Assembly: GCA_029233985.1 (NCBI GenBank)
Contig: JARGOK010000001.1
Location: 1,581 to 65,580, forward strand
Direction: 5' to 3'
DNA length: 64,000 nucleotides
Source of the DNA: Candidatus Altimarinota bacterium
GTDB lineage: Bacteria; Patescibacteriota; Gracilibacteria; JAUYGZ01
Shown: positions 1-64,000 of the stretch, piece by piece
Position numbering within the stretch: the first letter of the stretch is position 1
How the letters are laid out: each line of letters begins with the position of its first letter
Notes under the pieces: model-generated
Databases searched by the model: none
Seen by the model: only the letters and a program-made list of their open reading frames with translations
What the model was told of the DNA's origin: nothing
Made by a program: the position numbers and the translations under genes

Positions 1-191
1 GCATTTCCATCGGTATCAAATTCCTCTCTTTTTCCTGATAAAACTTCTTCCAGATACATAATGATTTCTTGGCAGCTTTTGTCATCACCTTGAATATCTG
101 TATCTAGATATGTCCCTATTAGATAGAATTTTTTGTTTTCTGTTCGAGTCTGTAGTCTACGTTCTTCATTTCTTGTATAAAAAATTTTCAT
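1..191 (-). CDS. Candidate immunity protein, copy 1 (partial, runs off window)
   Basis: Only the N-terminal 63 codons are present; the gene continues beyond position 1. The start ATG is the complement of 189-191. The translation begins MKIFYTRNEE and then follows the same scaffold as the three complete copies beside it (KFYLIG, a DIQGD block, SCQEII, YLEEV.SGKREEFDTDGNA). It is the last visible member of the tandem family downstream of the EndoU toxin gene. Its 5' half differs from its neighbours while the segment near position 1-60 is nearly identical to copy 3, which suggests recombination between copies. The immunity role is inferred from position only. Confidence 0.8.
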   Translation of the reverse strand, partial: MKIFYTRNEERRLQTRTENKKFYLIGTYLDTDIQGDDKSCQEIIMYLEEVLSGKREEFDTDGN

Positions 192-212
192 AGATTCACT
201 TGCTTTGTTATT

Positions 213-596
213 CTAGTAAAACTCCACTTCTTTCACATCTCCCAAGTCGACTTCCATATGCGTCATGGATTTATCTGTGATGAATGTTAGCCAACCCCTA
301 ATAGCTTTTTCAAAGGCCTCAATATTACATGTGACTTCCTCTACTGGGTCGTCTAAGTACATATTTTGGATATAGGCGAAATCTGATTTAAGAAGAAGTA
401 TGTGTGCATTTCCAGACCCCTGCCATTCTTTTCTTTTTCCTGATTTGACTTCTTCTACATAGGTAATGATTTCTTGGCAACTGATTTCATCACTTTGAAT
501 ATCACTCTCTAAATATGAGCCTATTAGATAGAATTTTTTGTTCTCTGTTCGAGTATGTAGTCCGAACTCTTTGTTTTTTATATAAAAAATTTTCAT
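213..596 (-). CDS. Candidate EndoU-toxin immunity protein, copy 2
   Basis: This is a 127-residue soluble acidic protein with no signal peptide or membrane segment. It is a tandem paralogue of the genes at 618-1001 and 1063-1446, and the last 50 or so residues (EEVTCNIEAFEKAIRGWLTF to EVEFY) are almost invariant among the copies. The middle segment (SGKRKEWQGSGNAHILLLKSD) is unique to this copy, so it is the variable part. The gene lies in the same direction as the EndoU toxin and about 20 bases from its neighbours. Small multicopy genes directly 3' of a polymorphic toxin gene are typically immunity genes. I do not recognise a named immunity family here. Confidence 0.85.
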   Translation of the reverse strand: MKIFYIKNKEFGLHTRTENKKFYLIGSYLESDIQSDEISCQEIITYVEEVKSGKRKEWQGSGNAHILLLKSDFAYIQNMYLDDPVEEVTCNIEAFEKAIRGWLTFITDKSMTHMEVDLGDVKEVEFY

Positions 597-617
597 AGAT
601 TTACTTGGTTTGCTATT

Positions 618-1001
618 CTAGTAAAACTCCACTTCCTTCACATCCCCCAGGTCGACTTCCATATGCATCTTAGATTTATCTGTGATGAATGTTAGCCAAC
701 CCCTAATAGCTTTTTCAAAGGCCTCAATATTACATGTGACTTCCTCTACTGGGTCATCTGTGTACATGTTTTGGATATAGGCGAAACCAGGCTTAAGGAC
801 TAAAATATGCGCATTTCCATCGGTATCAAATTCCTCTCTTTTTCCTGATAAAACTTCTTCCAGATACATAATGATTTCTTGGCAGCTGATTTCATCACCT
901 TGAATGTCTGAAAAAAGATATGACCCAATCAAATAAAACTTATCATCAATTGATGGATACTGGATGCCATCTTTTTCTTGTCGTGTGTATATGATTTTCA
1001 T
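618..1001 (-). CDS. Candidate EndoU-toxin immunity protein, copy 3
   Basis: This is a 127-residue paralogue of copies 2 and 4. The N-terminus (MKIIYTRQEKDGIQYPSIDD) is the most divergent in the family, while the C-terminal half is nearly identical to the others. The segment YLEEVLSGKREEFDTDGNA matches partial copy 1 rather than adjacent copy 2. The spacing to copy 2 is 21 bases, consistent with co-transcription. There is no Shine-Dalgarno sequence before the ATG. The immunity function is inferred from synteny with the EndoU toxin. A different specificity from the other copies, based on the N-terminal variation, is speculation. Confidence 0.85.
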   Translation of the reverse strand: MKIIYTRQEKDGIQYPSIDDKFYLIGSYLFSDIQGDEISCQEIIMYLEEVLSGKREEFDTDGNAHILVLKPGFAYIQNMYTDDPVEEVTCNIEAFEKAIRGWLTFITDKSKMHMEVDLGDVKEVEFY

Positions 1002-1062
1002 AGGATTATGATGCTTATGGCGTGTTCTTGTAAAATGAAGAATGATTTATTTGAAGTGGTTG

Positions 1063-1446
1063 TTAATAAAACTCCACTTCTTTCACATCCCCTAGATCGA
1101 CTTCCATATGCGTCATAGATCTATCTGTGATGAATGTTAACCAACCCCTGATAGCTTTTTCAAAGGCTTCAATATTACATGTGACTTCTTCTACTGGGTC
1201 ATCTGTATACATGTTTTGGATATAGGCTGCTTTATTATTTATTGTGAGAATATGTGCATTTCCATCGGTATCAAATTCCTCTCTTTTTCCTGATTTGACC
1301 TCTTCTAGATACGTAATGATTTCTTGGCAGCTGATTTCATCACCTTGAATATCGCTCTCTAAATATGAGCCTATTAGATAGAATTTTTGATCTTCTGTTC
1401 GAGTATGAAGTCCAAACTCTTTGTTTTTTATATAAAAAATTTTCAT
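1063..1446 (-). CDS. Candidate EndoU-toxin immunity protein, copy 4 (toxin-proximal)
   Basis: This 127-residue protein is encoded 16 bases downstream of the EndoU toxin stop, so it is the most likely cognate antidote. Its N-terminus (MKIFYIKNKEFGLHTRTED) is nearly the same as copy 2. Its central part (SGKREEFDTDGNAHILTINN) combines the copy 3 type motif with a unique stretch. The C-terminus is shared by all copies. It is predicted cytoplasmic and globular, without Cys-rich or membrane segments. The gap to copy 3 is 61 bases, the largest in the array. The function is inferred from gene order. Confidence 0.87.
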   Translation of the reverse strand: MKIFYIKNKEFGLHTRTEDQKFYLIGSYLESDIQGDEISCQEIITYLEEVKSGKREEFDTDGNAHILTINNKAAYIQNMYTDDPVEEVTCNIEAFEKAIRGWLTFITDRSMTHMEVDLGDVKEVEFY

Positions 1447-1462
1447 AGATTTACTTGGTTAA

Positions 1463-3319
1463 TTATTGGATTAAGTGTGGATAAGCTGTAGATATTTGTC
1501 CATCTAAACTGATATGACCTTCTATCTCTAAGCCCCCAACAGATGTTCCCCTCCATTTACCATTGATTATTTTTGAATTTTTGAAGGCGGACTCAATTTC
1601 AGCTTTCACCTTATCACGTGACCAGTGATCAGGGAAAAAAGTCGATGTAGAAGGTTTTTCTAGCCACTGTCCGGTTTTTTTATTGAAAATTTCTACTCGA
1701 GCATTGTATACACCGTTTGGTTGTTTGTTAAAAAGTGATCCAGGTTTTATTCGTGATGTTTTAGAAATAGAAGATCCACTACCTCTATAATGAAAACCAG
1801 ATGACCTATACTGGGTTGATTCTTTTACATTTTTTCTTACTTTTATTTCTCCGTCTAAAATATGGTCCCAATCAACTGGGGGCATTTTTCCTTTTCGAGC
1901 TTGGCTGATGATATCTTCTGGATTAATTCTTTTTCTCGTTGCTGCTTGTGATGATTGGATTTTGTTTAGCTTGGCACTAGCTCCACTATTTGTTGCTTTT
2001 ACTAGCTTCATTTCTCCTTTTAGTCCATGAACTGCATCATCTGCAAAACGCCTGACTCCTTTCATTGAGTCCATAATTGTATCTCCTCTTCGTATTACAT
2101 TTTTTACCGAACCAATCACAGGAATAAGTCCAATTCCATCTAAGGCAGTGTTTCCTACATGGCTCCAGGACCATTCCCAATGAGTAATATCATGGGTAAG
2201 GTCTCGGAGATCCATAAAGATATCAGCTCCAGTTAGCCCAAGCCCGATTTCTCCTGCTGTACCGAGAAGTGTTGCTTTCTCTGAATATCTTCCAAGTAGT
2301 ATTTGCTCAAAACTGTCTCCGAAATAGTTTCTCATACCTGAAGATTTTGTTATACCCATCAACCCTGCAGAAATGGGGACTCCTAGCGTAGCTGCTATTG
2401 CTGGATATATACTGTATGTCATAATTTCTTTAAACCCAGGCGCGCTGATGAACTCCTGAAGAGTTCCACCTGCTTCCGCCCACCCTCCATCATCTGCAGA
2501 GCTTATCTCGGGATAAAACCAAGTACTCACCAGAAGAAACAAAACGCTTGTTTTAATCCATTTTCCAGGAAGAGTACGCAGAGACGAACGTGCATTCCAA
2601 AGGAAAGTTCCACTCAAAACAAGAATCACTATACTTCGCCATTCTTTTTCTACTCGTAGAGTATGTACTGATTGAAAACTGATCCAATATCTCAACAAAT
2701 AAGCTACAGATACACCAACTACTAGTACGTTGAAAATTGCGACTGCTTCAGACAAACTGATTTGTTTGCGAAGCTTTTCACCAAATACACAGGCAACTGC
2801 GAGATAAAAAAGAATAACAAGAGCTGTTCCTAGTCCTGATACGGTAGAGAAGATGAACCACATACTCATGCCTAAATTTCCAGCTCTTACAAGAACTGGC
2901 CCCCAGTAAAGTGTCGCTGCTGCACTAAAACAAATACAGCTCAGAGCAAAAGGTGTATGAATTAATTCACATTGTTGTGCTAACACAACAGGAGTGTTGA
3001 GCCATTCTCTTAGTGTTTTTACAACACCATTCTGTCGTGCAGATGCAAAAAAATAATACAAAATACTGGAGAGTAGTGCCCAGCTGATGATTCCTGCATC
3101 ACTTGTTATTCTATTTGATATCAATCCATCTAGAGGGCCACTATTCCAGCCTTCATTGAGATATGCCAAGGCGAGTATATGAAGAAGAAACCCAAGGAGG
3201 CCAATTATTATACTATAAATAAGACTGCTTTTTACTCCTTTCAAAAACCCTATTGCAAGCAATTTTATATAGTGCTGCAAGGTGAGGTCGTCCAAGCTTG
3301 ATTGTTTTGTGTTTCTCAT
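1463..3319 (-). CDS. Membrane-anchored polymorphic toxin with C-terminal EndoU RNase domain
   Basis: The 618-residue protein has three parts. Residues 1-270 hold several hydrophobic segments (about 30-53, 78-92, 125-175, 195-212, 228-240, 257-270). Residues 350-425 form a linker of the pre-toxin type (GADIFMDLRDLTHDI, then DGIGLIPVIGSVKNV). Residues 482-618 match bacterial EndoU nucleases (PF14436-like): WDHILDGE with His486, GFHY with His510, STFFPDHWS at 558-567, GGLEIEG, and a terminal TAYP with Tyr613. The family cleaves RNA, often tRNA, when delivered into a target cell. The gene starts 7 bases after the toxin-less membrane paralogue stops and is followed by four candidate immunity genes. 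The domain call is strong; the delivery route and target are unknown. Confidence 0.88.
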   Translation of the reverse strand: MRNTKQSSLDDLTLQHYIKLLAIGFLKGVKSSLIYSIIIGLLGFLLHILALAYLNEGWNSGPLDGLISNRITSDAGIISWALLSSILYYFFASARQNGVVKTLREWLNTPVVLAQQCELIHTPFALSCICFSAAATLYWGPVLVRAGNLGMSMWFIFSTVSGLGTALVILFYLAVACVFGEKLRKQISLSEAVAIFNVLVVGVSVAYLLRYWISFQSVHTLRVEKEWRSIVILVLSGTFLWNARSSLRTLPGKWIKTSVLFLLVSTWFYPEISSADDGGWAEAGGTLQEFISAPGFKEIMTYSIYPAIAATLGVPISAGLMGITKSSGMRNYFGDSFEQILLGRYSEKATLLGTAGEIGLGLTGADIFMDLRDLTHDITHWEWSWSHVGNTALDGIGLIPVIGSVKNVIRRGDTIMDSMKGVRRFADDAVHGLKGEMKLVKATNSGASAKLNKIQSSQAATRKRINPEDIISQARKGKMPPVDWDHILDGEIKVRKNVKESTQYRSSGFHYRGSGSSISKTSRIKPGSLFNKQPNGVYNARVEIFNKKTGQWLEKPSTSTFFPDHWSRDKVKAEIESAFKNSKIINGKWRGTSVGGLEIEGHISLDGQISTAYPHLIQ

Positions 3320-3326
3320 ATTGTAG

Positions 3327-4343
3327 TTATGATGAGATCCAATGGAGATAGTCTGGATGTTTTTTGTACACTTCTTTTAGTTGTTGGTAGGCGAGTTCAT
3401 TCAAGAGATCAGTTATCAGGCACACAAACACACAGAAAAATGAAGCTATTGCACTGTAGAGCAGTACTTGCCAGAAGCCATCATTGCTCATCCATGTTCC
3501 AAGGTTTCCTTTGGCTGTGTCCCAACCACCAATGTATGCATATGCAGAAGGGGATGAGAACAACAGAGGTACTATGAGAAGGGCTACTCTTCTTGGTGTG
3601 CGAACAATAAGTAGTACAAGTGCTAGTGAGAAGAGAAACAAACTCGATAATGACGCAGTTTGAAATTGGTAGACTAGTGCAGTACCAAGAAAACTTCCAA
3701 TGAGAACTACAGCAATTAATGAAATAGAGAAATGTATAGGTTTTTGCGCTTTCCATATGCTTCCAAACAGTTTTTCAAAAAGATGGCAAAGAAAAAAGAA
3801 AATTCCTATACCAGTTCCAGATACAAGTACTAAGACTTGTGCTATCAACACCATGTACAAACTGTGATCAGACCAATCTTGTAAGACATAAATGCTTGCA
3901 GAGCAACTTATCAGCCAAATTGGTTGGCTCCTCAAAACCCCGACTTTTTGTATATAATGCATGAGCATTATCGGACTCGATAAGACCTGGTAAAAAGTCT
4001 GCAGAAAGCCTTCTTTTCGAAATGATGAAATAATTGTCATTACGACAGCTGATCCTACAATCCAACTCAATATTGGACTCGACCAATTATCTGTCATAAA
4101 AAGATAGGCTTTCCATTCTCGACCACCAATTCCGTTATTTTCTACTGCAAGCAAATAGAGATGTGTGCCAAATGCACAAAGCCCGATAAATAAGTACAAG
4201 AGGTAAGAGCCTTGTAGAGTTTTCCAGCTAAATACACAAAGTGTTTGAAGAAATCCTTGTAGATCATCTTTCACAATTGTCGAAATAGAAAGTTTTGGGC
4301 TTTGTTTTGCAGGCTTCATAAAAAAAGGGTGACGAGTAAGCAC
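3327..4343 (-). CDS. Polytopic membrane protein, toxin-less paralogue of the EndoU-protein N-region
   Basis: The 338-residue protein has multiple hydrophobic segments and lacks any nuclease domain. Its layout follows residues 1-320 of the downstream EndoU protein: an N-terminal hydrophobic pair, an ILSW or ISW motif before the next segment, LSSPIML against LNTPVVL, LFEKLFG against VFGEKLR, then a GGW..A.G.L..(F/W)(I/M)S..GF(K/W) block near residues 275-295 followed by a last membrane segment. This points to an ancient duplication. It could be a partner or export component for the toxin, or an ancestor onto which the EndoU domain was grafted. A downstream ATG at 4319 (MKPAKQ) is an equally plausible start. 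The role is inferred. Confidence 0.8.
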   Translation of the reverse strand: MLTRHPFFMKPAKQSPKLSISTIVKDDLQGFLQTLCVFSWKTLQGSYLLYLFIGLCAFGTHLYLLAVENNGIGGREWKAYLFMTDNWSSPILSWIVGSAVVMTIISSFRKEGFLQTFYQVLSSPIMLMHYIQKVGVLRSQPIWLISCSASIYVLQDWSDHSLYMVLIAQVLVLVSGTGIGIFFFLCHLFEKLFGSIWKAQKPIHFSISLIAVVLIGSFLGTALVYQFQTASLSSLFLFSLALVLLIVRTPRRVALLIVPLLFSSPSAYAYIGGWDTAKGNLGTWMSNDGFWQVLLYSAIASFFCVFVCLITDLLNELAYQQLKEVYKKHPDYLHWISS

Positions 4344-4351
4344 TAACTTTC

Positions 4352-4777
4352 CTAGGAAGTTTTATAAAACGCATGCTTTCGAATGGTGAAGGCTAACACC
4401 ACTGGTGTACCCATGATGAGAATTGTCGCAGGATCCATACCGATGAGTCCAAAGAAAAGAGCGATTCCCCCCACTATAAGGGTAAAGGTTATTGGCCAGT
4501 GTTTTCCATCCCAGTATCCTTTCCCAATGAAAAATGTGAAAAGAGCCCCAATGAGAATCATTAGTGCACCAATAATTCCAAGACCAGCAAAAATAGAGGT
4601 CACAGCTGCACCAACTGCTTCATTTCCTTCTGTTGCGCTAATCATTTCTCCTGCTCCAAAACCAAGAAGTGACGATACTGATCCGATAGTAAATGCTACA
4701 AACAGCTGATAGGCAGTCATAGCATAAGCTGCTAGGGCAAGTGCTGTCCCTTGCCATGGACGTTGTGAATGAGACAT
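4352..4777 (-). CDS. Small polytopic membrane protein, first gene of the toxin operon
   Basis: The protein is 141 residues from the ATG at 4777 (MSHSQRPWQGTALALAAYAM). An in-frame extension to 4834 adds 19 residues of poor character and is disfavoured. Four hydrophobic stretches are visible, around residues 10-35, 55-80, 92-112 and 115-130, with Gly/Ala-rich first helices. It ends 8 bases before the 338-residue membrane protein, so the three membrane genes and the immunity array form one transcription unit. The first half loosely resembles VirB2/TrbC-like pilin arrangements, but I see no diagnostic motif and make no family call. Confidence 0.7.
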   Translation of the reverse strand: MSHSQRPWQGTALALAAYAMTAYQLFVAFTIGSVSSLLGFGAGEMISATEGNEAVGAAVTSIFAGLGIIGALMILIGALFTFFIGKGYWDGKHWPITFTLIVGGIALFFGLIGMDPATILIMGTPVVLAFTIRKHAFYKTS

Positions 4778-4954
4778 AAACGGAGCTGGTGAAAGAATAT
4801 GATGTATTGATATCAAACCAATACGTATATTCATACACTTTTTGGAGCCTTCTTGTCAATTATTTGGACATTTAGATATCACTAAGTCAGACCAAAATTT
4901 GACAAATATTTTATCAGCATGTTACAAATAGTTATTAGTTTCTATTTTTCAAAC

Positions 4955-6775
4955 ATGAAAAAAGTATTTTTTATAGTGGCACTTGTTGTTCTATCGGCTT
5001 GTTCTTTTCAAAAAGAAACGCTTCAAGTTGATGTTGATCAGCCTGAGCTCTTAGAAAAAGATATTTCTGCTCCTGAAACAATCACGATAATAAACCCAGA
5101 ATCGAATGAGGATGAGTTTGAAAAATTTGTGTCTGCAACTGACTTAAGCACACCTGTATCAAAATCGTTATTGATGAAAAAGTTTTATTTTAATAGCACC
5201 AGATCAACTTCACAATTTCCTGACGAGTATTTTTCAAAGATTGAGTCTTTTGATTTTGAATCTCGATATGTACACAGTTACCCAGGTATGCTACAGAAAA
5301 CATCGGTGAAAATTTTAAAAGGAGATGCGTATTTTGATGAAAATTTAGATTTTTCATTTCACAATAGCTCTGATTTTAATAATCCAATTCTTGTTTATAA
5401 AAACGGCGATCTGTTGTTTGACTTCGATAAGAATGAAAATGTATCGATTGAAGCTATTTCACAATTTCATGTTTCTTCACCAAATACTGTTTCCAGATAT
5501 GATTATGACCTAACAGACAGAAGTACAGTGGCTAGTCTTTTTACTCGTGAGGATCTTGTGGGAGATGAAAAAGACCCCCTTCAGTTGATACGATTTTTGA
5601 TTGCAGATGATGGAAAGAAAAGATATTTGGATGTGTGGGTCCTTGTAGTAGCAAATATGCTCGATGCTTCGTGTTTGTCAAATGCTGATTGCAGGCCAAA
5701 TATACCAAGAGTGACTTTAGGTGGTGTATTAGCTGTCCAATATGAAAAACGTGGTCGTTTTGTCTATAGTGAAGCGGATTTAAGTTCATATATAATTGAA
5801 TCAGACAGCTCTGCTCGTGTTGCTCGTGGGTCATATGCTGTTTTGGACTGGAGTGAAAGGTCATCTAGCGATTTTCTCTACCAATATTGGTCAACTATAG
5901 ACAGTAACAACAAAGAAAGACTTATAGATGTTCGTCTTGCTGGCCTAATGTCTGAAGCTGTAGTTTTGAAAAAGGAGGAAAATATTATACATGAATATGG
6001 TATAACCCAGCCTGAGTATCGTGAGGGGTATTATCAATCAGTAATAGACACTCATAAACTTGAAGAGGGGACTTATCAGGCATGTGTGATTTTTTCTGTG
6101 TTGAAAACGAATGAAACACTAGAAAAATGTGCTGATCTGAAGGTTGAAAATATCTTGTCTCGTGAAACTCGTTCAGGTGATGAAGAATATTTTATCGATA
6201 AGGATGGTCCGTATTTTATACTACAAGGTGAAAAATTTCGGTTCTCATATGGTGGTATGTTCGGAGGAACTTTTGATATTCCAAGTGATGAGTATGTGCT
6301 TGCCTATATCCAGTATTATGAAGGTGGAAGTTTTGAGCTCTATTCTCTTGAGTCAAACACTCCTGTGGATGTCTTTATAAATACAGAATCTGTTTGGGAA
6401 AAAGAAGGAAATGATACGGTATTGTATAGCTGTTCCAGTGGTGGAGGATACACTTCTCTTGTTGTAGAACGATCAATTTTATCTGCTAAAACAGCGATTT
6501 CTCAACCCCTTACTCAAGATGAATTGATAGTCTGTGATATCAACGAAAAGCGTATTCGTATGCTGACAAAATTGAACGGTGTTGAACAGTTTAGGTATCA
6601 ATTATACGATATCGACAAAAAAACTGTCGTCAGTACACTTGAATCTATCGATATAGAGAGAATTATTGAAGGTGATATGAAAGACTTCTATTTATATGAA
6701 ATCTATGGAGACAATAAAACTGCTTTTCTGGATAAGATTGAAAAAGTATATCAAGAAGATGGTACTGTAGACTAA
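4955..6775 (+). CDS. Large secreted lipoprotein of unknown function
   Basis: The likely start is the ATG at 4955 (MKKVFFIVALVVLSACSF), giving 606 residues. A start 36 bases upstream would bury the signal peptide. The type II signal sequence ends in the lipobox LSAC, with the Cys at residue 16 predicted to be lipidated and the protein tethered outside the membrane. The mature part is acidic and beta-rich in appearance. It has two Cys pairs (SCLSNADC, and a later YSCSSGGGY), and the segment at residues 430-470 (FRFSYGGMFGGTFDIPSDEY) recalls a beta-sandwich. I recognise no catalytic motif. It is transcribed divergently from the toxin operon; the two starts lie less than 200 bases apart. Confidence 0.85.
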   Translation: MKKVFFIVALVVLSACSFQKETLQVDVDQPELLEKDISAPETITIINPESNEDEFEKFVSATDLSTPVSKSLLMKKFYFNSTRSTSQFPDEYFSKIESFDFESRYVHSYPGMLQKTSVKILKGDAYFDENLDFSFHNSSDFNNPILVYKNGDLLFDFDKNENVSIEAISQFHVSSPNTVSRYDYDLTDRSTVASLFTREDLVGDEKDPLQLIRFLIADDGKKRYLDVWVLVVANMLDASCLSNADCRPNIPRVTLGGVLAVQYEKRGRFVYSEADLSSYIIESDSSARVARGSYAVLDWSERSSSDFLYQYWSTIDSNNKERLIDVRLAGLMSEAVVLKKEENIIHEYGITQPEYREGYYQSVIDTHKLEEGTYQACVIFSVLKTNETLEKCADLKVENILSRETRSGDEEYFIDKDGPYFILQGEKFRFSYGGMFGGTFDIPSDEYVLAYIQYYEGGSFELYSLESNTPVDVFINTESVWEKEGNDTVLYSCSSGGGYTSLVVERSILSAKTAISQPLTQDELIVCDINEKRIRMLTKLNGVEQFRYQLYDIDKKTVVSTLESIDIERIIEGDMKDFYLYEIYGDNKTAFLDKIEKVYQEDGTVD

Positions 6776-6849
6776 TGAGCGTCTAAACGACAAATGAGTT
6801 GAAACTTAGTGTCAGTGCTTTCAGAGTACTACAGGGTTTTAATCAGCAT

Positions 6850-9800
6850 TTATTTTGCCACCCCATCCAACACAATCATCAAATTATAGATAAACTGAGC
6901 CCTGGAAATAGGCGATCCGAGTTCTTCGAATTCGTTTGGTTCTGGCATATTTCCTCCGTTGGCGTTCATGACATTCACAAATCTGGTAAACCAGGGTTCG
7001 TTTGCTCCGGCGGAGGCTTTTAGAGTGTCTGAACCGACAAGCGAACCGGGCGAGAGTTGGGCGATGGTGTTGACGATCATTTTTGAGGCTTCGGCACGGG
7101 TGAGGGAGTTGCTTGGTTTGAAGCTGCCGTCTTGAAATCCGTCGACGACCTGGAGTTCTTTTATGGTTTCGACAAAGCCATGAAACCAAGCTGTTTGAGG
7201 AACATCAAAGAATGTTTGACGAGAGAAAATCTTTGAGAGCTGATTGATTTCAGTATTTCTAATGATATTGAAGAGAACGAGTGGACCTGACACCAATATC
7301 TTGGAGATTTCTGCACGATTGATTGAGTCGTCAGGTTTGAAAAGTCCTCCAGATCCTGAGATGATGTTCAAGTTCTTCGCAAGACAAATAGCGAGTTGGT
7401 ATTCTTTTGGTTGGAGATTGATGTCTGGGAAACAAGTGGTCTCAGCTGCAGACTTTTGTGTTCCTTCAGCATCCGTCTCTTCTCCTGGGAGTGCCTCCCC
7501 CTGCAAGGAGTCGGAGGTCGAGGGTGTGTCTTCCTCCTCCGTGTCTGGGTCGAGAGCTGGAGTGATTTCCTCATCCGAAGTCGAAATAATCGGTAACAAA
7601 TAGACCTTCGTATTCACCAAGTCCTGAATCTGAAGTGTTATTGCAAGAGACTCTGAAGGTGTTTTTCCAGAGAGGACTGGGCCACTTTGCTGAATCCAAT
7701 TCGGGAGCTCGGGGACGACGAAGCTTGATCCAGTAGGGATGAGAGCTATTAGATTGATAGAAAAATTGACGTTAGTGCTGAAGTTTTTTGTTGTGAGATT
7801 GAGTTCTTCTGCTTGTGCCAAGGTGATGATGAAATCGACTCTCACCTGATTTTCTTTTTCATTCGTGAGCTGCACAGAGAATTTTTCACCTTCTAGATCT
7901 GAAAGCGCTTGAACGAGGAGTATTCCTGTACTGGAATCATAAACTGTGTCGCTAGGGAGTACATCGGTGGAAACCTGAAGACTATTGATCTCATTTTCGC
8001 TAAAATCTAATTCTCTGAGGAGCACAGGAATATTCACCTGATTTGGGAAGCTAGAAGTCAAGACCACAGAAGATGGTATAACCTCCGCCAGACTCAAATC
8101 TATCTGGATCCTCGAGATCAGTCCGGTATTTCCATCGATGGCTCTGAAGTAGAGTACTTGATTGTCAGAAAGGCCTGCTGTGCTTCCTTGAAACTGTAGT
8201 GATGAAGTAACCGAGTCAAACGTAATAGTGAGTTCTTCAGATGGTGAAAGCTCCGCTTCTGTGCCGACAAAGCTTTTATCGGATCTTCCGAACTGCTCGA
8301 GTCGAGACGATAAGGCTAGTGTTTGGTTTACGTCTGTTGAATTTTTTTCTAGAGCGAGAGAAAGGACCTGAATATCTGATTCTGTTTTTTGCGAAAGAAT
8401 TGGTATGGCATACCAGATTTTTTGAGTGTATTCCAGCTTCAAAGATGAGAGGTCTGTGTCTGTGGTCATTGAGGTGAAGAAAGTACAAACCGAGAGGGGA
8501 GAGGTTTCGTCTACAGTTCCTGTTACAAGCATCGTTGATGGGTCTAGACTAAAGGTCTGAGAACAGGTTGTATTCGAAAATTTAGATTCTCTCAGACGTG
8601 AGTTTATCCCTGCCTTGGTCAGTATGTGGCTATACTCTTGAGATGGGACTGCTGTTGGGAGAAAGAAAGGGTTTTTTTGAGATTGTCCTATCGTGGAGCT
8701 GAGCTCATTTGTCATATCGAATACAAGAGGGCTGCTAACCTGAAAGAGGCTAGAGTTTTGTGGAATGGGAGTTGGAGGAATGGTGTTCTGGAAAAGAGAA
8801 GTGTCGGTTGCAAGTGCTTTTTCGATTGTGAGCTGAAAGCTAATACTCCCACTTGCATTTTTAAATTGAGCAAAACCAGCTTGAGGTGAGAAAATTTGTT
8901 GATTCGAGATACTTGAAGAAAGTGTTGCATCTGATCGGAAAGAATTCTGCAAGAACACCTTGATATCACTTGGAATTGGGAGTGTTATTGGGATGATGAG
9001 GTTTCCTGACTCCAGACTGACGATGGACTGATCGATGACTTCTCGTGGTGGTAGGATCTTGATAATGTGTGGGATCTGTAGGTTTTGAGAATCTTGAGGG
9101 AAAATGAGGGTTTCATTGATTGGAGTATCAACCTCCAGTTGGTCTAAAAAAATTGGTTGATGAAGTCTTTTGTGAATCAGGACATTTCCCATTGGGTAGA
9201 CCTGAAGCAGAGCTCTCTCTGACAATCCTGTGATCATCTGACTCTTTGAGAACTCTGCTGTGTCGAGTTCACGATTCTTCAGATCGAGACGGTGATATTC
9301 AAAAACGAGTTTTGAGTGAGCAAGCTGAAGCTTCGAACCGTTTTGGAGAGATGTGTAGTGTCGTTGAGGTGGGATGGAGATACTGTTGGAAGAAAATCCG
9401 TTCGTATGAATCGTGATGGTTTCTGGAGGAAGTGATGTGTTCACAGTATTTGAGGCAAGCTGCGAAAGATTTGGGAAATCTTCATTGTCTGAGTCTGGGA
9501 TATACTCGTAGCAACCTGTGGCAGAGATAAAGCTGAGTTCTGGACCCACGCTTGTTCCTGAGATCACACTAAATGTCAGATCTGTTGGAGTGAGAATGTT
9601 TGTGAGGTCGTCCATGTTTGAAAAACAAAGCTGAAGCATTTCAGAACGTTTTGGTGAATACATCAAAGCTGCCGAAGTTATTTCGTAGCTTTCTGACCCT
9701 GCGTTGACCCTTTCTACTACGCGGATAAAGCATGAGCTCGAGCAGTTTGGAAGGGTTTCAGCAAATGAAAAAGAGATCGAACTTTCTCGAACGAGTTGTA

Positions 9801-11493
9801 CGGTTTGGAATTCTTCGAAGCTGATACTTGGGCTTATATGAAGGAGAAGGCTGGTATTTATTCTTGGTGAATCAACAGTGATCGTCCTGTTTTCGGAGTA
9901 ATTGGTGATTCGAAGAGGCGATGCTACTTTGCTTCTCTCATAATCGTATGAACTGATAAAACTCAGGTTTTTATTTTCTGGGTCAGCTCTATACACACTA
10001 ATCTTCCCCGCATCAAATCCAGCTCTTTTGGCACTGAGAGCACAGGCTCCTGAAGTCGTGGATTCGTGGACATAGACTCCGAGTGAGTAGGATTGGGAGT
10101 TTGACTCGATAAAACAGAGGAGTTTTTGGTCTGGAATATCGTCCTCTGATGATGTGATTGGTGGGAAAGAAGGGGAGTTGAAATCAAGGGTTCCAGAATT
10201 CACTTTCTGAGACCAGATGATGTGTTCTCCGCCAATCATCGTAAAGAAACTTCCCTGTTTTTCTGCAAAGCTCATGATTGACTTTGTCCCAGAAGTAAAG
10301 ACGATGGCAGGTGTTTTTTGTTGAAGATAATGCAAAGCCTCTGAGAGAGTGGTGATTTTTTTATGGGAAAGAAACCCAATCACACTACCTTCTTCGAAAG
10401 TCGGGGGAATGACGCTCAACTCGAAAGGAAGTGCTGTTCGATTTGCCAGCAGCTGAGGAGTTAGGTCAGTCCACTTGTTTCTGTAAAGTGCTGCGAAGTT
10501 GTTGGCATCGAGGAGTGAGTTGAATGGAAAATTGGCGTTCATTGTTTGGTACCCATTTCCGAGGTAGGCAAAGCTGTACTGAACTTCTGTATAAAAGTCG
10601 AGTAGTGATTGGGTAGGGATGGGAAGCTGAATGGAGGTACTGGCCGTCAGAAGGTGAGAGGAATACTGCCAGTCAGATTGTCCTGACCGATACCGGATGA
10701 CAACAGTGTCAAAGAGTCTCGTACTCTCTGCTGGAACTCGAATCTGCTGCTGGTGAACCAACAGTGAAGCTGATGGAATATTTGCCCCTTCGCTGGTGAT
10801 TTGGTCGATACTAATATCGCTGAGTTTTTGGTACGTGGTGAGTGTGTTTTCGATAAGTAGTGCTCCGTGGTCGATAGTTTTTGTTTTGCTAAAGAGTTTT
10901 TCGTCTGGCCCGAGGATAGAGTGTAGACGAGGTGTGCGTACATACAGCATTTCTGGCGTAGGATTGAATGTCACATGGTAACCAATTGGAAAATCTAATG
11001 GAAGAGAGGTTTCATCAACGGTTTCCTGCTTTCCCTCTCGGAGAATATCGTAAGTCAGATTGATATAGCTGTCTTTTGCTATAGTCGTTGAAATTCTTCC
11101 AATTTTAGTGCTGTTTTGTTGGGAAATATTTGTCACTGAAAAGACATGTGTGGAGCCAACGAGACTTTGTGTTAACTCACCAGATTGGACGATAAATGTC
11201 GGGCTGTAGTCTGTCGTAACAGGAAATGCAATGGCGTCAGTCAGTTGAGCTTCTCTTAAAGTGATCTGAAAATCTTTTGGTGATGGGTTGATCAAATCAG
11301 CCATGAATACATCAAAAGAAACGGGGTCTGACCCAACTTTTACGAGCTTTATTGGCGTGATGGATTCAGGTGCCTGAAGGAGCTGAGTCTTAAAAAGATC
11401 TGCAACATCTCCCCAATTGCTAAGAAGAAGGAGAAGTCCAACACCGATGAGGGTTGGGATCAAAATCATTGGTTGTGGCTTTTTTCTTGGCAT
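6850..11493 (-). CDS. Giant surface protein with C-terminal SLH repeats
   Basis: The 1547-residue protein has an N-terminal uncleaved-looking membrane anchor or signal (MILIPTLIGVGLLLLL, residues 9-24). A very long Ser/Thr/Leu-rich beta-type ectodomain follows, and the C-terminal 190 residues contain SLH repeats. The repeats are visible as LNIISGSGGLFKPDDSINRA, TFFDVPQTAWFHGFVETIKE with VVDGFQDGSFKPSNSLTRAE, and a third degenerate unit ending in ISRAQFIYNLMI. SLH domains bind secondary cell-wall polymers, so the protein probably coats the cell. An acidic Thr/Ser-rich linker (residues 1305-1350) precedes the SLH region. A TATAAT-like box about 15 bases upstream of the ATG suggests a leaderless transcript. 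The ectodomain function is unknown. Confidence 0.88.
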   Translation of the reverse strand: MPRKKPQPMILIPTLIGVGLLLLLSNWGDVADLFKTQLLQAPESITPIKLVKVGSDPVSFDVFMADLINPSPKDFQITLREAQLTDAIAFPVTTDYSPTFIVQSGELTQSLVGSTHVFSVTNISQQNSTKIGRISTTIAKDSYINLTYDILREGKQETVDETSLPLDFPIGYHVTFNPTPEMLYVRTPRLHSILGPDEKLFSKTKTIDHGALLIENTLTTYQKLSDISIDQITSEGANIPSASLLVHQQQIRVPAESTRLFDTVVIRYRSGQSDWQYSSHLLTASTSIQLPIPTQSLLDFYTEVQYSFAYLGNGYQTMNANFPFNSLLDANNFAALYRNKWTDLTPQLLANRTALPFELSVIPPTFEEGSVIGFLSHKKITTLSEALHYLQQKTPAIVFTSGTKSIMSFAEKQGSFFTMIGGEHIIWSQKVNSGTLDFNSPSFPPITSSEDDIPDQKLLCFIESNSQSYSLGVYVHESTTSGACALSAKRAGFDAGKISVYRADPENKNLSFISSYDYERSKVASPLRITNYSENRTITVDSPRINTSLLLHISPSISFEEFQTVQLVRESSISFSFAETLPNCSSSCFIRVVERVNAGSESYEITSAALMYSPKRSEMLQLCFSNMDDLTNILTPTDLTFSVISGTSVGPELSFISATGCYEYIPDSDNEDFPNLSQLASNTVNTSLPPETITIHTNGFSSNSISIPPQRHYTSLQNGSKLQLAHSKLVFEYHRLDLKNRELDTAEFSKSQMITGLSERALLQVYPMGNVLIHKRLHQPIFLDQLEVDTPINETLIFPQDSQNLQIPHIIKILPPREVIDQSIVSLESGNLIIPITLPIPSDIKVFLQNSFRSDATLSSSISNQQIFSPQAGFAQFKNASGSISFQLTIEKALATDTSLFQNTIPPTPIPQNSSLFQVSSPLVFDMTNELSSTIGQSQKNPFFLPTAVPSQEYSHILTKAGINSRLRESKFSNTTCSQTFSLDPSTMLVTGTVDETSPLSVCTFFTSMTTDTDLSSLKLEYTQKIWYAIPILSQKTESDIQVLSLALEKNSTDVNQTLALSSRLEQFGRSDKSFVGTEAELSPSEELTITFDSVTSSLQFQGSTAGLSDNQVLYFRAIDGNTGLISRIQIDLSLAEVIPSSVVLTSSFPNQVNIPVLLRELDFSENEINSLQVSTDVLPSDTVYDSSTGILLVQALSDLEGEKFSVQLTNEKENQVRVDFIITLAQAEELNLTTKNFSTNVNFSINLIALIPTGSSFVVPELPNWIQQSGPVLSGKTPSESLAITLQIQDLVNTKVYLLPIISTSDEEITPALDPDTEEEDTPSTSDSLQGEALPGEETDAEGTQKSAAETTCFPDINLQPKEYQLAICLAKNLNIISGSGGLFKPDDSINRAEISKILVSGPLVLFNIIRNTEINQLSKIFSRQTFFDVPQTAWFHGFVETIKELQVVDGFQDGSFKPSNSLTRAEASKMIVNTIAQLSPGSLVGSDTLKASAGANEPWFTRFVNVMNANGGNMPEPNEFEELGSPISRAQFIYNLMIVLDGVAK

Positions 11494-11651
11494 ATTCCAG
11501 GCATTATTATAAAGAGACTAAGGTTTTGGAATGTGTATCGCAACGAAATAAGGTAGAGAGATGAGGAAAACGTTGTGAATGTGGGGTCTAACCAGCCACA
11601 TTGCAGTACGCTTTTTTTTGTACTATACTGAAATACCACATAAACTTTTAA

Positions 11652-12188
11652 ATGATGGATGCAAAAGTATTTGTTGAACATATCTACAAGGGAAAGAAGC
11701 GCCGTACTGGTGACCCCTTTGTGAGTCATCCCTATGCAGTCCAGGCTCTTTTAAGGAATGCAGGAGTTGATGACGAAGAGGTTCTTACCGCAGCTTTATT
11801 GCACGACATCTTAGAAGATACAGATCTCAGTAAGTCCTACCTCGCCTTTCGGTTTGGTCTTCGGATAGCAGACATTGTTGAAATGCTCTCTAAGCAAGAT
11901 TTTTGGACGACTGACTTCTGCAAGATGAAAAGTAATATGGATGAAATGGAAATTGGATTTGGACATCATCCAGAAGCTGTTGTCATCAAAATGGCAGACC
12001 GACTCCACAACCTCCAAACTATCGAAGGGTTCAAACCAAAAAAACAGCAAGAGTACCTTTACGAAAGCACAGAGGTTTTGATGCCTGTTTTTGACAGGTG
12101 TTGTACTATTGATAAGCTCAGTCCTTATCATCAGGTCATGCTCAACCTCAAGTCTCAGCTCAATGACACTATCTCCTCTCTAGCCTAG
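11652..12188 (+). CDS. Stand-alone RelA/SpoT-type HD phosphohydrolase
   Basis: This 178-residue protein is made almost entirely of the HD domain seen at the N-terminus of Rel/SpoT. The matching motifs are RRTGDPFVSHP (His26), the ALLHDILEDT box (His51, Asp52, Glu55, Asp56) and KMADRLHN (Asp116, Asn120). The family hydrolyses the 3'-pyrophosphate of (p)ppGpp; single-domain versions are called small alarmone hydrolases (Mesh1-like). No synthetase domain is present in this gene. All metal ligands and the ED pair are retained, so activity is plausible. It is followed 6 bases later by a winged-helix regulator, which suggests a two-gene operon. A nucleotidase acting on another substrate is an alternative. 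Confidence 0.83.
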   Translation: MMDAKVFVEHIYKGKKRRTGDPFVSHPYAVQALLRNAGVDDEEVLTAALLHDILEDTDLSKSYLAFRFGLRIADIVEMLSKQDFWTTDFCKMKSNMDEMEIGFGHHPEAVVIKMADRLHNLQTIEGFKPKKQQEYLYESTEVLMPVFDRCCTIDKLSPYHQVMLNLKSQLNDTISSLA

Positions 12189-12194
12189 AATCGT

Positions 12195-12944
12195 ATGAAA
12201 TCACCCGTTGAACAACTTTCTAACATGCTTAGTATTTGCATAAATTGTGCGAATATTACTTTGGAAATCATAGTCCATCGGGAATTAGACAAAAACTACT
12301 TGATGAAATCACTTGGACTCGAGGAATCAGTGTTTGAAAACTCTATGAATGAACTTCTTGAGAAAGATGTAATTGTTTCATTTGAAAATGACCAGAATAT
12401 CACCTTGTACAAGGTGGCTCATCTACTGGATATAAAAAAGCGTATTTCAGCTGATTCAGACACCTATCAGACTCTAAAAGGAGTTATTTTCCCAGACCTC
12501 GCTACCAATGGGAAAATATCTCTTCTGAAATATGAAGGTTGGGAAGGAATCAGACAGGTGTATCTAGAAGTCTTGTCTGAAGCTATCCAGTCTGGTGAAG
12601 AAATCCTTGCCTTTGAGGAAATTTTAAACAAGGTTGAATCTGGAATTGGAGCAGAATTCTTGGGGAATTATCTCAATCGTCGTATTGAAAATAAAGTTAT
12701 GGCAAAGGTTATCACAACTGACACAGCAAGTGCTCGTGAGTATGCTATAGGAAGAAATGAGTCTTTTACAGATGTTCAAATCGCAGCAGACCTTAGCCTC
12801 AGCGGAACTATTAATATAGTAGGTGACTTAATCATGTCATATTCCATGAAGCCCCTCCAAGGGACACTTCTAAGAGACCACTCCCAAGCAAATAATCTCA
12901 AAAATATTTTTAACCTTGTATGGAACGCTAGTGGAACTGCTTAG
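12195..12944 (+). CDS. TrmB-like winged-helix protein, HD-protein partner
   Basis: The protein has 249 residues. The N-terminal 70 form a probable winged helix (TLEIIVHRELDKNYLMKSLG, then FENSMNELLEKDVIV). The C-terminal part resembles the effector module of TrmB-family regulators, with KYEGWEGIRQVYLEVL at residues 114-129 followed by GEEILAFEE. The same YEG..GI pattern occurs in the second TrmB-type protein of this window (22772-23554). It sits 6 bases downstream of the HD hydrolase and overlaps the convergent methyltransferase by 4 bases. It is likely a transcriptional regulator responding to a small ligand; ligand and targets are unknown. Confidence 0.65.
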   Translation: MKSPVEQLSNMLSICINCANITLEIIVHRELDKNYLMKSLGLEESVFENSMNELLEKDVIVSFENDQNITLYKVAHLLDIKKRISADSDTYQTLKGVIFPDLATNGKISLLKYEGWEGIRQVYLEVLSEAIQSGEEILAFEEILNKVESGIGAEFLGNYLNRRIENKVMAKVITTDTASAREYAIGRNESFTDVQIAADLSLSGTINIVGDLIMSYSMKPLQGTLLRDHSQANNLKNIFNLVWNASGTA

Positions 12945-14227
12945 CCTCTTGCTCCCCATAGATAAAGAATTTTTTTTCTCCATTTTTGTGGTTCCTCTGG
13001 GTCTCTATATGTGAAGTCTTGAGACAATGACTGCATCTTATTCCTGATTATTTGTAGACTTGTATTATTAGAAAACATACTAATAAAGTCTGGTTCGACC
13101 TCTGCTGTAGCTTTAGTGGGGATATCTCCCACAGTTGATGTTTTTTTGTAAAACCCAGCCGCCTTGAGAAGCGCTTCATGTGAGCCATTAAACTCAAGGC
13201 ATCGAATATGATATGGATGATTTTTATCAGGGATATTTGTCAGGCTCATATTTATCGCTTCTGGCGCAGACTCTGGATGATTAGGATTCTGCATGAGCAC
13301 TCCTCTTTCTTGGAGAAGTTCATAGGTGTAGTATCGAGAAATTTTATAAAACCCAGCAAGTCCCGACTCTGGAATATCTTCGATAAAGATACCGTGCTTG
13401 GGAAGAAGTAGACGAATTTTTTTAAAAAAGTCTAAGCGTACTCGTCGGAGTTCTTCTGAGGAAACCAAGCTAAGTATTTCAGATGTTACAAACCACATAG
13501 CTGTAACAATATCAAATTTCCCAAGGTTTTTTTTCTTAGCGACTTCTGCAAAATCTCCAGCTTCAAAACGGATCTTCACACCATCTATCACAGTCACTTC
13601 ATCATCTGTGTTTGTCTGGTAAACTTCACCAATATACTTGCGTGTTGCCTCTATGTGCTCAGGAAGAAGATCATTGAAAACAACCTCTTTCATTTTTGTT
13701 CGTTTTGCAAGTTCAATCAAAAGCACACTAAGTCTTCCATTTCCACATCCAATATCGAGTACTCGTCCTGTTCTGACACCCGAAGTCGTTGGGTCCATCA
13801 CCTCTGCATAAGCATCAGAATAAGCATCAATAAGGAGCGCACAGTCCTCCCAGTAGTTTGGTCCACCACGTTTTTTGAGGTCAAAGTTGTTGTAAAAAGC
13901 TATTGTAATCCGTTTAAATTCTTCATTTGTTATTTGACCATTCTCAAATAGCCAGCCTGCGGCTTTTCGTAGGTTTCTGAAAGTGATTTCTGGATATCTA
14001 CTATCATTTATATGGTGAGCCTTTTCCAGCTCTTCACCAGTGGGGATATGGGTGTCTTTGTATCCTTTATTAATATACTTTATAACTTCACTTTCCATGA
14101 CCTCATAGTGCCCACTTCCTGGAGTTTTTCGTCTCCTCGAAGCACCGCTAGTATCCATTTCAAGAATATCAGAGTCCGACTGAAGTCCTACTTCATGTGA
14201 TGGTGATTTTGAGGCTTCTGTAGACAT
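12941..14227 (-). CDS. Class I SAM-dependent methyltransferase
   Basis: The 428-residue protein has a charged N-terminal extension of about 120 residues. A Rossmann-type methyltransferase domain follows, with motif I GRVLDIGCGNGRLSVLL (155-171), an acidic loop at EVVFNDLLPEH (motif II region), IRFEAGDFAEV (motif III region) and FDIVTAMWFVT (motif IV). Small-molecule methyltransferases of the Methyltransf_11/25 type share this layout. The long N-terminal extension and a C-terminal segment of 80 residues are not familiar, so the substrate cannot be named. It begins 3 bases after the 208-residue gene upstream ends, which indicates translational coupling. Confidence 0.8.
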   Translation of the reverse strand: MSTEASKSPSHEVGLQSDSDILEMDTSGASRRRKTPGSGHYEVMESEVIKYINKGYKDTHIPTGEELEKAHHINDSRYPEITFRNLRKAAGWLFENGQITNEEFKRITIAFYNNFDLKKRGGPNYWEDCALLIDAYSDAYAEVMDPTTSGVRTGRVLDIGCGNGRLSVLLIELAKRTKMKEVVFNDLLPEHIEATRKYIGEVYQTNTDDEVTVIDGVKIRFEAGDFAEVAKKKNLGKFDIVTAMWFVTSEILSLVSSEELRRVRLDFFKKIRLLLPKHGIFIEDIPESGLAGFYKISRYYTYELLQERGVLMQNPNHPESAPEAINMSLTNIPDKNHPYHIRCLEFNGSHEALLKAAGFYKKTSTVGDIPTKATAEVEPDFISMFSNNTSLQIIRNKMQSLSQDFTYRDPEEPQKWRKKILYLWGARG

Positions 14228-14230
14228 AAC

Positions 14231-14857
14231 TTAACTTTTAGGACGCTTTACAATTTGAAAATTTGACAAAGAGTCTAAAAATACAGATACAATTGGAGCA
14301 TTTGATTCTAAGAACATTTTCTTTATAGATTCTTTTATCATCTTCATTTTATCATCCTTATTCATTTGTTTAGACTTTAGTATACCATCAGTTGCAGAGG
14401 TTATCTGATTCCAAAGGCTTCTTTTAGCTTCTTCTAAAAGGGCATCTATTTCGGCATCAATATTTAATGTTGCATAATCAACTTCAGATTCATTTTTGGC
14501 AAAGGCTTTATCTATAGCTCCAACTCCAGTAACTCTTAAAACTTGAGCTAGTGTGAGGTTTACAATTTTGTAGACCTGTTGATCTGCTCTGTCTATATAA
14601 AAAGGAGCACGCAAGGATCTAAAAGATCTTTTTTTATTGGGATGATCTGTTTCTTCTGCATGGTCCTCTTCATACGCAGAAATAAACATATACAGAGGGA
14701 AAACCTTTTTTGTAGTGTCACCCATGCCAGGATACATACTTTTTTCAATCAGCTTAAATTTTGCTTCACGATTTGAATCTTCTTTGTGGTAAGAATTTTC
14801 TCGTGCTAGCTCAGCATTACTGTCACTATCTGTCGATGATTTCATTTTTTCAGACAT
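14231..14857 (-). CDS. Hypothetical protein coupled to the methyltransferase
   Basis: This 208-residue charged cytoplasmic protein has no membrane segment. The N-terminus is Ser/Asp/Glu-rich. The centre reads FYIDRADQQVYKIVNLTLAQ, and the second half is predicted mostly helical (IDAEIDALLEEAKRSLWNQI, then KSKQMNKDDKMKMIKESIKK). I recognise no domain. The gap to the methyltransferase start is 3 bases, so both proteins are probably made together. It could be an accessory subunit or a substrate of the methyltransferase; neither can be shown from the sequence. Confidence 0.7.
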   Translation of the reverse strand: MSEKMKSSTDSDSNAELARENSYHKEDSNREAKFKLIEKSMYPGMGDTTKKVFPLYMFISAYEEDHAEETDHPNKKRSFRSLRAPFYIDRADQQVYKIVNLTLAQVLRVTGVGAIDKAFAKNESEVDYATLNIDAEIDALLEEAKRSLWNQITSATDGILKSKQMNKDDKMKMIKESIKKMFLESNAPIVSVFLDSLSNFQIVKRPKS

Positions 14858-15030
14858 CTAGAATCAATGAGAAAACAAGTAATTAATATAACATCTTAGC
14901 TCATAAAGTCAATAATTTTATGCTTTTTACATATATTATTGTCCGACGCAATTTTAATCCATATCTTCAAAAAAGCAAAGGAATTGTGGTATTCATAGAG
15001 AATGATTCATTTTACAAATAGATTATTTTT

Positions 15031-15063
15031 CTAAAAAAAGCTCCTCTTCGGAGCTTTTTTTAG
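15031..15063. terminator. Strong bidirectional-type intrinsic terminator
   Basis: A perfect 14-base stem (CTAAAAAAAGCTCC paired with its complement) closes a five-base loop. The A-run and T-run flank the AGCTCC core on both strands. It lies 28 bases downstream of the giant SLH gene stop (minus strand) and separates it from the 208-residue gene. Confidence 0.9.
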
Positions 15064-15090
15064 AAAGTTTATTCATTTAATATGATTAGC

Positions 15091-18000
15091 CTACAGCACA
15101 GATTCTAGTATTTTGAGCTTTTGAAGTAGGAAAATCATCACTTCTGCGGCATCTGAACGAATGCTTAGCTGTGGTCCATGAAACATGTTTTGCTTCTTGC
15201 TGACGTAAACGTCATTTTCAAGAGCGTATGCTACATACTTATCAAACCATACTCCTTTTTCAACATCACGATATTGTCGAGATGCGGTACCAGGATTTGA
15301 AAAGTCTATCCCAGCTGCCTCAAACATGATCTTTAAAAACTCTGACCGGTTTACAGGGTCCCATGGCCGAAAAGAAGTTTTCCCCTGATCGATAGCTGGG
15401 AGATTGTACACGTCAACTCCGATGGATAGGGCAGCTCCCGGACGAAGAACACCGTCTCCATCGACTATTCCAAGTTCTTTTGCTTTGGATATCCAAGGAG
15501 TAAACCATGCATCGATCTCAGTATCGAGGAATGGCTTTTCGGTGATTTCTTCAGATGGAGAGATACAATTTGATTCAAGGACAAACTTTACAAGCTCCGC
15601 TCTATTGAGGTGCTCGTTTGGAGCATATTTTCCAGGACGTATCCCACGAGAAAGACCATAGTTATTGAGAGTAATAATGGCTGACTCGTCACGATGACCT
15701 GTAATGTCTTCAAAAGACTCACTATTTTCTGGATGAATACATCCCTTGAGAAGCGCTTTTTCCGATGGTGCAAGAGTATAGTTATCCTCTGCAATACCTG
15801 CACCGTCATCATATGGGAAATCTCTTGGTTGGCCATTGTCGAATCTTGGTCCACCACCACCTCCTCCCGAACCACCAGAACCACCTGTTGATCCAGTTCC
15901 GGTTGTTCCAGTAGATCCTCCCGTGGTTCCAGATCCTGATGTTGTTCCTGTAGCTCCGCCTCCACTTGTTCCACCAGTTGATCCTGTTGATGATGAGCTG
16001 CCAGAACTTCCTCCGGTAACACCTCCTGTGCTTCCTCCTGACCCGGTTGTTCCAGTTGTCGAAGCAGAACCTGATGTACCTGATGAACTACCACCAGTCG
16101 ATCCAGAGCCTGTACTGCCTCCAGTAGTCCCTGTGCTCGTTGTGGTTCCTGATGAACCACTTCCAGTCGTTCCGCTAGTAGCTCCAGAACCTGTACTACC
16201 ACTAGTACTCCCTCCGCTTGCTCCCGTAGAACCAGAACCTGATGTTCCTGAACTAGACCCTCCCGTACTTGCTGTACTGCCTCCAGATGTCCCAGTGGAT
16301 CCTGATCCAGTCGTTCCGGTAGATCCTGAGCTGGTCGCACCTCCTGTGGAGCCTGATCCAGTTGTGCCAGTGGATGCCGAGCCTGTTGTTCCTGATGTAG
16401 TACCTCCACCACTAGTGCCACCCCCTGAAGGATTTGATCCTCCAGAAAGTGCGGTTCCCTTGACTCCTTCTACTTCCCAGAAGAGAACTCCATTGATGAG
16501 AATCAACTCTACTGGTTTTCCATCAGCTGATACTGGTGCCTCTGGAATATCTTCTGATCTGTGATTTCCTGGACCCATATCTAGTCCTGCAAGAGCTGCT
16601 TCAGTTCCCATTCTCTGATATGTAAAGTAGGGGAATCGGCTTTTTTCTTCATCTACAAATCCTATTGCATTTGGTTTGACCACCATGAAATCAAACTCGT
16701 TGTCTTTTGCGTAGATAGTCTTTCCGATGACGGTAAATTTTCCAATCGTGTCATCTACCCATGTCCCACGGATATCATCTCTATCCATTCTGACTCCATT
16801 CATCCCTGGATCACATGCATTTACAAACCCTGCCATGATTGGTTCAGTTCCTTTCGTGAAAAGGATTCGCTGTTCTCCTGTAAAAGGAACGCTTCCTTGA
16901 GTCGTATCTGAAACAATAGTGTTTGGAGAATTGTATAGTCGAGCTACTACACCATTTTGTAGTCCTGTGATCTTCGCAGAACAATCGAGGCCTGATCCAG
17001 AGAATCCTGTAGTACCTCCACCGCCTGTTCCTGTTGGACCACCACTCGTAGCATTTCCTCCTGATCCTCCTGTAGAACCTGATCCTGATGTTCCAACGCT
17101 AGATCCTCCAGTGTTTCCGGTTGATCCACCAGTTGTCCCTGTGGACCCTGAGCTGGTTGTGCCGTTTGCTGACCCTCCTGTTGAACCAGAAGCCGAGGTA
17201 GATCCTGATGTTCCAGCGCTAGCTCCTCCTGTGCTACCTGTCGATCCACCAGTTGTCCCTGTGGACCCTGAGCTGGTTGTTCCGTTTGCTGATCCTCCTG
17301 TTGAACCAGAAGTTGAAGTCGATCCAGTTGTTCCATTTGAAACTCCTGACCCACTTGTTCCTGAATTGTTTCCACCAGATGATCCAGTACTTCCACTTGC
17401 TGTTGATCCTGATGTTCCATTTGATCCTCCAGACACAGCTCCAGCATCAACACCACCGCCACTTCCACCGCTTGTTGATCCTGATCCATTGGTACCGTCA
17501 AAATTGATAACAGAAGTTCCTCCGCCACCTGATGTACCTGATGTACCTGTTATATTTACACCGCCTGATGTTCCACTGGTTGTTCCGCCTGTTGTACCAG
17601 TCGTTCCATTTGGTCCAGCTGGATCATCGAAATCGATAGTAATGAAATCATCATTATTTCCATTGTTTTCTGGATCGATTTTAAACTGATATGTTTCAGC
17701 CTCACCTCCGATGAGTCTCCCAACTCTAAAAGCTGAAGAGTCTCCATCCCATGTCGACATAACAACAGCAGGGACACGAGTAAACATTAGTCGCCCATAA
17801 AACCCTTTATCCGCTCCAGAAGCAAAATTTTTGAGTCTCTCAAGATTTGTTCTTCCAATTCTTTCTTCGTTGAGTTTTAGACAGATGGTTTCAACTTTGA
17901 AAACCGAATCGTTTTTTCCGAAGACAACAGGGTAGTTTCTGACCAACCACTCGTCTCCTTCTTCAATCTCTCTCTTTCCATCGTATGTCCCACTGAGATC

Positions 18001-21000
18001 AGTATCCATCATCATATTGAAGTAAATGACTCCTTTTCTGTATGAGGTAAAGACAACATTGAAACAAGAGAGTTGTTCAGATTCATTTTCCCGAAGGAGA
18101 CTTATTGGTACTTGAGAAAACTCTGGTCTGCGACTGAGTCCATTGATATCTCCATCTTGCTCCCCGTAGTCTGGCTCTTTTTCAAAATCAAGATCTACAT
18201 TATCCCTATCCTGAGGATTGAGCCCTGATGGGTACCCAAGATGAAATTCTCCATTTTTGATTTTGTAAAAGGGGAGCTGGCTCGCATCAAATCCAAATTC
18301 AGCTGATCCGCCTGCCGCAGCATAATACTCTGGGGTAGCTGTTCCTGGACGTGGCTCAGAAGGATACTCGAGAAGCGATGGATCCTCTGGTTTTTTCCAG
18401 GTATTAAATAAAAATGTGGAATGTTCTCCGTGTGGAGTTTGGTTTTTACTATTTCCAAGACCTGCCCGTACTGGCCAAAACCTTCCTACAAGAAGATTTG
18501 GTCTGTCTGGATCGTCCATATCATTTACAGGTATGACAGCAAATGGCTTGAGAAGCTCTGATGAAACCGTAAACCTCCCATAAAACCCATGTTTTCGTCT
18601 CAAATCTGATCCTTTTGGAATATAAAATCGGACTTCATGGACTCCAAATCCCGCACCAAAGATCCGTTGGTTTTCTCTTACAATTCGTGTTTTTCTTTTT
18701 TGAGCTGGGTCACTCGGATCCAGATACGCTTTGTCTGGTGGAAGCATATAATCAACATACTGACCATCACCGTTGAGATCTAGCTGAGCTAAGACGGTGA
18801 ATGAACCCGCAGGACCTGCGGCAGGTGCAGGTGGTTGACCATCGGGTTTTATGAATGGTTTTACAATACCTGCACCACCACCGGCAAAAGCACCTGCTCC
18901 ACCGCCACCTCCTTTTGCTGCTTCACCGTTTACGACAATTTGAAAATAATCGAAAGAACCTTCCTCTAGCATATTGACAATATCTGGAGCCAGGGCGCTC
19001 GGTGGGGCAGGTAGTGGGGGGGGAGCTGGAGCAGGTGCTGGCACCACAAATGGGGCCTTATTCACCACACCCTCCCGATCTTTATCTTTCATGATAGAGT
19101 CTGGAGCTTTTTCTCCATCTACAGTGTTTCCAATGTAAACCTGCTTTGTTTTTTGAGCTAATGGGAAGAAGAGAAATCCAAATTTTCCCCCTGGATTAGT
19201 AGGATTTGCTACCGTATCTCTTGGTTCTGATGGGAAATCGTAGTCTTCTAGATCTTCATCAAATATTTCCCCATAAAACTCAGGTGGAGTCTCGTAGGGA
19301 GGTACAGGAACGGGTTCCCATGGGGGAGTGGGATCATCTTGTGGGTCATTTGGTGGCAGAGGAGTATCCTCATCTCCCTCTGGAAGAAGTTCATCTTCAG
19401 GACATGTTGGGGATTCAATCACACATTCTTCTGGGTTTGAACCAACAATATTCGCATTACAAGTGGCTGCAAGTATTTGTATCTTTGATGCCAGAGCTGC
19501 TTTACTACTTATTCCCACAGCTTCTAATGCACGTTGAACTTGCTGAGCATATCCATAATTTAGTTGTCGGTAGTCACACTGTGGAGTCAGGTATTCATTG
19601 AAAATCTCGAATAATTTTTTTAGTTCATCAAATGGACAATCAGTAGAATAACACCCTTCCTTGTGAATTATTCCTGCATGAGTGGTAACAGTCCCTGGTT
19701 CATCTACAGAAGGATCTAAAGCACATTTATTAGCAAGACTTTGTACTACAGCCAATTGATTTTGAACCTTGAAGGCTTGTTTGTAGTTTCCAAGAGTAAG
19801 TGCCAACACCATCTCTTGATTGAGCTGTTGCGAAATCGTCTCCATACATTTACAAGCAAGGTTTCTATTGACGGCAAAGAGTCGCACGAGTTCTTCGTAT
19901 GTCTCGGGACACCCTGTCCGTGGCGTGGTTTCTGCCTCAGGTTTTGGTGGTGTTTCTTCTGGAGCAGAAGACTTTGGTGTGCCTTCAGCTGGAGGTGCTT
20001 CATAACCAGGGCATTGCTCGAGTTCTTTTTGTAATTCTCTCCTTGTATTTATGTCATCCTCTTGCCTTATTCTTTTTTTTAGATCCTCACAGGAATTATT
20101 CACACTCCGTGAAGAAAAACGGTTTGGGTTTCCTCCTCCTCCTACTACTGCGAGTGTTGTACTTACTCCTCCCCCAAGATCATAAGTAATGCTTCCAGAC
20201 TGTTTATCTGGGTTTGAGATATTGAGTGCTTGGGTGAAGCTTCCTCCTCCGTCAAAAACTTGAGGTCCATCTGCTCCATCAAAACCCACTACAGTCGTGA
20301 GACCTCCTCCTAGCGTAGAAGTAAGTGTAAACATTTGTCCAGGATCATCTGTATTTGTTATTTGAAGTGTTACGGCTGTAGGGCCTACATCTGAAGAAGA
20401 AAGCTGTGAAGGGCTAAAACTAATAGTCGGATCGGCGTCTAGTGCTGTAAGAGATACGGTCACAGTATTCGAGTCCGTATTTCCATCACTTACTTTTAGC
20501 ACACAAGTCCTGGTACCCGATTCGTTTGGCAAAAATGTAGTGGTCACGCTAAAAGTCTCGGTATCTTGTCCAAAACCTGGAGTGTTGTGTATAAGATCTA
20601 CCCCTGGTCCACAGGCGCCTACACCTGGAGCAGGATCAGACCCGACAATTGTTCCTCCTACATCTGAAGCGCTCAGTGGCACAGTGAGCACAAGGTTTGG
20701 GTCTCCAGTGTTTGGATGGTTTGCACTTGCTGAAACAACTCCTGCTACTGTTCCATCGAGAGTAGGTGATGGGTTTGGTTCGTTTACCGTCAGCATAAAA
20801 GTCCCGAGATCTGTAAACCCTCCAGGATTACAATCAAACACACTGGCTTGAAGAGTAAAAACTCTTGGGAATGGTCCCATGACGGTTGTTGTATCGAGTG
20901 TAAATGTAGTGTTTCCACTAGTAATCGCATTGGTATTATTTGTATACTGCACTCTCCCCAGCTCACTTCCTTGTGGTGGTACAAACACCCCACCTGCACT

Positions 21001-21300
21001 TGCTACACCATTCGCAGCAGTAAGTCCAAAATTTGAAGCTGCTTGATTAATAAGAGAAATCACACAAGTGTTCAAATTAAAAATTGAAGCATTGATGGAC
21101 ACTGTTGAGTTCGCTCCAACAACTACCGTACTTGGGGCTGCCATCGAGCCTGGATCGATCGTGCTGGCTTCAGCATTTGGGATCATATTTGCCATCCACC
21201 CCAGAGAATTGAATACCAGTATAAAGCTGGCGAGCAATGCCATCAGCTTTCTGATGGGAACAATGCTCCAAAACATTGAGATGGTTTTTTTGTTTTTCAT
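15091..21300 (-). CDS. Giant (2069-residue) SLH surface protein with Gly/Ser/Thr repeat blocks
   Basis: The architecture is clear. A signal peptide ends near NAEA (residue 45). Ig/cadherin-like beta domains occupy about 48-390. A Cys-rich helical region at about 400-650 carries CPETYEE, ACKCMET and CSTDCPFDELK-like pairs, and a Pro-rich linker follows. Large beta domains fill about 780-1220 and 1430-1610, with FYGRFTVSSE and FYGRLMFTR motifs and calcium-like DLNGDGQYVD and DTDLSGTYDG loops. Two GSTG-type low-complexity blocks lie at about 1223-1430 and 1617-1817, and SLH repeats at about 1850-2069 (NYGLSRGIRPGKYAPNEHLN, AWFTPWISKAKELGIVDGDG, VWFDKYVAYALENDVYV). It is probably a cell-wall-bound stalk or S-layer-like protein. 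A bidirectional terminator follows the stop. Confidence 0.9.
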   Translation of the reverse strand: MKNKKTISMFWSIVPIRKLMALLASFILVFNSLGWMANMIPNAEASTIDPGSMAAPSTVVVGANSTVSINASIFNLNTCVISLINQAASNFGLTAANGVASAGGVFVPPQGSELGRVQYTNNTNAITSGNTTFTLDTTTVMGPFPRVFTLQASVFDCNPGGFTDLGTFMLTVNEPNPSPTLDGTVAGVVSASANHPNTGDPNLVLTVPLSASDVGGTIVGSDPAPGVGACGPGVDLIHNTPGFGQDTETFSVTTTFLPNESGTRTCVLKVSDGNTDSNTVTVSLTALDADPTISFSPSQLSSSDVGPTAVTLQITNTDDPGQMFTLTSTLGGGLTTVVGFDGADGPQVFDGGGSFTQALNISNPDKQSGSITYDLGGGVSTTLAVVGGGGNPNRFSSRSVNNSCEDLKKRIRQEDDINTRRELQKELEQCPGYEAPPAEGTPKSSAPEETPPKPEAETTPRTGCPETYEELVRLFAVNRNLACKCMETISQQLNQEMVLALTLGNYKQAFKVQNQLAVVQSLANKCALDPSVDEPGTVTTHAGIIHKEGCYSTDCPFDELKKLFEIFNEYLTPQCDYRQLNYGYAQQVQRALEAVGISSKAALASKIQILAATCNANIVGSNPEECVIESPTCPEDELLPEGDEDTPLPPNDPQDDPTPPWEPVPVPPYETPPEFYGEIFDEDLEDYDFPSEPRDTVANPTNPGGKFGFLFFPLAQKTKQVYIGNTVDGEKAPDSIMKDKDREGVVNKAPFVVPAPAPAPPPLPAPPSALAPDIVNMLEEGSFDYFQIVVNGEAAKGGGGGAGAFAGGGAGIVKPFIKPDGQPPAPAAGPAGSFTVLAQLDLNGDGQYVDYMLPPDKAYLDPSDPAQKRKTRIVRENQRIFGAGFGVHEVRFYIPKGSDLRRKHGFYGRFTVSSELLKPFAVIPVNDMDDPDRPNLLVGRFWPVRAGLGNSKNQTPHGEHSTFLFNTWKKPEDPSLLEYPSEPRPGTATPEYYAAAGGSAEFGFDASQLPFYKIKNGEFHLGYPSGLNPQDRDNVDLDFEKEPDYGEQDGDINGLSRRPEFSQVPISLLRENESEQLSCFNVVFTSYRKGVIYFNMMMDTDLSGTYDGKREIEEGDEWLVRNYPVVFGKNDSVFKVETICLKLNEERIGRTNLERLKNFASGADKGFYGRLMFTRVPAVVMSTWDGDSSAFRVGRLIGGEAETYQFKIDPENNGNNDDFITIDFDDPAGPNGTTGTTGGTTSGTSGGVNITGTSGTSGGGGTSVINFDGTNGSGSTSGGSGGGVDAGAVSGGSNGTSGSTASGSTGSSGGNNSGTSGSGVSNGTTGSTSTSGSTGGSANGTTSSGSTGTTGGSTGSTGGASAGTSGSTSASGSTGGSANGTTSSGSTGTTGGSTGNTGGSSVGTSGSGSTGGSGGNATSGGPTGTGGGGTTGFSGSGLDCSAKITGLQNGVVARLYNSPNTIVSDTTQGSVPFTGEQRILFTKGTEPIMAGFVNACDPGMNGVRMDRDDIRGTWVDDTIGKFTVIGKTIYAKDNEFDFMVVKPNAIGFVDEEKSRFPYFTYQRMGTEAALAGLDMGPGNHRSEDIPEAPVSADGKPVELILINGVLFWEVEGVKGTALSGGSNPSGGGTSGGGTTSGTTGSASTGTTGSGSTGGATSSGSTGTTGSGSTGTSGGSTASTGGSSSGTSGSGSTGASGGSTSGSTGSGATSGTTGSGSSGTTTSTGTTGGSTGSGSTGGSSSGTSGSASTTGTTGSGGSTGGVTGGSSGSSSSTGSTGGTSGGGATGTTSGSGTTGGSTGTTGTGSTGGSGGSGGGGGGPRFDNGQPRDFPYDDGAGIAEDNYTLAPSEKALLKGCIHPENSESFEDITGHRDESAIITLNNYGLSRGIRPGKYAPNEHLNRAELVKFVLESNCISPSEEITEKPFLDTEIDAWFTPWISKAKELGIVDGDGVLRPGAALSIGVDVYNLPAIDQGKTSFRPWDPVNRSEFLKIMFEAAGIDFSNPGTASRQYRDVEKGVWFDKYVAYALENDVYVSKKQNMFHGPQLSIRSDAAEVMIFLLQKLKILESVL
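15849..16440 (-). repeat. Low-complexity Gly/Ser/Thr-coding repeat block 2
   Basis: About 200 codons consist almost entirely of Gly, Ser and Thr (GSTG, GTSG, GTTG units with occasional Ala and Val). The DNA is a degenerate array of 6-15 base units on the minus strand. The opposite strand reads as an artefactual Pro/Val-rich frame. The block probably encodes a flexible spacer between the beta domains and the SLH anchor. Confidence 0.9.
17010..17625 (-). repeat. Low-complexity Gly/Ser/Thr-coding repeat block 1 with a long internal direct repeat
   Basis: About 200 codons of GSTG/GTSG type interrupt two beta domains of the giant SLH protein. Within it, 17087-17193 and 17207-17313 form an imperfect direct repeat of about 105 bases that shares an uninterrupted identical stretch of roughly 35 bases. 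That indicates recent expansion by unequal recombination or slippage. Confidence 0.88.
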
Positions 21301-21452
21301 AGGTAGAAAAAAATAATGAATCTTATTATTCTACCTCTTTATTCAGTAAAAGTCAATACGCAAAAGGTGAGACTGTATAAACTCCACAAACAAATAGGAC
21401 ACCGTGAGTTTCTTTGAAGAGTACATTTGAAGTTTTCTTTCAATCATTAAAT

Positions 21453-22166
21453 TTATTTTTCCCTAGTACTCATACGAATTTTTTTCATGCAGTTATCGTG
21501 CATCTTTTCGTATCCAATTCTCTTATGAAAAGCCAACATCATGCACACATCTTTAAAAATTTTTTCAAACGCTATATTGAGGCTTTCATTTGGAATTTTT
21601 TGTATATTTCTTTTGTAAATAGGAATAAATATTTGTGATATTGTTTGCAAAATGCGGAGATATTTTTTTTTGGGGAATACTGCACAAGTCCGAATATTTG
21701 ATAATTGATCAGCCAGCTTTACAATAAACATTTCAGGATGTATTTGTGCTGCAGCCTCGTATTTGCTTGCATAATGCAAGGTTCTAATCTTTATAAGCTC
21801 GCAATCATTTTTGAAGTTTTTCAGAATCTTTTCATCACTCCAGACTCCATATTTTTTTGAGAGATGGAAAAAATCTTTTTTATCATTTTTAGACATTCCG
21901 AGAATTACTTCAGCAATCTCTAAGCCATACATACTTTTTAATTGTAAAAAATTTGTATTTCCAGACTCAATAGTGTCATGTAATACCCCTTTCACAAGAA
22001 TGCTCTCATCTAAAAAACAGGGGAATCCGGTAAACTCACGTAGTATACTTACTACTTCCAGTGGATGAAAAATATAGGCCTCACCAGTGGCTCTATTTTG
22101 TCCACTATGACACATACTTGCAAAAAGTATTGCATCATCAAGCATTTTTTCTTTTGTAGTATTCAT
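21453..22166 (-). CDS. Second HD-domain protein of RelA/SpoT type, degenerate ED motif
   Basis: The protein has 237 residues. The HD motifs are present as FASMCHSGQNRATGEAYIFHP (His34), VLHDTIESG (His63, Asp64, Glu67) and KLADQLSNIRT (Asp153). The EDT box of (p)ppGpp hydrolases reads ESG here, so the second acidic residue is lost, while the metal-binding His/His-Asp/Asp set is kept. The C-terminal 60 residues are Lys-rich and without a known domain. There is no synthetase module. It stands alone on the minus strand, divergent from the MerR-like gene. Compared with the HD protein at 11652 it may have a changed substrate or reduced hydrolase activity. Confidence 0.75.
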   Translation of the reverse strand: MNTTKEKMLDDAILFASMCHSGQNRATGEAYIFHPLEVVSILREFTGFPCFLDESILVKGVLHDTIESGNTNFLQLKSMYGLEIAEVILGMSKNDKKDFFHLSKKYGVWSDEKILKNFKNDCELIKIRTLHYASKYEAAAQIHPEMFIVKLADQLSNIRTCAVFPKKKYLRILQTISQIFIPIYKRNIQKIPNESLNIAFEKIFKDVCMMLAFHKRIGYEKMHDNCMKKIRMSTREK

Positions 22167-22251
22167 AAGAATCTTGATAAATAATTACGTTTTTGTTCTA
22201 TTGGAAATTTAGGTTGCAGTACTGGAACTAGAACCGTTCAAAGAATAGCTT

Positions 22252-22274
22252 AGAATGTGTAAGATATACATTCT
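22252..22274. promoter_or_regulatory. Inverted repeat upstream of the MerR-like gene (candidate operator)
   Basis: AGAATGT (22252-22258) and ACATTCT (22268-22274) form a perfect 7-base inverted repeat with a 9-base spacer. It ends 10 bases before the ATG at 22285 and abuts a TATATT box. Autoregulation by the downstream HTH protein is inferred. Confidence 0.4.
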
Positions 22275-22284
22275 TATATTTTGA

Positions 22285-22494
22285 ATGAAAAAAAAGCATA
22301 TGTTTTCGACTCGTGAAGCTGCTCAGTACTTGGGAGTTTCTGGTTCTTATCTGAGAAGAATTGCTAACAACGGAGATATTTTATCTGGAAGCTTATCTGG
22401 TTATAAATTTTTTTATAAAAAAGATTTAGATCAATTTCAAAAGAAACGCATGAAATGTCCTCAAAAATTAAAAAGCAAGGAGTATCTCGAATAA
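22285..22494 (+). CDS. Small MerR/excisionase-like HTH DNA-binding protein
   Basis: The protein has 69 residues. The segment FSTREAAQYLGVSGSYLRRI is a classic MerR_1/HTH_17-type helix-turn-helix (residues 7-26). A wing-like region with Lys/Phe residues follows (GYKFFYKKDLDQFQKKR). The size fits excisionase-like or single-domain MerR regulators without an effector domain. No integrase or phage gene is nearby, so a chromosomal regulator is more likely than a true excisionase. An inverted repeat lies just upstream of the start. The 277 bases downstream hold no convincing gene; they are very AT-rich and probably contain the promoter of the next gene. Confidence 0.75.
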   Translation: MKKKHMFSTREAAQYLGVSGSYLRRIANNGDILSGSLSGYKFFYKKDLDQFQKKRMKCPQKLKSKEYLE

Positions 22495-22771
22495 AATACA
22501 AATTGATATCATTTTTATATTTAGTGTTTCATATTTTTAAGATGAAAGTGTTTTTAGAAGTCAAATTGAGGTTAATACTCTTTTGAAAGTTTTTTATGCT
22601 TATCCAGACCAAAAGAAAATTAACCTGAGTATTATAGAGTTGCAAATACATTGTGTGTGAATTATTTACAACAGATTATTCTTTATTTTTCTTTTTTATT
22701 ATTTTTTATTGATCTACTATGTAATTATACATTGGAATGAAAATTTTTTTGTTAAATAAATTTCACACTTT

Positions 22772-23554
22772 ATGGATATTGCAAATACACTCATCAACAT
22801 TGGACTGAAAAAGAAAGAAACAAAGCTCTATTTAGCTCTTTTAGAGCTTCATGAAGCTCCTGCAAGTGTGATAGCAAAAAGATCAAGCATAGAACGAACA
22901 CTTTGCTATACCATTCTTGATGGATTGACAAAAAAGGGTCTTGTCTCGCACTTTACATCTAAAGGAAAGCGTATCTATAGAGCTTCTCCACCTCATGTTT
23001 TGCACGAAAATTTTCGTAGAAAATTTGCAGAATTTGAAAACATTATGCCAGAGCTCATGAAACTCCATGAAAGATATCCTATTCTCCCGCAAATGTCTCT
23101 TTATGAAGGTACAGAAGGGATTATACAAGCTGCTGAGGATACCCTTACAGCAAAATCTGAAATGCTGGCTTGGTCAAATATCAATTTTGTAAAACACCAT
23201 GAAGATATTGCCAAATACGCAACAACATACAATGCAAAAAAGGTGGAAAGAAAAATACAATCTCGATGTATTTTTGCTTATAACCAAGAAGGTCTTGATT
23301 ATAAAAAACGTCAAACTGATGAATTTCGAGAAATATATTTGGTACCTGAAGAATCATTTTTATTTAAAAATGAGATTGATATTTATGACAATAAAATTGC
23401 CATTTTTTCATTTCCAGACAAAGCAGCAGTTATCATAGAAAACGAATATATTGCCGATACCATGCGTGCTATTTTTGAGCTTTCATATTTACAAGCTAAA
23501 ATTATAGAGCACTCTCTCTTAACTCGAGAAGATCAAAGCTTCTTGTCGAGTTGA
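22772..23554 (+). CDS. TrmB-family transcriptional regulator
   Basis: The protein has 260 residues. The N-terminal winged helix (residues 1-75) shows the TrmB signature: LINIGLKKKETKLYLALLEL, ASVIAKRSSIERTLCYTILD, GLTKKGLVSHF. The effector region begins with MSLYEGTEGIIQAAEDTL at about residue 109, as in TrmB proteins and PLD-like folds, where sugars or other ligands bind. The family is common in archaea and in CPR bacteria. It stands alone on the plus strand and its 3' end overlaps the convergent 536-residue gene by 36 bases. The targets are unknown. Confidence 0.82.
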   Translation: MDIANTLINIGLKKKETKLYLALLELHEAPASVIAKRSSIERTLCYTILDGLTKKGLVSHFTSKGKRIYRASPPHVLHENFRRKFAEFENIMPELMKLHERYPILPQMSLYEGTEGIIQAAEDTLTAKSEMLAWSNINFVKHHEDIAKYATTYNAKKVERKIQSRCIFAYNQEGLDYKKRQTDEFREIYLVPEESFLFKNEIDIYDNKIAIFSFPDKAAVIIENEYIADTMRAIFELSYLQAKIIEHSLLTREDQSFLSS

Positions 23555-25129
23555 TGGTGGAAGAAAAACTGTGGACAGTGGTCTAGAGAAAAAATTTCGC
23601 GGCAATCTTTTTTGCTGCGTACTTTGCCTAGTATCTGATTGATTATCAGTGAGGTTTTTGAGCACACGGCTCCAATGAGTCGCTTCAAAATGCTCTACAT
23701 ACCATTTCCAATAACATGGCCCCCAAGCAACATTTCTCTGGAGTGCTGTAGAAAATCTTGAACGACCTGCAATCCATCGAAATCCAAACATTCCCTCCAC
23801 TGCCTCTTGAGACTGAATATTTGAAGGATGTAATAAAAGATCGCTAAAAACATTTTTTATTCTTCTTTTGTCGAGCTCATAAGCTGACTCTGCCAATAAG
23901 ATCGAACCTGCATTTACAACTTTCAATTCTTTTATTTTCTCACGATGAAGACGAAGAGGGTTGATAATAGCAACTTCAGAAAGTCCTTCTCCATCTGCAT
24001 AACGCTCTACACATTTTTTCAATAATGGATGTACAATAGCTATATCTTCGAAATATTTTTGAACTTCCTCTGGATTTTCTGAACCTAATAAATATCGAAC
24101 ATACGCCACTAATTGGCTAGGCCTGCCAGCCATAATAGAGAAATTTAAATATCCTTCACTTGTATCCCATTTTTCTAAAAACCCTCCATCTCCCATAACA
24201 CGACAAAGCTCTTGTAGAGTTAAATCTTGTATCTGTTGAGTTGGGAAATGATCTTTGGCTATTGTTTTCAATCTCATACGGTTGTAATCTTCTTTCATTT
24301 CTGAAATATCAGTAACAATACTGACTTTGGGCAGTGTTTTTGAGAAGCTTTCTTTTTGAAACGGCTCTCTTTCATTCTTTTTCCTGCAAATATTTATTTC
24401 AGAAAACACAGTATCTGGTAAATGACAGTGATAATGAGTGTTCAAAATAATGATATCGAATCCATCTCTCTCAAGCTCTTGTTGATATTGAATTTTTATA
24501 CGGTACAAAAATTCCATTAATTGCTGTTGATGCAATACTACTCCATTATTAGCTACTGACTTAATAAGTATTTTTTGACTAGAATTTATATTCAAAAGAA
24601 TTCGGATAACATTCATAAGCTCTTCATTGTACTCTATATTTTGACAAAAATATTTTCTAAGAGTTTCATCTACACATCCCTCAAGTAACTCTTGTGAATT
24701 GTCCAGTACAGTAAGCATGTGCCGATATATTGTTCCCACCAAAACTGAAAGTAATGGAATGTGATATGTGTCTTGATTTAATTCAATTTTGATAATTTGT
24801 GAAATAAGGGAAAATAAAGCATTATTTTTAAGTAAGACAGTTTGAATACAACTCGCTAAATTTTTCAAATCATTGTTTATAACGGGGTGAATTCCAGTTA
24901 TCAGTAATTGCCTTATTCTTTTTTGAAGATCACCAATAGGTTCTGGTATCTCTGTAGGAAAAACCCATTCCAACTGTTTATTTTTCAAAGGGATATGAGA
25001 AACATACACATGTCGCATTGATGTGCTTGAATTGTCATACTCCCTAAAAGAATTTCCTTTAAGAGGAGGTCCTTCCACTTGACGACTGTTATCTTGAACT
25101 TCTGAATCATCTGTGAATGATGTTTCCAT
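23519..25129 (-). CDS. Hypothetical protein of the kinase-caspase cluster
   Basis: The 536-residue cytoplasmic protein has a polar N-terminus of about 50 residues, then an all-helical central region (about 60-250). The C-terminal half contains LQELCRVMGDGGFLEKWDTS, GRPSQLVAYVRYLLGSENPE, and a Trp/Arg-rich end (FGFRWIAGRSRFSTALQRNV, then GPCYWKWYVEHFEATHWSRV). No family is recognised. It lies 91 bases downstream of the caspase-fold gene in the same direction and may be co-transcribed with it. Helical scaffold and substrate roles are both possible. Confidence 0.72.
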   Translation of the reverse strand: METSFTDDSEVQDNSRQVEGPPLKGNSFREYDNSSTSMRHVYVSHIPLKNKQLEWVFPTEIPEPIGDLQKRIRQLLITGIHPVINNDLKNLASCIQTVLLKNNALFSLISQIIKIELNQDTYHIPLLSVLVGTIYRHMLTVLDNSQELLEGCVDETLRKYFCQNIEYNEELMNVIRILLNINSSQKILIKSVANNGVVLHQQQLMEFLYRIKIQYQQELERDGFDIIILNTHYHCHLPDTVFSEINICRKKNEREPFQKESFSKTLPKVSIVTDISEMKEDYNRMRLKTIAKDHFPTQQIQDLTLQELCRVMGDGGFLEKWDTSEGYLNFSIMAGRPSQLVAYVRYLLGSENPEEVQKYFEDIAIVHPLLKKCVERYADGEGLSEVAIINPLRLHREKIKELKVVNAGSILLAESAYELDKRRIKNVFSDLLLHPSNIQSQEAVEGMFGFRWIAGRSRFSTALQRNVAWGPCYWKWYVEHFEATHWSRVLKNLTDNQSDTRQSTQQKRLPRNFFSRPLSTVFLPPSTRQEALIFSS

Positions 25130-25220
25130 ATGAAAGAGATCATGTATCTCTAATTTAGCTGTATTTTCACGGCTAAGTCAACAAGAAGTCTATGCAGTAA
25201 ATTGTCAAGCGTGGAAATAT

Positions 25221-26255
25221 TCATTTCCTATTGGGTATAATCCAAATATCTTCTGAAAGCATTCCATAGACTTTAGATATTTGAGTTTCCGAAAGCATAC
25301 GAGCATTTGCAATATCTTCTATCCCTCCTTCAATTTCCCCCAATAGCCCCTTTAGTCTTTTTCTAATTAAAGGAGAAAGATCTGGTCTTAATGGAATGCG
25401 CTTTAAGACATTTTCAGTTGATTCAGCAATAACGCCTTTCTTTGTACCCAAAAACTCCATTTCAAAAGCTAAACCACCACCACCTATCAAATCTCCTCTC
25501 ACTTCAGTAGTAAGGATAATAGCTCCAGGCGTATTGCTTACAGCTTCCAATAACTCTCTCGTTTCACCAATTCTTTTTTGTATCCATTCAAAATATTTTT
25601 TTGGATCTCTTTCCTGTTTGTCTATTGATTTATCCCAAACTGTTTCTTCTCTTTCTCTATACAGCATATCACTGCCTCCCATAATACCGCTGTTGTCTAT
25701 TCCTCCAAAGCTACAATCCAACAAAGCCCATGTGAGAGCATTTGTATCTTTTGCCTGTATAAATTCTTTCATTGAATGAATAAGAAAATCGAGTCTGACT
25801 CCAGCTGAACGAGGTGTCCACATTCGTGGAGAATCAACTGTTGCTAAGCTATTTCCCCATATCCCTTTACCAAAATAGCCAAAAAAGGGGACTCTTTCTG
25901 AACGATTTGGGTCATAAAGATGCTTAATGGCATTATGAATTCTCTCTGAAGTTGCATCCTCATCTGTTTCTCCATTCTCATAATCTGGAATAGTCTGAAT
26001 GTTGACATCAGAAAAACTTGCTTTCAGTGCCTCTCGAATAGCTATTACGTCATTTTTTGCACAGCTTAAGGGATTTAAGTGTGTAAAGTTATTAACGCCT
26101 ACAAGTAGAGCATCTAGCTGACCAAGATCTTTTTCACTCTGGTCGGGGAGTACTTGTATGAGTTTTCTTTTGGGAGCTCTAGATAGAGGGTATTCATGCA
26201 TATATGAGTTGTGTAATGACTGCATAGAGACTTTGTCTCTATTTTTAGGCGTCAT
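25221..26255 (-). CDS. Caspase-fold (peptidase C14-like) protein with altered His motif
   Basis: The protein has 344 residues. It matches the p20-like core of bacterial metacaspases and orthocaspases: LDALLVGVNNFTHLNPLSCAKNDVIAIREAL (48-77, beta1 and helix1), VPFFGYFGKG (122-131) where the catalytic GHG normally lies, and WALLDCSFGG (176-185) matching the D.C.SG catalytic-Cys segment (Cys181). The expected His is replaced by Lys130, so peptidase activity is doubtful unless another residue substitutes. A C-terminal helical region follows (300-340). The gene sits between a large Ser/Thr kinase and an unknown protein, all on the minus strand. Caspase-like proteins next to STAND or kinase genes often act in signalling or cell death. 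Confidence 0.68.
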   Translation of the reverse strand: MTPKNRDKVSMQSLHNSYMHEYPLSRAPKRKLIQVLPDQSEKDLGQLDALLVGVNNFTHLNPLSCAKNDVIAIREALKASFSDVNIQTIPDYENGETDEDATSERIHNAIKHLYDPNRSERVPFFGYFGKGIWGNSLATVDSPRMWTPRSAGVRLDFLIHSMKEFIQAKDTNALTWALLDCSFGGIDNSGIMGGSDMLYREREETVWDKSIDKQERDPKKYFEWIQKRIGETRELLEAVSNTPGAIILTTEVRGDLIGGGGLAFEMEFLGTKKGVIAESTENVLKRIPLRPDLSPLIRKRLKGLLGEIEGGIEDIANARMLSETQISKVYGMLSEDIWIIPNRK

Positions 26256-26400
26256 TATAAAATATAAATCTCAAATAGCAAGAATATATTTTGTATTGAA
26301 ATACTCAAATATCAATTTTCTCTTTTTTAATTGAGACAAAAGTAGCGACGCTATCTACATATTCTCACATTTCTTGAATGAGGATGAGCTCTCTCCTCAC

Positions 26401-26607
26401 CTAAAAAAATATCATGACAAGTACGTCAATATATAAATATGTGTTCGCACGACTGCGCTTATTACATTTCTTTGAGTGTTTTGTACAAACCTTTTCTATT
26501 TTATGCATGCTTTGCAGTAGTGCTTCTGCTTTTTCCAAAATACCTCCTTCAAATTTATAGGTTTGAAAGATCAGGCTTTGATTGAGAATGTCGGGGTTGT
26601 TTTGCAT
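26401..26607 (-). CDS. Possible small protein between kinase and caspase-like genes
   Basis: This 68-codon frame starts at an ATG 97 bases downstream of the kinase stop. The first 35 residues have ordinary protein character (SLIFQTYKFEGGILEKAEAL), while the rest (Lys/Arg-rich, then hydrophobic) look less natural. There is no homology signal and no Shine-Dalgarno sequence. The rest of the 448-base gap is AT-rich, with a short TGAGGA/TCCTCA hairpin near 26384. The coding status is uncertain. Confidence 0.3.
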   Translation of the reverse strand: MQNNPDILNQSLIFQTYKFEGGILEKAEALLQSMHKIEKVCTKHSKKCNKRSRANTYLYIDVLVMIFF

Positions 26608-26703
26608 AGATACATAAAAAAACTAGGTCAAATACTACCTCGTTTCTTAAAAATGCAATTATTGTGAAAATTTCTTAATACAACTGAAAATATTGCTTAA
26701 TTA

Positions 26704-29673
26704 CTATTTAAATTTTTTTCCAAATTCATCAGCACTTGCAATTACTTGTCTTAAACTAATTGAAGACTTAGAAAAATATCTATATTGAATTGCTGTTAAT
26801 TTAATATCCCTAAACCTTAGTTTTCTTGGTCTGAATTGATCATTATCAGCTTCTGTTAGTTGCTTAAACATTCCGTCACACATATCATCAATTTTTTCTA
26901 TTTTTTCTTTTTTCTTATCAAGATAAAGCTTCATGTAGATTTTTTCATCTACAATTTTTTTTCCCATTACTAATAAAATCCTTGAACATACTTTGTTTTT
27001 TAATTCTTTTAACATACCAGCTGATTCTATATCTAAACTACTATGCTTTAAGCATATCTTTTGAAATATACTTCCAAATTGTTTTTCTATCTCTTGTGAA
27101 AACCATTTAATTTTTATAAATTCAATTTTATAATCAGGATTAACTTTAATATTTTTCACTTCTTCTAAACAACTGCTAAAGACTTTTAGAGTTTCATAGC
27201 GTGATTTTAAAGCTTTTGCTTTTTTTAATAGTGAAAGAAAAGTTATTTTTTGATAAGCAGTAATTCCTTCGCTCTCTTTCTTTTCTAAAATTGCTTCTAT
27301 GTCATGGTCTATTTTTGATTTATATATATCCCAATCCCTCCCCAAGGCAGAATTAAGATTTTGATTGGAGATTACTCCCAACTCATCTTGCTTTGCCTCT
27401 AAGGACTTTGTCGTATCTGCAATAAATTCGTTCATTTTCTCAAGACGTTCCTTGGCGGCTTTTTCTTTGGCGGCCTTTTTTTCCAAATCATCATTTTCTT
27501 TTTTTATTGTCGTGACTTCGAGAGCCTTCACATTACTGTCAGAGTAGGCCATGAAGCCCAAGACAGTGAGAGCAAGTCCTGCAACGGCTCCAATGGAAAT
27601 GAATTTATTGAGATTGTTTCTTGCCTTGGTTCGTTCTGCAAAGGCTTTCTTTTTCTCTGATCGAGCTATTTTTTCATTATGCTCCGCATTAGAAACATCA
27701 CTTACGGCCTTCAATCGTTTGGACTTCTCTTCTTTATTTTCATGATAGGCCTTCATGGCGCTTTCTGAAATCGACTCTTTGATCTTCAGAAGTGTCTCTA
27801 AAAATTCTTGGCTCGTTGGTCTGATATTTTCATCCTGAGAGCTAGCTTTTTCGAGAAGGAATGCAAACTTGATCATGGCATTGATCTTTGGGTCGATGCT
27901 TTTATCGATCTTTCTTTCGGTTACCTTTTTAACAACATACTTGTGATGCTCTCCAAAGAAACTCTTTAACGCAGGATTAGTCACCTTTACTGCTGGTCCA
28001 GGATTGTTGTTATTGAGGAATTCTGTAGAAATAGTCGTGCATATGGTCATTATGGAGTTCATTTTTTTACCATAGGCATGTGAGAGAGCTTTGTCTGGTG
28101 ACCCATTGGTAATATAGCTATAGAGGGTCATGGCCAGCGCATAGACATCGACCTTGGGAGAGATAGCATCCCCATTTCCGGCATAAAATGCTTCGTGAGA
28201 CATATAGACAGGTGTCCCTGCTGGTTCTTCAGTACCATCTGCGAGGTCTTTTTTCATGGCAAGTCCTGGGTCTCCTATTTTGCAGTCTCCGTTTTTTGTA
28301 ATCAAAACATTGTCGTTTTTGATATCTCTGTGGATAAACCCCGATTTGTGTATAGCGGCGACTCCTTTACTCATATCGATGGCATGCCGCAATACCGTAT
28401 CAAATTCGATATGATTGTGACCTGCTTGGTCGATTCCTTTTCGGTATTTTGTTAGATCCATTCCTCCTTCGATGTATTCGATTGCCATCACCATCGAGTT
28501 TTTTTGGTCAGTCGTTACTCTGTAGACTCCTAGCACATTGACATTTTGCATTTTGGCCAAAGCCCTGGCTTCTTCTTTTATCGCGGAAATACTTTTATCT
28601 CTATTCTCTTCCGTTTCAGGAATAATTTGCACTTTGAGTGCATCCCATCTATCTAGCTCCTTGTCATATCCCTTCAAAACAATTCCACAGGCTCCTTTGT
28701 CAATCCATTGGAGTTGTTCGTATCCTTCGATACGGTACTTGCCGAGACGTATTTGTTTTTTTATGTTTTCCTCAGTGTAGTACTCATCGAGATCTGGTTC
28801 TTCTTCACCGAGAGCTTCATGACAGGCTTCAGCTTTGTCTCTGCTTTCGTCTTCTAAATCCTGATACCTGTTTGCATTCTCTTCTTGCCCAGGTATTTGT
28901 TGGCAAATCTCTGCGAGTCGATGGTAAATCTCTGTCGACTGAATAAAATACGTCTTTGCAAGCTCACAGCCACCTGCTGTGTGAAACACGACACTTGCCT
29001 CCGAACACAAGCTCTGAGCGAGTTTTTCGCAGAGTACAATTTCTTTGTCTCGACAGGTTTTAAAAGCTGCCCAATAATCTTCTCTCCTGCTTGCAAGCTG
29101 AGGGAAGTCATGACAGGCTTCTAGGAGATTTTTGAAAAAACTCAAACCTTGTGAGTATCCAATAATAGCGAGCTCGAGACTATTTTTAGGGTTTTTATTT
29201 CTCTGATGCTGAATACTGAGATAGTGCTGCTCTTGAGCGTGTGCATCAGCACTGACTTTGTATCCTTTTTGATGCCACTCATTAATTTGCTGAACCGTAA
29301 AGGCACTGTTTTTTGCTGGTTTATCATTCTTTTGAAGGGCTGTCTTTTTGCTTGGCAGAAATCGTAAAGTCCCACCTTTCAGAGACATATTGATAGCGTC
29401 TTCACGATTGAGGTTGTAGGCATCGAATGTTGTTGTAGCAACATGAGATGGATTTGACCGGTACCCGCTCACCAATTTTTTAATATCAAGCGATACCTGT
29501 GTCTTTATTGTTTCAGCGCCTTGAAAATCTCCAAAAGAGTCAGAAATACCTCGATTGGTGTTTTCGTGTGGAGATTGAAATTCTACTCCCTGAGCGGACC
29601 TGAAACGTCTCTGAGGAACTGCTCTTTTGGGAAAACTATCAGAAGCTGGTGAATGGTGAGCTCTTTTAGCCAT
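26704..29673 (-). CDS. Transmembrane Ser/Thr protein kinase (Hanks type) with unusual DPG motif
   Basis: The protein has 989 residues. The N-terminal 300 are polar and helical (TPR-like pattern at 165-290). The kinase domain spans about 315-635: glycine loop IDKGACGIVLKG (324-335), DALKV with Lys347, HRDIKNDN (448-455) with catalytic Asp450 and Asn455, GDPG in place of the DFG motif (467-470), SHE in place of APE (492-494), and VDVYALAM with Asp509. A single membrane segment follows at about 691-710, then a coiled coil (715-780) and a Lys-rich C-terminal domain of 210 residues, probably outside the cell. The Asp of DFG is kept but Phe is Pro. A TATAAA box 8 bases before the ATG suggests a leaderless transcript. 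It heads the kinase-caspase cluster. Confidence 0.88.
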   Translation of the reverse strand: MAKRAHHSPASDSFPKRAVPQRRFRSAQGVEFQSPHENTNRGISDSFGDFQGAETIKTQVSLDIKKLVSGYRSNPSHVATTTFDAYNLNREDAINMSLKGGTLRFLPSKKTALQKNDKPAKNSAFTVQQINEWHQKGYKVSADAHAQEQHYLSIQHQRNKNPKNSLELAIIGYSQGLSFFKNLLEACHDFPQLASRREDYWAAFKTCRDKEIVLCEKLAQSLCSEASVVFHTAGGCELAKTYFIQSTEIYHRLAEICQQIPGQEENANRYQDLEDESRDKAEACHEALGEEEPDLDEYYTEENIKKQIRLGKYRIEGYEQLQWIDKGACGIVLKGYDKELDRWDALKVQIIPETEENRDKSISAIKEEARALAKMQNVNVLGVYRVTTDQKNSMVMAIEYIEGGMDLTKYRKGIDQAGHNHIEFDTVLRHAIDMSKGVAAIHKSGFIHRDIKNDNVLITKNGDCKIGDPGLAMKKDLADGTEEPAGTPVYMSHEAFYAGNGDAISPKVDVYALAMTLYSYITNGSPDKALSHAYGKKMNSIMTICTTISTEFLNNNNPGPAVKVTNPALKSFFGEHHKYVVKKVTERKIDKSIDPKINAMIKFAFLLEKASSQDENIRPTSQEFLETLLKIKESISESAMKAYHENKEEKSKRLKAVSDVSNAEHNEKIARSEKKKAFAERTKARNNLNKFISIGAVAGLALTVLGFMAYSDSNVKALEVTTIKKENDDLEKKAAKEKAAKERLEKMNEFIADTTKSLEAKQDELGVISNQNLNSALGRDWDIYKSKIDHDIEAILEKKESEGITAYQKITFLSLLKKAKALKSRYETLKVFSSCLEEVKNIKVNPDYKIEFIKIKWFSQEIEKQFGSIFQKICLKHSSLDIESAGMLKELKNKVCSRILLVMGKKIVDEKIYMKLYLDKKKEKIEKIDDMCDGMFKQLTEADNDQFRPRKLRFRDIKLTAIQYRYFSKSSISLRQVIASADEFGKKFK

Positions 29674-29775
29674 AGGATTTTATAATTAAGATAATTGTAC
29701 CCCTGCTTTCACATTTTGACGAATTTTTTTTCGCTTTTGTTGTTTTTTCTGGTGTCAGAGGCATTCGTCTGGACA

Positions 29776-29805
29776 CAAAAAATGCTCTTAATATGAATTA
29801 AGAGC
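29776..29805 (-). terminator. Intrinsic terminator (minus strand)
   Basis: GCTCTTAAT and ATTAAGAGC (29784-29805) form a perfect 9-base stem with a 4-base loop. It is followed on the minus strand by a T-run (29777-29782). It begins 5 bases after the stop codon of the 80-codon frame at 29810, which supports that frame being transcribed. Confidence 0.75.
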
Positions 29806-29809
29806 AACC

Positions 29810-30052
29810 TTATATATTTAAACATATGTATCGGTAAAAAGCAAGTTCAAATAGCGCATCAAAATTCAATAAAATGTCTCTGCCCCAAGCCTGGAAGGTT
29901 TTTTTTGGTCTGTATTGCTCTACAAGTTCGTTTGGGGTAATAGGGCAGATAGCCCAAAGAGACACATAATATTCTTTACATCTCAGTATTATTTCTCTTC
30001 TTTCTCCAGAGTCGAACCAGTAGGTGACTAATATGTGGACAGGAATGTACAA
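29810..30052 (-). CDS. Small hypothetical protein or gene remnant, terminated by a hairpin
   Basis: The frame is 80 codons from a TTG start. It stays open upstream to about 30100 without an ATG, so the true start is unclear. The translation looks protein-like and Trp/Tyr-rich (YYVSLWAICPITPNELVEQY, then AWGRDILLNFDALFELAFYR). An intrinsic terminator of the correct orientation follows directly. No family is recognised. It may be a small gene with an unusual start or the 3' remnant of a larger one. The remaining sequence of the 502-base gap between the kinase and mscS holds nothing else I can support. Confidence 0.4.
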   Translation of the reverse strand: MYIPVHILVTYWFDSGERREIILRCKEYYVSLWAICPITPNELVEQYRPKKTFQAWGRDILLNFDALFELAFYRYICLNI

Positions 30053-30175
30053 AAAGACGCGACAAATCGATGTCTTTAGGCGTGGGACAAGGTGATTTAT
30101 TTATCTAAAAAAACCTGTTTTTTATTTCAATCACTTGAAATTAATGATTTTGTGATGGTGGGAAGCATTATAATA

Positions 30176-31057
30176 TTATCTCCCAATATCTCTCTTTGGT
30201 ACTGGTATTTTGATCCCAGCTGCGTCATACGCATTTTTGATTTCTTCTGTGAGTTCAGACTTTGTTAGGATCCAACTTTTTTCTTTATTCTGAGGATCAA
30301 TATAAAACCTCATACTCAGTTCTATTGCATAGTCTCCTATTCTACTAACGAGTACGAGTGGAGCAGGCTTCTTGAGAACATGCTCTTTGTTTTTCATCAC
30401 CTCTAATGCTACTTCACGTGCTTGAGCGATATCTGTTCCAAAATCTACTTTCATAGCAATATCGATCCGACGTTTTTTGTGAGCAGTGAAGGTGATGACA
30501 GGTTTTGTCATGAGTTGTGAATTCGGGATCACGATTTCTGTTCCATCGATTGCCTTTAGGATAGTTGCTCGTGTTTGGATTTCCATCACTTTTCCTTTCA
30601 GTCCGTCTTTTCCAATCTGAATAAAATCCCCGATTCGAAACCGGTTTTGGATAATAACCACAGCACCTGCGATGAGATTTGAGAGCAGGTCTTTGAAAGC
30701 AAATGAAATCCCCAGTCCAAAGAACCCTACGACTTGGACAAAATCAAAGTTGAAGATGAATTGGACCACTATTGCAAACCCTACAAAGAGGGAACCAAAG
30801 ACTGAAAACCTATTTATTAGTGCGGTCATATCTGGATAGAGAGACTCTCCCTTCGCTTCATGAAGCCATTTTATAATTCTTCGAGAAATTAATTTCCCGA
30901 TGATATAAAAGAGAAAGAGGATCCCAACAGAAAGCAGTACATTTCGAAGAATGGTCACAGAGCTGAGAATACTCGTGACAATTTCACTACTGGTTTCGGC
31001 AACCTGACTGGTCGTCGTACGGGTAGCTGCTTGAGCTATGAAAAGAGGAAAATCCAT
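30176..31057 (-). CDS. mscS: Small-conductance mechanosensitive channel (MscS family)
   Basis: This 293-residue inner-membrane channel releases solutes on hypo-osmotic shock. Three membrane segments are visible: about 36-55, 82-102 and the pore helix TM3 (106-128, VVGFFGLGISFAFKDLLSNL with the Gly/Ala packing pattern). After TM3 come the beta domain (FRIGDFIQIGKDGLKGKVMEI, then IPNSQLMTKPVITFT) and the alpha/beta domain (IDIAMKVDFGTDIAQAREVA). The length matches E. coli MscS (286). It is flanked by intergenic DNA on both sides, so it is probably monocistronic. Confidence 0.95.
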   Translation of the reverse strand: MDFPLFIAQAATRTTTSQVAETSSEIVTSILSSVTILRNVLLSVGILFLFYIIGKLISRRIIKWLHEAKGESLYPDMTALINRFSVFGSLFVGFAIVVQFIFNFDFVQVVGFFGLGISFAFKDLLSNLIAGAVVIIQNRFRIGDFIQIGKDGLKGKVMEIQTRATILKAIDGTEIVIPNSQLMTKPVITFTAHKKRRIDIAMKVDFGTDIAQAREVALEVMKNKEHVLKKPAPLVLVSRIGDYAIELSMRFYIDPQNKEKSWILTKSELTEEIKNAYDAAGIKIPVPKRDIGR

Positions 31058-31089
31058 GGTTTTTTTCTAAGACATCGTATTATTATACC

Positions 31090-31344
31090 TTATTTATCTA
31101 GACAAGTAAATAGTTCAAATCGCATTAGTCCGTAGACCGTCCATTTATAGCGTCCTATATATGGTGATGGATGATGAATTGATGACACGAAATGAATCGA
31201 CGTCTTTTTAGGAATGACCAATGAAGCAAGACTGGCTGGATGATGCCTCTGTGCTTTAGCCCAATACCCCTCTGCACCAGTACAGAGATATGGAGACTGC
31301 ACTTTCAAGTTGGGTTCTGCTCTTCCATTGTTTCTCTCTCTCAT
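31090..31344 (-). CDS. Possible small hypothetical protein
   Basis: This 84-codon ATG frame on the minus strand fills most of the 320-base gap between mscS and the SLH gene. The composition (His, Ser, Trp, Tyr-rich; YWAKAQRHHPASLASLVIPK, then SSIHHPSPYIGRYKWTVYG) is more protein-like than chance. There are no membrane segments or known motifs. It ends 32 bases before the mscS start, in the same direction. Comparison with related genomes would settle whether it is conserved. Confidence 0.35.
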   Translation of the reverse strand: MRERNNGRAEPNLKVQSPYLCTGAEGYWAKAQRHHPASLASLVIPKKTSIHFVSSIHHPSPYIGRYKWTVYGLMRFELFTCLDK

Positions 31345-31377
31345 TTTGCTAAGCTGTCCTTGTGATTTGATTACCCT

Positions 31378-33087
31378 ATGAAAAAGTACCTCCTTATTGG
31401 CTTTCTTCTATTGTGCTTTTTCTTTGCACCTCAGGTACTTGCTGCTGAAAGCTTCCAGGAAGAATTGGGGCTGTTCTTTAGCCATCCAGACTCACTTGAA
31501 TTGATTCCTTCACAGCAACTCTTGCCTGGGTTTCGGTTGCTGGATACGCAGACGCAAGAGATTCGGTACGATATAAAGTACCGAAACGAGAATCTGACAT
31601 CTGTCCTCGAAGATGTTCAGCTCAGACTGATCAATACACAGACACGCAGCAATAATGAATTTTTAGAGAAAAGTGCTATTGAGCTCGTAGGTATTACTTT
31701 TGATACTTCTGAACCCATGAAGGTCTTGATTGTTCCTCATTTAGAAGGAAGTCTTCAGTTGGCTTCTTTTGGAAATTCACTCACGGAGTATCAAGGTTTT
31801 TTAGCTGGTATTCAAAAGCCTCGAGTTTTTGGAGATGTCACTGGTCATCCATTACAAGATGAGATAGAGAAGAGTTTTGAGAAAGGGATCTTCACTGGAT
31901 ACGAAGGAACTGGCACACAAAGAGACTTTCACCCAAATGAAGAAATCACAAGAGCAGCCTTTATGAAAGTCATGGTTTTAGCTGCTGATGGAGTGGATCA
32001 GGAATTGGTAGACGATGAGTATTCGAAACGCACGACAGGAAAGATCTTTTCAGATGTAGAAGATGAAACTTGGTTTGCTCCTTATATTTCCTTTGCTGCA
32101 AACAAAGGATGGGTCGATGGATACTCTGATGGGAGTTTTCGTCCTGCAGAGCGTATCAATGCAGCAGAGGCATCCAAGATTCTTTTAAATTCTCAATCTA
32201 TCAAGACCATCACTGATGCAGATGTTTGGTATCGCCCTTACTTTAGGTACTGGACTGAGAAAAATATTTTAGTAGGGGATGATGACCTTTTTCGATTCAG
32301 CTTTGATGAAGAACCATTTTTGATCTATGAACCTGTGAAACGGTCTACAGTTGCTGGCTTTCTAATGAGATTACAATTGGTTCAGTCATCAGTGTATTCT
32401 GTGTTTGGACGTGAAAAGGGGATTGAGTCTCTTGAGTTTTCTTTTGGGAATGATGAACTTAAGGTGTTCGAACTTGGACGTCCCGCTCGATCACTCCGCG
32501 CAACAAACACCTATGATATCCGTCAGAATACTGAATCAATAGGTATGCTTTTTGTATACAATAAATCCGACTGGATTGCGCTAGAAAAAGAAACAGGAGG
32601 ATCAGCACTCAGCCAAGTATATACAGGTGAAACGACCACTGACGTGTATGCCTTTCAGCCTCTATGCCAAGAAAAGAATTGTGGAAAGATGATCACAAAA
32701 TCATTTATACTGACAAACCAAGACCTTGTTCAAGTCTCTGATGACAATCTTTCTTTTCTTGTCTGGAGTCGAGATGTGCTTACTCCTGATGTCCGAATTG
32801 ATCAAAATTTAGAAACACTCGAACTAAAGAACCGGACTGAAGAAGTGGCTTTATTTAGCTTATTCGAAGGAAGAGGCAAAGAATCAGGCTCATACAATAA
32901 TATGCTTCCCCTAAAAAAAATGACTATGGGAGGAAAAACATGGAACCTCTACGAAGGTGATCGTGTAACCCTGACAACTGCGATAGGTTCGGATCTTATG
33001 GTATTAACTCTACGGAATATTTCTTCGTTTGATGAGGTAAGTGATAATGTGAAATTAATGATGAGGACGGTAAAGGGGATGAATTGA
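31378..33087 (+). CDS. SLH-domain surface protein
   Basis: The protein has 569 residues. Its signal peptide (MKKYLLIGFLLLCFFFAPQVLA) is probably cleaved after residue 22. Three SLH repeats lie in the middle, about 158-345: IEKSFEKGIFTGYEG with DFHPNEEITRAAFMKV; FSDVEDETWFAPYISFAANK with GWVDGYSDGSFRPAERINAA; and VWYRPYFRYWTEKNILVGDD. The flanking N-terminal (beta) and C-terminal (about 360-569) domains are unfamiliar. Internal rather than terminal SLH repeats are less usual. The protein is probably anchored to the cell wall outside the membrane. The malic enzyme gene follows 106 bases later and is unlikely to be functionally related. Confidence 0.88.
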   Translation: MKKYLLIGFLLLCFFFAPQVLAAESFQEELGLFFSHPDSLELIPSQQLLPGFRLLDTQTQEIRYDIKYRNENLTSVLEDVQLRLINTQTRSNNEFLEKSAIELVGITFDTSEPMKVLIVPHLEGSLQLASFGNSLTEYQGFLAGIQKPRVFGDVTGHPLQDEIEKSFEKGIFTGYEGTGTQRDFHPNEEITRAAFMKVMVLAADGVDQELVDDEYSKRTTGKIFSDVEDETWFAPYISFAANKGWVDGYSDGSFRPAERINAAEASKILLNSQSIKTITDADVWYRPYFRYWTEKNILVGDDDLFRFSFDEEPFLIYEPVKRSTVAGFLMRLQLVQSSVYSVFGREKGIESLEFSFGNDELKVFELGRPARSLRATNTYDIRQNTESIGMLFVYNKSDWIALEKETGGSALSQVYTGETTTDVYAFQPLCQEKNCGKMITKSFILTNQDLVQVSDDNLSFLVWSRDVLTPDVRIDQNLETLELKNRTEEVALFSLFEGRGKESGSYNNMLPLKKMTMGGKTWNLYEGDRVTLTTAIGSDLMVLTLRNISSFDEVSDNVKLMMRTVKGMN

Positions 33088-33193
33088 GCTGAGCCTGTGC
33101 ACATCCCTCCTTGTAACATTCCACAAGATTCTTTGACTCTCTGAATGATAGGACTTTCTCTCCGAACTCCATACTCTTAACTCCCAATTCTCT

Positions 33194-34348
33194 ATGGATT
33201 ACAACAAACGCTCCCTCGAGCTCCACAAAAAATTTCAAGGAAAGATCTCTGTGACCTCCAAAGTTCCTTTGGACACACAAGATGACTTGGCGACTTTTTA
33301 TTCTCCTGGCGTAGCAGAACCCTGCCGAAAAATCGCAGAAGACAAAGAGCAAGTCTACACCTATACATCAAAAAAGAACTTGGTTGCGGTGATTTCTGAT
33401 GGGTCTGCGGTACTCGGACTAGGGAATATTGGTCCAGAAGCGGGGCTTCCAGTGATGGAAGGGAAGGCCGTTCTTTTTAAAAAATTCGCTGGAGTGGAGG
33501 CTTTTCCGATTTGCTTGGATACACAAGATGTAGATGAGATTGTGAGTATTTGTAAAGCTATTGCACCAACTTTTGGTGGGATCAATCTCGAAGATATTTC
33601 TGCACCACGCTGCTTTGAAATAGAAGAACGACTTAAAAATGAGCTCGATATTCCGGTCTTTCATGATGATCAGCATGGTACGGCTATCGTTCTTTTGGCG
33701 GGGCTAAAGAATTCACTGAAACTTATCGAAAAAGACATTTCTGATATACGGATTGTGATTTCTGGAGCTGGAGCTGCTGGCATCGCCATCGGAAACCTTC
33801 TCCTCCTCGCAGGTGCAAAAGATATTATCATGTGTGATTCAAAAGGAGCAATTTGTGGTGAACGAGGTGATCTCAATCCTGTAAAGTCGGAGCTTCTCAA
33901 TCGAACGAACCCTCGTCAAATATGTGGAACCATTGCCGGAGCTCTCGTGGATGCCGATGTGTTTATTGGGGTTTCAAAACCAAATGTCATCAAGGCTGAA
34001 GATATCGGAAGAATGGCAGACAAGCCATTGATCTTTGCCATGAGTAATCCGATCCCTGAAATAATGCCTGATGATGCAAAAAAAGGAGGAGCGTTTATTG
34101 TAGCTACTGGGAGAAGTGATTATCCAAACCAACTGAACAATGTGTTGGTGTTCCCGGGGATCTTTAAGGGAGCCCTCGAAGCACGCACTCAAATCACTGA
34201 TGATATGAAGCTAGCTGCTGCAGAAGCATTGGCACAGCTAGTAGAGAACCCGACAGTAGACAAAATTATTCCAGGGCCTTTGGAAGAGGGGATTGCAGAT
34301 GTGGTGGCGTCAGCGGTAATGGGGGTTGGGAAGGAAAGACCCCTCTAG
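33194..34348 (+). CDS. NAD(P)-dependent malic enzyme
   Basis: The 384-residue enzyme decarboxylates malate oxidatively to pyruvate. The N-terminal malic domain shows FYSPGVAEPCRKIAEDKEQV (catalytic Tyr and ligand region), AVISDGSAVLGLGNIGPEAG, GKAVLFKKFAG (catalytic Lys) and PVFHDDQHGTAIV (metal-binding Asp pair). The NAD domain has VISGAGAAGIAIGNLLL and the FAMSNPIPEIMPD segment. The length fits short bacterial enzymes that lack the phosphotransacetylase tail of MaeB. Together with the fumarase subunits in this window it links fumarate to pyruvate. The coenzyme preference cannot be read reliably. Its 3' end abuts a palindromic repeat pair. Confidence 0.94.
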   Translation: MDYNKRSLELHKKFQGKISVTSKVPLDTQDDLATFYSPGVAEPCRKIAEDKEQVYTYTSKKNLVAVISDGSAVLGLGNIGPEAGLPVMEGKAVLFKKFAGVEAFPICLDTQDVDEIVSICKAIAPTFGGINLEDISAPRCFEIEERLKNELDIPVFHDDQHGTAIVLLAGLKNSLKLIEKDISDIRIVISGAGAAGIAIGNLLLLAGAKDIIMCDSKGAICGERGDLNPVKSELLNRTNPRQICGTIAGALVDADVFIGVSKPNVIKAEDIGRMADKPLIFAMSNPIPEIMPDDAKKGGAFIVATGRSDYPNQLNNVLVFPGIFKGALEARTQITDDMKLAAAEALAQLVENPTVDKIIPGPLEEGIADVVASAVMGVGKERPL

Positions 34349-34441
34349 ACCCCTAACCCCTTAAAAGGGGAACCGAACAGTGTCATTCATGACAGGAGTG
34401 TTGGAAGAGTGCGTTATTCCCCTTTTAAGGGGTTAGGGGTT
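34341..34441. repeat. Inverted pair of a short palindromic repeat
   Basis: Copy a (34351-34375, CCCCTAACCCC..GGGGAACCG) and copy b (34419-34441) are reverse complements of each other over about 24 bases. They flank a 43-base centre that itself holds the palindrome TGTCAT/ATGACA. Each copy is internally palindromic (CCCCTT/AAGGGG). The pair overlaps the end of the malic enzyme gene and lies between convergent genes, where it could act as a transcription barrier. A third copy lies within murB at 63901-63930. Confidence 0.85.
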
Positions 34442-34449
34442 GGCTCACC

Positions 34450-35349
34450 TTACACCACCGTCAGCATTTTCTTATACCTCTTGTCCTCTCCATGCACAGC
34501 AGCCATATAGCTGGTACGAATTTGCTCTGTGACGGGTCCAAGTTTTCCTTTACTGAGTTTTTTACCATCAATTGATCCAATAGGTGTCACCTCGGCTGCT
34601 GTGCCAGTAAAGAAAGCTTCGTCGGCAGTGTAGGCGTCTTTGAGCTTGAGTGATTTTTCTTTAACGATGTATCCAAGATCGTTTGCGATCATCATAATGG
34701 TTTCTCTTGTGATACCTTTTAAGACTGTTCCCAATGGTGGTGTATAGATGACTCCTTTTTTTACCATAAAGAAGTTTTCCCCGGGCCCCTCGGCAATATT
34801 GCCTTTGTAATCCAGAAGAAGTGCTTCATCGCAGTCTTTTCCTACAACATCGTTGACAGCAAAGATGCTATTTACATAGTAACCACAAACTTTTGATTCT
34901 GGGTAGCAGGTTTGAGGGTGGATTCTCATGATCTTGGTAGACTTCACCTTGATAGGGTTTTCAGAAAGATACTTGCCCCATGGCCAACACGCAATCATTA
35001 ATTCTACTGGACACCCCTTTACCCGAAGCCCCATCTGTCCATACCCAAAATATGCCAATGGACGAATGTATCCGGCCTTGAGTTTGTTTTTCTTCACGGT
35101 TTTTATGATGGCTTCTTCGACTTGTTTTTGAGTGAAAGGTATTTTCATCCGCAAAGACTTAGCTGAGGCAAAAAGTCGCCTCACATGATCCTTTAGCCTT
35201 CTGATAGCTGGTCCTTCTGTAGTTTCATATACTCGAATGCCTTCAAATACTCCGCTACCATAATGAAGAGTGTGCGTAAGAACATGAACTGTCGCTTTTT
35301 TCCAAGGAATGAGTTTTCCATTCATCCAGATGTATTTGGTTGTTTGCAT
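34450..35349 (-). CDS. ilvE: Branched-chain amino acid aminotransferase (class IV PLP)
   Basis: The 299-residue fold-type IV PLP enzyme interconverts Val, Leu or Ile with their 2-oxo acids. The signatures are WMNGKLIPWKKATVHVLTHT, HYGSGVFEGIRVYET, the catalytic-Lys segment YPESKVCGYYVNSIFAVNDV, and EALLLDYKGNIAEGPGENFF, followed by GITRETIMMIANDLGY and FFTGTAAEVTPI. The length is normal for IlvE. No other branched-chain biosynthesis gene is in view, so it may serve amino acid turnover. It converges on the malic enzyme gene across the palindromic repeat pair. Confidence 0.94.
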   Translation of the reverse strand: MQTTKYIWMNGKLIPWKKATVHVLTHTLHYGSGVFEGIRVYETTEGPAIRRLKDHVRRLFASAKSLRMKIPFTQKQVEEAIIKTVKKNKLKAGYIRPLAYFGYGQMGLRVKGCPVELMIACWPWGKYLSENPIKVKSTKIMRIHPQTCYPESKVCGYYVNSIFAVNDVVGKDCDEALLLDYKGNIAEGPGENFFMVKKGVIYTPPLGTVLKGITRETIMMIANDLGYIVKEKSLKLKDAYTADEAFFTGTAAEVTPIGSIDGKKLSKGKLGPVTEQIRTSYMAAVHGEDKRYKKMLTVV

Positions 35350-35455
35350 AAGTGGGGTATTACAGAAAGTGAAAACATTATGCCTGATTGAAAAAGAGAC
35401 TCCAGGGAGTCTTCTTGATCATCTGACGAACCTGTTGGCCGACACTGAAATTATC

Positions 35456-36406
35456 TTATCCGAAATCTTTTTTTGTGAGCTGTTTTGTTTTTATCGGTGT
35501 CTTTGGACTGGCTGCATTATACTCCAAAGATAAAATCAAGTTGTGAGAGGTCTTCTCATTTATATTTGAAATCCAACCTTTTGAGCTCAGACAGAATTCC
35601 CCAAGGGAAAGTCCTTTTTGAAGTGCTTCTGAAGTATAGTCATGCCTCGAAGTACCTTCTTTTTGAAAAGTGAAATCCCCAAGAAAAAATTTTTGAGCCA
35701 TTGAAAACGGAGGCTCCATAGTCTTCACAATAGCATTTCTCACCATTTGCTTTGTTATTTTTATCGTGTGTATTTCTGGTGAAATCGCATCAAACATTAC
35801 CAGAGTGAGCTCATCTAAAATACTGACATAGCGACTTCGGCATTCTTCTAAAATTTTGGCAGGACTTTGGCTTTTCTGCATATCATCCTCATCCACAATA
35901 ATTCTGATTTTCTGTGAATCTGTCTGGTGGACTTTTACCGTGTGGTAGCCAGTCCCTAAGTCTTTTTGAAAAGTAGGCGTTGCTCCAAAAAGGAGATGCG
36001 AAGAAGAATCTGTAAAATCAATACAAAGATTTATTGAGGTAGATGATGCCATACCATCGATACTCACACTACCACCTAAGGCTTCTTTTGAGTGATGAAA
36101 CCGTCTAAATGTCGAGCTGTCCAAGATGTTAAACTGAGTCGTTTTTGGGAGTAATTGAAGAGTAAATTCATTTCTTAGAGGATCAATTGGCTCTTTTGAG
36201 AGCTGGTTTTCCAGGTCTTCTTTTGAAAAGACGAGGCCTACATTTAGATTATTTATAAGCTCATACAGAACATATGATATCCTCTTGAATATTCTTCTTT
36301 GTTGATTCAATAAACGATAGAGGTCTTCACCACGCGTTTCGTGAATTTTTAAGGGATCGTTGTCTAAAACATGTTTTCCATTTTTTTCCATTACTGGTGA
36401 GATCAA
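35456..36406 (-). CDS. Hypothetical protein
   Basis: This 316-residue protein has no signal peptide or membrane helix. The N-terminal third is helical (LYRLLNQQRRIFKRISYVLY), the middle carries beta-like segments (GGSVSIDGMASSTSINLCID, then SSSHLLFGATPTFQKDLGTG), and the remainder is mixed. No recognised family. Starts at MISPVM (36406) or MEKNGK (36391) are both possible. It is flanked by the aminotransferase (107 bases downstream) and fumarase alpha (85 bases upstream) on the same strand. Confidence 0.7.
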   Translation of the reverse strand: MISPVMEKNGKHVLDNDPLKIHETRGEDLYRLLNQQRRIFKRISYVLYELINNLNVGLVFSKEDLENQLSKEPIDPLRNEFTLQLLPKTTQFNILDSSTFRRFHHSKEALGGSVSIDGMASSTSINLCIDFTDSSSHLLFGATPTFQKDLGTGYHTVKVHQTDSQKIRIIVDEDDMQKSQSPAKILEECRSRYVSILDELTLVMFDAISPEIHTIKITKQMVRNAIVKTMEPPFSMAQKFFLGDFTFQKEGTSRHDYTSEALQKGLSLGEFCLSSKGWISNINEKTSHNLILSLEYNAASPKTPIKTKQLTKKDFG

Positions 36407-36490
36407 AGGGGTATTAAAGCCATACTATCTTGAAAAATGAAAAACAAAAAAGAGAGTTGCTCAGCAAACCATATCTCAAGACTTCGATCA

Positions 36491-37363
36491 TTAGATCTTT
36501 ATGATTCCTTTTCTATTTGAATGACATTGAATATTGACTGCTACGGGGAGCGAGGCAGCATGACAAGGACGGGATTCGATATGCAATGCAAGTGCAGTCG
36601 TTTGACCACCAAGCCCTTGAGGACCTATGCCGAGTTGATTTACAGCAATGAGGAGTTCTTTTTCGAGATTCTTATAATTCTCTTTTTGATGTACGGACCC
36701 AACGTCTCTGAGGATGGCATGCTTTGCGAGACCCGCCACTGAATCAAATGTTGCTCCTATGCCAACCCCAAGGATCCAAGGAGGGCAAGAGCTGGCTCCA
36801 GCTTCGGTACAGACCTGTAAAATAAATGCTTTTATTCCTTCTATGCCATCGCTGGGCTTGAGCATTGTAACTTGGCTGCAGTTGTCAGCACCAGCACCTT
36901 TGGCAAGAAAACTGATTTCTACTTGGTCACCTTGTACCATCTCTAGATGAATAATAGATGGAGTATTGTCTCCAGTATTCGAACGATCGAAGATCGGATC
37001 ATGCAAGATAGATTTACGGAGGTATCCTTCGGTATAGGATTGCCGAACAGCTTCATCAAGAACCTGTTGGAGAGAAAGATCACCTTCCAAGATACATTCC
37101 TGTCCCCATTTGACAAAAAAGATGCTCACACCAGTATCCTGACAAAGTGGCATTTTTTCATCAGCAGAGATGTCTTTGTTTTCCATTATTTCTTCCAAGA
37201 CAAAGAGTCCAGATTCTGAAGATTCGTTTTTTTGAGCAGACTCAAGCGCTTCGACAGTTTTTTTATCGAGATTGAAGCTCGACTCGAGGATAAGGGTTTT
37301 GATGGGGGTGATGATGTCGGTAGAGGAGATGGTTCTCATAGGTAGAGTTTTGAATTTTGGCAT
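36491..37363 (-). CDS. Class I fumarate hydratase, alpha subunit
   Basis: The 290-residue protein is the N-terminal catalytic half of the oxygen-sensitive [4Fe-4S] fumarase/L-tartrate dehydratase family. Visible motifs are KMPLCQDTGVSIFFV (first cluster Cys), RSNTGDNTPSIIHLEM, KGAGADNCSQVTMLKPSDG (usually KGGGSEN), GASSCPPWILGVGIGATFDS (second Cys) and LGIGPQGLGGQTTALALHIE. It needs the beta subunit, which is encoded separately at 47581-48108. The first Met (37363) gives the extension MPKFKTLP; Met9 is an alternative. It supplies malate for the malic enzyme at 33194. Tartrate dehydratase is an alternative substrate assignment. Confidence 0.9.
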   Translation of the reverse strand: MPKFKTLPMRTISSTDIITPIKTLILESSFNLDKKTVEALESAQKNESSESGLFVLEEIMENKDISADEKMPLCQDTGVSIFFVKWGQECILEGDLSLQQVLDEAVRQSYTEGYLRKSILHDPIFDRSNTGDNTPSIIHLEMVQGDQVEISFLAKGAGADNCSQVTMLKPSDGIEGIKAFILQVCTEAGASSCPPWILGVGIGATFDSVAGLAKHAILRDVGSVHQKENYKNLEKELLIAVNQLGIGPQGLGGQTTALALHIESRPCHAASLPVAVNIQCHSNRKGIIKI

Positions 37364-37508
37364 CCAACATGCTTACTGAAGCACTGGTGTAGTTGAGACT
37401 GAAGTACGGCGTAAAGGAATAACGAGTCTTGGCATCACAATTGGAATGGAGTGTAGTAAAATGCCAAAGTCAGTGAGCATCACTTCCTTGCTCTCTAGTG
37501 TATTTGCC

Positions 37509-40016
37509 CTAACCCTTCACCACCAAATTTACAATCCTTCCCGGCACATACAATTCTTTTACTAGCTCTTTTCCTTCCAAGTATTTTTGGACATTTTCAT
37601 TTTCTTTTGCCATCTCAAGTGCGTCTTTTTCAGAAATATCTGGCGAGACCTCCATAGTTCCACGGACTTTTCCGTTGACCTGAACTGGCATTTGGATGGT
37701 GTCTTCTTTTGCCAGTGAGTCGTCGTATATTGGCCATTCTTCCGTCATGATCATCTCCTGGTGACCAAGTCTTTCCCAGACTTCTTCAGTGAGATGTGGA
37801 GCGTAGGGGTGCAGACAAATCAAGAGGATCTCCAAAGATTCCCGAGGGACTTCTTCGAGTTTTTGCAAATGATTGACCATGATCATCATTTGAGAGATCG
37901 CGGTATTGAATTTAAAGTCTTCGATATCATGAGTCACTTTCTTTAAAGTCTGATGAGTAACTTTCAATGTTTCAGCATCAGCTTTTGCATCAGTGATCTT
38001 GGCTTCAGTCGACAGCCTCCAAATCTTTTGGAGGAAACGGTAGACTCCCTGTACTCCTGCCATACTCCAAGGTTTCATATCCTTGAATGGTCCCATAAAC
38101 ATTTCGTAGAGACGGAGGGTATCGCAACCGTATCCTTTTACGACAGTATCAGGATTGATGACATTACCACGAGATTTACTCATCTTTTCTCCATCTTCTC
38201 CCAAGATCATCCCCTGATGTCGGAGTTTTGTAAATGGTTCGTCATAGTCGATGAATCCGTAGCGATGAAGGACTTTTGTGAAGAATCGAGAGTAAAGCAG
38301 ATGCAGCACGGTGTGCTCTGCTCCTCCGACGTACAAGTCTATTGGCCCCCATTGCTTCATCATTTCCTTGGAGGCGAATTCTGTATCGTTGTGCGGATCC
38401 ATAAAACGGAACTGATACCATGAAGAACACACAAAAGTGTCCATTGTGTCCGATTCTCTTCGAACAATACTACGTTCTTCTGACATTACACCTGAGGCTT
38501 TTAGTTTGCCTTCGATACGTTTGAGAACAAGTTCATCGTGGAAGGTTTGAGAATTAGTCAAAGGGGACTCACCACTTGGATTGAAGTCGACATCTTTTGG
38601 GAGCTCGACGGGAAGTTCATCGAGAGGTATTAAGTATTCATTTTCTTGGTCATCGAATACCATTGGAATTGGTGCTCCCCAATAGCGCTGTCGAGACACG
38701 AGCCAGTCACGCATATTAAAGAAAATGACACGCTCACCCATTCCTTCCTTTTCCATGTAATCCATCATGGCTTTTTTGGCTTCAGCTTGGGCATCCATCC
38801 CATCGAGGAACTGAGAATTGACCATGGTCCCTTCGTGAGCAACTTGTTTGATGTCTGTAACAGGAGAATCATCTCCATCTGGAGTGATCATTACTCGAAT
38901 ATTTTCAATGCCGTATTTTTGCGCAAACTCGAAGTCTCGTTCGTCATGAGCTGGCACTGCTACCACCATCCCTGTCCCATATCCAGCCATGACAAAGTCC
39001 GCCAAGTAGATCGGCATTTTTAGTCCATTGAGAGGGTTCAATGCGTATGATCCCGTAAAAGCACCTGTTTTTTCTTTGTTTTCTTGTCGTTCCAAAGGTG
39101 TCATTTTGGCTGTTCTATCGACATAGGCCTCTACTTCTTCTTTGTGATCTGGCTGGGTGATCTTGGAAACGATATCGTGCTCTGGAGCTACCACAACAAA
39201 ATTTGCTCCAAAGTTTGTCTCGGGGTACTTGGTAAAGACCACAATTTTTTCGTCTGATCCTTCGATTTCATAGGTAATATTGATTCCTTCTTGCTTTCCG
39301 ATCCAATTGCGTTGACCGATCTTTGTTGATTCAGGCCAGTCAATAGCATCGAGACCCTCAAGAAGTCCAGAAGTCTTTCTCCCTTCGTATTCTGAATCCT
39401 CCAAAAAATCGGTGATTTTGAAAAACCACTGAGAAAGATTTTTTTGGTGCACTTCATTTTTACATCGGTCACATTTCCCGTTGATTACCTGTTCGTTTGC
39501 GAGAACCGTATGACAGTCGTCACACCAATTGACAGGAGCTTTCTTTTTGTAAGCGAGGTCTTTTGAATAGAGAAAATGAAAGAACCATTGAGTCCATCTG
39601 TAATAGTCGGGTAAGCAGGTGGCGAGCTCACGTTCCCAGTCGTAACTAAATCCAAGGTCTTTGATCTGCCGCTTGAATGTGGTGATGTTTCCTAAAGTGC
39701 TTTCTTCTGGATGAACTTGTGTCTTGATGGCGTAGTTTTCTGCAGGAAGACCAAAAGCATCCCATCCCATAGGATGAAGAACATTTTTTCCTTTCATTCG
39801 CATGTACCGAGCAATGATGTCTGTAGCCGTGTAACCTTCTGGATGTCCTACGTGCAGACCAGAACCTGAAGGATAGGGAAACATATCCAGGACGTAGTAT
39901 TTTTCTTTTTTCGAATCATCGTCAGCCTTGAACATATTGGATGAGAACCATCGGTCTTGCCATTTTTGTTCAATATTTTCGTGATCGTATCGTGAGTTTT
40001 TTTCAGTATCAGACAT
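37509..40016 (-). CDS. leuS: Leucyl-tRNA synthetase
   Basis: This 835-residue class Ia aminoacyl-tRNA synthetase charges tRNA-Leu. The HIGH motif is PYPSGSGLHVGHPEGYTATD (near residue 50), the KMSKS motif GEKMSKSRGNVINPD (near 620), and the zinc-like CDDCHT/CDRCKN pair (near 170) and the editing domain (TKYPETNFGANFVVVAPEHD, then YGTGMVVAVPAHDERDFEFA) are intact. The C-terminal domain ends with VNGKVRGTMEVSPD. The length is slightly below the usual 860 without a missing domain. There is no Shine-Dalgarno sequence upstream. Confidence 0.97.
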   Translation of the reverse strand: MSDTEKNSRYDHENIEQKWQDRWFSSNMFKADDDSKKEKYYVLDMFPYPSGSGLHVGHPEGYTATDIIARYMRMKGKNVLHPMGWDAFGLPAENYAIKTQVHPEESTLGNITTFKRQIKDLGFSYDWERELATCLPDYYRWTQWFFHFLYSKDLAYKKKAPVNWCDDCHTVLANEQVINGKCDRCKNEVHQKNLSQWFFKITDFLEDSEYEGRKTSGLLEGLDAIDWPESTKIGQRNWIGKQEGINITYEIEGSDEKIVVFTKYPETNFGANFVVVAPEHDIVSKITQPDHKEEVEAYVDRTAKMTPLERQENKEKTGAFTGSYALNPLNGLKMPIYLADFVMAGYGTGMVVAVPAHDERDFEFAQKYGIENIRVMITPDGDDSPVTDIKQVAHEGTMVNSQFLDGMDAQAEAKKAMMDYMEKEGMGERVIFFNMRDWLVSRQRYWGAPIPMVFDDQENEYLIPLDELPVELPKDVDFNPSGESPLTNSQTFHDELVLKRIEGKLKASGVMSEERSIVRRESDTMDTFVCSSWYQFRFMDPHNDTEFASKEMMKQWGPIDLYVGGAEHTVLHLLYSRFFTKVLHRYGFIDYDEPFTKLRHQGMILGEDGEKMSKSRGNVINPDTVVKGYGCDTLRLYEMFMGPFKDMKPWSMAGVQGVYRFLQKIWRLSTEAKITDAKADAETLKVTHQTLKKVTHDIEDFKFNTAISQMMIMVNHLQKLEEVPRESLEILLICLHPYAPHLTEEVWERLGHQEMIMTEEWPIYDDSLAKEDTIQMPVQVNGKVRGTMEVSPDISEKDALEMAKENENVQKYLEGKELVKELYVPGRIVNLVVKG

Positions 40017-40261
40017 GTGAGGGGTTTTAAGTGATGTTCGAGCGCTATTGTAACGATAAATGGAGTATTATGGAAATATTCTCTATTCATTAGAATGAGC
40101 AAATACAAATGCTCGAAATGAAACTCGTAAGGCCAACTTGGACTGAATATAGAATCTTTGAGATCGTTTCGTCACAAAACCAGAATGAACTCTTTGCTTT
40201 TTGAAGTGTGTTAAGCTTTTGTATTTCAAAACTTCTGCATTCCCTTGCTAAAGTCATTTAT

Positions 40262-40290
40262 TTGACATATTAATTTAAATATGTTATTAT
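40262..40290 (+). promoter_or_regulatory. Near-consensus sigma70-type promoter
   Basis: A perfect TTGACA (40262-40267) is separated by 17 bases from TATTAT (40285-40290). Transcription would begin near 40297 and read through a hairpin leader into the 67-codon gene at 40392. It is the best promoter match I see in the window. It lies in the 375-base gap between the divergently arranged leuS and the small gene. Confidence 0.7.
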
Positions 40291-40310
40291 ATCATTAGTT
40301 TAAGAAGTCT

Positions 40311-40356
40311 ATGAGACAGCCCTAGGTCAATCAAAAGATCCTCGCTGTCAGCTCAT
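40311..40356 (+). ncRNA. Structured leader hairpin upstream of the 67-codon gene
   Basis: ATGAG-ACAGC (40311-40320) can pair with GCTGT (40344-40348) and CTCAT (40352-40356), with a CAG bulge. The resulting 10-pair stem encloses a 23-base loop containing a partial AGG/CCT pairing. It lies about 15 bases downstream of the predicted transcription start. It could be a 5' stabiliser, a cis-regulatory element or part of a small RNA; the sequence does not decide between these. Confidence 0.45.
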
Positions 40357-40391
40357 ATCAGAAAACCCCCTTACATTTTTATTCTTTTCCT

Positions 40392-40595
40392 ATGAGTACA
40401 CCAAGTAGCAATCCTTCTAGCGGAGGAAAGCCCAAGTTTGGTACTCCAGGTTGGCTTGATCATATCAATAGCTCTTTGAGTACGATGACCAAACAACTGA
40501 AGACTCAGCCTTCTTCTCATCTCCCGTCTCGATCTACTCCTCGTTCAACTACTGCAGAAATGAGATCGCATCTCTCGGGAATTTTCAATAAGTAG
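40392..40595 (+). CDS. Small Ser/Pro/Thr-rich protein behind a strong promoter
   Basis: The 67-residue basic, Ser/Thr/Pro-rich protein begins MSTPSSNPSSGGKPKFGTPG. A short amphipathic centre (WLDHINSSLSTMTKQL) follows and it ends in HLSGIFNK. There is no signal peptide and no Cys. It is probably largely disordered, with one helix. The gene has its own near-consensus promoter, a roughly 95-base leader with a hairpin and an intrinsic terminator 65 bases after the stop, so it is an isolated transcription unit. The function is unknown. The region could alternatively be a noncoding RNA, since coding evidence is only an open frame of reasonable composition. Confidence 0.55.
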   Translation: MSTPSSNPSSGGKPKFGTPGWLDHINSSLSTMTKQLKTQPSSHLPSRSTPRSTTAEMRSHLSGIFNK

Positions 40596-40660
40596 CACCC
40601 ACACTTCTGGCCGCCACCACCCCACTATATGTGGGTAATAGCTCTGGGAATTTATATACT

Positions 40661-40692
40661 AAAAAAGCCCTTTCAAATAAAAGGGCTTTTTT
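40661..40692. terminator. Bidirectional intrinsic terminator
   Basis: AAAAAAGCCCTTT and AAAGGGCTTTTTT form a 13-base stem with a short loop (CAAATAA region). It ends the 67-codon transcription unit on the plus strand, and its mirror ends the secreted-protein gene (stop at 40712) on the minus strand. Confidence 0.9.
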
Positions 40693-40711
40693 ATATTTTG
40701 CTTCGTCAGGC

Positions 40712-42193
40712 TTACTTACCAGACCAGTAAAAAAAATGGTTGTTGAGTTTGTCGAGAAGCTTCATTTCCATAGCGTCCAGTTGCGCAGATGAGTAGACAT
40801 CTCGCATCTTTACTTTGAATTTTCGGACTTGTACCTTCGCGCAACGAAGGTGCTCACAGTTACCTGTGATTTTTTTGAGTTCTTGATCAAGGATGATGTT
40901 GGTGCTCGCTTGAGCATTGAGCATCATAAAATCTTCCATTCCTGGATCAGCGTTTTCCCATTGTGTGATTGGCTCCCATTGCATGCTACTCTCCCAACTT
41001 GTTTCTTCTAGAGCAGGTTCTTCCCAGGTGTTTTCCCATTCGTCGACTGGAGTAACTTCTTCGAAAGTTCCCATGAATTGTTCTTGCGTGAGTTTTCCAA
41101 TAGAGACAAATCCATCGATGATTGTATTTACATTGATGGTTTCATCGAGTGCTGGTCGTACGATTGGTGACTGTACACCATAGCTTATTCGTTCATCAGC
41201 AACGATCTTTATTGGCATTTGAAGCGCTCCAAGATTGATTTCTAGATGAGCCCCTGTAACCCTTTCAGATTCAACTGTAATCTCCACAAAAGCTTCAACA
41301 TTTTTTGCTGCTTGGAGAAATTCGTTTATTGCCATTGCTGATTGAGCTGTACTCATGCTTTCCACTTCCCACATGATCTCATCCTTAAAAGTAGGGAGGA
41401 GTGTAACCAGAAGATTTCCTACTGCTTTTTGGATTTTTCCAGCCTGAAGAGATGTCACACTGTCTGCTAGGGTGATTTTAAAAATCTTGTCTGAAGAAAA
41501 ATTTCGTTGTGATACAGAGTTTGCTTCACGCATTTCGATATCAAAGAGTCCACTATCAATCAATTCTGAATAGTGTTCTGCTATGACAGGCAGAAGTGTT
41601 TTGAGATCAAAACTTCCTTGATTGAACAGTGATGTGATTTCTTCAAGGTCTGCAGTTGCCATATTTGAATCAGCTAATTCACCAACACTTTCCATCAGCT
41701 CAGCAAGTGAGTAACGGTAGTAATTGTTTGTGAATACTTTCATTGATTCTTGAACCATTTCCAAGATAGCATTGATTTCTGAGTTGTTTGAATTGGCTTG
41801 GATGTTATTCATCATCATGTAGTGAGTCTGCTTTTCATCGAAGTATCGTGCTTCCAAATCAGCTCCAACCCATACTTTTGAGAGGTTTTGCATGCTTGGT
41901 GAAAGATCTTCAGTGTTGAAGTCTGTCATTGTCATATTCACCTTTGTTTTGTTCAATAGGTCAAATCCATTTTTTACTCCGCTCATATCTGCAAAGATAT
42001 CCAGATCAAAAGGCATATCTGCGAGCTCTTGACGGTTGTCAGCTATCACACTTAGGGTCGACTCGTAAGAATAGTCCTGGAGTATACTTGCCTGAATAAC
42101 CTCACTAAGACTTGCAGCTTGGGCCTGAGGTACAATGAGACTCGTGCTCATAAGAGCAATGATAGAGAGCGATGCTCCGATTTTTTTAAACAT
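40712..42193 (-). CDS. Secreted or membrane-anchored hypothetical protein
   Basis: The ATG at 42193 gives 493 residues and a clean signal peptide (MFKKIGASLSIIALMSTSLI to PQAQAA, cleavage near residue 25). The frame extends 43 codons further upstream, but those residues do not resemble protein N-termini. The mature protein is mostly helical and Met/Asn/Ser-rich (YYRYSLAELMESVGELADSN), with a C-terminal Trp/Glu-rich linker (PVDEWENTWEEPALEETSWE) followed by a basic Cys-containing end (KKITGNCEHLRCAKVQVRKF). It resembles Patescibacteria-specific exported proteins in style; no family is recognised. A TATAAT box lies about 35 bases before the start. Confidence 0.78.
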   Translation of the reverse strand: MFKKIGASLSIIALMSTSLIVPQAQAASLSEVIQASILQDYSYESTLSVIADNRQELADMPFDLDIFADMSGVKNGFDLLNKTKVNMTMTDFNTEDLSPSMQNLSKVWVGADLEARYFDEKQTHYMMMNNIQANSNNSEINAILEMVQESMKVFTNNYYRYSLAELMESVGELADSNMATADLEEITSLFNQGSFDLKTLLPVIAEHYSELIDSGLFDIEMREANSVSQRNFSSDKIFKITLADSVTSLQAGKIQKAVGNLLVTLLPTFKDEIMWEVESMSTAQSAMAINEFLQAAKNVEAFVEITVESERVTGAHLEINLGALQMPIKIVADERISYGVQSPIVRPALDETINVNTIIDGFVSIGKLTQEQFMGTFEEVTPVDEWENTWEEPALEETSWESSMQWEPITQWENADPGMEDFMMLNAQASTNIILDQELKKITGNCEHLRCAKVQVRKFKVKMRDVYSSAQLDAMEMKLLDKLNNHFFYWSGK

Positions 42194-42293
42194 AGTCTTG
42201 ATAAATAGAGTAAAATATATCGTAATTATACTTTTTTCAGCTTTTATGTCAATATTATCGCTTGTGGATAACATTTTTGGGTGATTGACATGA

Positions 42294-44273
<1,980 letters not shown>

Positions 44274-44310
44274 TAGTATTTTTTATTTTTGATCATTATT
44301 TTTCTCACCA

Positions 44311-45303
44311 ATGAATATCATCCGTTATAAGTGGTTTTGGATTACGCTTTCTTCACTATTTGTAGGAGCAAGTATCCTGGCATACGCTACTTTTGGTCTT
44401 CGACTCTCAGCTGACTTTACTGAAGGAAGTCTTTATGAAGTTCAGTTTGATCTTCCTACCAATGAAGCCGTTGTTGAAGCAGAACTGACTGAAAGCGAAG
44501 CGACTGAAGCAACTGATAGTGATGCCGTAACAAACCTCACTGTCGTAACTCAAGAACGACTTCGTGAAGTTATTGCAGCCTATGTGCCCGCTGAAGGTAT
44601 TGATCCCATTGGGAGTGTTGAAATAAAAAAAAGTGGAGAAGGACACTTTACAATCCGACTCAGACGACTCGAGCCAGCAGCATCTGATGCCTTTTTGGCA
44701 TACATCAACAGCGAAGCTGGAAGCTACGAGTTGACCCAATCTAGAGATGTATCTCCAACTTTTGCTCAAACATTCCGTGACAGAGCTCTTCTTGCTCTTT
44801 TGGTCACTACTCTTATGATTATTCTCTATATCACCTTTGCTTTTCGAAAGGTGTCACGTGGGATCAAGTCTTGGAAGCTTGGTTTTGCAGCTATTGTAGC
44901 TCTTGCTCATGATATTATTATTATTGTTGGGCTTTTCTCCCTCCTTGGATACTATTATCAAGTAGAAGTTGATGCTCTCTTTATCACGGCTCTCCTCAGT
45001 GTGATGGGGTTCTCTGTAAACGATACAATTGTGGTTTTTGACCGTCTGAGAGAAAACCTCTTTATCCAAGAGCGTGGAGAAAGTTTTGATAAGGTAGCAA
45101 ACAAAAGTTTGAACCAAACACTAGCACGTTCTATCAACACTTCTTTTTCTACCTTTATTGTTCTCTCAAGTCTATTGATTCTGGGAGCACAAGAGCTTTA
45201 CTATTTTGTCTTGGCTTTGATTCTTGGTGTAGCTGTTGGAACCTATTCTTCAATCTTTTTGGCAACACCATTGCTGACGATTGTGAGAAATCAAAAGGAC
45301 TAG
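44311..45303 (+). CDS. secF: Protein-export membrane protein SecF
   Basis: The 330-residue RND-like subunit uses proton flux to help SecYEG translocation. The N-terminal helix is followed by LRLSADFTEGSLYEVQFD (the family LGIDFTGGS motif, altered). The periplasmic P1-like region holds an unusual acidic Glu/Ala/Thr insertion (residues 55-75), then RSRDV-type SPTFAQTF. The six-helix core contains ALAHDIIIIVGLFSLLGYYY and the FSVNDTIVVFDRLRENL signature. SecD, normally adjacent, is not in the window; gyrB lies upstream and trpS downstream. A SecDF homologue of SecF type rather than a full fusion is supported by length. Confidence 0.93.
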   Translation: MNIIRYKWFWITLSSLFVGASILAYATFGLRLSADFTEGSLYEVQFDLPTNEAVVEAELTESEATEATDSDAVTNLTVVTQERLREVIAAYVPAEGIDPIGSVEIKKSGEGHFTIRLRRLEPAASDAFLAYINSEAGSYELTQSRDVSPTFAQTFRDRALLALLVTTLMIILYITFAFRKVSRGIKSWKLGFAAIVALAHDIIIIVGLFSLLGYYYQVEVDALFITALLSVMGFSVNDTIVVFDRLRENLFIQERGESFDKVANKSLNQTLARSINTSFSTFIVLSSLLILGAQELYYFVLALILGVAVGTYSSIFLATPLLTIVRNQKD

Positions 45304-45427
45304 TATTGAAACGAATGCAAATTCTTTAGAATTATCACATTTCATAGATTGGTTTTTCATATAATCAATACCAGAATCTATTCCTTAAGGAACTTCTGAG
45401 ATCATATTTATCATTAATGTCCGTGTT

Positions 45428-46390
45428 ATGAAGCGAGTTTTGTCAGGTATTCAACCATCAGGAGATCTTCATCTTGGGAATTATTTTGGGGCCATTCAAC
45501 AGTGGGTAAAAATGCAGGAAAACCATGAATGTTTTTTCTTTTTGGCTGATCTTCACTCTCTTACCAGTCAAAAAGACCCAGATGCTCTAAGAAAACAAAG
45601 TTATGAAGCAGCTTTGACCTACTTGGCTTGTGGGATAGACCCCAGTAAAGTGGTCATCTTTAGACAATCTGATGTAGCTTGCCATACTGAATTGGCATGG
45701 ATACTTGCTACATTGTGCCCCATGGGACTCATGGAGCGGGCTCATTCATATAAGGACAAAACTGCAAAAGGAATGCTTCCTAATGTAGGTCTTTTTACCT
45801 ATCCAGTCCTGATGGCAGCAGACATTTTGTTGTACAGTGCAGATCTCGTACCGGTGGGTAAAGACCAAAAGCAGCATGTAGAAATCACACGAGACTTGGT
45901 TGAAAAATTTCATCACCATTTTGGCGAAGCTTTTGCAATGCCAGATCCATTTATTCCAGAAGAAGTAGCCATAGTACCAGGCGTGGATGGTCAAAAAATG
46001 AGTAAGAGTTACAAAAATACTATCCCGATCTTTTGTGAGCAGGCTGAACTGAAGAAAATAACTATGAGGATAGTGACAGATTCTGCAGAAGTTGAGGACA
46101 AAAAAGAGCCAGAAGGAAATACGATTTACGAACTGTACAAGCTGGTCGCTCCAGATAAAGCTGATGATATGGCCAATAAGTTTCGAGAAGGAGGATATGG
46201 GTATGGAGAACTAAAGAAAGACCTTCTGAGTGGTATTGAAGATTTCCTTGACCCAATTTGGGAAGAACGGCGAAAACTGGAAGCAAGAAAAGGTTATATA
46301 GAGGAAATATTGGAAAATGGAGCTCAAAAAGCTGAAGCCGAAGCGAGTAAAGTTATGGAAAAAGTAAGAAGCCTCGTAGGCCTAAGATAA
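45428..46390 (+). CDS. trpS: Tryptophanyl-tRNA synthetase
   Basis: This 320-residue class Ic synthetase charges tRNA-Trp. The motifs are SGIQPSGDLHLGNYFGAIQQ (HIGH-like HLGN at residues 15-18), FFLADLHSLT, the Trp-binding LTYLACGIDPSKVVIFRQSD, YPVLMAADILLYSADLVPVG with KDQKQHVEITRDL, and the KMSKS loop DGQKMSKSYKNTIPIF. The length is normal. The desulfurase gene follows 32 bases later and fumarase beta after that, so the three may be co-transcribed. Confidence 0.96.
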   Translation: MKRVLSGIQPSGDLHLGNYFGAIQQWVKMQENHECFFFLADLHSLTSQKDPDALRKQSYEAALTYLACGIDPSKVVIFRQSDVACHTELAWILATLCPMGLMERAHSYKDKTAKGMLPNVGLFTYPVLMAADILLYSADLVPVGKDQKQHVEITRDLVEKFHHHFGEAFAMPDPFIPEEVAIVPGVDGQKMSKSYKNTIPIFCEQAELKKITMRIVTDSAEVEDKKEPEGNTIYELYKLVAPDKADDMANKFREGGYGYGELKKDLLSGIEDFLDPIWEERRKLEARKGYIEEILENGAQKAEAEASKVMEKVRSLVGLR

Positions 46391-46422
46391 GAAAACCTAC
46401 TCCACTATTTAGCCCCCACATA

Positions 46423-47568
46423 GTGATATATTTTGACCACGCATCGGCGACCCCTGTTGATCCTGAAGTTTTGGAAGTAATGCTGCCTTTTTTTAGTGAA
46501 CACTATGCAAACCCGAGTAGTCTACATCTTGCTGGTCAGAAGAGTCGGGCAGCTGTCGATAAAGCTCGGATGAAGATCGCTGAATACCTTGGAGTCCAAC
46601 CGACTGAAGTGTATTTCTGTGCTTCTGGTACAGAAAGCTGTAATTGGGCACTTGTGGGAGTAATGGAACCACTTCTCTTACGAGGACAACAAGCTCATTT
46701 AATTGTTTCTGAAATTGAACACTCTGCAGTTCTCGGAGCTGCCAAATTTCTAGAAGAGAGTTATGCCACTCCTGTAACATATCTTCCTGTTGATAAGAAT
46801 GGAAGGGTTTCTCCTGAGGACCTTAGAAATGCTCTTCGTCCAGATACCGCTTTGGTTTCTATAATGACCGTGAATAATGAAATTGGGACTGTTCAACCGA
46901 TTCGAGAGCTTTCTGATATTTGTAAAGAAAATGGAGTGCTCATGCACACTGATGCTTGTCAGGCGATAGGTTTTATTCCTCTTGATATTCAAGAGCTCGG
47001 GGTCGATCTGCTCACTATTAATGCCTCTAAGATCTATGGACCCAAAGGTATTGGAGCCCTGTATGTTCGTGAATCTATTTCAATTTCCAGCTGGACAAAG
47101 GGAGGTCCACAAGAATTCAAGAAGCGTGCTGGAACAGAAAATGTTTCGGCTATAGTTGGTTTTGAAAAAGCAGTAGAACTCGCCAATAGGCATTACAAGG
47201 ATCTCAACATATATGTCACTGAGCTCAGAGACACTATGTGGAAGCGTCTTCAAGAAAGTATCTCTGAAATTGTTTTGAATGGCGAGATGGAACACCGTGC
47301 TCCAAATAACCTCAATATTTGGATAAAGGGAGTCGATGGAGAAACACTTGTCAAAAGAATGGATCTCGCAGGCTTTGCTTTTTCGACAGGGTCAGCTTGC
47401 ACATCTGGTGAGGTGACTCCGAGTCATGTCTTGATGGGAATTGGGAGAGATATCGATGCGGCAAAATCAAGTATTCGTATCACTCTGGGAAAAGGCAACA
47501 ACGCTAAAGAGGTCCAACAATTTATTGAAACACTGACCAAGGTAGTGGACGAATTGAGAAAGGCTTGA
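46423..47568 (+). CDS. Cysteine desulfurase (NifS/IscS family)
   Basis: The 381-residue class V PLP enzyme takes sulfur from cysteine for Fe-S clusters and tRNA thiolation. The motifs are YFDHASATPVDPEVLEVMLP, SGTESCNWALVG, HSAVLGAAKFLEE, MTVNNEIGTVQPI, HTDACQAIGFIPLD, the PLP-Lys segment NASKIYGPKGIGALYV, and the catalytic-Cys loop FSTGSACTSGEVTPSHVLMGI. The start is GTG at 46423 (MIYFDHA), in frame and needed for the conserved N-terminus. The next gene, fumarase beta, begins 12 bases after the stop. No IscU or SufU scaffold is nearby. IscS versus NifS assignment is left open. Confidence 0.94.
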   Translation: MIYFDHASATPVDPEVLEVMLPFFSEHYANPSSLHLAGQKSRAAVDKARMKIAEYLGVQPTEVYFCASGTESCNWALVGVMEPLLLRGQQAHLIVSEIEHSAVLGAAKFLEESYATPVTYLPVDKNGRVSPEDLRNALRPDTALVSIMTVNNEIGTVQPIRELSDICKENGVLMHTDACQAIGFIPLDIQELGVDLLTINASKIYGPKGIGALYVRESISISSWTKGGPQEFKKRAGTENVSAIVGFEKAVELANRHYKDLNIYVTELRDTMWKRLQESISEIVLNGEMEHRAPNNLNIWIKGVDGETLVKRMDLAGFAFSTGSACTSGEVTPSHVLMGIGRDIDAAKSSIRITLGKGNNAKEVQQFIETLTKVVDELRKA

Positions 47569-47580
47569 TAGCCTGATTGT

Positions 47581-48108
47581 ATGAAACAACACTCTATTAC
47601 TCTTCCTTTTAGCGACGAAGATCTGCAAATGATCCAATCAGGTGACCAACTCCTCCTCACGGGAGTAATTTTTGCCGCCCGAGATGAAGCTCATAAAAGA
47701 CTGATTGATTTGAAAAACGCTGGTAAACCCTTGCCAGTTGATTTTACTGATGCACTGATTTATTACGTAGGTCCAGCTCCTGCAAAACCTGGACAGGTGA
47801 TCAATAGTGCTGGTCCAACGACCTCGAAGCGGATGGATGCTTATACTGCTGATATGCTAGAGCTCGGAGTAAAAGGAATGATCGGAAAAGGGCCTCGAGG
47901 AGAAGCAACCAAGAAATTGCTAAAAGGGCAGGGAATATATATGGCGGTCCTAGGTGGTGTAGCTGCCAAACAAGCTAAAACTATAAAAAAACAAGAGATC
48001 CTTGCTTTTGAAGATGCTGGAATGGAAGCGCTTAGAAAGTTTGAAGTGGAAGACTTCCCAGTGATTGTGATAAATGATTTGGAAGGGAATGATGCCTATC
48101 AACGCTAA
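47581..48108 (+). CDS. Class I fumarate hydratase, beta subunit
   Basis: The 175-residue protein matches the C-terminal (beta) half of the Fe-S fumarase/tartrate dehydratase family. The motifs are SGDQLLLTGVIFAARDEAHK, YYVGPAPAKPGQVINSAGPT, the SKRMDAYTADMLELGVKGMI segment, GKGPRG and YMAVLGGVAAKQAKTIKKQE. In most prokaryotes with split fumarase the alpha and beta genes are adjacent; here alpha lies at 36491-37363 on the other strand. The beta gene follows the cysteine desulfurase by 12 bases, a sensible pairing because the holoenzyme needs a [4Fe-4S] cluster. Confidence 0.92.
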   Translation: MKQHSITLPFSDEDLQMIQSGDQLLLTGVIFAARDEAHKRLIDLKNAGKPLPVDFTDALIYYVGPAPAKPGQVINSAGPTTSKRMDAYTADMLELGVKGMIGKGPRGEATKKLLKGQGIYMAVLGGVAAKQAKTIKKQEILAFEDAGMEALRKFEVEDFPVIVINDLEGNDAYQR

Positions 48109-48248
48109 TGGAGATGCGCATCCCTCCCAAGCACTTTGAAAAGGAACAACACAGCCACCAAGAAATGTGAGTATTTTTTGATCCTCATTGGCATCTTTTG
48201 TGTGTGGAGGGTAAGGTGAGGATAGTCATCGCCACTAGCATTATCATT

Positions 48249-48611
48249 ATGTTTACACGACTCTCAGACCTCATGCCCTCAGCGGCAAACAAAAATAGTC
48301 TTTCAGCAGGAGAGCTTCGAGCCTCGATGATCGTGAATCGAGCAGGAGTGATCATTAAGATGCTTTTCCCTCACCCTAAAATTCATTCACAGATGAAAGT
48401 CCGGACCTTTACTGATGAAGTTTTGCGTGTCTCAGTACAAGGCTCCGCTGTTTCTCATGCTTTTCAGACGAAGTCTCACGAAATCAAAAGACTCCTCAAT
48501 GAATCGATGGAAGGAGAGGTGGTGAAGGAAATTCGAGTTTTTCAAGAAGTCGAAGCTCCGGAAGAGGATCCTTCGATAGTTGAAGGAGCTGAGTGGGGTC
48601 AATATGAATAG
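48249..48611 (+). CDS. DUF721/DciA-like protein
   Basis: Using the ATG at 48249 (MFTRLSDLMPSAANKNSLSA) the protein has 120 residues. The longer frame from 48198 adds hydrophobic residues that do not fit the family. The core DEVLRVSVQGSAVSHAFQTK followed by HEIKRLLNESM matches the KH-like fold of DUF721, whose members include DciA, a loader of the replicative helicase. The acidic C-terminal tail (EVEAPEEDPSIVEGAE) is typical of short tails seen in such proteins. It is placed between fumarase beta and dxr. The link to replication is family knowledge, not shown here. Confidence 0.7.
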   Translation: MFTRLSDLMPSAANKNSLSAGELRASMIVNRAGVIIKMLFPHPKIHSQMKVRTFTDEVLRVSVQGSAVSHAFQTKSHEIKRLLNESMEGEVVKEIRVFQEVEAPEEDPSIVEGAEWGQYE

Positions 48612-48745
48612 ATATCTTCAGGTAGGAATCAGAAAAAGGGGACTTCAGTACTTAGATATCGAGCCATCAGATTTTGGCATATTATTTCTGGTTAAAATCC
48701 TTTAGTTAGCTTATAATTCCCTTCTGTAAGGCTTTTTTTTCTCAT

Positions 48746-49774
48746 ATGAAAACACGTATCCTCATCATTGGTGCGACAGGCTCACTTGGGACTCAACTCC
48801 TGGAGATCGTCTCGAGGTACTCTGATGAATTTACCATAGTCGGTATGACCGCTCATAAGAATGCTGAGAAACTCTTGGAATTAGCTGATCAATTTGAAGT
48901 ACCAAAAATATTCTTAAATACGAGACGATTAGATGATCTTCGTGCTGTGAGTTCTCCACTTGAATTTTTCTCGGACAACTTGGACCAAGTATTTGTTCTT
49001 GATCATGGATTAGAGAGTTATCATTTTGTGCTGGAATCACTGGTACGACAAAAGAGGGTTTGTGTGGCGAATAAAGAACTGATGGTCGTCCATGGACAAG
49101 ATATTATGTATTTGGCAAAAGAACAGCAAGCCTCTGTCATCCCATTAGATAGTGAACATAATGCTCTTTTTCAAGCGATACAAGGGGAGCACCCGGCTTC
49201 AGTGAAACGGGTCATTTTAACGGCTTCAGGTGGTCCATTTCGAGATAAAAGCTATAAAGAACTCAAAAATGTGACGATAGAAGAGGTCTTGAAGCATCCA
49301 ACCTGGAAAATGGGAGCAAAGACAACAGTTGATTCTGCTACTCTAGTAAACAAAGGGTTTGAGGTGATTGAGGCCATGAACCTTTTTGATCTCCGACAGG
49401 ATCAAATAGAAATCAGACTGCATCCTGAGAGTATTATTCACGCCATTGTTGAGTTTACTGATGGGACTAGTAAGATGATTGCTTACCCTCCAGACATGAG
49501 GTCTTCGCTCGGGTATGCACTTTTTTTTCCTCAGCGAGCTCCTGAAAATCTTGTATCTGAGCCTTCATTTTTTGATTATGATCAACCATTGCACTTAGAG
49601 AAAATTGAAGAAGGACGGTTTCCTTGTCTAGACTTTATTTTGAAGACAGCATCTCAAAAACCTGAATGCCTGAAGCAATTAGTGGAGAATGACGAACGGA
49701 TTGTAAATGATTTTTTAAATCATGAAATCGAGTTTCATGATATTTTGGAGGGTCTTAAAGAAAATATCCTATGA
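48746..49774 (+). CDS. dxr: 1-deoxy-D-xylulose 5-phosphate reductoisomerase
   Basis: The 342-residue NADPH enzyme converts DXP to MEP, the committed step of the non-mevalonate isoprenoid pathway. The motifs are IIGATGSLGTQLLEIV (NADPH), VCVANKELMVVHG, IPLDSEHNALFQAI (metal/substrate), LTASGGPFRDKSYKEL (flexible loop), HPTWKMGAKTTVDSATLVNK, and LHPESIIHAIVEFTDG with PPDMRSSLGYALFFPQR. It is shorter than E. coli Dxr (398) mainly at the C-terminus. The stop overlaps the ispDF start in ATGA, which indicates translational coupling. An AT-rich TATAAT box lies about 35 bases upstream. Confidence 0.95.
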   Translation: MKTRILIIGATGSLGTQLLEIVSRYSDEFTIVGMTAHKNAEKLLELADQFEVPKIFLNTRRLDDLRAVSSPLEFFSDNLDQVFVLDHGLESYHFVLESLVRQKRVCVANKELMVVHGQDIMYLAKEQQASVIPLDSEHNALFQAIQGEHPASVKRVILTASGGPFRDKSYKELKNVTIEEVLKHPTWKMGAKTTVDSATLVNKGFEVIEAMNLFDLRQDQIEIRLHPESIIHAIVEFTDGTSKMIAYPPDMRSSLGYALFFPQRAPENLVSEPSFFDYDQPLHLEKIEEGRFPCLDFILKTASQKPECLKQLVENDERIVNDFLNHEIEFHDILEGLKENIL

Positions 49775-50853
49775 ATGTCTCTCTCATCATTGTTGGAGCA
49801 GGAAAAGGAGAGCGTTTTGGAAAACCAAAAGCTGAAATTCGATTGGCTGGGAAGTTTTTGATAGACCATATTTTAGAGACTGTGAAAGATTTAGAATGGA
49901 TGACTCAGATTGTTTTTGTGGGATCTGGAGAACATAAAGGTGTTTTCACTGTAAAAGGTGGAGATTCACGTATTGCATCGGTACAGAAAGGATTGAAGGC
50001 TTGTAAGGAAGAACTGGTGATGATTCACAACTTGGCAAACCCCTTGGCGAGTGAGGAAGATTTTCAGGCCTTATATGAGGCACTCATAGAAGAGAAATGT
50101 GCTGCATTTACAGGACAACAAATGACAGATACGGTTCGAAGAATGTCATCTACACCTGAAACAATTGACCGAACTGACCTTTGGAGAGTACAAACCCCTC
50201 AAGGGTTTTATCGAAAAGACATTGTGAAAGCTCATCAGGAAATGAACTCTGATGGAACTGATGACATTCAACTCGTGGAAGATATGGGAATCTCAATCAA
50301 AGCTCTCCCAACTCATCCAATGAATGTAAAAATCACCTATGCTCATGATCTCGAGATGATGGAAAAATACTTAGGAAATGAAGTACGAAATGGGATTGGA
50401 GAAGACTCACATGCTTTTGATACATCTGGAGAGATGAGGCTGGGAGGGGTAACCGTCCCAGGATTCCCCAAACTATTGGCCAACTCAGATGGTGATGTCA
50501 TTCTCCATGCACTTTTCAACGCAATCAGCTCTGCGATGGGCAAAGGTTCTCTGGGCCCTGTAGCCGACCCGATGTGTGCAGCTGGAGTAACAGATTCTCA
50601 ACAATACCTTCAAGTGATTCTTGATGAGATGAAGCAATCTGGGTATGGACTGCAAAATATTTCTGTCAGCTTGGAATGTGCTTGGCCAAAAATTGACCCT
50701 CTCGTACCAACATTAAAACAAAGCTTGTCGCAAGCTCTACACATATGTGAAAGTATGATCGGGATTACAGCTCACACAGGAGATAAACTAAGTTCCTTTG
50801 GGAAAGGGGAAGGTATCAGATGTATCAGTTATGTCAGTCTTTGGAAGGTTTAG
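49771..50853 (+). CDS. ispDF: Bifunctional IspD-IspF enzyme
   Basis: The 360-residue fusion supplies two non-consecutive steps of the MEP pathway: CDP-ME synthesis (IspD, residues 1-205) and MEcPP cyclisation (IspF, about 208-360). The IspD motifs are IIVGAGKGERFGKPKAEIRL (CTP loop with Arg and Lys), TDTVRRMS and RTDLWRVQTPQGFYRKD. Its usual HDAARP reads HNLANP. The IspF motifs are NGIGEDSHAFDTSGEMRLGG (Asp and His metal ligands), NSDGDVILHALFNAISSAMG, SGYGLQNISVSLECAWPKID and THTGDKLSSFGKGEGI. The fusion substitutes for separate ispD and ispF genes. It is coupled to dxr through ATGA. Confidence 0.95.
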   Translation: MNVSLIIVGAGKGERFGKPKAEIRLAGKFLIDHILETVKDLEWMTQIVFVGSGEHKGVFTVKGGDSRIASVQKGLKACKEELVMIHNLANPLASEEDFQALYEALIEEKCAAFTGQQMTDTVRRMSSTPETIDRTDLWRVQTPQGFYRKDIVKAHQEMNSDGTDDIQLVEDMGISIKALPTHPMNVKITYAHDLEMMEKYLGNEVRNGIGEDSHAFDTSGEMRLGGVTVPGFPKLLANSDGDVILHALFNAISSAMGKGSLGPVADPMCAAGVTDSQQYLQVILDEMKQSGYGLQNISVSLECAWPKIDPLVPTLKQSLSQALHICESMIGITAHTGDKLSSFGKGEGIRCISYVSLWKV

Positions 50854-50935
50854 CAGCTATTATTCTAATAGTAAGAATAGAGCTAAATATATTAATGCAG
50901 ATGTTTAATGAGGATTCCATCATTATCACTGTATC

Positions 50936-50972
50936 TTTTTTGAAGTGCAATAAGCCCTATGGACTTCAAAAA
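50936..50972 (+). terminator. Weak AT-rich intrinsic terminator after ispDF
   Basis: TTTTTTGAAGT pairs with ACTTCAAAAA across a 16-base loop, followed by a T-run (50973-50977). It lies in the 270-base gap before ispE, whose remaining sequence holds no supported gene. Confidence 0.5.
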
Positions 50973-51126
50973 TTTTTAATCAACTTCTCTCTGAAAATCC
51001 CAGCTCTTGACGAGCTCCTGAAGAGTTTATTGTTGTATATTTCTGCCTGCACTATTTCCAAGTCGGCGAATTCTTTCATAATCATATATTAAGGTGATAC
51101 AATTTTTATAATTATTATTTTTGTCA

Positions 51127-51900
51127 ATGAAGCTCATTTCTCCTGCCAAAATCAACCTTACACTCGATATCCTCGGAAAAGATGAGCGTGTCGGAAAGCA
51201 CTTTGTGAATACAGTGATGTATCGATACGAAGACTTGTATGATGAGCTCAGTCTTACGGCAAATCAGACTGCGAAGAACACAGTGACCATGCAAGGTATT
51301 CAGATTCCTGTTACAAAGTCCAATACCGTTTTTCAGGCTCTTGACCTTTTGGGGGTAAGAGGGTGGGATATTGTCATCCAAAAAAATATTCCAGTCCAGT
51401 CTGGATTGGGGGGAGGAAGTAGCAATGCAGCAAGTATTTTAAAATATTTTGGGGAACATAAAGGGATCCCTTTGCATGAGCTACAGAAGCTCGGAGCGCA
51501 AATTGGTGCTGATGTACCTTTTTTCTTGTGTGAAGAGCCTCTGGCTTATTGTGAAGGCTTTGGAGATCAGCTGGTGCAGAGCTGGCAGATACCAAAGCTG
51601 AGTATAAACCTGCTGAATACTGACGTATTGGTCTCTACAGCTGAGGCTTACGCTGGATTGGATATGAAAATATGCGGCGAAGAATCTGCGAAGACAGAAG
51701 CTTTATTAAAAGTATTGAATGAAAAGTGTTCTCAATCTGATAAATCTATAAAAGAAAGTCCTTCTCAGTTGTTGGGAAGAGATCTTGAGCAGTTTTTTCA
51801 TAATGACTTTGAATCTCAGTATTTTGAGCAACATCCAGAATGGAGAGGCTCAGGAAGGCTTTGTGGGAGTGGAGGGATGATTTTTACTATTAGTGATTGA
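51127..51900 (+). CDS. ispE: 4-diphosphocytidyl-2-C-methyl-D-erythritol kinase
   Basis: This 257-residue GHMP kinase phosphorylates CDP-ME in the MEP pathway, between the two activities of ispDF. The motifs are KLISPAKINLTLDILGKDE (N-terminal Lys-Asn), IPVQSGLGGGSSNAASILKY (ATP-binding GLGGGSSNAA), LGAQIGADVPFFLCEEPLAY (GADVPF) and GRLCGSGGMIF (motif 3 GSGG). The ATG at 51127 is preferred over an in-frame TTG two codons earlier. It ends in TGA, which supports the standard code. The gene is separated from ispDF by 273 bases with a weak terminator, so it has its own promoter. Confidence 0.94.
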   Translation: MKLISPAKINLTLDILGKDERVGKHFVNTVMYRYEDLYDELSLTANQTAKNTVTMQGIQIPVTKSNTVFQALDLLGVRGWDIVIQKNIPVQSGLGGGSSNAASILKYFGEHKGIPLHELQKLGAQIGADVPFFLCEEPLAYCEGFGDQLVQSWQIPKLSINLLNTDVLVSTAEAYAGLDMKICGEESAKTEALLKVLNEKCSQSDKSIKESPSQLLGRDLEQFFHNDFESQYFEQHPEWRGSGRLCGSGGMIFTISD

Positions 51901-51956
51901 TAAAAAAAGAGATTGCTTGGTATTGCCTCATTTGTTAACCTGTCTGAGCGTTCAAT

Positions 51957-52042
51957 GGGTCGGTACCGAAGCGGTCAACCGGGGCAGACTGTAAATCTGC
52001 TGGCTTACGCCTTCGGGGGTTCGAATCCCTCCCGGCCCACCA
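51957..52042 (+). tRNA. tRNA-Tyr (GTA)
   Basis: A class II tRNA with a long variable arm. The acceptor GGGTCGG pairs with CCGGCCC (one G-U), discriminator A is followed by encoded CCA, the anticodon stem GCAGA/TCTGC carries GTA (51991-51993), and the T-arm GGGGGTTCGAATCCCTC is intact. The long variable arm and GTA anticodon fit bacterial tRNA-Tyr. Confidence 0.97.
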
Positions 52043-52267
52043 TTTGAAACGGATCTACTTTACTCTTAGTCGCTCATGAGATCTTCTGATTTTTTGTGAA
52101 GTAATGAATATATAATCAATGAGCATTATATAGTGACCTAAACACTGTCTCTTTTTCGAATGTGTCCTTGATTCTCCAATATTAATGTATTGGGTTTGTA
52201 TGGTATGGCGTATTATTCATAAGCTTTAAGTAATAATTTGCTTGATGTGTGTCAAATATGGCTTATA

Positions 52268-53482
52268 ATGCAGCCTTATTATTTATCCACCATTGTGTTA
52301 GATGGCTTCCCAGAACAGAATAAACTCAAGAATACAAAGAGTAGTCAACTCAAAAAACAGAGGTCACATATTATAAATCTGAGTAACAATATTAAACGAA
52401 GACTTTCTGATTGTTTAAAGACAAAGCCAACTGAAAAGGATCGAAGTATTTTTAGAACACTAAAAAAAGATATTCAAAAATCTTCGATAAGATTAAGTGC
52501 TGCCAAAAAATCACTTAATGTATGTCAACAAAAGATTCAAAGTGCATGTCATCAAATTGAAAATAAGCTTAATAAAGCTGTATCGGAGCTGGAAGAATCA
52601 CTCAGAGTCTATCGAAATAATTATCTTTCTGCACCTCATACATCTCTTCGAAATCAAGAATCTCTTTCAGATGAAGAATTTTACTCGGAAGTCACAGCTG
52701 AAGTTATCAAAAATAGTGTGATTGTTCGTCTTCTTATGGGAACAAACAATCAAAAAAGTGGAGATAAGAAAATTGAAAAACAAAAACTACAAAGAGACGT
52801 TTTAACATCACAGTTAAAGAAGTCTCAACAACGATTGAATTTTGATAAAAAGCTGCTTAGTCTCAAAAAAAAGTGTGATGATTTTCAAAAAAAATATAAT
52901 TCTTTGATCCATGACTATAAAAAGTTAGAAGAGAAAATCACCTCTTACCAAAAAGAAAAGGATCTTTTGGTAAGAGGAGGTGCAAAAGTAAATGAGATCC
53001 GAACATTGATCGAGACTATTCTCTCATCAAGGAACACGAAAAGAAAAAAATCAAAGAGAGTGCCTTCACCCGTAGATTCTGATGCTCCTTTGGATAGTGC
53101 AAAGTCTTCAAGCGATGAAGCATTTCATAAAGCACTACAAAACACCCTTCAAAAACCTGAAGTAATGGACGCTGTCTCCCTAAAGGGACTCAAAATACTC
53201 TATATCGTAGATGGAAGAGAAAACATCAATAGAACCTGTATAGCAGCCATGAAAAATGCTGGTGCTGAAGTACGACGTATACATCCTTCGCGTAGAAAAC
53301 TCCATTATGGTTTGTATGACATCGTTGTTATTCACCCAGGTGCTCTCTCTCATTCTGATTCTGGATACCATCGAAAGGAGTCCTCAAATAGTGTTTTATT
53401 GCCATTGAGTACTGGAGCTGGGAGTATTGTGAAGGAAATTTTACAGCAATACAAACGTTCTGGTCGTTTTAAGACAGAATAG
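52268..53482 (+). CDS. Coiled-coil protein with C-terminal DUF2325 domain
   Basis: From the ATG at 52268 the protein has 404 residues. Residues 20-270 are a Lys/Gln/Glu-rich coiled coil with heptad-like repeats. The C-terminal 90 residues (KGLKILYIVDGRENINRTCI, then GLYDIVVIHPGALSHSDSGY) match DUF2325, a Rossmann-like domain found in many bacteria, often with an HDGR-type glycine loop and an SH motif near the end. The domain has been found near mobile elements and DNA-processing systems, but its biochemical role is not established. The gene follows tRNA-Tyr and precedes an acidic coiled-coil protein on the same strand. Confidence 0.75.
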   Translation: MQPYYLSTIVLDGFPEQNKLKNTKSSQLKKQRSHIINLSNNIKRRLSDCLKTKPTEKDRSIFRTLKKDIQKSSIRLSAAKKSLNVCQQKIQSACHQIENKLNKAVSELEESLRVYRNNYLSAPHTSLRNQESLSDEEFYSEVTAEVIKNSVIVRLLMGTNNQKSGDKKIEKQKLQRDVLTSQLKKSQQRLNFDKKLLSLKKKCDDFQKKYNSLIHDYKKLEEKITSYQKEKDLLVRGGAKVNEIRTLIETILSSRNTKRKKSKRVPSPVDSDAPLDSAKSSSDEAFHKALQNTLQKPEVMDAVSLKGLKILYIVDGRENINRTCIAAMKNAGAEVRRIHPSRRKLHYGLYDIVVIHPGALSHSDSGYHRKESSNSVLLPLSTGAGSIVKEILQQYKRSGRFKTE

Positions 53483-53568
53483 AAACCACTATCCTTGAGT
53501 CCTTATTGAACAGAAAATAGATATAGAGTGAGTACTCTGCTATTCTGTTCGCCCATACGAATTTTATT

Positions 53569-56500
53569 ATGACCGACATCCCTTCATCACCAGAAGAAGA
53601 AAGAGATTTGATTCCTAGTATGGATGAGGTTGATAATTTTAATGAAGATTTGGATGATTTAAACAAGGAAGAACAACAAGGTCTTGAAATAGATCAGGAA
53701 GATCAAGAAGCTCAAGAGTCTCTCGAAAAATCACGAAGGATAGCGTCGACTGAGGCTCCTGATATGCTGAGCTCACTTGAGTTTCGGCCGACAACACTTT
53801 TGAATAGGGAATATGATGCTGACAAGATCCTAGAGAAGAGAGACGTGCATTCTTTTTTGGCGAAATACAGGGCTGTGCTCTCTGATGAAGCTTATGAAGA
53901 ACTCGAAGATCAGGTAAAGAACCAAATCGAGAGAAATGTGAAGCCACGATGGGAGATTGAACAAAAACTCGCTAATGAACGGTATAGGAATGAAGCGAAG
54001 ACGAAGATCACAGACGCGATGAAATTTGATAAAGATGACTTAAAGAATTCGGAACTCCAAAAAGGAGGCTATCAGGCTTTTGAGGAACTGATGAAAAATA
54101 GAGGTTTGGAAGCCATTGATCCCGATTCACCTGTAAAGGGGGAATTAGAATTCCATCTTGATGAGCAAATGAAAAGCCTCTACGCAGAGTGGAAGGGGAA
54201 ATGTGAGAAAAATATATCTGAAGCAGATATGAAAGCGATGAATATCTTGAACATGGTAAAAGGTAAACTCGAAAGGTCGGTATTTTCTCGATCTGAGCTG
54301 ATCGACAATGCTCATTTTTGGAAGGATACAGGTGCTTTTGAGAGTTTTATTAAAAATGGAAAATTTTTTGGATTGGAAAAGGCCATGAAAGAAATCGAAG
54401 GATTGAACCCAAAAAAGCACGACGAGCTTCAAGAAATGGTTTCTGGTCTGATTAATGGAAAAGGGTATGAGAATTGGAAGCAGTCTTATATCGATGTCCA
54501 AGAAGGACGATTGGAATCGATGAAGAAAGAGGTCGATACTCAGATGACGATGACCCCAGATGATATTACGAATGAATCTTATGCTAAAAACCCAAAAGCC
54601 TTTCAGGATGCCATGTTTAGAAAAATGGGAAGTATTGATCCGACGGCACTCGAGAATGAACAAGAAGCTGATCTGAAACAGTACATCACCGAGCTCTCTG
54701 ACAAGAAGTATGTGGAGTGGCAAAAACTTCACTCTGGAGAAATGACTACCGAACAAACAACAGGCTCGAAGAAATTGAGAAATGCTCTTTCTCTGTCCAA
54801 AAAAGAAATGATGGATGAAAAATATGATGACCCGAAGGAATTTGAAAAACTGATGCGAAAAAAAGGGTCTCTGTCCATCAAGGAACTGCCAGACGGAGTG
54901 CGAGCTGACATGGAAAAAGGAATGGGGGCTCAAATCAAAAAATTACATCAGAAGCATATCAAAGAACGGAAGAAGATTTTGGAAAAGCAAGCAATGAAGA
55001 AAAAAACTGATATTTTTAAAAAATCAGGGCTTAATGTGAGCTTCTCGAAGCTGGACCAAGGGATCTTGGAACGGGGTACACCACGGATGAACGTCTTGAG
55101 AAAGATGCCAGAACTCAGACCTTTTTTGGGTGGAACCAACACTTTATTTGAACCTTTGATACATATTTGGACGGTAATGTTGGATGAAGGTGGAGGAGAG
55201 TCAGGGTTTCAAGCTATGAAGCAACGGCTGCAAGGAGTGAAAGACAAAAACGATCCACAGGCAGTGCTAAATGCAATGTTGGGTGCTTCGAGTGCTCGAG
55301 AAGCCTTGAAACGAGTAAGAGCGACGAGTGAACAGGCTTGGATGCAGTTTGAGATGGGAATGGCAGGATTGGGTGTTGGGTGGGAGAGTCAGGATACTGA
55401 GGAGACTCAAGATTCAGAGGATCTGGACGATGTTCATGAATTAGAGGGTCTGGAAGAGCTAGAGCTAGAAGAGAGCGAAGAAATTGAGGAAATTGAAGAG
55501 GAAGAGGAGGAGGTTGGTGAAGAGGAACACTCCCTGAACCCCGAGCTCATGTTAAGGGAGGTCATCAGAATGGAGGATACCAAAAAGCTAGAGGATCTAC
55601 AGGAAGAAAAGGAGGAAAACGAGAAAGTAGAAGAGGACGTCGAAGAGCTAGAAGAACCTGAAGAGGCTGTGGAGGATACTGAAGATATTGAGGAAAAAGA
55701 AATGATGGAGAATGATGAGTTCGGGAATGGCCTCACTTTAAAGGAGCCTGTAGTCCTAAGCGAGGATGACAATGAGGAAATTGACAAAGAAGAGGAGCAT
55801 ATTGAAGAGCTAGTTAATGAGTTGAATATTACTTCTGATGAAGAACTCATTGAGACTGATGAACCTTATGAGGAAGCGGTTGAGGAGCAGGAAGTGGAAT
55901 TCGGTGAAGAAAGATTGGCGATGACTGAAATGATTGAGCAGGACGAAGAGGAACAGGGGATTCTTGATACCGGAGATGAGCTGGAAAACCTTGAACAGAA
56001 TGAGGAAAGCCAAGAAGAACAGGAGGATGAGACTGAGAAACAGGAAATGCTGAAGCTCGTGCTTGAGGCATTGGAGCGAGAGCAAGCTGAAGAAGATGAA
56101 CTGGAAGAAGAACAAGACGTCATTCCTCTCAATGAAGTGGCTCTTCATCAGGATATGGGCATGCTAGAAAAAATGATGAAGGAACAGATCAAGATACATA
56201 CTCTTTATCTCCGAATGCTGGAAGATGAAGAGAATATTGAGGGCCTGGAGCAACTGATATCAGAGCTGCAACAGATGCTGATGTTGGAATCTCTCAATGC
56301 TACTCTTGACCATAATCGTCTCTTTGATGCCCTACAGAAGAAATTGGCTTTAGAAAAATGGTGGGAAGAACACGGATTTATCATCACTGCTAAGTCCGAC
56401 TTCGATACCTTCCTCAGTCAGTATACTGGTGATGTGACCGTTTCTCGGGCTCTGCAGATCTTTTGTTATTATGTAAATATGGTAACAGGGAAGAGTGTGG

Positions 56501-56730
56501 CTCGAAAAATTATTGCTGATAGATCACTTCTGAAAGTACTCGTGAAAAACCCTCGGGAACTAATGAGGGACTTAATGGCACAGTTTCGAGAATTCTCTAG
56601 GCACCAGAAGGATCCTTTTGAATTGGCGTTTCAAGTGAGTGAAAGAGGTAATCAGGCACAACTCAAGGTTTCTATTATTGGGGAAGATGCCTTGTTGAGG
56701 AAAACCTATACTGTGGAGCTTGGATCATAA
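53569..56730 (+). CDS. Very long acidic helical protein of unknown function
   Basis: The protein has 1053 residues. Residues 1-600 are helical and highly charged, with repeated units that each contain a MKNRGLEAIDPDS or MFRKMGSIDPTALE or MRKKGSLSIKELP phrase about 100 residues apart (near 185, 360 and 430), so this half probably arose by internal duplication. Residues 605-860 are an extreme Glu-rich stretch, presumably disordered or single-helix. A compact C-terminal domain (about 870-1053) follows, with LEQLISELQQMLMLESLNAT and YYVNMVTGKSVARKIIADRS. No signal peptide or membrane helix is present. An intrinsic terminator follows the stop. The function is unknown; a cytoskeletal or scaffold role is only a guess. 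Confidence 0.8.
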   Translation: MTDIPSSPEEERDLIPSMDEVDNFNEDLDDLNKEEQQGLEIDQEDQEAQESLEKSRRIASTEAPDMLSSLEFRPTTLLNREYDADKILEKRDVHSFLAKYRAVLSDEAYEELEDQVKNQIERNVKPRWEIEQKLANERYRNEAKTKITDAMKFDKDDLKNSELQKGGYQAFEELMKNRGLEAIDPDSPVKGELEFHLDEQMKSLYAEWKGKCEKNISEADMKAMNILNMVKGKLERSVFSRSELIDNAHFWKDTGAFESFIKNGKFFGLEKAMKEIEGLNPKKHDELQEMVSGLINGKGYENWKQSYIDVQEGRLESMKKEVDTQMTMTPDDITNESYAKNPKAFQDAMFRKMGSIDPTALENEQEADLKQYITELSDKKYVEWQKLHSGEMTTEQTTGSKKLRNALSLSKKEMMDEKYDDPKEFEKLMRKKGSLSIKELPDGVRADMEKGMGAQIKKLHQKHIKERKKILEKQAMKKKTDIFKKSGLNVSFSKLDQGILERGTPRMNVLRKMPELRPFLGGTNTLFEPLIHIWTVMLDEGGGESGFQAMKQRLQGVKDKNDPQAVLNAMLGASSAREALKRVRATSEQAWMQFEMGMAGLGVGWESQDTEETQDSEDLDDVHELEGLEELELEESEEIEEIEEEEEEVGEEEHSLNPELMLREVIRMEDTKKLEDLQEEKEENEKVEEDVEELEEPEEAVEDTEDIEEKEMMENDEFGNGLTLKEPVVLSEDDNEEIDKEEEHIEELVNELNITSDEELIETDEPYEEAVEEQEVEFGEERLAMTEMIEQDEEEQGILDTGDELENLEQNEESQEEQEDETEKQEMLKLVLEALEREQAEEDELEEEQDVIPLNEVALHQDMGMLEKMMKEQIKIHTLYLRMLEDEENIEGLEQLISELQQMLMLESLNATLDHNRLFDALQKKLALEKWWEEHGFIITAKSDFDTFLSQYTGDVTVSRALQIFCYYVNMVTGKSVARKIIADRSLLKVLVKNPRELMRDLMAQFREFSRHQKDPFELAFQVSERGNQAQLKVSIIGEDALLRKTYTVELGS

Positions 56731-56742
56731 AGCTGGGATCTC

Positions 56743-56778
56743 AAAAAAGACCCCAGAACTACTCGGGTCTTTTTTTTT
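56743..56778. terminator. Intrinsic terminator after the acidic protein gene
   Basis: The stem AAAAAAGACCC/GGGTCTTTTTT with an 11-base loop is followed by further T residues. It starts 13 bases after the stop at 56730 and can also end the minus-strand gene at 56792 on the other side. Confidence 0.9.
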
Positions 56779-56791
56779 GTAAAGAACAATA

Positions 56792-57136
56792 TTATTTTTT
56801 TATAATTTTATTGATATGCTTTCTCAGAACTAGAAAAGTATCTGAAGCATATTGTAAAGACGATGCGCTCCCATCCATTTCCCATGCGATTGGCTCCTTC
56901 AAGCATTTTTCATCATCAAAGAAATATTTGGCAAACTGAGCAAAAAACAAAAAGTCTGCTTTAGTCATAGGAGTCGGCAAGTGATTTTTGTGAGGTGCAA
57001 AACGCATCCAAAACTTCTCGAAGTCATTAATACCTTTTTCCTTATTTGGAAAATCTGGCAGCTTTTCTTGCCAATTTTCAACAAATATTTCTGAAAGAGC
57101 TGCTGGGCATGCTTCAGTTTGAATATTTTTATTCAT
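56792..57136 (-). CDS. Small hypothetical protein
   Basis: This 114-residue soluble protein is rich in Phe, Trp and Lys (DFEKFWMRFAPHKNHLPTPM, then FFAQFAKYFFDDEKCLKEPI) and probably all-helical. No domain is recognised. It has its own AT-rich upstream region and shares the downstream terminator with the convergent acidic protein gene. An ATAAT-like box about 15 bases before the ATG is compatible with a leaderless transcript. Confidence 0.65.
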   Translation of the reverse strand: MNKNIQTEACPAALSEIFVENWQEKLPDFPNKEKGINDFEKFWMRFAPHKNHLPTPMTKADFLFFAQFAKYFFDDEKCLKEPIAWEMDGSASSLQYASDTFLVLRKHINKIIKK

Positions 57137-57328
57137 ATATATGGAAATTATGGATGTGCTGACTGCATTATAATACTATTTTCTATTTTCGCAAGTTTTC
57201 ATTTTTTTTCCTGTCAAGAATCAACGACAACATGTTGGGTGGGTAAAACACCTCATTTTTGAGTTTATTTTATAATATTACTCTGTCTGTATTAGTTTTT
57301 GGAAGTAGTGGTGAATACAAATTCGGGA

Positions 57329-57371
57329 TTCCCACAAAGGCCCTAGACATCACCTGATTTTTTTGTGGGAA
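57329..57371. repeat. 10-base inverted repeat after the radical SAM gene
   Basis: TTCCCACAAA (57329-57338) and TTTGTGGGAA (57362-57371) are perfect complements with a 23-base spacer. The repeat starts 7 bases after the radical SAM stop. No T-run follows the stem on either strand, so it is not a standard terminator; 3'-end RNA protection or a Rho-type stop are possibilities. The rest of the 57137-57377 gap holds nothing I can name. Confidence 0.5.
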
Positions 57372-57377
57372 AAAAGA

Positions 57378-58706
57378 TCACACATCTAGTTGTCTCGGTC
57401 CTCCAAAAAGCTCCTGTTCTCTTTGAGTGCTTGGTAAAAACCCCCTAGTCTCCTCCTTTCCATTTGGGTTTCCTACCCCTCCCCAGCAGGTAGAGATGGT
57501 TTTGTCGCGAATAGCTGACCTGAGACTTTCTATCTGAAGAACATCAAAATCGGGAATGTAGCGCTCTTGATCGGTATCGTAGATCACTTTTCCAATAGGT
57601 GCTTTTGACCAATTATCTACACATCCGGTGATGACTAAATCTATCTCATCGTTGACAGTATTTTTCACTCCATTTATGGAAAACAAGCGATATCCCGCCC
57701 TACACCAATAAGGATTTTCTGAATCAAACAATTCCCAACCATCCTTAGGGTCGAAGAAGGAAATACATTCTTCGATTCCCTCAGCTGACATATCTTCGCT
57801 AACTCCGAACTGAAGAGGAGTGTCTAAGTACTCTTCTTGAAGCTTTGATAAGTGCTTCCAGAATGTTTTTACGTCATCTGTTGTGAGCTCGTATTCCTGG
57901 ACACCATCTTGATTGATAAAGTTTGCAAAAGCATTGAAACGACAAACTCTGATGTTGTTTTCTAAACACCAATCTGCAACTTTTCTCATAGACGCTAGGT
58001 TGCAGCTTTTTTTGCTAATGAGCTGAGTGGTAATGATGTCGTACCCACCCCCTTCTGGAAAGGTTTCTGTATTCCAGGCTTTGATGTTTTTGATAGCCCG
58101 AAGAATAGGTTCTTTCTTTGGAGTACCTTCCATGGGGTGATCGAGAACAGTATTGTACAGAGATATCGTAATAATCCCATATCCAATCTGCCAGCCTTTA
58201 GACAAACGATTGTTTGCTGTCGGACCCGAAAGGAGGTTTCCACTGGTCCATGCATTTCCATTTTGTTCACTGATATCATAACGAAAGGCTGAACCTGCTT
58301 GGCCAAGACGATCTAAAGCAATATCAGAAAAGCTATCTGCTGTGACCAAACCCATATCGTAGCCTTGCTCACGAAAATCTCTTGCGACTTGCTTTGCGAG
58401 CTCTGTATCCACCTCGTAAGGCGGAAGAGTCTGGAAATAACAGCCGCTGCAATTTGCTGCACAAGTGGGTTCTTTTGGGCCGCCCAAAAGAGAACTCGTG
58501 CTTGGTTTTCCGGTTTTATTTGTGACGTGAAAGTACAAGGTGATTTGTTCGGGGCTGAGATCTGAAAAAGGAGTCGTTGGATCTGTATAAGGATATACAA
58601 GAATATACTTTTTCGGCTGATTTTTTTCCTTTCCCTTGCTGACACAACAGCCACCTGCCGAAGCAAACGATGGCTCTTCTGAAGTGTTATTTTTAATGTT
58701 TTTCAT
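57378..58706 (-). CDS. Radical SAM protein with SPASM-like C-terminal cysteines
   Basis: The 442-residue enzyme binds a SAM-cleaving [4Fe-4S] cluster through TCAANCSGCYF (Cys82, Cys86, Cys89; CxxxCxxC). The N-terminal tail has an unusual AGGCCVSKGK motif (residues 17-26). The radical SAM barrel spans about 80-290 with DMGLVTADSFSDI and GYGIITISLYNTV strands. The C-terminal third carries further Cys residues (PYWCRAGYRLFSINGV, DLVITGCVDNWSKAPIGKV, STCWGGVGN), a spacing that suggests a SPASM/twitch auxiliary cluster. Such enzymes modify peptides or proteins, but I see no precursor peptide gene. It lies 75 bases downstream of a TrpR-like repressor, separated from it by a hairpin terminator. The substrate is unknown. 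Confidence 0.82.
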   Translation of the reverse strand: MKNIKNNTSEEPSFASAGGCCVSKGKEKNQPKKYILVYPYTDPTTPFSDLSPEQITLYFHVTNKTGKPSTSSLLGGPKEPTCAANCSGCYFQTLPPYEVDTELAKQVARDFREQGYDMGLVTADSFSDIALDRLGQAGSAFRYDISEQNGNAWTSGNLLSGPTANNRLSKGWQIGYGIITISLYNTVLDHPMEGTPKKEPILRAIKNIKAWNTETFPEGGGYDIITTQLISKKSCNLASMRKVADWCLENNIRVCRFNAFANFINQDGVQEYELTTDDVKTFWKHLSKLQEEYLDTPLQFGVSEDMSAEGIEECISFFDPKDGWELFDSENPYWCRAGYRLFSINGVKNTVNDEIDLVITGCVDNWSKAPIGKVIYDTDQERYIPDFDVLQIESLRSAIRDKTISTCWGGVGNPNGKEETRGFLPSTQREQELFGGPRQLDV

Positions 58707-58725
58707 ATGATTAATAATTGAATAA

Positions 58726-58747
58726 TAAAAAAACCGCAGAAATGCGG
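58726..58747 (-). terminator. Hairpin with T-run between the TrpR-like and radical SAM genes
   Basis: On the minus strand CCGCA-loop-TGCGG is followed by seven T residues. It sits 35 bases after the TrpR-like stop and about 20 bases before the radical SAM ATG, with the T-run reading toward that gene. It either ends the repressor transcript or acts as an attenuator that partly reads through. Confidence 0.8.
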
Positions 58748-58781
58748 GTGGTGGATCATCAGAAAGTGTAAAGACTGGGTT

Positions 58782-59069
58782 TTACTTCAGTCGTTCGAGC
58801 ATAAGCTGATACCCACCCGTTCCATGATGCAGCCAATGGGCAACACGAGTAACGGTAGCAGTACTTGCTCCGGTTTCTTTTGCAATCGCTCGATAAGAAG
58901 TTTTGTTTTTGAGCATTTTAGCGATTTTCCACCTCTCAGAGAGGGACTTGAGTTCAGATATGGTGCACAAATCACGAAGAAACTCTTGTGATTCTTTTTC
59001 TGTATTGAGTTTTGAGAGAACACAACAGAGTTCTTTCATCTCACTTGTAAATGGTTCGTTTGTATTCAT
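58782..59069 (-). CDS. TrpR-like (YerC/YecD-type) repressor
   Basis: The protein has 95 residues. It matches the TrpR fold: LRDLCTISELKSLSERWKIA (helices B and C) and the DNA-binding helix-turn-helix MLKNKTSYRAIAKETGASTATVTRVAHWLHHG (about 47-80). YerC/YecD family members are TrpR-like proteins of Firmicutes and CPR bacteria whose ligand is not established. A 16-base palindrome overlaps its -10 box, which suggests autoregulation. A radical SAM gene follows after a terminator. Tryptophan as co-repressor is not assured, since no trp biosynthetic gene is in view. Confidence 0.9.
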   Translation of the reverse strand: MNTNEPFTSEMKELCCVLSKLNTEKESQEFLRDLCTISELKSLSERWKIAKMLKNKTSYRAIAKETGASTATVTRVAHWLHHGTGGYQLMLERLK

Positions 59070-59077
59070 AGTGTTTT

Positions 59078-59117
59078 AATGTGCTAACACATTATTCGTA
59101 TTTTATTGTATTGTCAA
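59078..59117 (-). promoter_or_regulatory. Promoter and palindromic operator of the TrpR-like gene
   Basis: On the minus strand TTGACA (complement of 59112-59117) is followed 17 bases later by TAATGT (complement of 59089-59094). The perfect palindrome AATGTG-CTAA-CACATT (59078-59093) overlaps the -10 box and ends 9 bases before the ATG at 59069. A repressor bound there would block RNA polymerase. The motif differs from the E. coli trp operator core (CTAG half-sites). Binding is inferred. Confidence 0.65.
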
Positions 59118-59182
59118 GAATATCCTATTTTATGTTTGTATCGAACAATCATATTTGATAAAGTTCATTGGCTACCAGAAAT

Positions 59183-59258
59183 GCCACCTTAGCTCAGCTG
59201 GTAGAGCAACGGTTTTGTAAACCGTGGGTCGTCGGTTCGAATCCGACAGGTGGCTCCA
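59183..59258 (+). tRNA. tRNA-Thr (TGT)
   Basis: A standard 76-base cloverleaf: acceptor GCCACCT/AGGTGGC, D-arm GCTCAGCTGGTAGAGC, anticodon stem ACGGT/ACCGT with loop TTTGTAA and anticodon TGT (59216-59218), T-arm GTCGGTTCGAATCCGAC, discriminator T and encoded CCA. It reads ACA (Thr). Confidence 0.97.
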
Positions 59259-59376
59259 TTTTTTTCCTCTCTTAAGATTTGAATCCTAGATAAAATTGTA
59301 GTTGTTCTCACAAGTTTCTTTGTGGGTATCGTATTTTTCGAGGTATTGTTTTAGAAGCATTCTTAAATCAACACCT

Positions 59377-60861
59377 ATGTCATACCAATACGATACGATC
59401 ATTCTCGGTGCTGGATCTGGAGGTCTCACGGCTTATATGGCTCTTTCGAGCATTGGAAAGAAAGTTTTGTTGGTGGAAAAAGATAAAATGGGAGGAGAGT
59501 GTACCAATACGGGTTGTATTCCGTCAAAGAGTCTCATTCATCAAGCAAAAAAATACCGAGAAGGCATAGAAATACATGGAAGAAGCAACGAAATGGAAGT
59601 ATTTCGAAAAAATGCTCTTTCTGCTGTTCGAAATATGGTCAAGCATATTCGAGATGAAGAAGAGCCTGAACCCTTAATTGAGAAATATAAGAATAGCGTC
59701 GTACGTGGCACAGGTAGCTTGATTGACAAGCATACGGTAAAAGTGGTGAGGGAACAGCATACAAAACGATACACCGCGAAGACTATCATCATTGCAACGG
59801 GTTCACGAGCGAGAACTGTGCCTGTAGAAGGATTAGAACAAAGAAACCTCCTGACGAATGAAAATGTGTTTGATCTGAAGGAAATACCAGAGCATCTGCT
59901 CATCCTCGGAGGAGGTCCTATTGGATGTGAACTAGGACAAGCTCTGACTCACCTGGGAACCAAGGTAAGCATTGTGAACAAACGGGATTACATTATGCCA
60001 CGAGACGAAGAAGAGTGTGCTAAACAAACTGAAGAAGTGTTTCGATCACAAGGCATTCAGATCTTTAATAATGCGACGATTCATGAGGTAAAGGGAAGAG
60101 TTGCTGTCATTGAGCAAGAAGTTGATGGAAAGAAACACAAACACTCTGTTGATTTTCAGTATCTTCTCCAAGGAGTAGGGCGTATACCAAATCTTGATGA
60201 TCTCAATTTGAAAGAGTTGGGAGTGAAGTACAATGACCGAATGATCTTTGTCGACAAGCACTATCGGACCAGTGTGAAGAATATCTATGCCATTGGTGAT
60301 GTTTCTTCACAGGCGAAGTTTACTCATACGGCTGAAGATCAAGGGCGGCATATTATGAAACGAATGATTTTTCCTTGGTACCCAGCTGAGACCAAGAAAC
60401 CAGTACCTCACGTGACCTATCTTGACCAGGAAGTGGCCGGGGTAGGGTATACATATTCGGAGGCTGTGGAAAAGTATGGCAAAAAGAATGTTGTAAAGGT
60501 TTCGGTTGATTTTGGTGTGAGCGACCGAGCAAAGACAGATGAAGTCACGAAAGGAGTCTTGATCGCAATCTGTGCTCCACTGACAGGGAAGATCTATGGA
60601 GCTCATATTATGGGGAAAAATGCTGGTGAGATGATTGGAGTCTTTACCTTGGCAATCCAAGAAAAGGTCTCGATGTACAAGCTGAACAAGATGATCGTGC
60701 CATATCCAACGCTCTCACAGGCAATCAAGTTTTTGACGGACGAATATCTGGCGGATAGTAGTGAGAATGTGAAGAAGTATTTGCCGAGGATTGTGGGGAG
60801 GTGGGTGCTCAAGGGACTGGTTATTGGTATTATTCTTTTTTTTCTGACTCATATTTTTTAA
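59377..60861 (+). CDS. FAD/NAD(P) disulfide reductase with C-terminal membrane anchor
   Basis: From the ATG at 59377 the protein has 494 residues; the frame extends 25 codons upstream without family-like sequence. It is a pyridine nucleotide-disulfide oxidoreductase of the dihydrolipoamide/mercuric reductase group: YDTIILGAGSGGLTAYMALS (FAD), GGECTNTGCIPSKSL (redox pair CxxxxC), LILGGGPIGCELGQAL (NAD(P)), NIYAIGDVSSQAKFTHTAED (second FAD site), and a dimerisation domain ending near LSQAIKFLTDEYL. The terminal segment VLKGLVIGIILFFLTHIF is a hydrophobic tail anchor, unusual for this family. The substrate is unknown; membrane-bound NADH oxidation is one possibility. Confidence 0.9.
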   Translation: MSYQYDTIILGAGSGGLTAYMALSSIGKKVLLVEKDKMGGECTNTGCIPSKSLIHQAKKYREGIEIHGRSNEMEVFRKNALSAVRNMVKHIRDEEEPEPLIEKYKNSVVRGTGSLIDKHTVKVVREQHTKRYTAKTIIIATGSRARTVPVEGLEQRNLLTNENVFDLKEIPEHLLILGGGPIGCELGQALTHLGTKVSIVNKRDYIMPRDEEECAKQTEEVFRSQGIQIFNNATIHEVKGRVAVIEQEVDGKKHKHSVDFQYLLQGVGRIPNLDDLNLKELGVKYNDRMIFVDKHYRTSVKNIYAIGDVSSQAKFTHTAEDQGRHIMKRMIFPWYPAETKKPVPHVTYLDQEVAGVGYTYSEAVEKYGKKNVVKVSVDFGVSDRAKTDEVTKGVLIAICAPLTGKIYGAHIMGKNAGEMIGVFTLAIQEKVSMYKLNKMIVPYPTLSQAIKFLTDEYLADSSENVKKYLPRIVGRWVLKGLVIGIILFFLTHIF

Positions 60862-60984
60862 AGGACATATAGGGTTTGTTAGAGTGATTGATAAATGATT
60901 CAAAACTGGCCTTGAAACAAGGCTACAAGCAAATGGTAATGTTGCTTTTCTTCTAGTAAAATTGGATTTAAACTGTGCACTCAA

Positions 60985-62607
60985 ATGAATAATGCAGTAC
61001 CTATGGACGAAATATCTATTCCTTGGCCTCAAGACAGAGAAAGCCAATACCATCGCTTACTTGATTTGAGGCAACAGCTTGTTTTTGGGCAAATCCAAAA
61101 AGTACGAGATCAATTACAGGTGCTTCTTTCAACAGATTTTGAGTATATTGATGCCTCTCTTGCGCAACATCTCTTTGAAAGCAGTTCAACTGATAAAACC
61201 ATTCTTGATGAGGCTTATATGCAACTCAGGCCTGAAAATCACACACAAACTGTTCTTTCAGATACCGATCAAACCCTTCTTGAACGAGTTCCTGTTCATC
61301 AAATACCCACGCTATCAGGAACTGTTCTCGATAGCACTCCACAAGTTGAAAGCGATAGTCCTTCTCAGCATCTCCAGTCTTGGATTACTGCTTCTATTCG
61401 AAGCACTCTTCTAAACCTTGCCAATATTGCCCCAGAGAAGTCTGCAGAAAGTGTTTTTGATAAAGAACTCTTATTTCCATTTGAAACTCAATATCCAGAC
61501 TTGGTTATAAAAAGCATTTCGTTCGCCTTACAAAAAGAACTGGCTTGTGAAAGTGTTTCTCTTATCGGACAAGGGAATATGGGATGGGTATTTGTTTGTA
61601 CAAATGATGATGGTCAAAAACGAGTTGCGAAGGTGCCAAAACCTCACACAAGCGACCAATCACTTGAACTTTATGATCAGGAAATAGAATTTTTTCAAAA
61701 CTACCACTACCATTTGACATCACACCATACTGAACAGTGGTTTCCTGCGTATCATAACTCTGGACACTTAAATATCGATGGAAGATCATTTTTGTATGGA
61801 GTTTTTGATTATTGCTATGGACCAATTCGTTTAAATGATAAGAATGAAAATTCTGATGCTGTCATGTCTTTAGCTGAAATTATACCAATATTTTCATCAC
61901 TTCATCCTGGGTTTAGCCTTTTGCTTGTAGAACATATGCTTCTCGCATTATTTGATTTTCAATCAACGATGAGTGGCATCATCCACCGAGATCTCAAACC
62001 TGACAACTACTTTCTTCATTTTCAGACTGCTTCTTTATTGTGGAATGAATCTCAGATTAACTCTGATTTTTCTGACAGTATTAGCCTTCAAAAACTTTGG
62101 AACAACCTGCAAAGTATTGAAAGAAGAATCCTCACCAATGATTTTGGACTGGTCATAGAAATGGAACCCAATCTTTTTGACCCTGTAACAGACGATAAAG
62201 GCGAAGTGATCCTTGGGCTTACACCTCGATATGCAAATATTGGTGCAATTTTAAAAAATGGGCCATATGCTCACTCCGATAGATACTCAATAGCTTGTAT
62301 TCTTTATGAGATGATTTCAGGTGAAAATGCTCAATCTGGAAGAGAAAGAACCTCAAAAATATTTACTGTGCCTGATGGACTCACAAATATTCAACAAGAA
62401 GTAATGAGAATTGCAGTACGAGTATTAAATGATGAACGAGAACAACTGCCTCATGTTGATAATGAAAAAGAATGGCAAATCACTAAAGAGTTCTTGGAAG
62501 ATGTTCAACGTCATCTTCACAAATATTCACTCATTATTGCTCCTGGCTTTTTCCGTTCAATATTTTATCAGGTGATAAATATATTGAAATGCCCTTCTTT
62601 TGACTAG
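60985..62607 (+). CDS. Ser/Thr protein kinase-like protein
   Basis: The protein has 540 residues and no membrane segment. The N-terminal 180 are unique. The kinase domain spans about 190-500: glycine loop LIGQGNMGWVFVC (193-205), VAKVPKP with Lys216, HRDLKPDN (334-341), NDFGLV (385-390) with a normal DFG, and APE-region GLTPRYANIG. A long insertion between the HRD and DFG motifs (344-380) is unusual. Compared with the transmembrane kinase at 26704 it has canonical catalytic residues. It is followed 73 bases later by an unknown 287-residue protein on the same strand. The substrate is unknown. Confidence 0.82.
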   Translation: MNNAVPMDEISIPWPQDRESQYHRLLDLRQQLVFGQIQKVRDQLQVLLSTDFEYIDASLAQHLFESSSTDKTILDEAYMQLRPENHTQTVLSDTDQTLLERVPVHQIPTLSGTVLDSTPQVESDSPSQHLQSWITASIRSTLLNLANIAPEKSAESVFDKELLFPFETQYPDLVIKSISFALQKELACESVSLIGQGNMGWVFVCTNDDGQKRVAKVPKPHTSDQSLELYDQEIEFFQNYHYHLTSHHTEQWFPAYHNSGHLNIDGRSFLYGVFDYCYGPIRLNDKNENSDAVMSLAEIIPIFSSLHPGFSLLLVEHMLLALFDFQSTMSGIIHRDLKPDNYFLHFQTASLLWNESQINSDFSDSISLQKLWNNLQSIERRILTNDFGLVIEMEPNLFDPVTDDKGEVILGLTPRYANIGAILKNGPYAHSDRYSIACILYEMISGENAQSGRERTSKIFTVPDGLTNIQQEVMRIAVRVLNDEREQLPHVDNEKEWQITKEFLEDVQRHLHKYSLIIAPGFFRSIFYQVINILKCPSFD

Positions 62608-62680
62608 GATATCCTTACAGATAATTGACAATCCTAAAAGATAACATATAATTTCACCTATTGAACTCTAACACTATGCT

Positions 62681-63544
62681 GTGAATTCACATGTCAACAG
62701 CCTTGGCCTAAACGACCAACAAATGGATCTTTTTTCGCGAGTTATTCCCTCACCTGAAAAACTCGGCATTATTTTAATGGAAGGTCGTCACCATAGGTTT
62801 TCTCGTTTTGAGAGAGGTTTTGAAGCGTTGTGCGCATTGGCAAGTGGTGATGAAGCGACATTACGAGTCATGAAAGCTTCTTCTGTTGGACTGCTAAATA
62901 AAATGAATGATGCCGTATGGAACCTTTGTTATCAAAAGGAAGGGTTTGATGAGCTGCTTCCGCCCTACCCTTTTGAATCGGTTCGAAGTGTCCGTGAAAA
63001 TATTATGGAAGTATGCAAAAACCTGCAAGTAGCCACCAATGATACAGTGCTGAATCAAGAAAGGAACTATTCTTTGCTGACCCAAATGTTATGTGACCTC
63101 TTAAAGCAACATCATAAGCTTTTCCAAACAGAAACTGGAACTATCGCAAGGCTCAAAAAATGTATTCCTATTTATTGCTCAGACAACCTCAAAGAGTTCT
63201 TATCTCTTGAAGAGTCTCCGCTCACACTATGCCATGAAGTTGAGCATTATGTGCGAGCACTCACTGAAAGCAAGGTCTCATCTGATCTTCAGATACCTGC
63301 TGAAATTCGTTCTTTGCTCGTCTGGAGAGATGGTGATATAAGAAACCTCAAGAATCAGAGACTCATGACGCTTTTATCTCAACTCAGTCTTCATGAAGAA
63401 GAACTTTTAGAGACTATAAAACATGCTCACAGTGATTTTTCAAAAGTTCCTACACAAAAACTCGATCGATTTCATGCGGAACTTATGGATCTCGTTGAGA
63501 TATATCTCCTTCGCCATCAACAAGAAGAGAGTAAGATTGCTTAG
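62681..63544 (+). CDS. Hypothetical protein downstream of the kinase
   Basis: This 287-residue cytoplasmic, helical protein starts at GTG (62681) or at an in-frame ATG (62723); a short ATG six bases before the GTG is out of frame. It contains GIILMEGRHHRFSRFERGFE, ETGTIARLKKCIPIYCSDNL and SLHEEELLETIKHAHSDFSK. No recognised domain. Its position suggests a partner or substrate of the kinase. It ends 41 bases before murB. Confidence 0.7.
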   Translation: MNSHVNSLGLNDQQMDLFSRVIPSPEKLGIILMEGRHHRFSRFERGFEALCALASGDEATLRVMKASSVGLLNKMNDAVWNLCYQKEGFDELLPPYPFESVRSVRENIMEVCKNLQVATNDTVLNQERNYSLLTQMLCDLLKQHHKLFQTETGTIARLKKCIPIYCSDNLKEFLSLEESPLTLCHEVEHYVRALTESKVSSDLQIPAEIRSLLVWRDGDIRNLKNQRLMTLLSQLSLHEEELLETIKHAHSDFSKVPTQKLDRFHAELMDLVEIYLLRHQQEESKIA

Positions 63545-63585
63545 CTCAATACTGAAGGCTATCATTGCTGTACTAGAGAAACTTT

Positions 63586-64000
63586 ATGAACCTCGAAGAA
63601 CACAAACCGCTTAAAAAACTGACCTGGATGAAGGTCGGAGGTCCAGCAGATTATTATGCTGAGATTTATACGAAAGCAGATCTTCTGGAGGCTTTTGGGA
63701 TTGCGAAAAAGAAAAAACTGCCCGTACTTTACTTGGGACAGGGGAGTAATATGATTATGCCAGACGAAGGGATTAGGGGAATGGTGCTGAGATTGATGAA
63801 TGGGCGAATAGGATGGGGGGATGATGCTGAAGATTCTGAGGATGTAGGATTGGACAGGATTGCAACGATTGAAGAAGATGGAAATGGAGAAAAAAAGCTG
63901 TCCGGTTCCCCTCTTAAAGGGGTAGGGGCCCAGGAAGGAACAGATGATTTTGAACGAGTCTATGTAGAAGGAGGAGTTATTCTTGCTAAGTTCATTAGAG
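63586..64000 (+). CDS. murB: UDP-N-acetylenolpyruvoylglucosamine reductase, partial (5' end)
   Basis: About 138 codons are present; the gene runs off the window. MurB reduces UDP-GlcNAc-enolpyruvate to UDP-MurNAc in peptidoglycan synthesis, using FAD and NADPH. The N-terminal motifs are LTWMKVGGPADYYAEIYTKA, PVLYLGQGSNMIMPDEGIRG and VLRLMNG. After that, where the family normally continues directly with a short loop to the VEAGA-type strand, there is an acidic Gly/Asp/Glu-rich insertion of about 40 residues (residues 80-120). Part of it is encoded by a copy of the palindromic repeat seen at 34341-34441. The following YVEGGVILAKFI segment resumes family-like sequence. Confidence 0.86.
   Translation, partial: MNLEEHKPLKKLTWMKVGGPADYYAEIYTKADLLEAFGIAKKKKLPVLYLGQGSNMIMPDEGIRGMVLRLMNGRIGWGDDAEDSEDVGLDRIATIEEDGNGEKKLSGSPLKGVGAQEGTDDFERVYVEGGVILAKFIR
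63901..63930 (+). repeat. Palindromic repeat copy inside the murB reading frame
   Basis: CGGTTCCCCT..AAGGGG.TAGGGG (63903-63928) aligns with the reverse complement of the copy at 34351-34375 (shared CGGTTCCCCT, TTAA centre, AGGGG, TAGGGG). It is read in frame within murB as about SGSPLKGVG without a stop. It is the only copy I found inside a gene. Confidence 0.75.

What the first reader, a model, noticed from the sequence alone, without database searches (positions are those of the whole stretch)
1..4777. Membrane-tethered EndoU polymorphic toxin operon in a reduced-genome bacterium
The minus-strand operon encodes a small membrane protein, a polytopic membrane protein, a polytopic protein fused to a C-terminal EndoU RNase domain (His486, His510, Tyr613 visible), then at least four tandem candidate immunity genes. 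Polymorphic toxins usually carry secretion-linked N-termini such as LXG, filamentous haemagglutinin or Rhs. Here the N-terminus is a multi-helix membrane domain with no known delivery signature. If the organism is a CPR bacterium, this may be a contact-dependent weapon used against a host or relatives.
Basis: partly seen in the sequence, partly recalled or inferred. Interest (0 to 1): 0.85.

Follow-up and report, generated by a model that had tools for sequence, protein, structure and literature searches.

The report
EndoU toxin with membrane-spanning carrier
A small-genome bacterium of a poorly known group carries a toxin operon in which a membrane-spanning carrier is joined to an RNA-cutting toxin and followed by at least five related antidote genes; a relative joins the same carrier to other predicted toxins, so this looks like an undescribed way to build and probably export antibacterial toxins.

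Summary
Window 1463-3319 (minus) encodes a 618-aa protein with a membrane N-terminus and a C-terminal EndoU RNase (PF14436, E 1.5e-19; catalytic His486/His510 conserved). It is followed by three complete small genes and a fourth cut by the window edge; beyond lie a 100-N gap and part of a fifth. The small genes belong to a family found directly after EndoU genes in other Gracilibacteria and after one in Streptomyces (weakly Priestia), so 'immunity' is well supported. The decisive result comes from a same-family genome: two loci there carry the same seven-helix N-terminal module and the same downstream membrane gene (77-78% DNA identity to each other), while the toxin C-terminus and the gene after it are completely replaced. 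That is cassette swapping, the hallmark of polymorphic toxins. The module matches no Pfam family (not LXG, PrsW or haemagglutinin-type) and is nearly confined to this family, with one distant relative elsewhere in the class. It ends in a conserved internal signal-peptide-like segment with an A-x-A site, suggesting export and release of the toxin; this is inferred. Known kind (EndoU polymorphic toxin), new trafficking variant. Delivery, contact dependence and target are untested.

The parts
4352..4834 (-). small four-helix membrane protein, first gene of the operon (the start may be 4777)
   Evidence: homologue at the same position in sister locus A, 36% identity, E 2e-34
3327..4343 (-). toxin-less paralogue of the N-terminal membrane module
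   Evidence: BLASTP to toxin N-terminus E 1e-9, to sister carriers E 6e-17 to 6e-19; alignment A1
1463..3319 (-). EndoU toxin gene, 618 aa
2369..3319 (-). N-terminal carrier module, aa 1-317, about seven TM helices, shared with sister proteins that have unrelated C-termini
2495..2557 (-). internal signal-peptide-like segment, aa 255-275, ending in an A-x-A type site before D-D-G-G-W (Ala275, Gly278, Gly279, Trp280 invariant)
   Evidence: alignment A1, topology count; cleavage itself is inferred
1880..2329 (-). pre-toxin linker, aa 331-480, shared with the EndoU protein of G024
   Evidence: 31% identity over aa 332-616, E 2e-34
1478..1867 (-). EndoU RNase domain, aa 485-614
   Evidence: PF14436 E 1.5e-19; catalytic alignment
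1063..1446 (-). immunity gene copy 1
   Evidence: PF06062 E 2e-6; related genes follow EndoU in G232/G233 and Streptomyces
618..1001 (-). immunity gene copy 2
213..596 (-). immunity gene copy 3
   Evidence: PF06062 E 1.4e-7
1..191 (-). immunity gene copy 4, cut by the window edge and a 100-N gap; a partial copy 5 and then a conserved membrane-protein gene follow outside the window in L002 (1233-1480 and 231-1229)

Best explanation
This is a polymorphic toxin-immunity operon of a Gracilibacteria-class bacterium. The 618-aa protein has three parts: a seven-helix membrane carrier (aa 1-317), a pre-toxin linker, and a C-terminal EndoU endoribonuclease. The carrier inserts in the cytoplasmic membrane with its N-terminus inside; its last helix behaves like an internal signal peptide, so the passenger lies outside and is probably cut free by signal peptidase at the A-x-A site before DDGGW. 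The passenger then enters a neighbouring cell and cuts RNA at uridines. The tandem small proteins bind and block EndoU in the producer and its kin; their variable segments suggest a repertoire against variant toxins. Shown here by sequence: EndoU homology with catalytic residues, operon order, swap of toxin plus downstream gene between loci with a conserved carrier and flank, and recurrent pairing of the immunity family with EndoU. Inferred: export, cleavage, delivery, RNase activity, neutralisation.
For: EndoU: 71 bits against a cut-off of 25.3; catalytic residues conserved; the nearest annotated relatives include hemagglutinin-repeat and LXG polymorphic toxins. Cassette swap: in G001, loci A and B match at 77% DNA over the carrier and 78% over the flanking gene, with no match between; the C-termini and the next genes are no more alike than shuffles. 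The same carrier is on the window toxin (28-29% identity, E 1e-33 and 9e-31). One replaced C-terminus has lytic-transglycosylase-like motifs, the other a glycine-rich hydrophobic stretch; both are followed by multi-TM proteins, whereas EndoU is followed by proteins without TM segments. Immunity family: in 353 class genomes the profile occurs only after EndoU; the gene after a Streptomyces EndoU is related (hhalign E 4e-6), that after a Priestia LXG-EndoU weakly. Topology: the loops placed inside are the basic ones, which puts the C-terminus outside.
Against: No experiment. The A-x-A cleavage rests on motif and topology only. A further hydrophobic stretch (about aa 301-317) could span the membrane and keep EndoU cytosolic. 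AlphaFold of the whole toxin failed (mean pLDDT 36), so the carrier fold is unknown. Toxicity of the other two C-termini is predicted, not established by profile (SLT match E 0.14 only). The carrier is known from only two genomes plus one distant relative. One search used a profile containing its own hits, so it tests absence elsewhere, not discovery.
Confidence: 0.82

Rival explanations
1. The protein stays in the cytoplasmic membrane with EndoU facing the cytoplasm, as an intracellular toxin-antitoxin or phage-abortive module; the small genes are antitoxins and no other cell is attacked.
For: A hydrophobic stretch after the DDGGW motif (about aa 301-317) could be an eighth helix; in the toxin-less paralogue it is strongly hydrophobic.
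Against: The sister C-termini include a transglycosylase-like domain, whose substrate is outside the membrane, followed by a multi-TM gene. The nearest EndoU relatives with named N-termini are in secreted toxins, and other class members have N-terminal signal sequences or anchors.
Confidence: 0.12
2. The polytopic protein is a channel component of a type IV-like secretion or envelope machine, and the variable C-termini are accessory enzymes rather than weapons.
For: Small membrane protein plus polytopic protein order; a transglycosylase-like C-terminus is typical of conjugation machines (general knowledge); T4SS_pilin domains abound in the genome (13 matches).
Against: No conjugation-type secretion genes were seen beside the loci in either genome. 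An EndoU RNase with five immunity copies and full replacement of the C-terminus together with the next gene fit a weapon, not a machine.
Confidence: 0.05
3. The toxin gene was acquired and is now decaying; the array of small genes is orphan immunity kept for protection against others.
For: Immunity arrays often outlast toxins (general knowledge); a toxin-less carrier paralogue sits in the operon.
Against: The toxin frame is intact, catalytic residues are conserved, and the ORF2-toxin-imm1 spacing of 7 and 16 bases is that of an intact operon.
Confidence: 0.05

Closest known systems
EndoU polymorphic toxins: Neisseria MafB/MafI and LXG-EndoU effectors (PMC4287609; PMC3482391)
   Same: C-terminal EndoU, immunity gene immediately downstream, swapped toxin and immunity cassettes
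   Different: N-terminus is a seven-helix membrane module instead of the MafB, LXG or filamentous haemagglutinin trafficking domain; homogeneous array of at least five immunity genes
PrsW-type polymorphic toxins (Zhang et al. 2012, PMC3482391, section read)
   Same: A polytopic membrane domain fused N-terminally to varied toxin domains, proposed to extrude and release them
   Different: The module has no PrsW match; PrsW genes exist elsewhere in this genome. Release is predicted by an internal signal-peptide-like site, not by an intramembrane protease fused to the toxin
UPF0231 / E. coli YacL (PF06062)
   Same: The immunity proteins match this family over about 60 residues (E 2e-6 and 1.4e-7 for two copies)
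   Different: YacL is not known to pair with a toxin (own knowledge); the immunity proteins are tandem, variable and EndoU-linked
DUF5376 (PF17346), the protein next to EndoU in a Fusobacterium plasmid
   Same: Similar size, directly downstream of EndoU
   Different: No significant relation to the window proteins (hhalign E 0.3); apparently an independent EndoU partner

Membership tests
Polymorphic toxin system | C-terminal domain from a known toxin family | tested here: met
   PF14436 E 1.5e-19
Polymorphic toxin system | immunity gene directly downstream | tested here: met
   16-base gap; family found next to EndoU in other class genomes and Streptomyces; neutralisation itself not tested
Polymorphic toxin system | shared N-terminus with exchanged toxin and immunity cassettes | tested here: met
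   G001 loci A and B; window toxin
Polymorphic toxin system | toxicity and neutralisation | not testable with these tools
   needs expression tests
EndoU endoribonuclease | two catalytic histidines and conserved Ser/Thr motif | tested here: met
EndoU endoribonuclease | uridine-specific RNA cleavage | not testable with these tools
   needs an assay
PrsW-type toxin | N-terminal PrsW protease domain | tested here: not met
   no PF13367 match in any of the four carriers at E 10; the genome's four PrsW matches lie elsewhere
LXG / T7SS effector | N-terminal LXG domain | tested here: not met
   no PF04740 in the genome
CDI (CdiA/CdiB) | TPS and filamentous haemagglutinin repeats in the toxin | tested here: not met
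   Pfam scan of the toxin gives only EndoU
UPF0231 (for the immunity proteins) | score above the curated family cut-off | tested here: inconclusive
   two of three copies over the cut-off of 25 (28.5 and 32.4 bits), the third at 20.2; half-length match

The most novel reading that the evidence does not exclude
The seven-helix module with its internal signal-peptide-like end is a self-sufficient export-and-release device for polymorphic toxins in Patescibacteria, needing only Sec and signal peptidase, and is used by a presumed episymbiont against its host or rival symbionts.
Probability: 0.3. Interest if true: 0.8.

Novelty: new variant of a known kind. Interest (0 to 1): 0.6.

Why it matters
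Weapons of Patescibacteria are almost undescribed: the literature searches here turned up no paper on polymorphic toxins in Gracilibacteria and no title on them in Patescibacteria. A carrier that holds an exchangeable toxin on a seven-helix membrane domain would be a trafficking class beside LXG, CDI, Rhs and PrsW, and the cassette exchange makes it directly testable. The immunity family also suggests a role for the uncharacterised UPF0231/YacL type of protein as an EndoU inhibitor, recurring in Gracilibacteria, Actinomycetota and perhaps Bacillota.

Tried and rejected
Viral contigs: no relative of the toxin; phage records: no relative of the EndoU domain or of the toxB C-terminus. PDB sequence searches with the toxin, immunity profile and sister C-termini: nothing significant. 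AlphaFold of the immunity protein (pLDDT 70) found no PDB fold match; the full toxin model was unusable, so no fold search was made with it. The weak carrier hit in G590 is a ComEC-like protein by inspection of its sequence, a chance membrane match. G035 looked similar and was kept as a distant relative (hhalign E 2e-7). Promoter and terminator scan: counts near those of shuffles, not used. A genome-contig scan with the carrier profile returned only the sister genome.

Full report
Observation. Gaps are 8 and 7 bases between the first three genes and 16 bases from toxin to first small gene, as in an operon. EndoU is unambiguous: PF14436 at 71-75 bits against a cut-off of 25.3, residues 485-614, the only match in the 1.66-Mb genome, and no match in 14 control genomes. 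His486 and His510 are invariant in nine EndoU domains of the class, with the [ST]-hydrophobic-F-P and [ST]-x-[FY]-P motifs largely kept.

Extent. The window edge is a scaffold gap of 100 N within the array (L002 1481-1580). Beyond it a partial further copy (1233-1480) and a 332-aa membrane-protein gene (231-1229) continue the operon. At least five copies therefore exist unless the two sides of the gap are one gene, and the gap may hide more; the two sides overlap in the same part of the gene (both carry the EEFDTDGNA stretch), so they are separate copies as assembled. The three full copies are 76-87% identical in protein, with near-identical C-terminal halves and two variable segments, and the copies are mosaics of each other, as expected from duplication with recombination.

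Organism. The class to which this genome is assigned includes a genome (G025) with in-frame TGA codons whose genes in that region, among them a ribosomal protein L3-like gene, read through under code 25, the SR1/Gracilibacteria code. I infer Gracilibacteria in Patescibacteria; the window genome itself reads with code 11. The sister genome G001 is record JAUYGZ010000029.1, an unnamed metagenome-assembled bacterium.

The N-terminal module. A search of related genomes with the whole toxin found, in the sister genome G001, two loci matching only residues 8-318. The proteins there (631 and 538 aa) share 72% identity over the first 336 residues and nothing after. At the DNA level loci A and B match at 77% from the start of the carrier to about residue 316 and at 78% over the flanking membrane gene, with no similarity between. 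The C-termini and the next genes are no more alike than shuffled sequences. The flanking gene is also at the end of the window operon at 62% identity, and in 21 genomes (own and near relatives) it occurs only at these three loci. This is replacement of a toxin plus immunity cassette between fixed ends. The window gene 3327-4343 is a toxin-less paralogue of the same module.

What the sister cassettes carry. Locus B's C-terminus has motifs of a lytic transglycosylase (IIYKEISHLNP, GSSVGIGQIN, ARNYNGG); the profile match is only suggestive (PF01464 E 0.14). Locus A's has a glycine-rich hydrophobic stretch and no match. Each is followed by a different five- or six-helix membrane protein. Membrane immunity for toxins acting in the envelope and soluble immunity for an RNase is the pattern expected of true toxin-immunity pairs; this is inference.

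The immunity family. The small proteins match UPF0231/YacL over half their length (E 1.4e-7 and 2.2e-6; a third copy is below cut-off). In 353 class genomes UPF0231 rings only here and in one weak place. A profile made with the genes following EndoU in G232 and G233 (hhalign to the window copies E 1.2e-5) is found nowhere else in the class (its members are its own hits, so the test is of absence elsewhere). Outside the phylum, the gene after EndoU on a Streptomyces plasmid is related (hhalign E 3.6e-6), and the gene after an LXG-EndoU in Priestia is weakly so (0.007 to the window copies, 1.5e-4 to the Streptomyces protein).

Mechanism. Averaged hydropathy gives seven helices before an invariant A-x-x-G-G-W region. 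The loops that come out inside carry the basic residues (5-6, 3-4, 3 and 3-4 per loop in the rows counted), and the last segment is preceded by basic residues and followed by (A/Y)-GGW with acidic residues, so the passenger should lie outside and could be freed by signal peptidase. A further moderately hydrophobic stretch at about 301-317 leaves room for doubt. Other class EndoU proteins have an N-terminal signal sequence or anchor in front of EndoU (G024, G138, G326), which agrees with export. How the RNase reaches a target cytoplasm is unknown.

Comparison. EndoU toxins with downstream immunity are known (MafB/MafI, PMC4287609; survey PMC3482391), and polytopic PrsW domains fused to toxins were proposed there as an extrusion pathway. 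The present module is not PrsW, LXG or haemagglutinin-type. It was found in two genomes of one family among 353 of the class and 380 spread over the phylum, with one distant relative in another family of the class on a 1227-aa protein (G035, hhalign E 2e-7). It is a new trafficking variant of a known kind of system. EndoU itself is in 13 of 353 class genomes, so polymorphic toxins are a sparse but real trait of the class.

Noticed in passing
L010 7481-9097 and 6911-7471: Sister toxin with lytic-transglycosylase-like C-terminus and a five-helix candidate immunity protein, in genome G001.
   Followed up: partly
L018 6599-10282: 1227-aa protein of another family in the class: zinc ribbon, then a distant relative of the carrier module, then about 900 residues without any significant Pfam match.
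   Followed up: partly
L048 3351-3944, L051 1-598: Stand-alone short EndoU proteins with an N-terminal membrane anchor in TGA-recoded genomes of the class.
   Followed up: no
L065 2524-4436: Small Fusobacterium plasmid record: EndoU gene with DUF5376 genes on both sides, suggesting DUF5376 is another EndoU immunity family.
   Followed up: partly
window 25221-26255 and 26704-29673: Caspase-domain protein (PF00656 E 1.5e-4) whose expected catalytic-His region reads YFGKG, next to a Ser/Thr protein kinase gene.
   Followed up: partly
window 11652-12188 and 21453-22166: Two separate HD_4 (SpoT-like hydrolase) genes within 11 kb.
   Followed up: partly
window 15091-21300: 2069-aa secreted-looking protein with long T-S-G-rich repeats and an SLH-like C-terminus; the repeat region has higher G+C than its surroundings.
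   Followed up: no
G000 C5:546657-552283: Cluster of repeated T4SS_pilin domain matches inside long open frames (one frame of 2068 aa).
   Followed up: no

Follow-up and report, generated by a model that had tools for sequence, protein, structure and literature searches.

An in-frame REP-like palindrome in a lineage-specific insert of MurB, with further copies inside other genes of the same Patescibacteria genome

The 5' part of murB occupies positions 63586..64000 (+) of the window, the 64,000-nucleotide stretch of DNA analysed here, and the gene runs on beyond the window's edge. Joined to the downstream DNA it forms a single open frame of 332 aa, over the whole of which no frameshift was found. 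Pfam MurB_C and FAD_binding_4 both match the product, which also scores 181 bits against TIGR00179 murB (cut-off 144.5) with the active-site positions kept; Y200-R201, S246 and E319, which we take to be the counterparts of the known MurB active-site residues, are conserved in the alignment with relatives. Like ligA, tsaD and valS, to which we return below, murB is essential in bacteria. Several members of the same class have in-frame TGA codons in murB, and among named public genomes only distant MurB proteins were found (best-segment identities of 24 to 38%), with Peregrinibacteria and Gracilibacteria records among the best named matches; the organism is thus most likely a Patescibacterium of Gracilibacteria type.

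Compared with two genomes of the same family, G001 (from a sister genus) and G002, this MurB carries 37 additional residues, and about 44 when compared with a typical MurB of the class. All of the extra residues fall at one site, between the end of a strand near residue 70 and a conserved block near residue 125, in the turn that directly follows a beta-strand in the FAD domain; alignment with the same-family genomes and AlphaFold2 place this length-variable turn at aa 79-124 (63820..63957, +, approximate ends). The original prediction was of some 40 extra acidic residues. Its length agrees with the comparison within the family and the insert is acidic as a whole, with 15 D/E vs 5 K/R in the 47-residue stretch that spans it, but the part encoded by the repeat described below (KLSGSPLKGVGAQ) is not acidic. 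The insert is absent from the MurB of relatives, in which no unrelated large insert was found at the same site. Solved MurB structures align on either side of it and skip nearly all of the insert part, while in an AlphaFold2 model of MurB 1-138 confidence is high as far as residue 70 and then low across the greater part of 74-115, right after the strand at 63-70. The intact frame, the conserved positions and the low-confidence turn in the model support the earlier proposal that the insertion would add a surface loop without killing the protein, and the extra peptide most likely forms a flexible, near-neutral loop on the surface.

Part of the insert had been ascribed to a palindromic repeat, and this is borne out at 63896..63932 (+), where pattern search and covariance model both place a copy of a 37-nt palindrome, in frame and read as ..LSGSPLKGVGA.. 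The consensus of the family, ACTGTTCGGTTCCCCTTTTAAGGGGTTAGGGGTC, has a CCCCTT..AAGGGG stem followed by TTAGGGG, and its size (within 20-40 nt) and many dispersed copies are those of a REP; GTAG and CGTC tetranucleotides are absent from the stem foot of the consensus (ACTGTTYGGTTCCCCTTTTAAGGGGTTAGGGGTC), and we therefore class the family as REP-like and not as a tagged REP. Elsewhere in the window, copies identified by the same two methods form the left (34346..34382, -) and right (34407..34443, +) arms of an inverted pair between two convergent ORFs that, from reading alone, look like a malic enzyme and ilvE; the ORF upstream of the left arm ends in TAG at the edge of the copy. Across the host genome (1.66 Mb in 5 contigs, 96.7% complete) the pattern gave 28 matches, two of these being one place counted twice, against 0 for a backwards control, and the covariance model gave 38 matches at E<=0.001 and 73 at E<=1, the weakest of which are probably chance. 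Most copies lie outside long ORFs, often in inverted pairs, and pairs set round a spacer in the manner of a REPIN are found at 34346-34443, in tsaD, in a YD-repeat gene and at several loci of G001. Among 59 relatives, G001 is the only one in which the palindrome was found at E<=0.001, and there too it is arranged as inverted pairs.

Three forward copies and one reverse copy are clustered within about 220 nt at L135:4520-4760, and one of these appears to form the C-terminal end (..EQTPNPLRGE, then the stop) of a 202-aa ORF. Repeats of other kinds are also present in the window, which starts with large direct repeats at a spacing of about 405 nt (1-1574) and contains a long run of degenerate glutamate-rich repeats at 55390-56119.

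A Gly/Pro-rich loop might merely resemble the repeat, through chance or codon bias, and the murB copy does match the consensus at just 28 of 35 positions and, taken alone, folds as an RNA hairpin no better than shuffled sequences. Against this, its 31-nt local match was equalled in none of 2000 shuffles, and the covariance model scores it at 43.2 bits (E 3.6e-7 genome-wide), the copy being itself one of the 24 sequences on which the model was trained. The element CCCCTCTTAAAGGGGTAGGGG, at 63908-63928 with related copies at 34350-34370 (-) and 34419-34439 (+), has a mean expectation of 0.00 when the window is shuffled. Several other genes moreover show the same pattern, and we regard fortuitous likeness as extremely improbable.

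Of the 37 extra MurB residues the palindrome supplies no more than about 12, roughly a third. For the remaining ~75 of the 111 nt, which encode acidic sequence, no repeat match was found; a second palindrome family, known from G001 and described below, was tried as the source of this acidic part and did not match. The murB palindrome is a single copy, and a search of the gene for a second, left arm found none, 94% of shuffles being equally good. There is an appreciable, though lesser, chance that the loop had lengthened by other means, such as slippage or recombination of acidic sequence, and that the palindrome came later as one of several passengers. The large share of the insert that has no repeat match points this way, as does the turn in same-family relatives, which is already some 7 aa longer than in a typical MurB. 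An imperfect direct repeat of 12 nt brackets the insert (63820-63831 and 63943-63954) and could be read in the same sense, though 19 of 300 shuffles yield one as good and it is not significant as a mark of insertion. Earlier growth of the loop would, however, alter only the order of events and leave the insertion of the repeat in place, and the inserts of ligA and tsaD fit one or two repeat units.

That other genes might carry in-frame copies was confirmed. The palindrome is in frame in seven genes of the genome, in both orientations, murB being joined by at least six more: ligA, tsaD, valS and the genes for a YD-repeat protein, an Ig-like secreted protein and a DHH-family protein (in its tail). 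Profile searches recognise the host proteins as orthologues. The consensus is free of stops in one frame per strand, giving SPFKGLGV forward and TPNPLKGE in reverse, and every in-frame copy keeps to one of these two open frames throughout, save the slightly altered copy in ligA, where an additional loop base shifts the reading from the open forward frame at the start (SP) to a different frame at the end (GVRG). The extra length of LigA, 13 aa against G002 and 17 aa against G001, corresponds to about one repeat; that of TsaD, 29 and 24 aa respectively, to an inverted pair, the left arm of which is supported at 1.5 in 1000 shuffles. In valS the copy lies in reverse orientation within a loop whose length several relatives equal or exceed, and it is therefore possible, on the evidence of these alignments, that the repeat replaced loop sequence instead of lengthening it. 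The YD-repeat (RHS) protein (L126:2-5047), of 1682 aa and with a C-terminal domain that matches Pfam Peptidase_M91, contains three in-frame copies in both orientations, and the DHH/DHHA1 protein (L133:195-2405) has a long proline-rich C-terminal tail with at least two repeat-derived segments. Gene-internal copies are a minority, about 10 of the 73, which is what one would expect were the majority of gene insertions lost.

In G001 the same valS loop carries an unrelated palindrome (TAGACGAGGATCGACATCCTCGTCTA), also in frame. This element occurs at seven places in G001, allowing up to three mismatches, and was found at none in the window's genome, none in G002 and none with a control pattern. 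Five of the seven copies lie in frame within long ORFs, a share that is biased towards coding copies because the search pattern was the valS copy itself. Its hosts are valS, argS, a purL-like gene (with two units) and two other long ORFs, and this second palindrome (TAGCCGAGGATNNNNATCCTCGGCTA; L293-L299) is mostly read as (A/G)EDxxPRL or similar. A further palindromic insert is present near the N-terminus of G001 argS. Taken at its broadest, such a distribution could mean that unrelated mobile palindromes repeatedly seed new peptide segments in core enzymes of this Patescibacteria family, the repeats being compatible with coding, the same loops being struck independently across genera by different palindromes and some of the products being kept for a function; we think this unlikely.

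One REP-associated tyrosine transposase (RAYT) is encoded in the genome (C3:94959-95504), and might spread the palindromes in trans. Its product passes the cut-off of NCBIfam REP_Tyr_transpos (88 vs 80 bits) and matches Pfam Y1_Tnp, and the inverted pairs have the form of REPINs. Yet the RAYT gene has a different repeat on either side, TGGCTCCAGTCCTCTGCGAGAGACTT..AGCCCCC (L143:11600-12390), instead of forming a REPtron, an arrangement that is common though not universal, with the 37-nt palindrome; the nearest palindrome copy found lies ~1.2 kb upstream, before another gene. G001 has the palindrome and no match to the RAYT was found there; the palindrome, furthermore, has no GTAG tag. We consider it rather doubtful that this enzyme moves the family.

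The best explanation is, with high probability, that a non-autonomous REP-like palindrome has spread in this lineage and that the murB copy survived in frame within a flexible turn. On this account a small element, often in REPIN-like inverted pairs, would have transposed mostly to places between genes, and the few insertions into genes would have survived where three circumstances coincided: the repeat was stop-free in one frame per strand, the total length of the insert preserved the frame, and the insertion fell in a tolerant loop of variable length. MurB would then combine one copy in the flexible turn of its FAD domain with acidic coding sequence of ~75 nt that is specific to the lineage.

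Palindromes inserted in frame into functional genes are uncommon, the best-known cases being those of Rickettsia and a few REP-rich genomes; their presence in core enzymes encoded by a small genome of the Patescibacteria shows that the process extends to a distant group. No report of them in Patescibacteria was found in the literature searched, the coverage of which was incomplete. Two unrelated palindromes in the valS loop of sister genera make the choice between a neutral passenger and a segment kept for use directly testable.

Rickettsia palindromic elements (RPE), to which the murB insert had been likened, are summarised in PMC3733652 as short mobile palindromes that lie in frame in a number of unrelated genes, to all appearance functional, with more than one palindrome family within one bacterial group. 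The likeness seen here is one of behaviour and not of demonstrated ancestry, with in-frame copies in murB, ligA, tsaD, valS and others and more than one family in both cases; the bacteria are unrelated, and the unit is 37 nt here where RPE-1 is described as longer. Intragenic GTAG- or CGTC-tagged REPs (Di Nocera et al. 2013) are 20-40 nt long, often dimers and mostly intergenic, with some in frame within genes, including the DNA ligase of O. terrae and tRNA synthetases elsewhere (PMC3733652). The present palindrome resembles these in size, dimers, mostly intergenic placement, some in-frame copies, and ligase and tRNA synthetase hosts, but lacks a GTAG or CGTC tag at the stem foot, and the genes named in the section of PMC3733652 consulted do not include murB, valS or tsaD. 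REPINs consist of a short palindrome repeated in inverted orientation across a spacer, and are linked to RAYTs (PMC3116915, PMC2817692). Inverted pairs with a spacer and one RAYT-type transposase in the genome recall these systems; unlike them, the RAYT here stands beside another repeat, and none was matched in the palindrome-bearing G001. The palindrome behaves like RPE and intragenic REPs, yet is a separate, untagged family.
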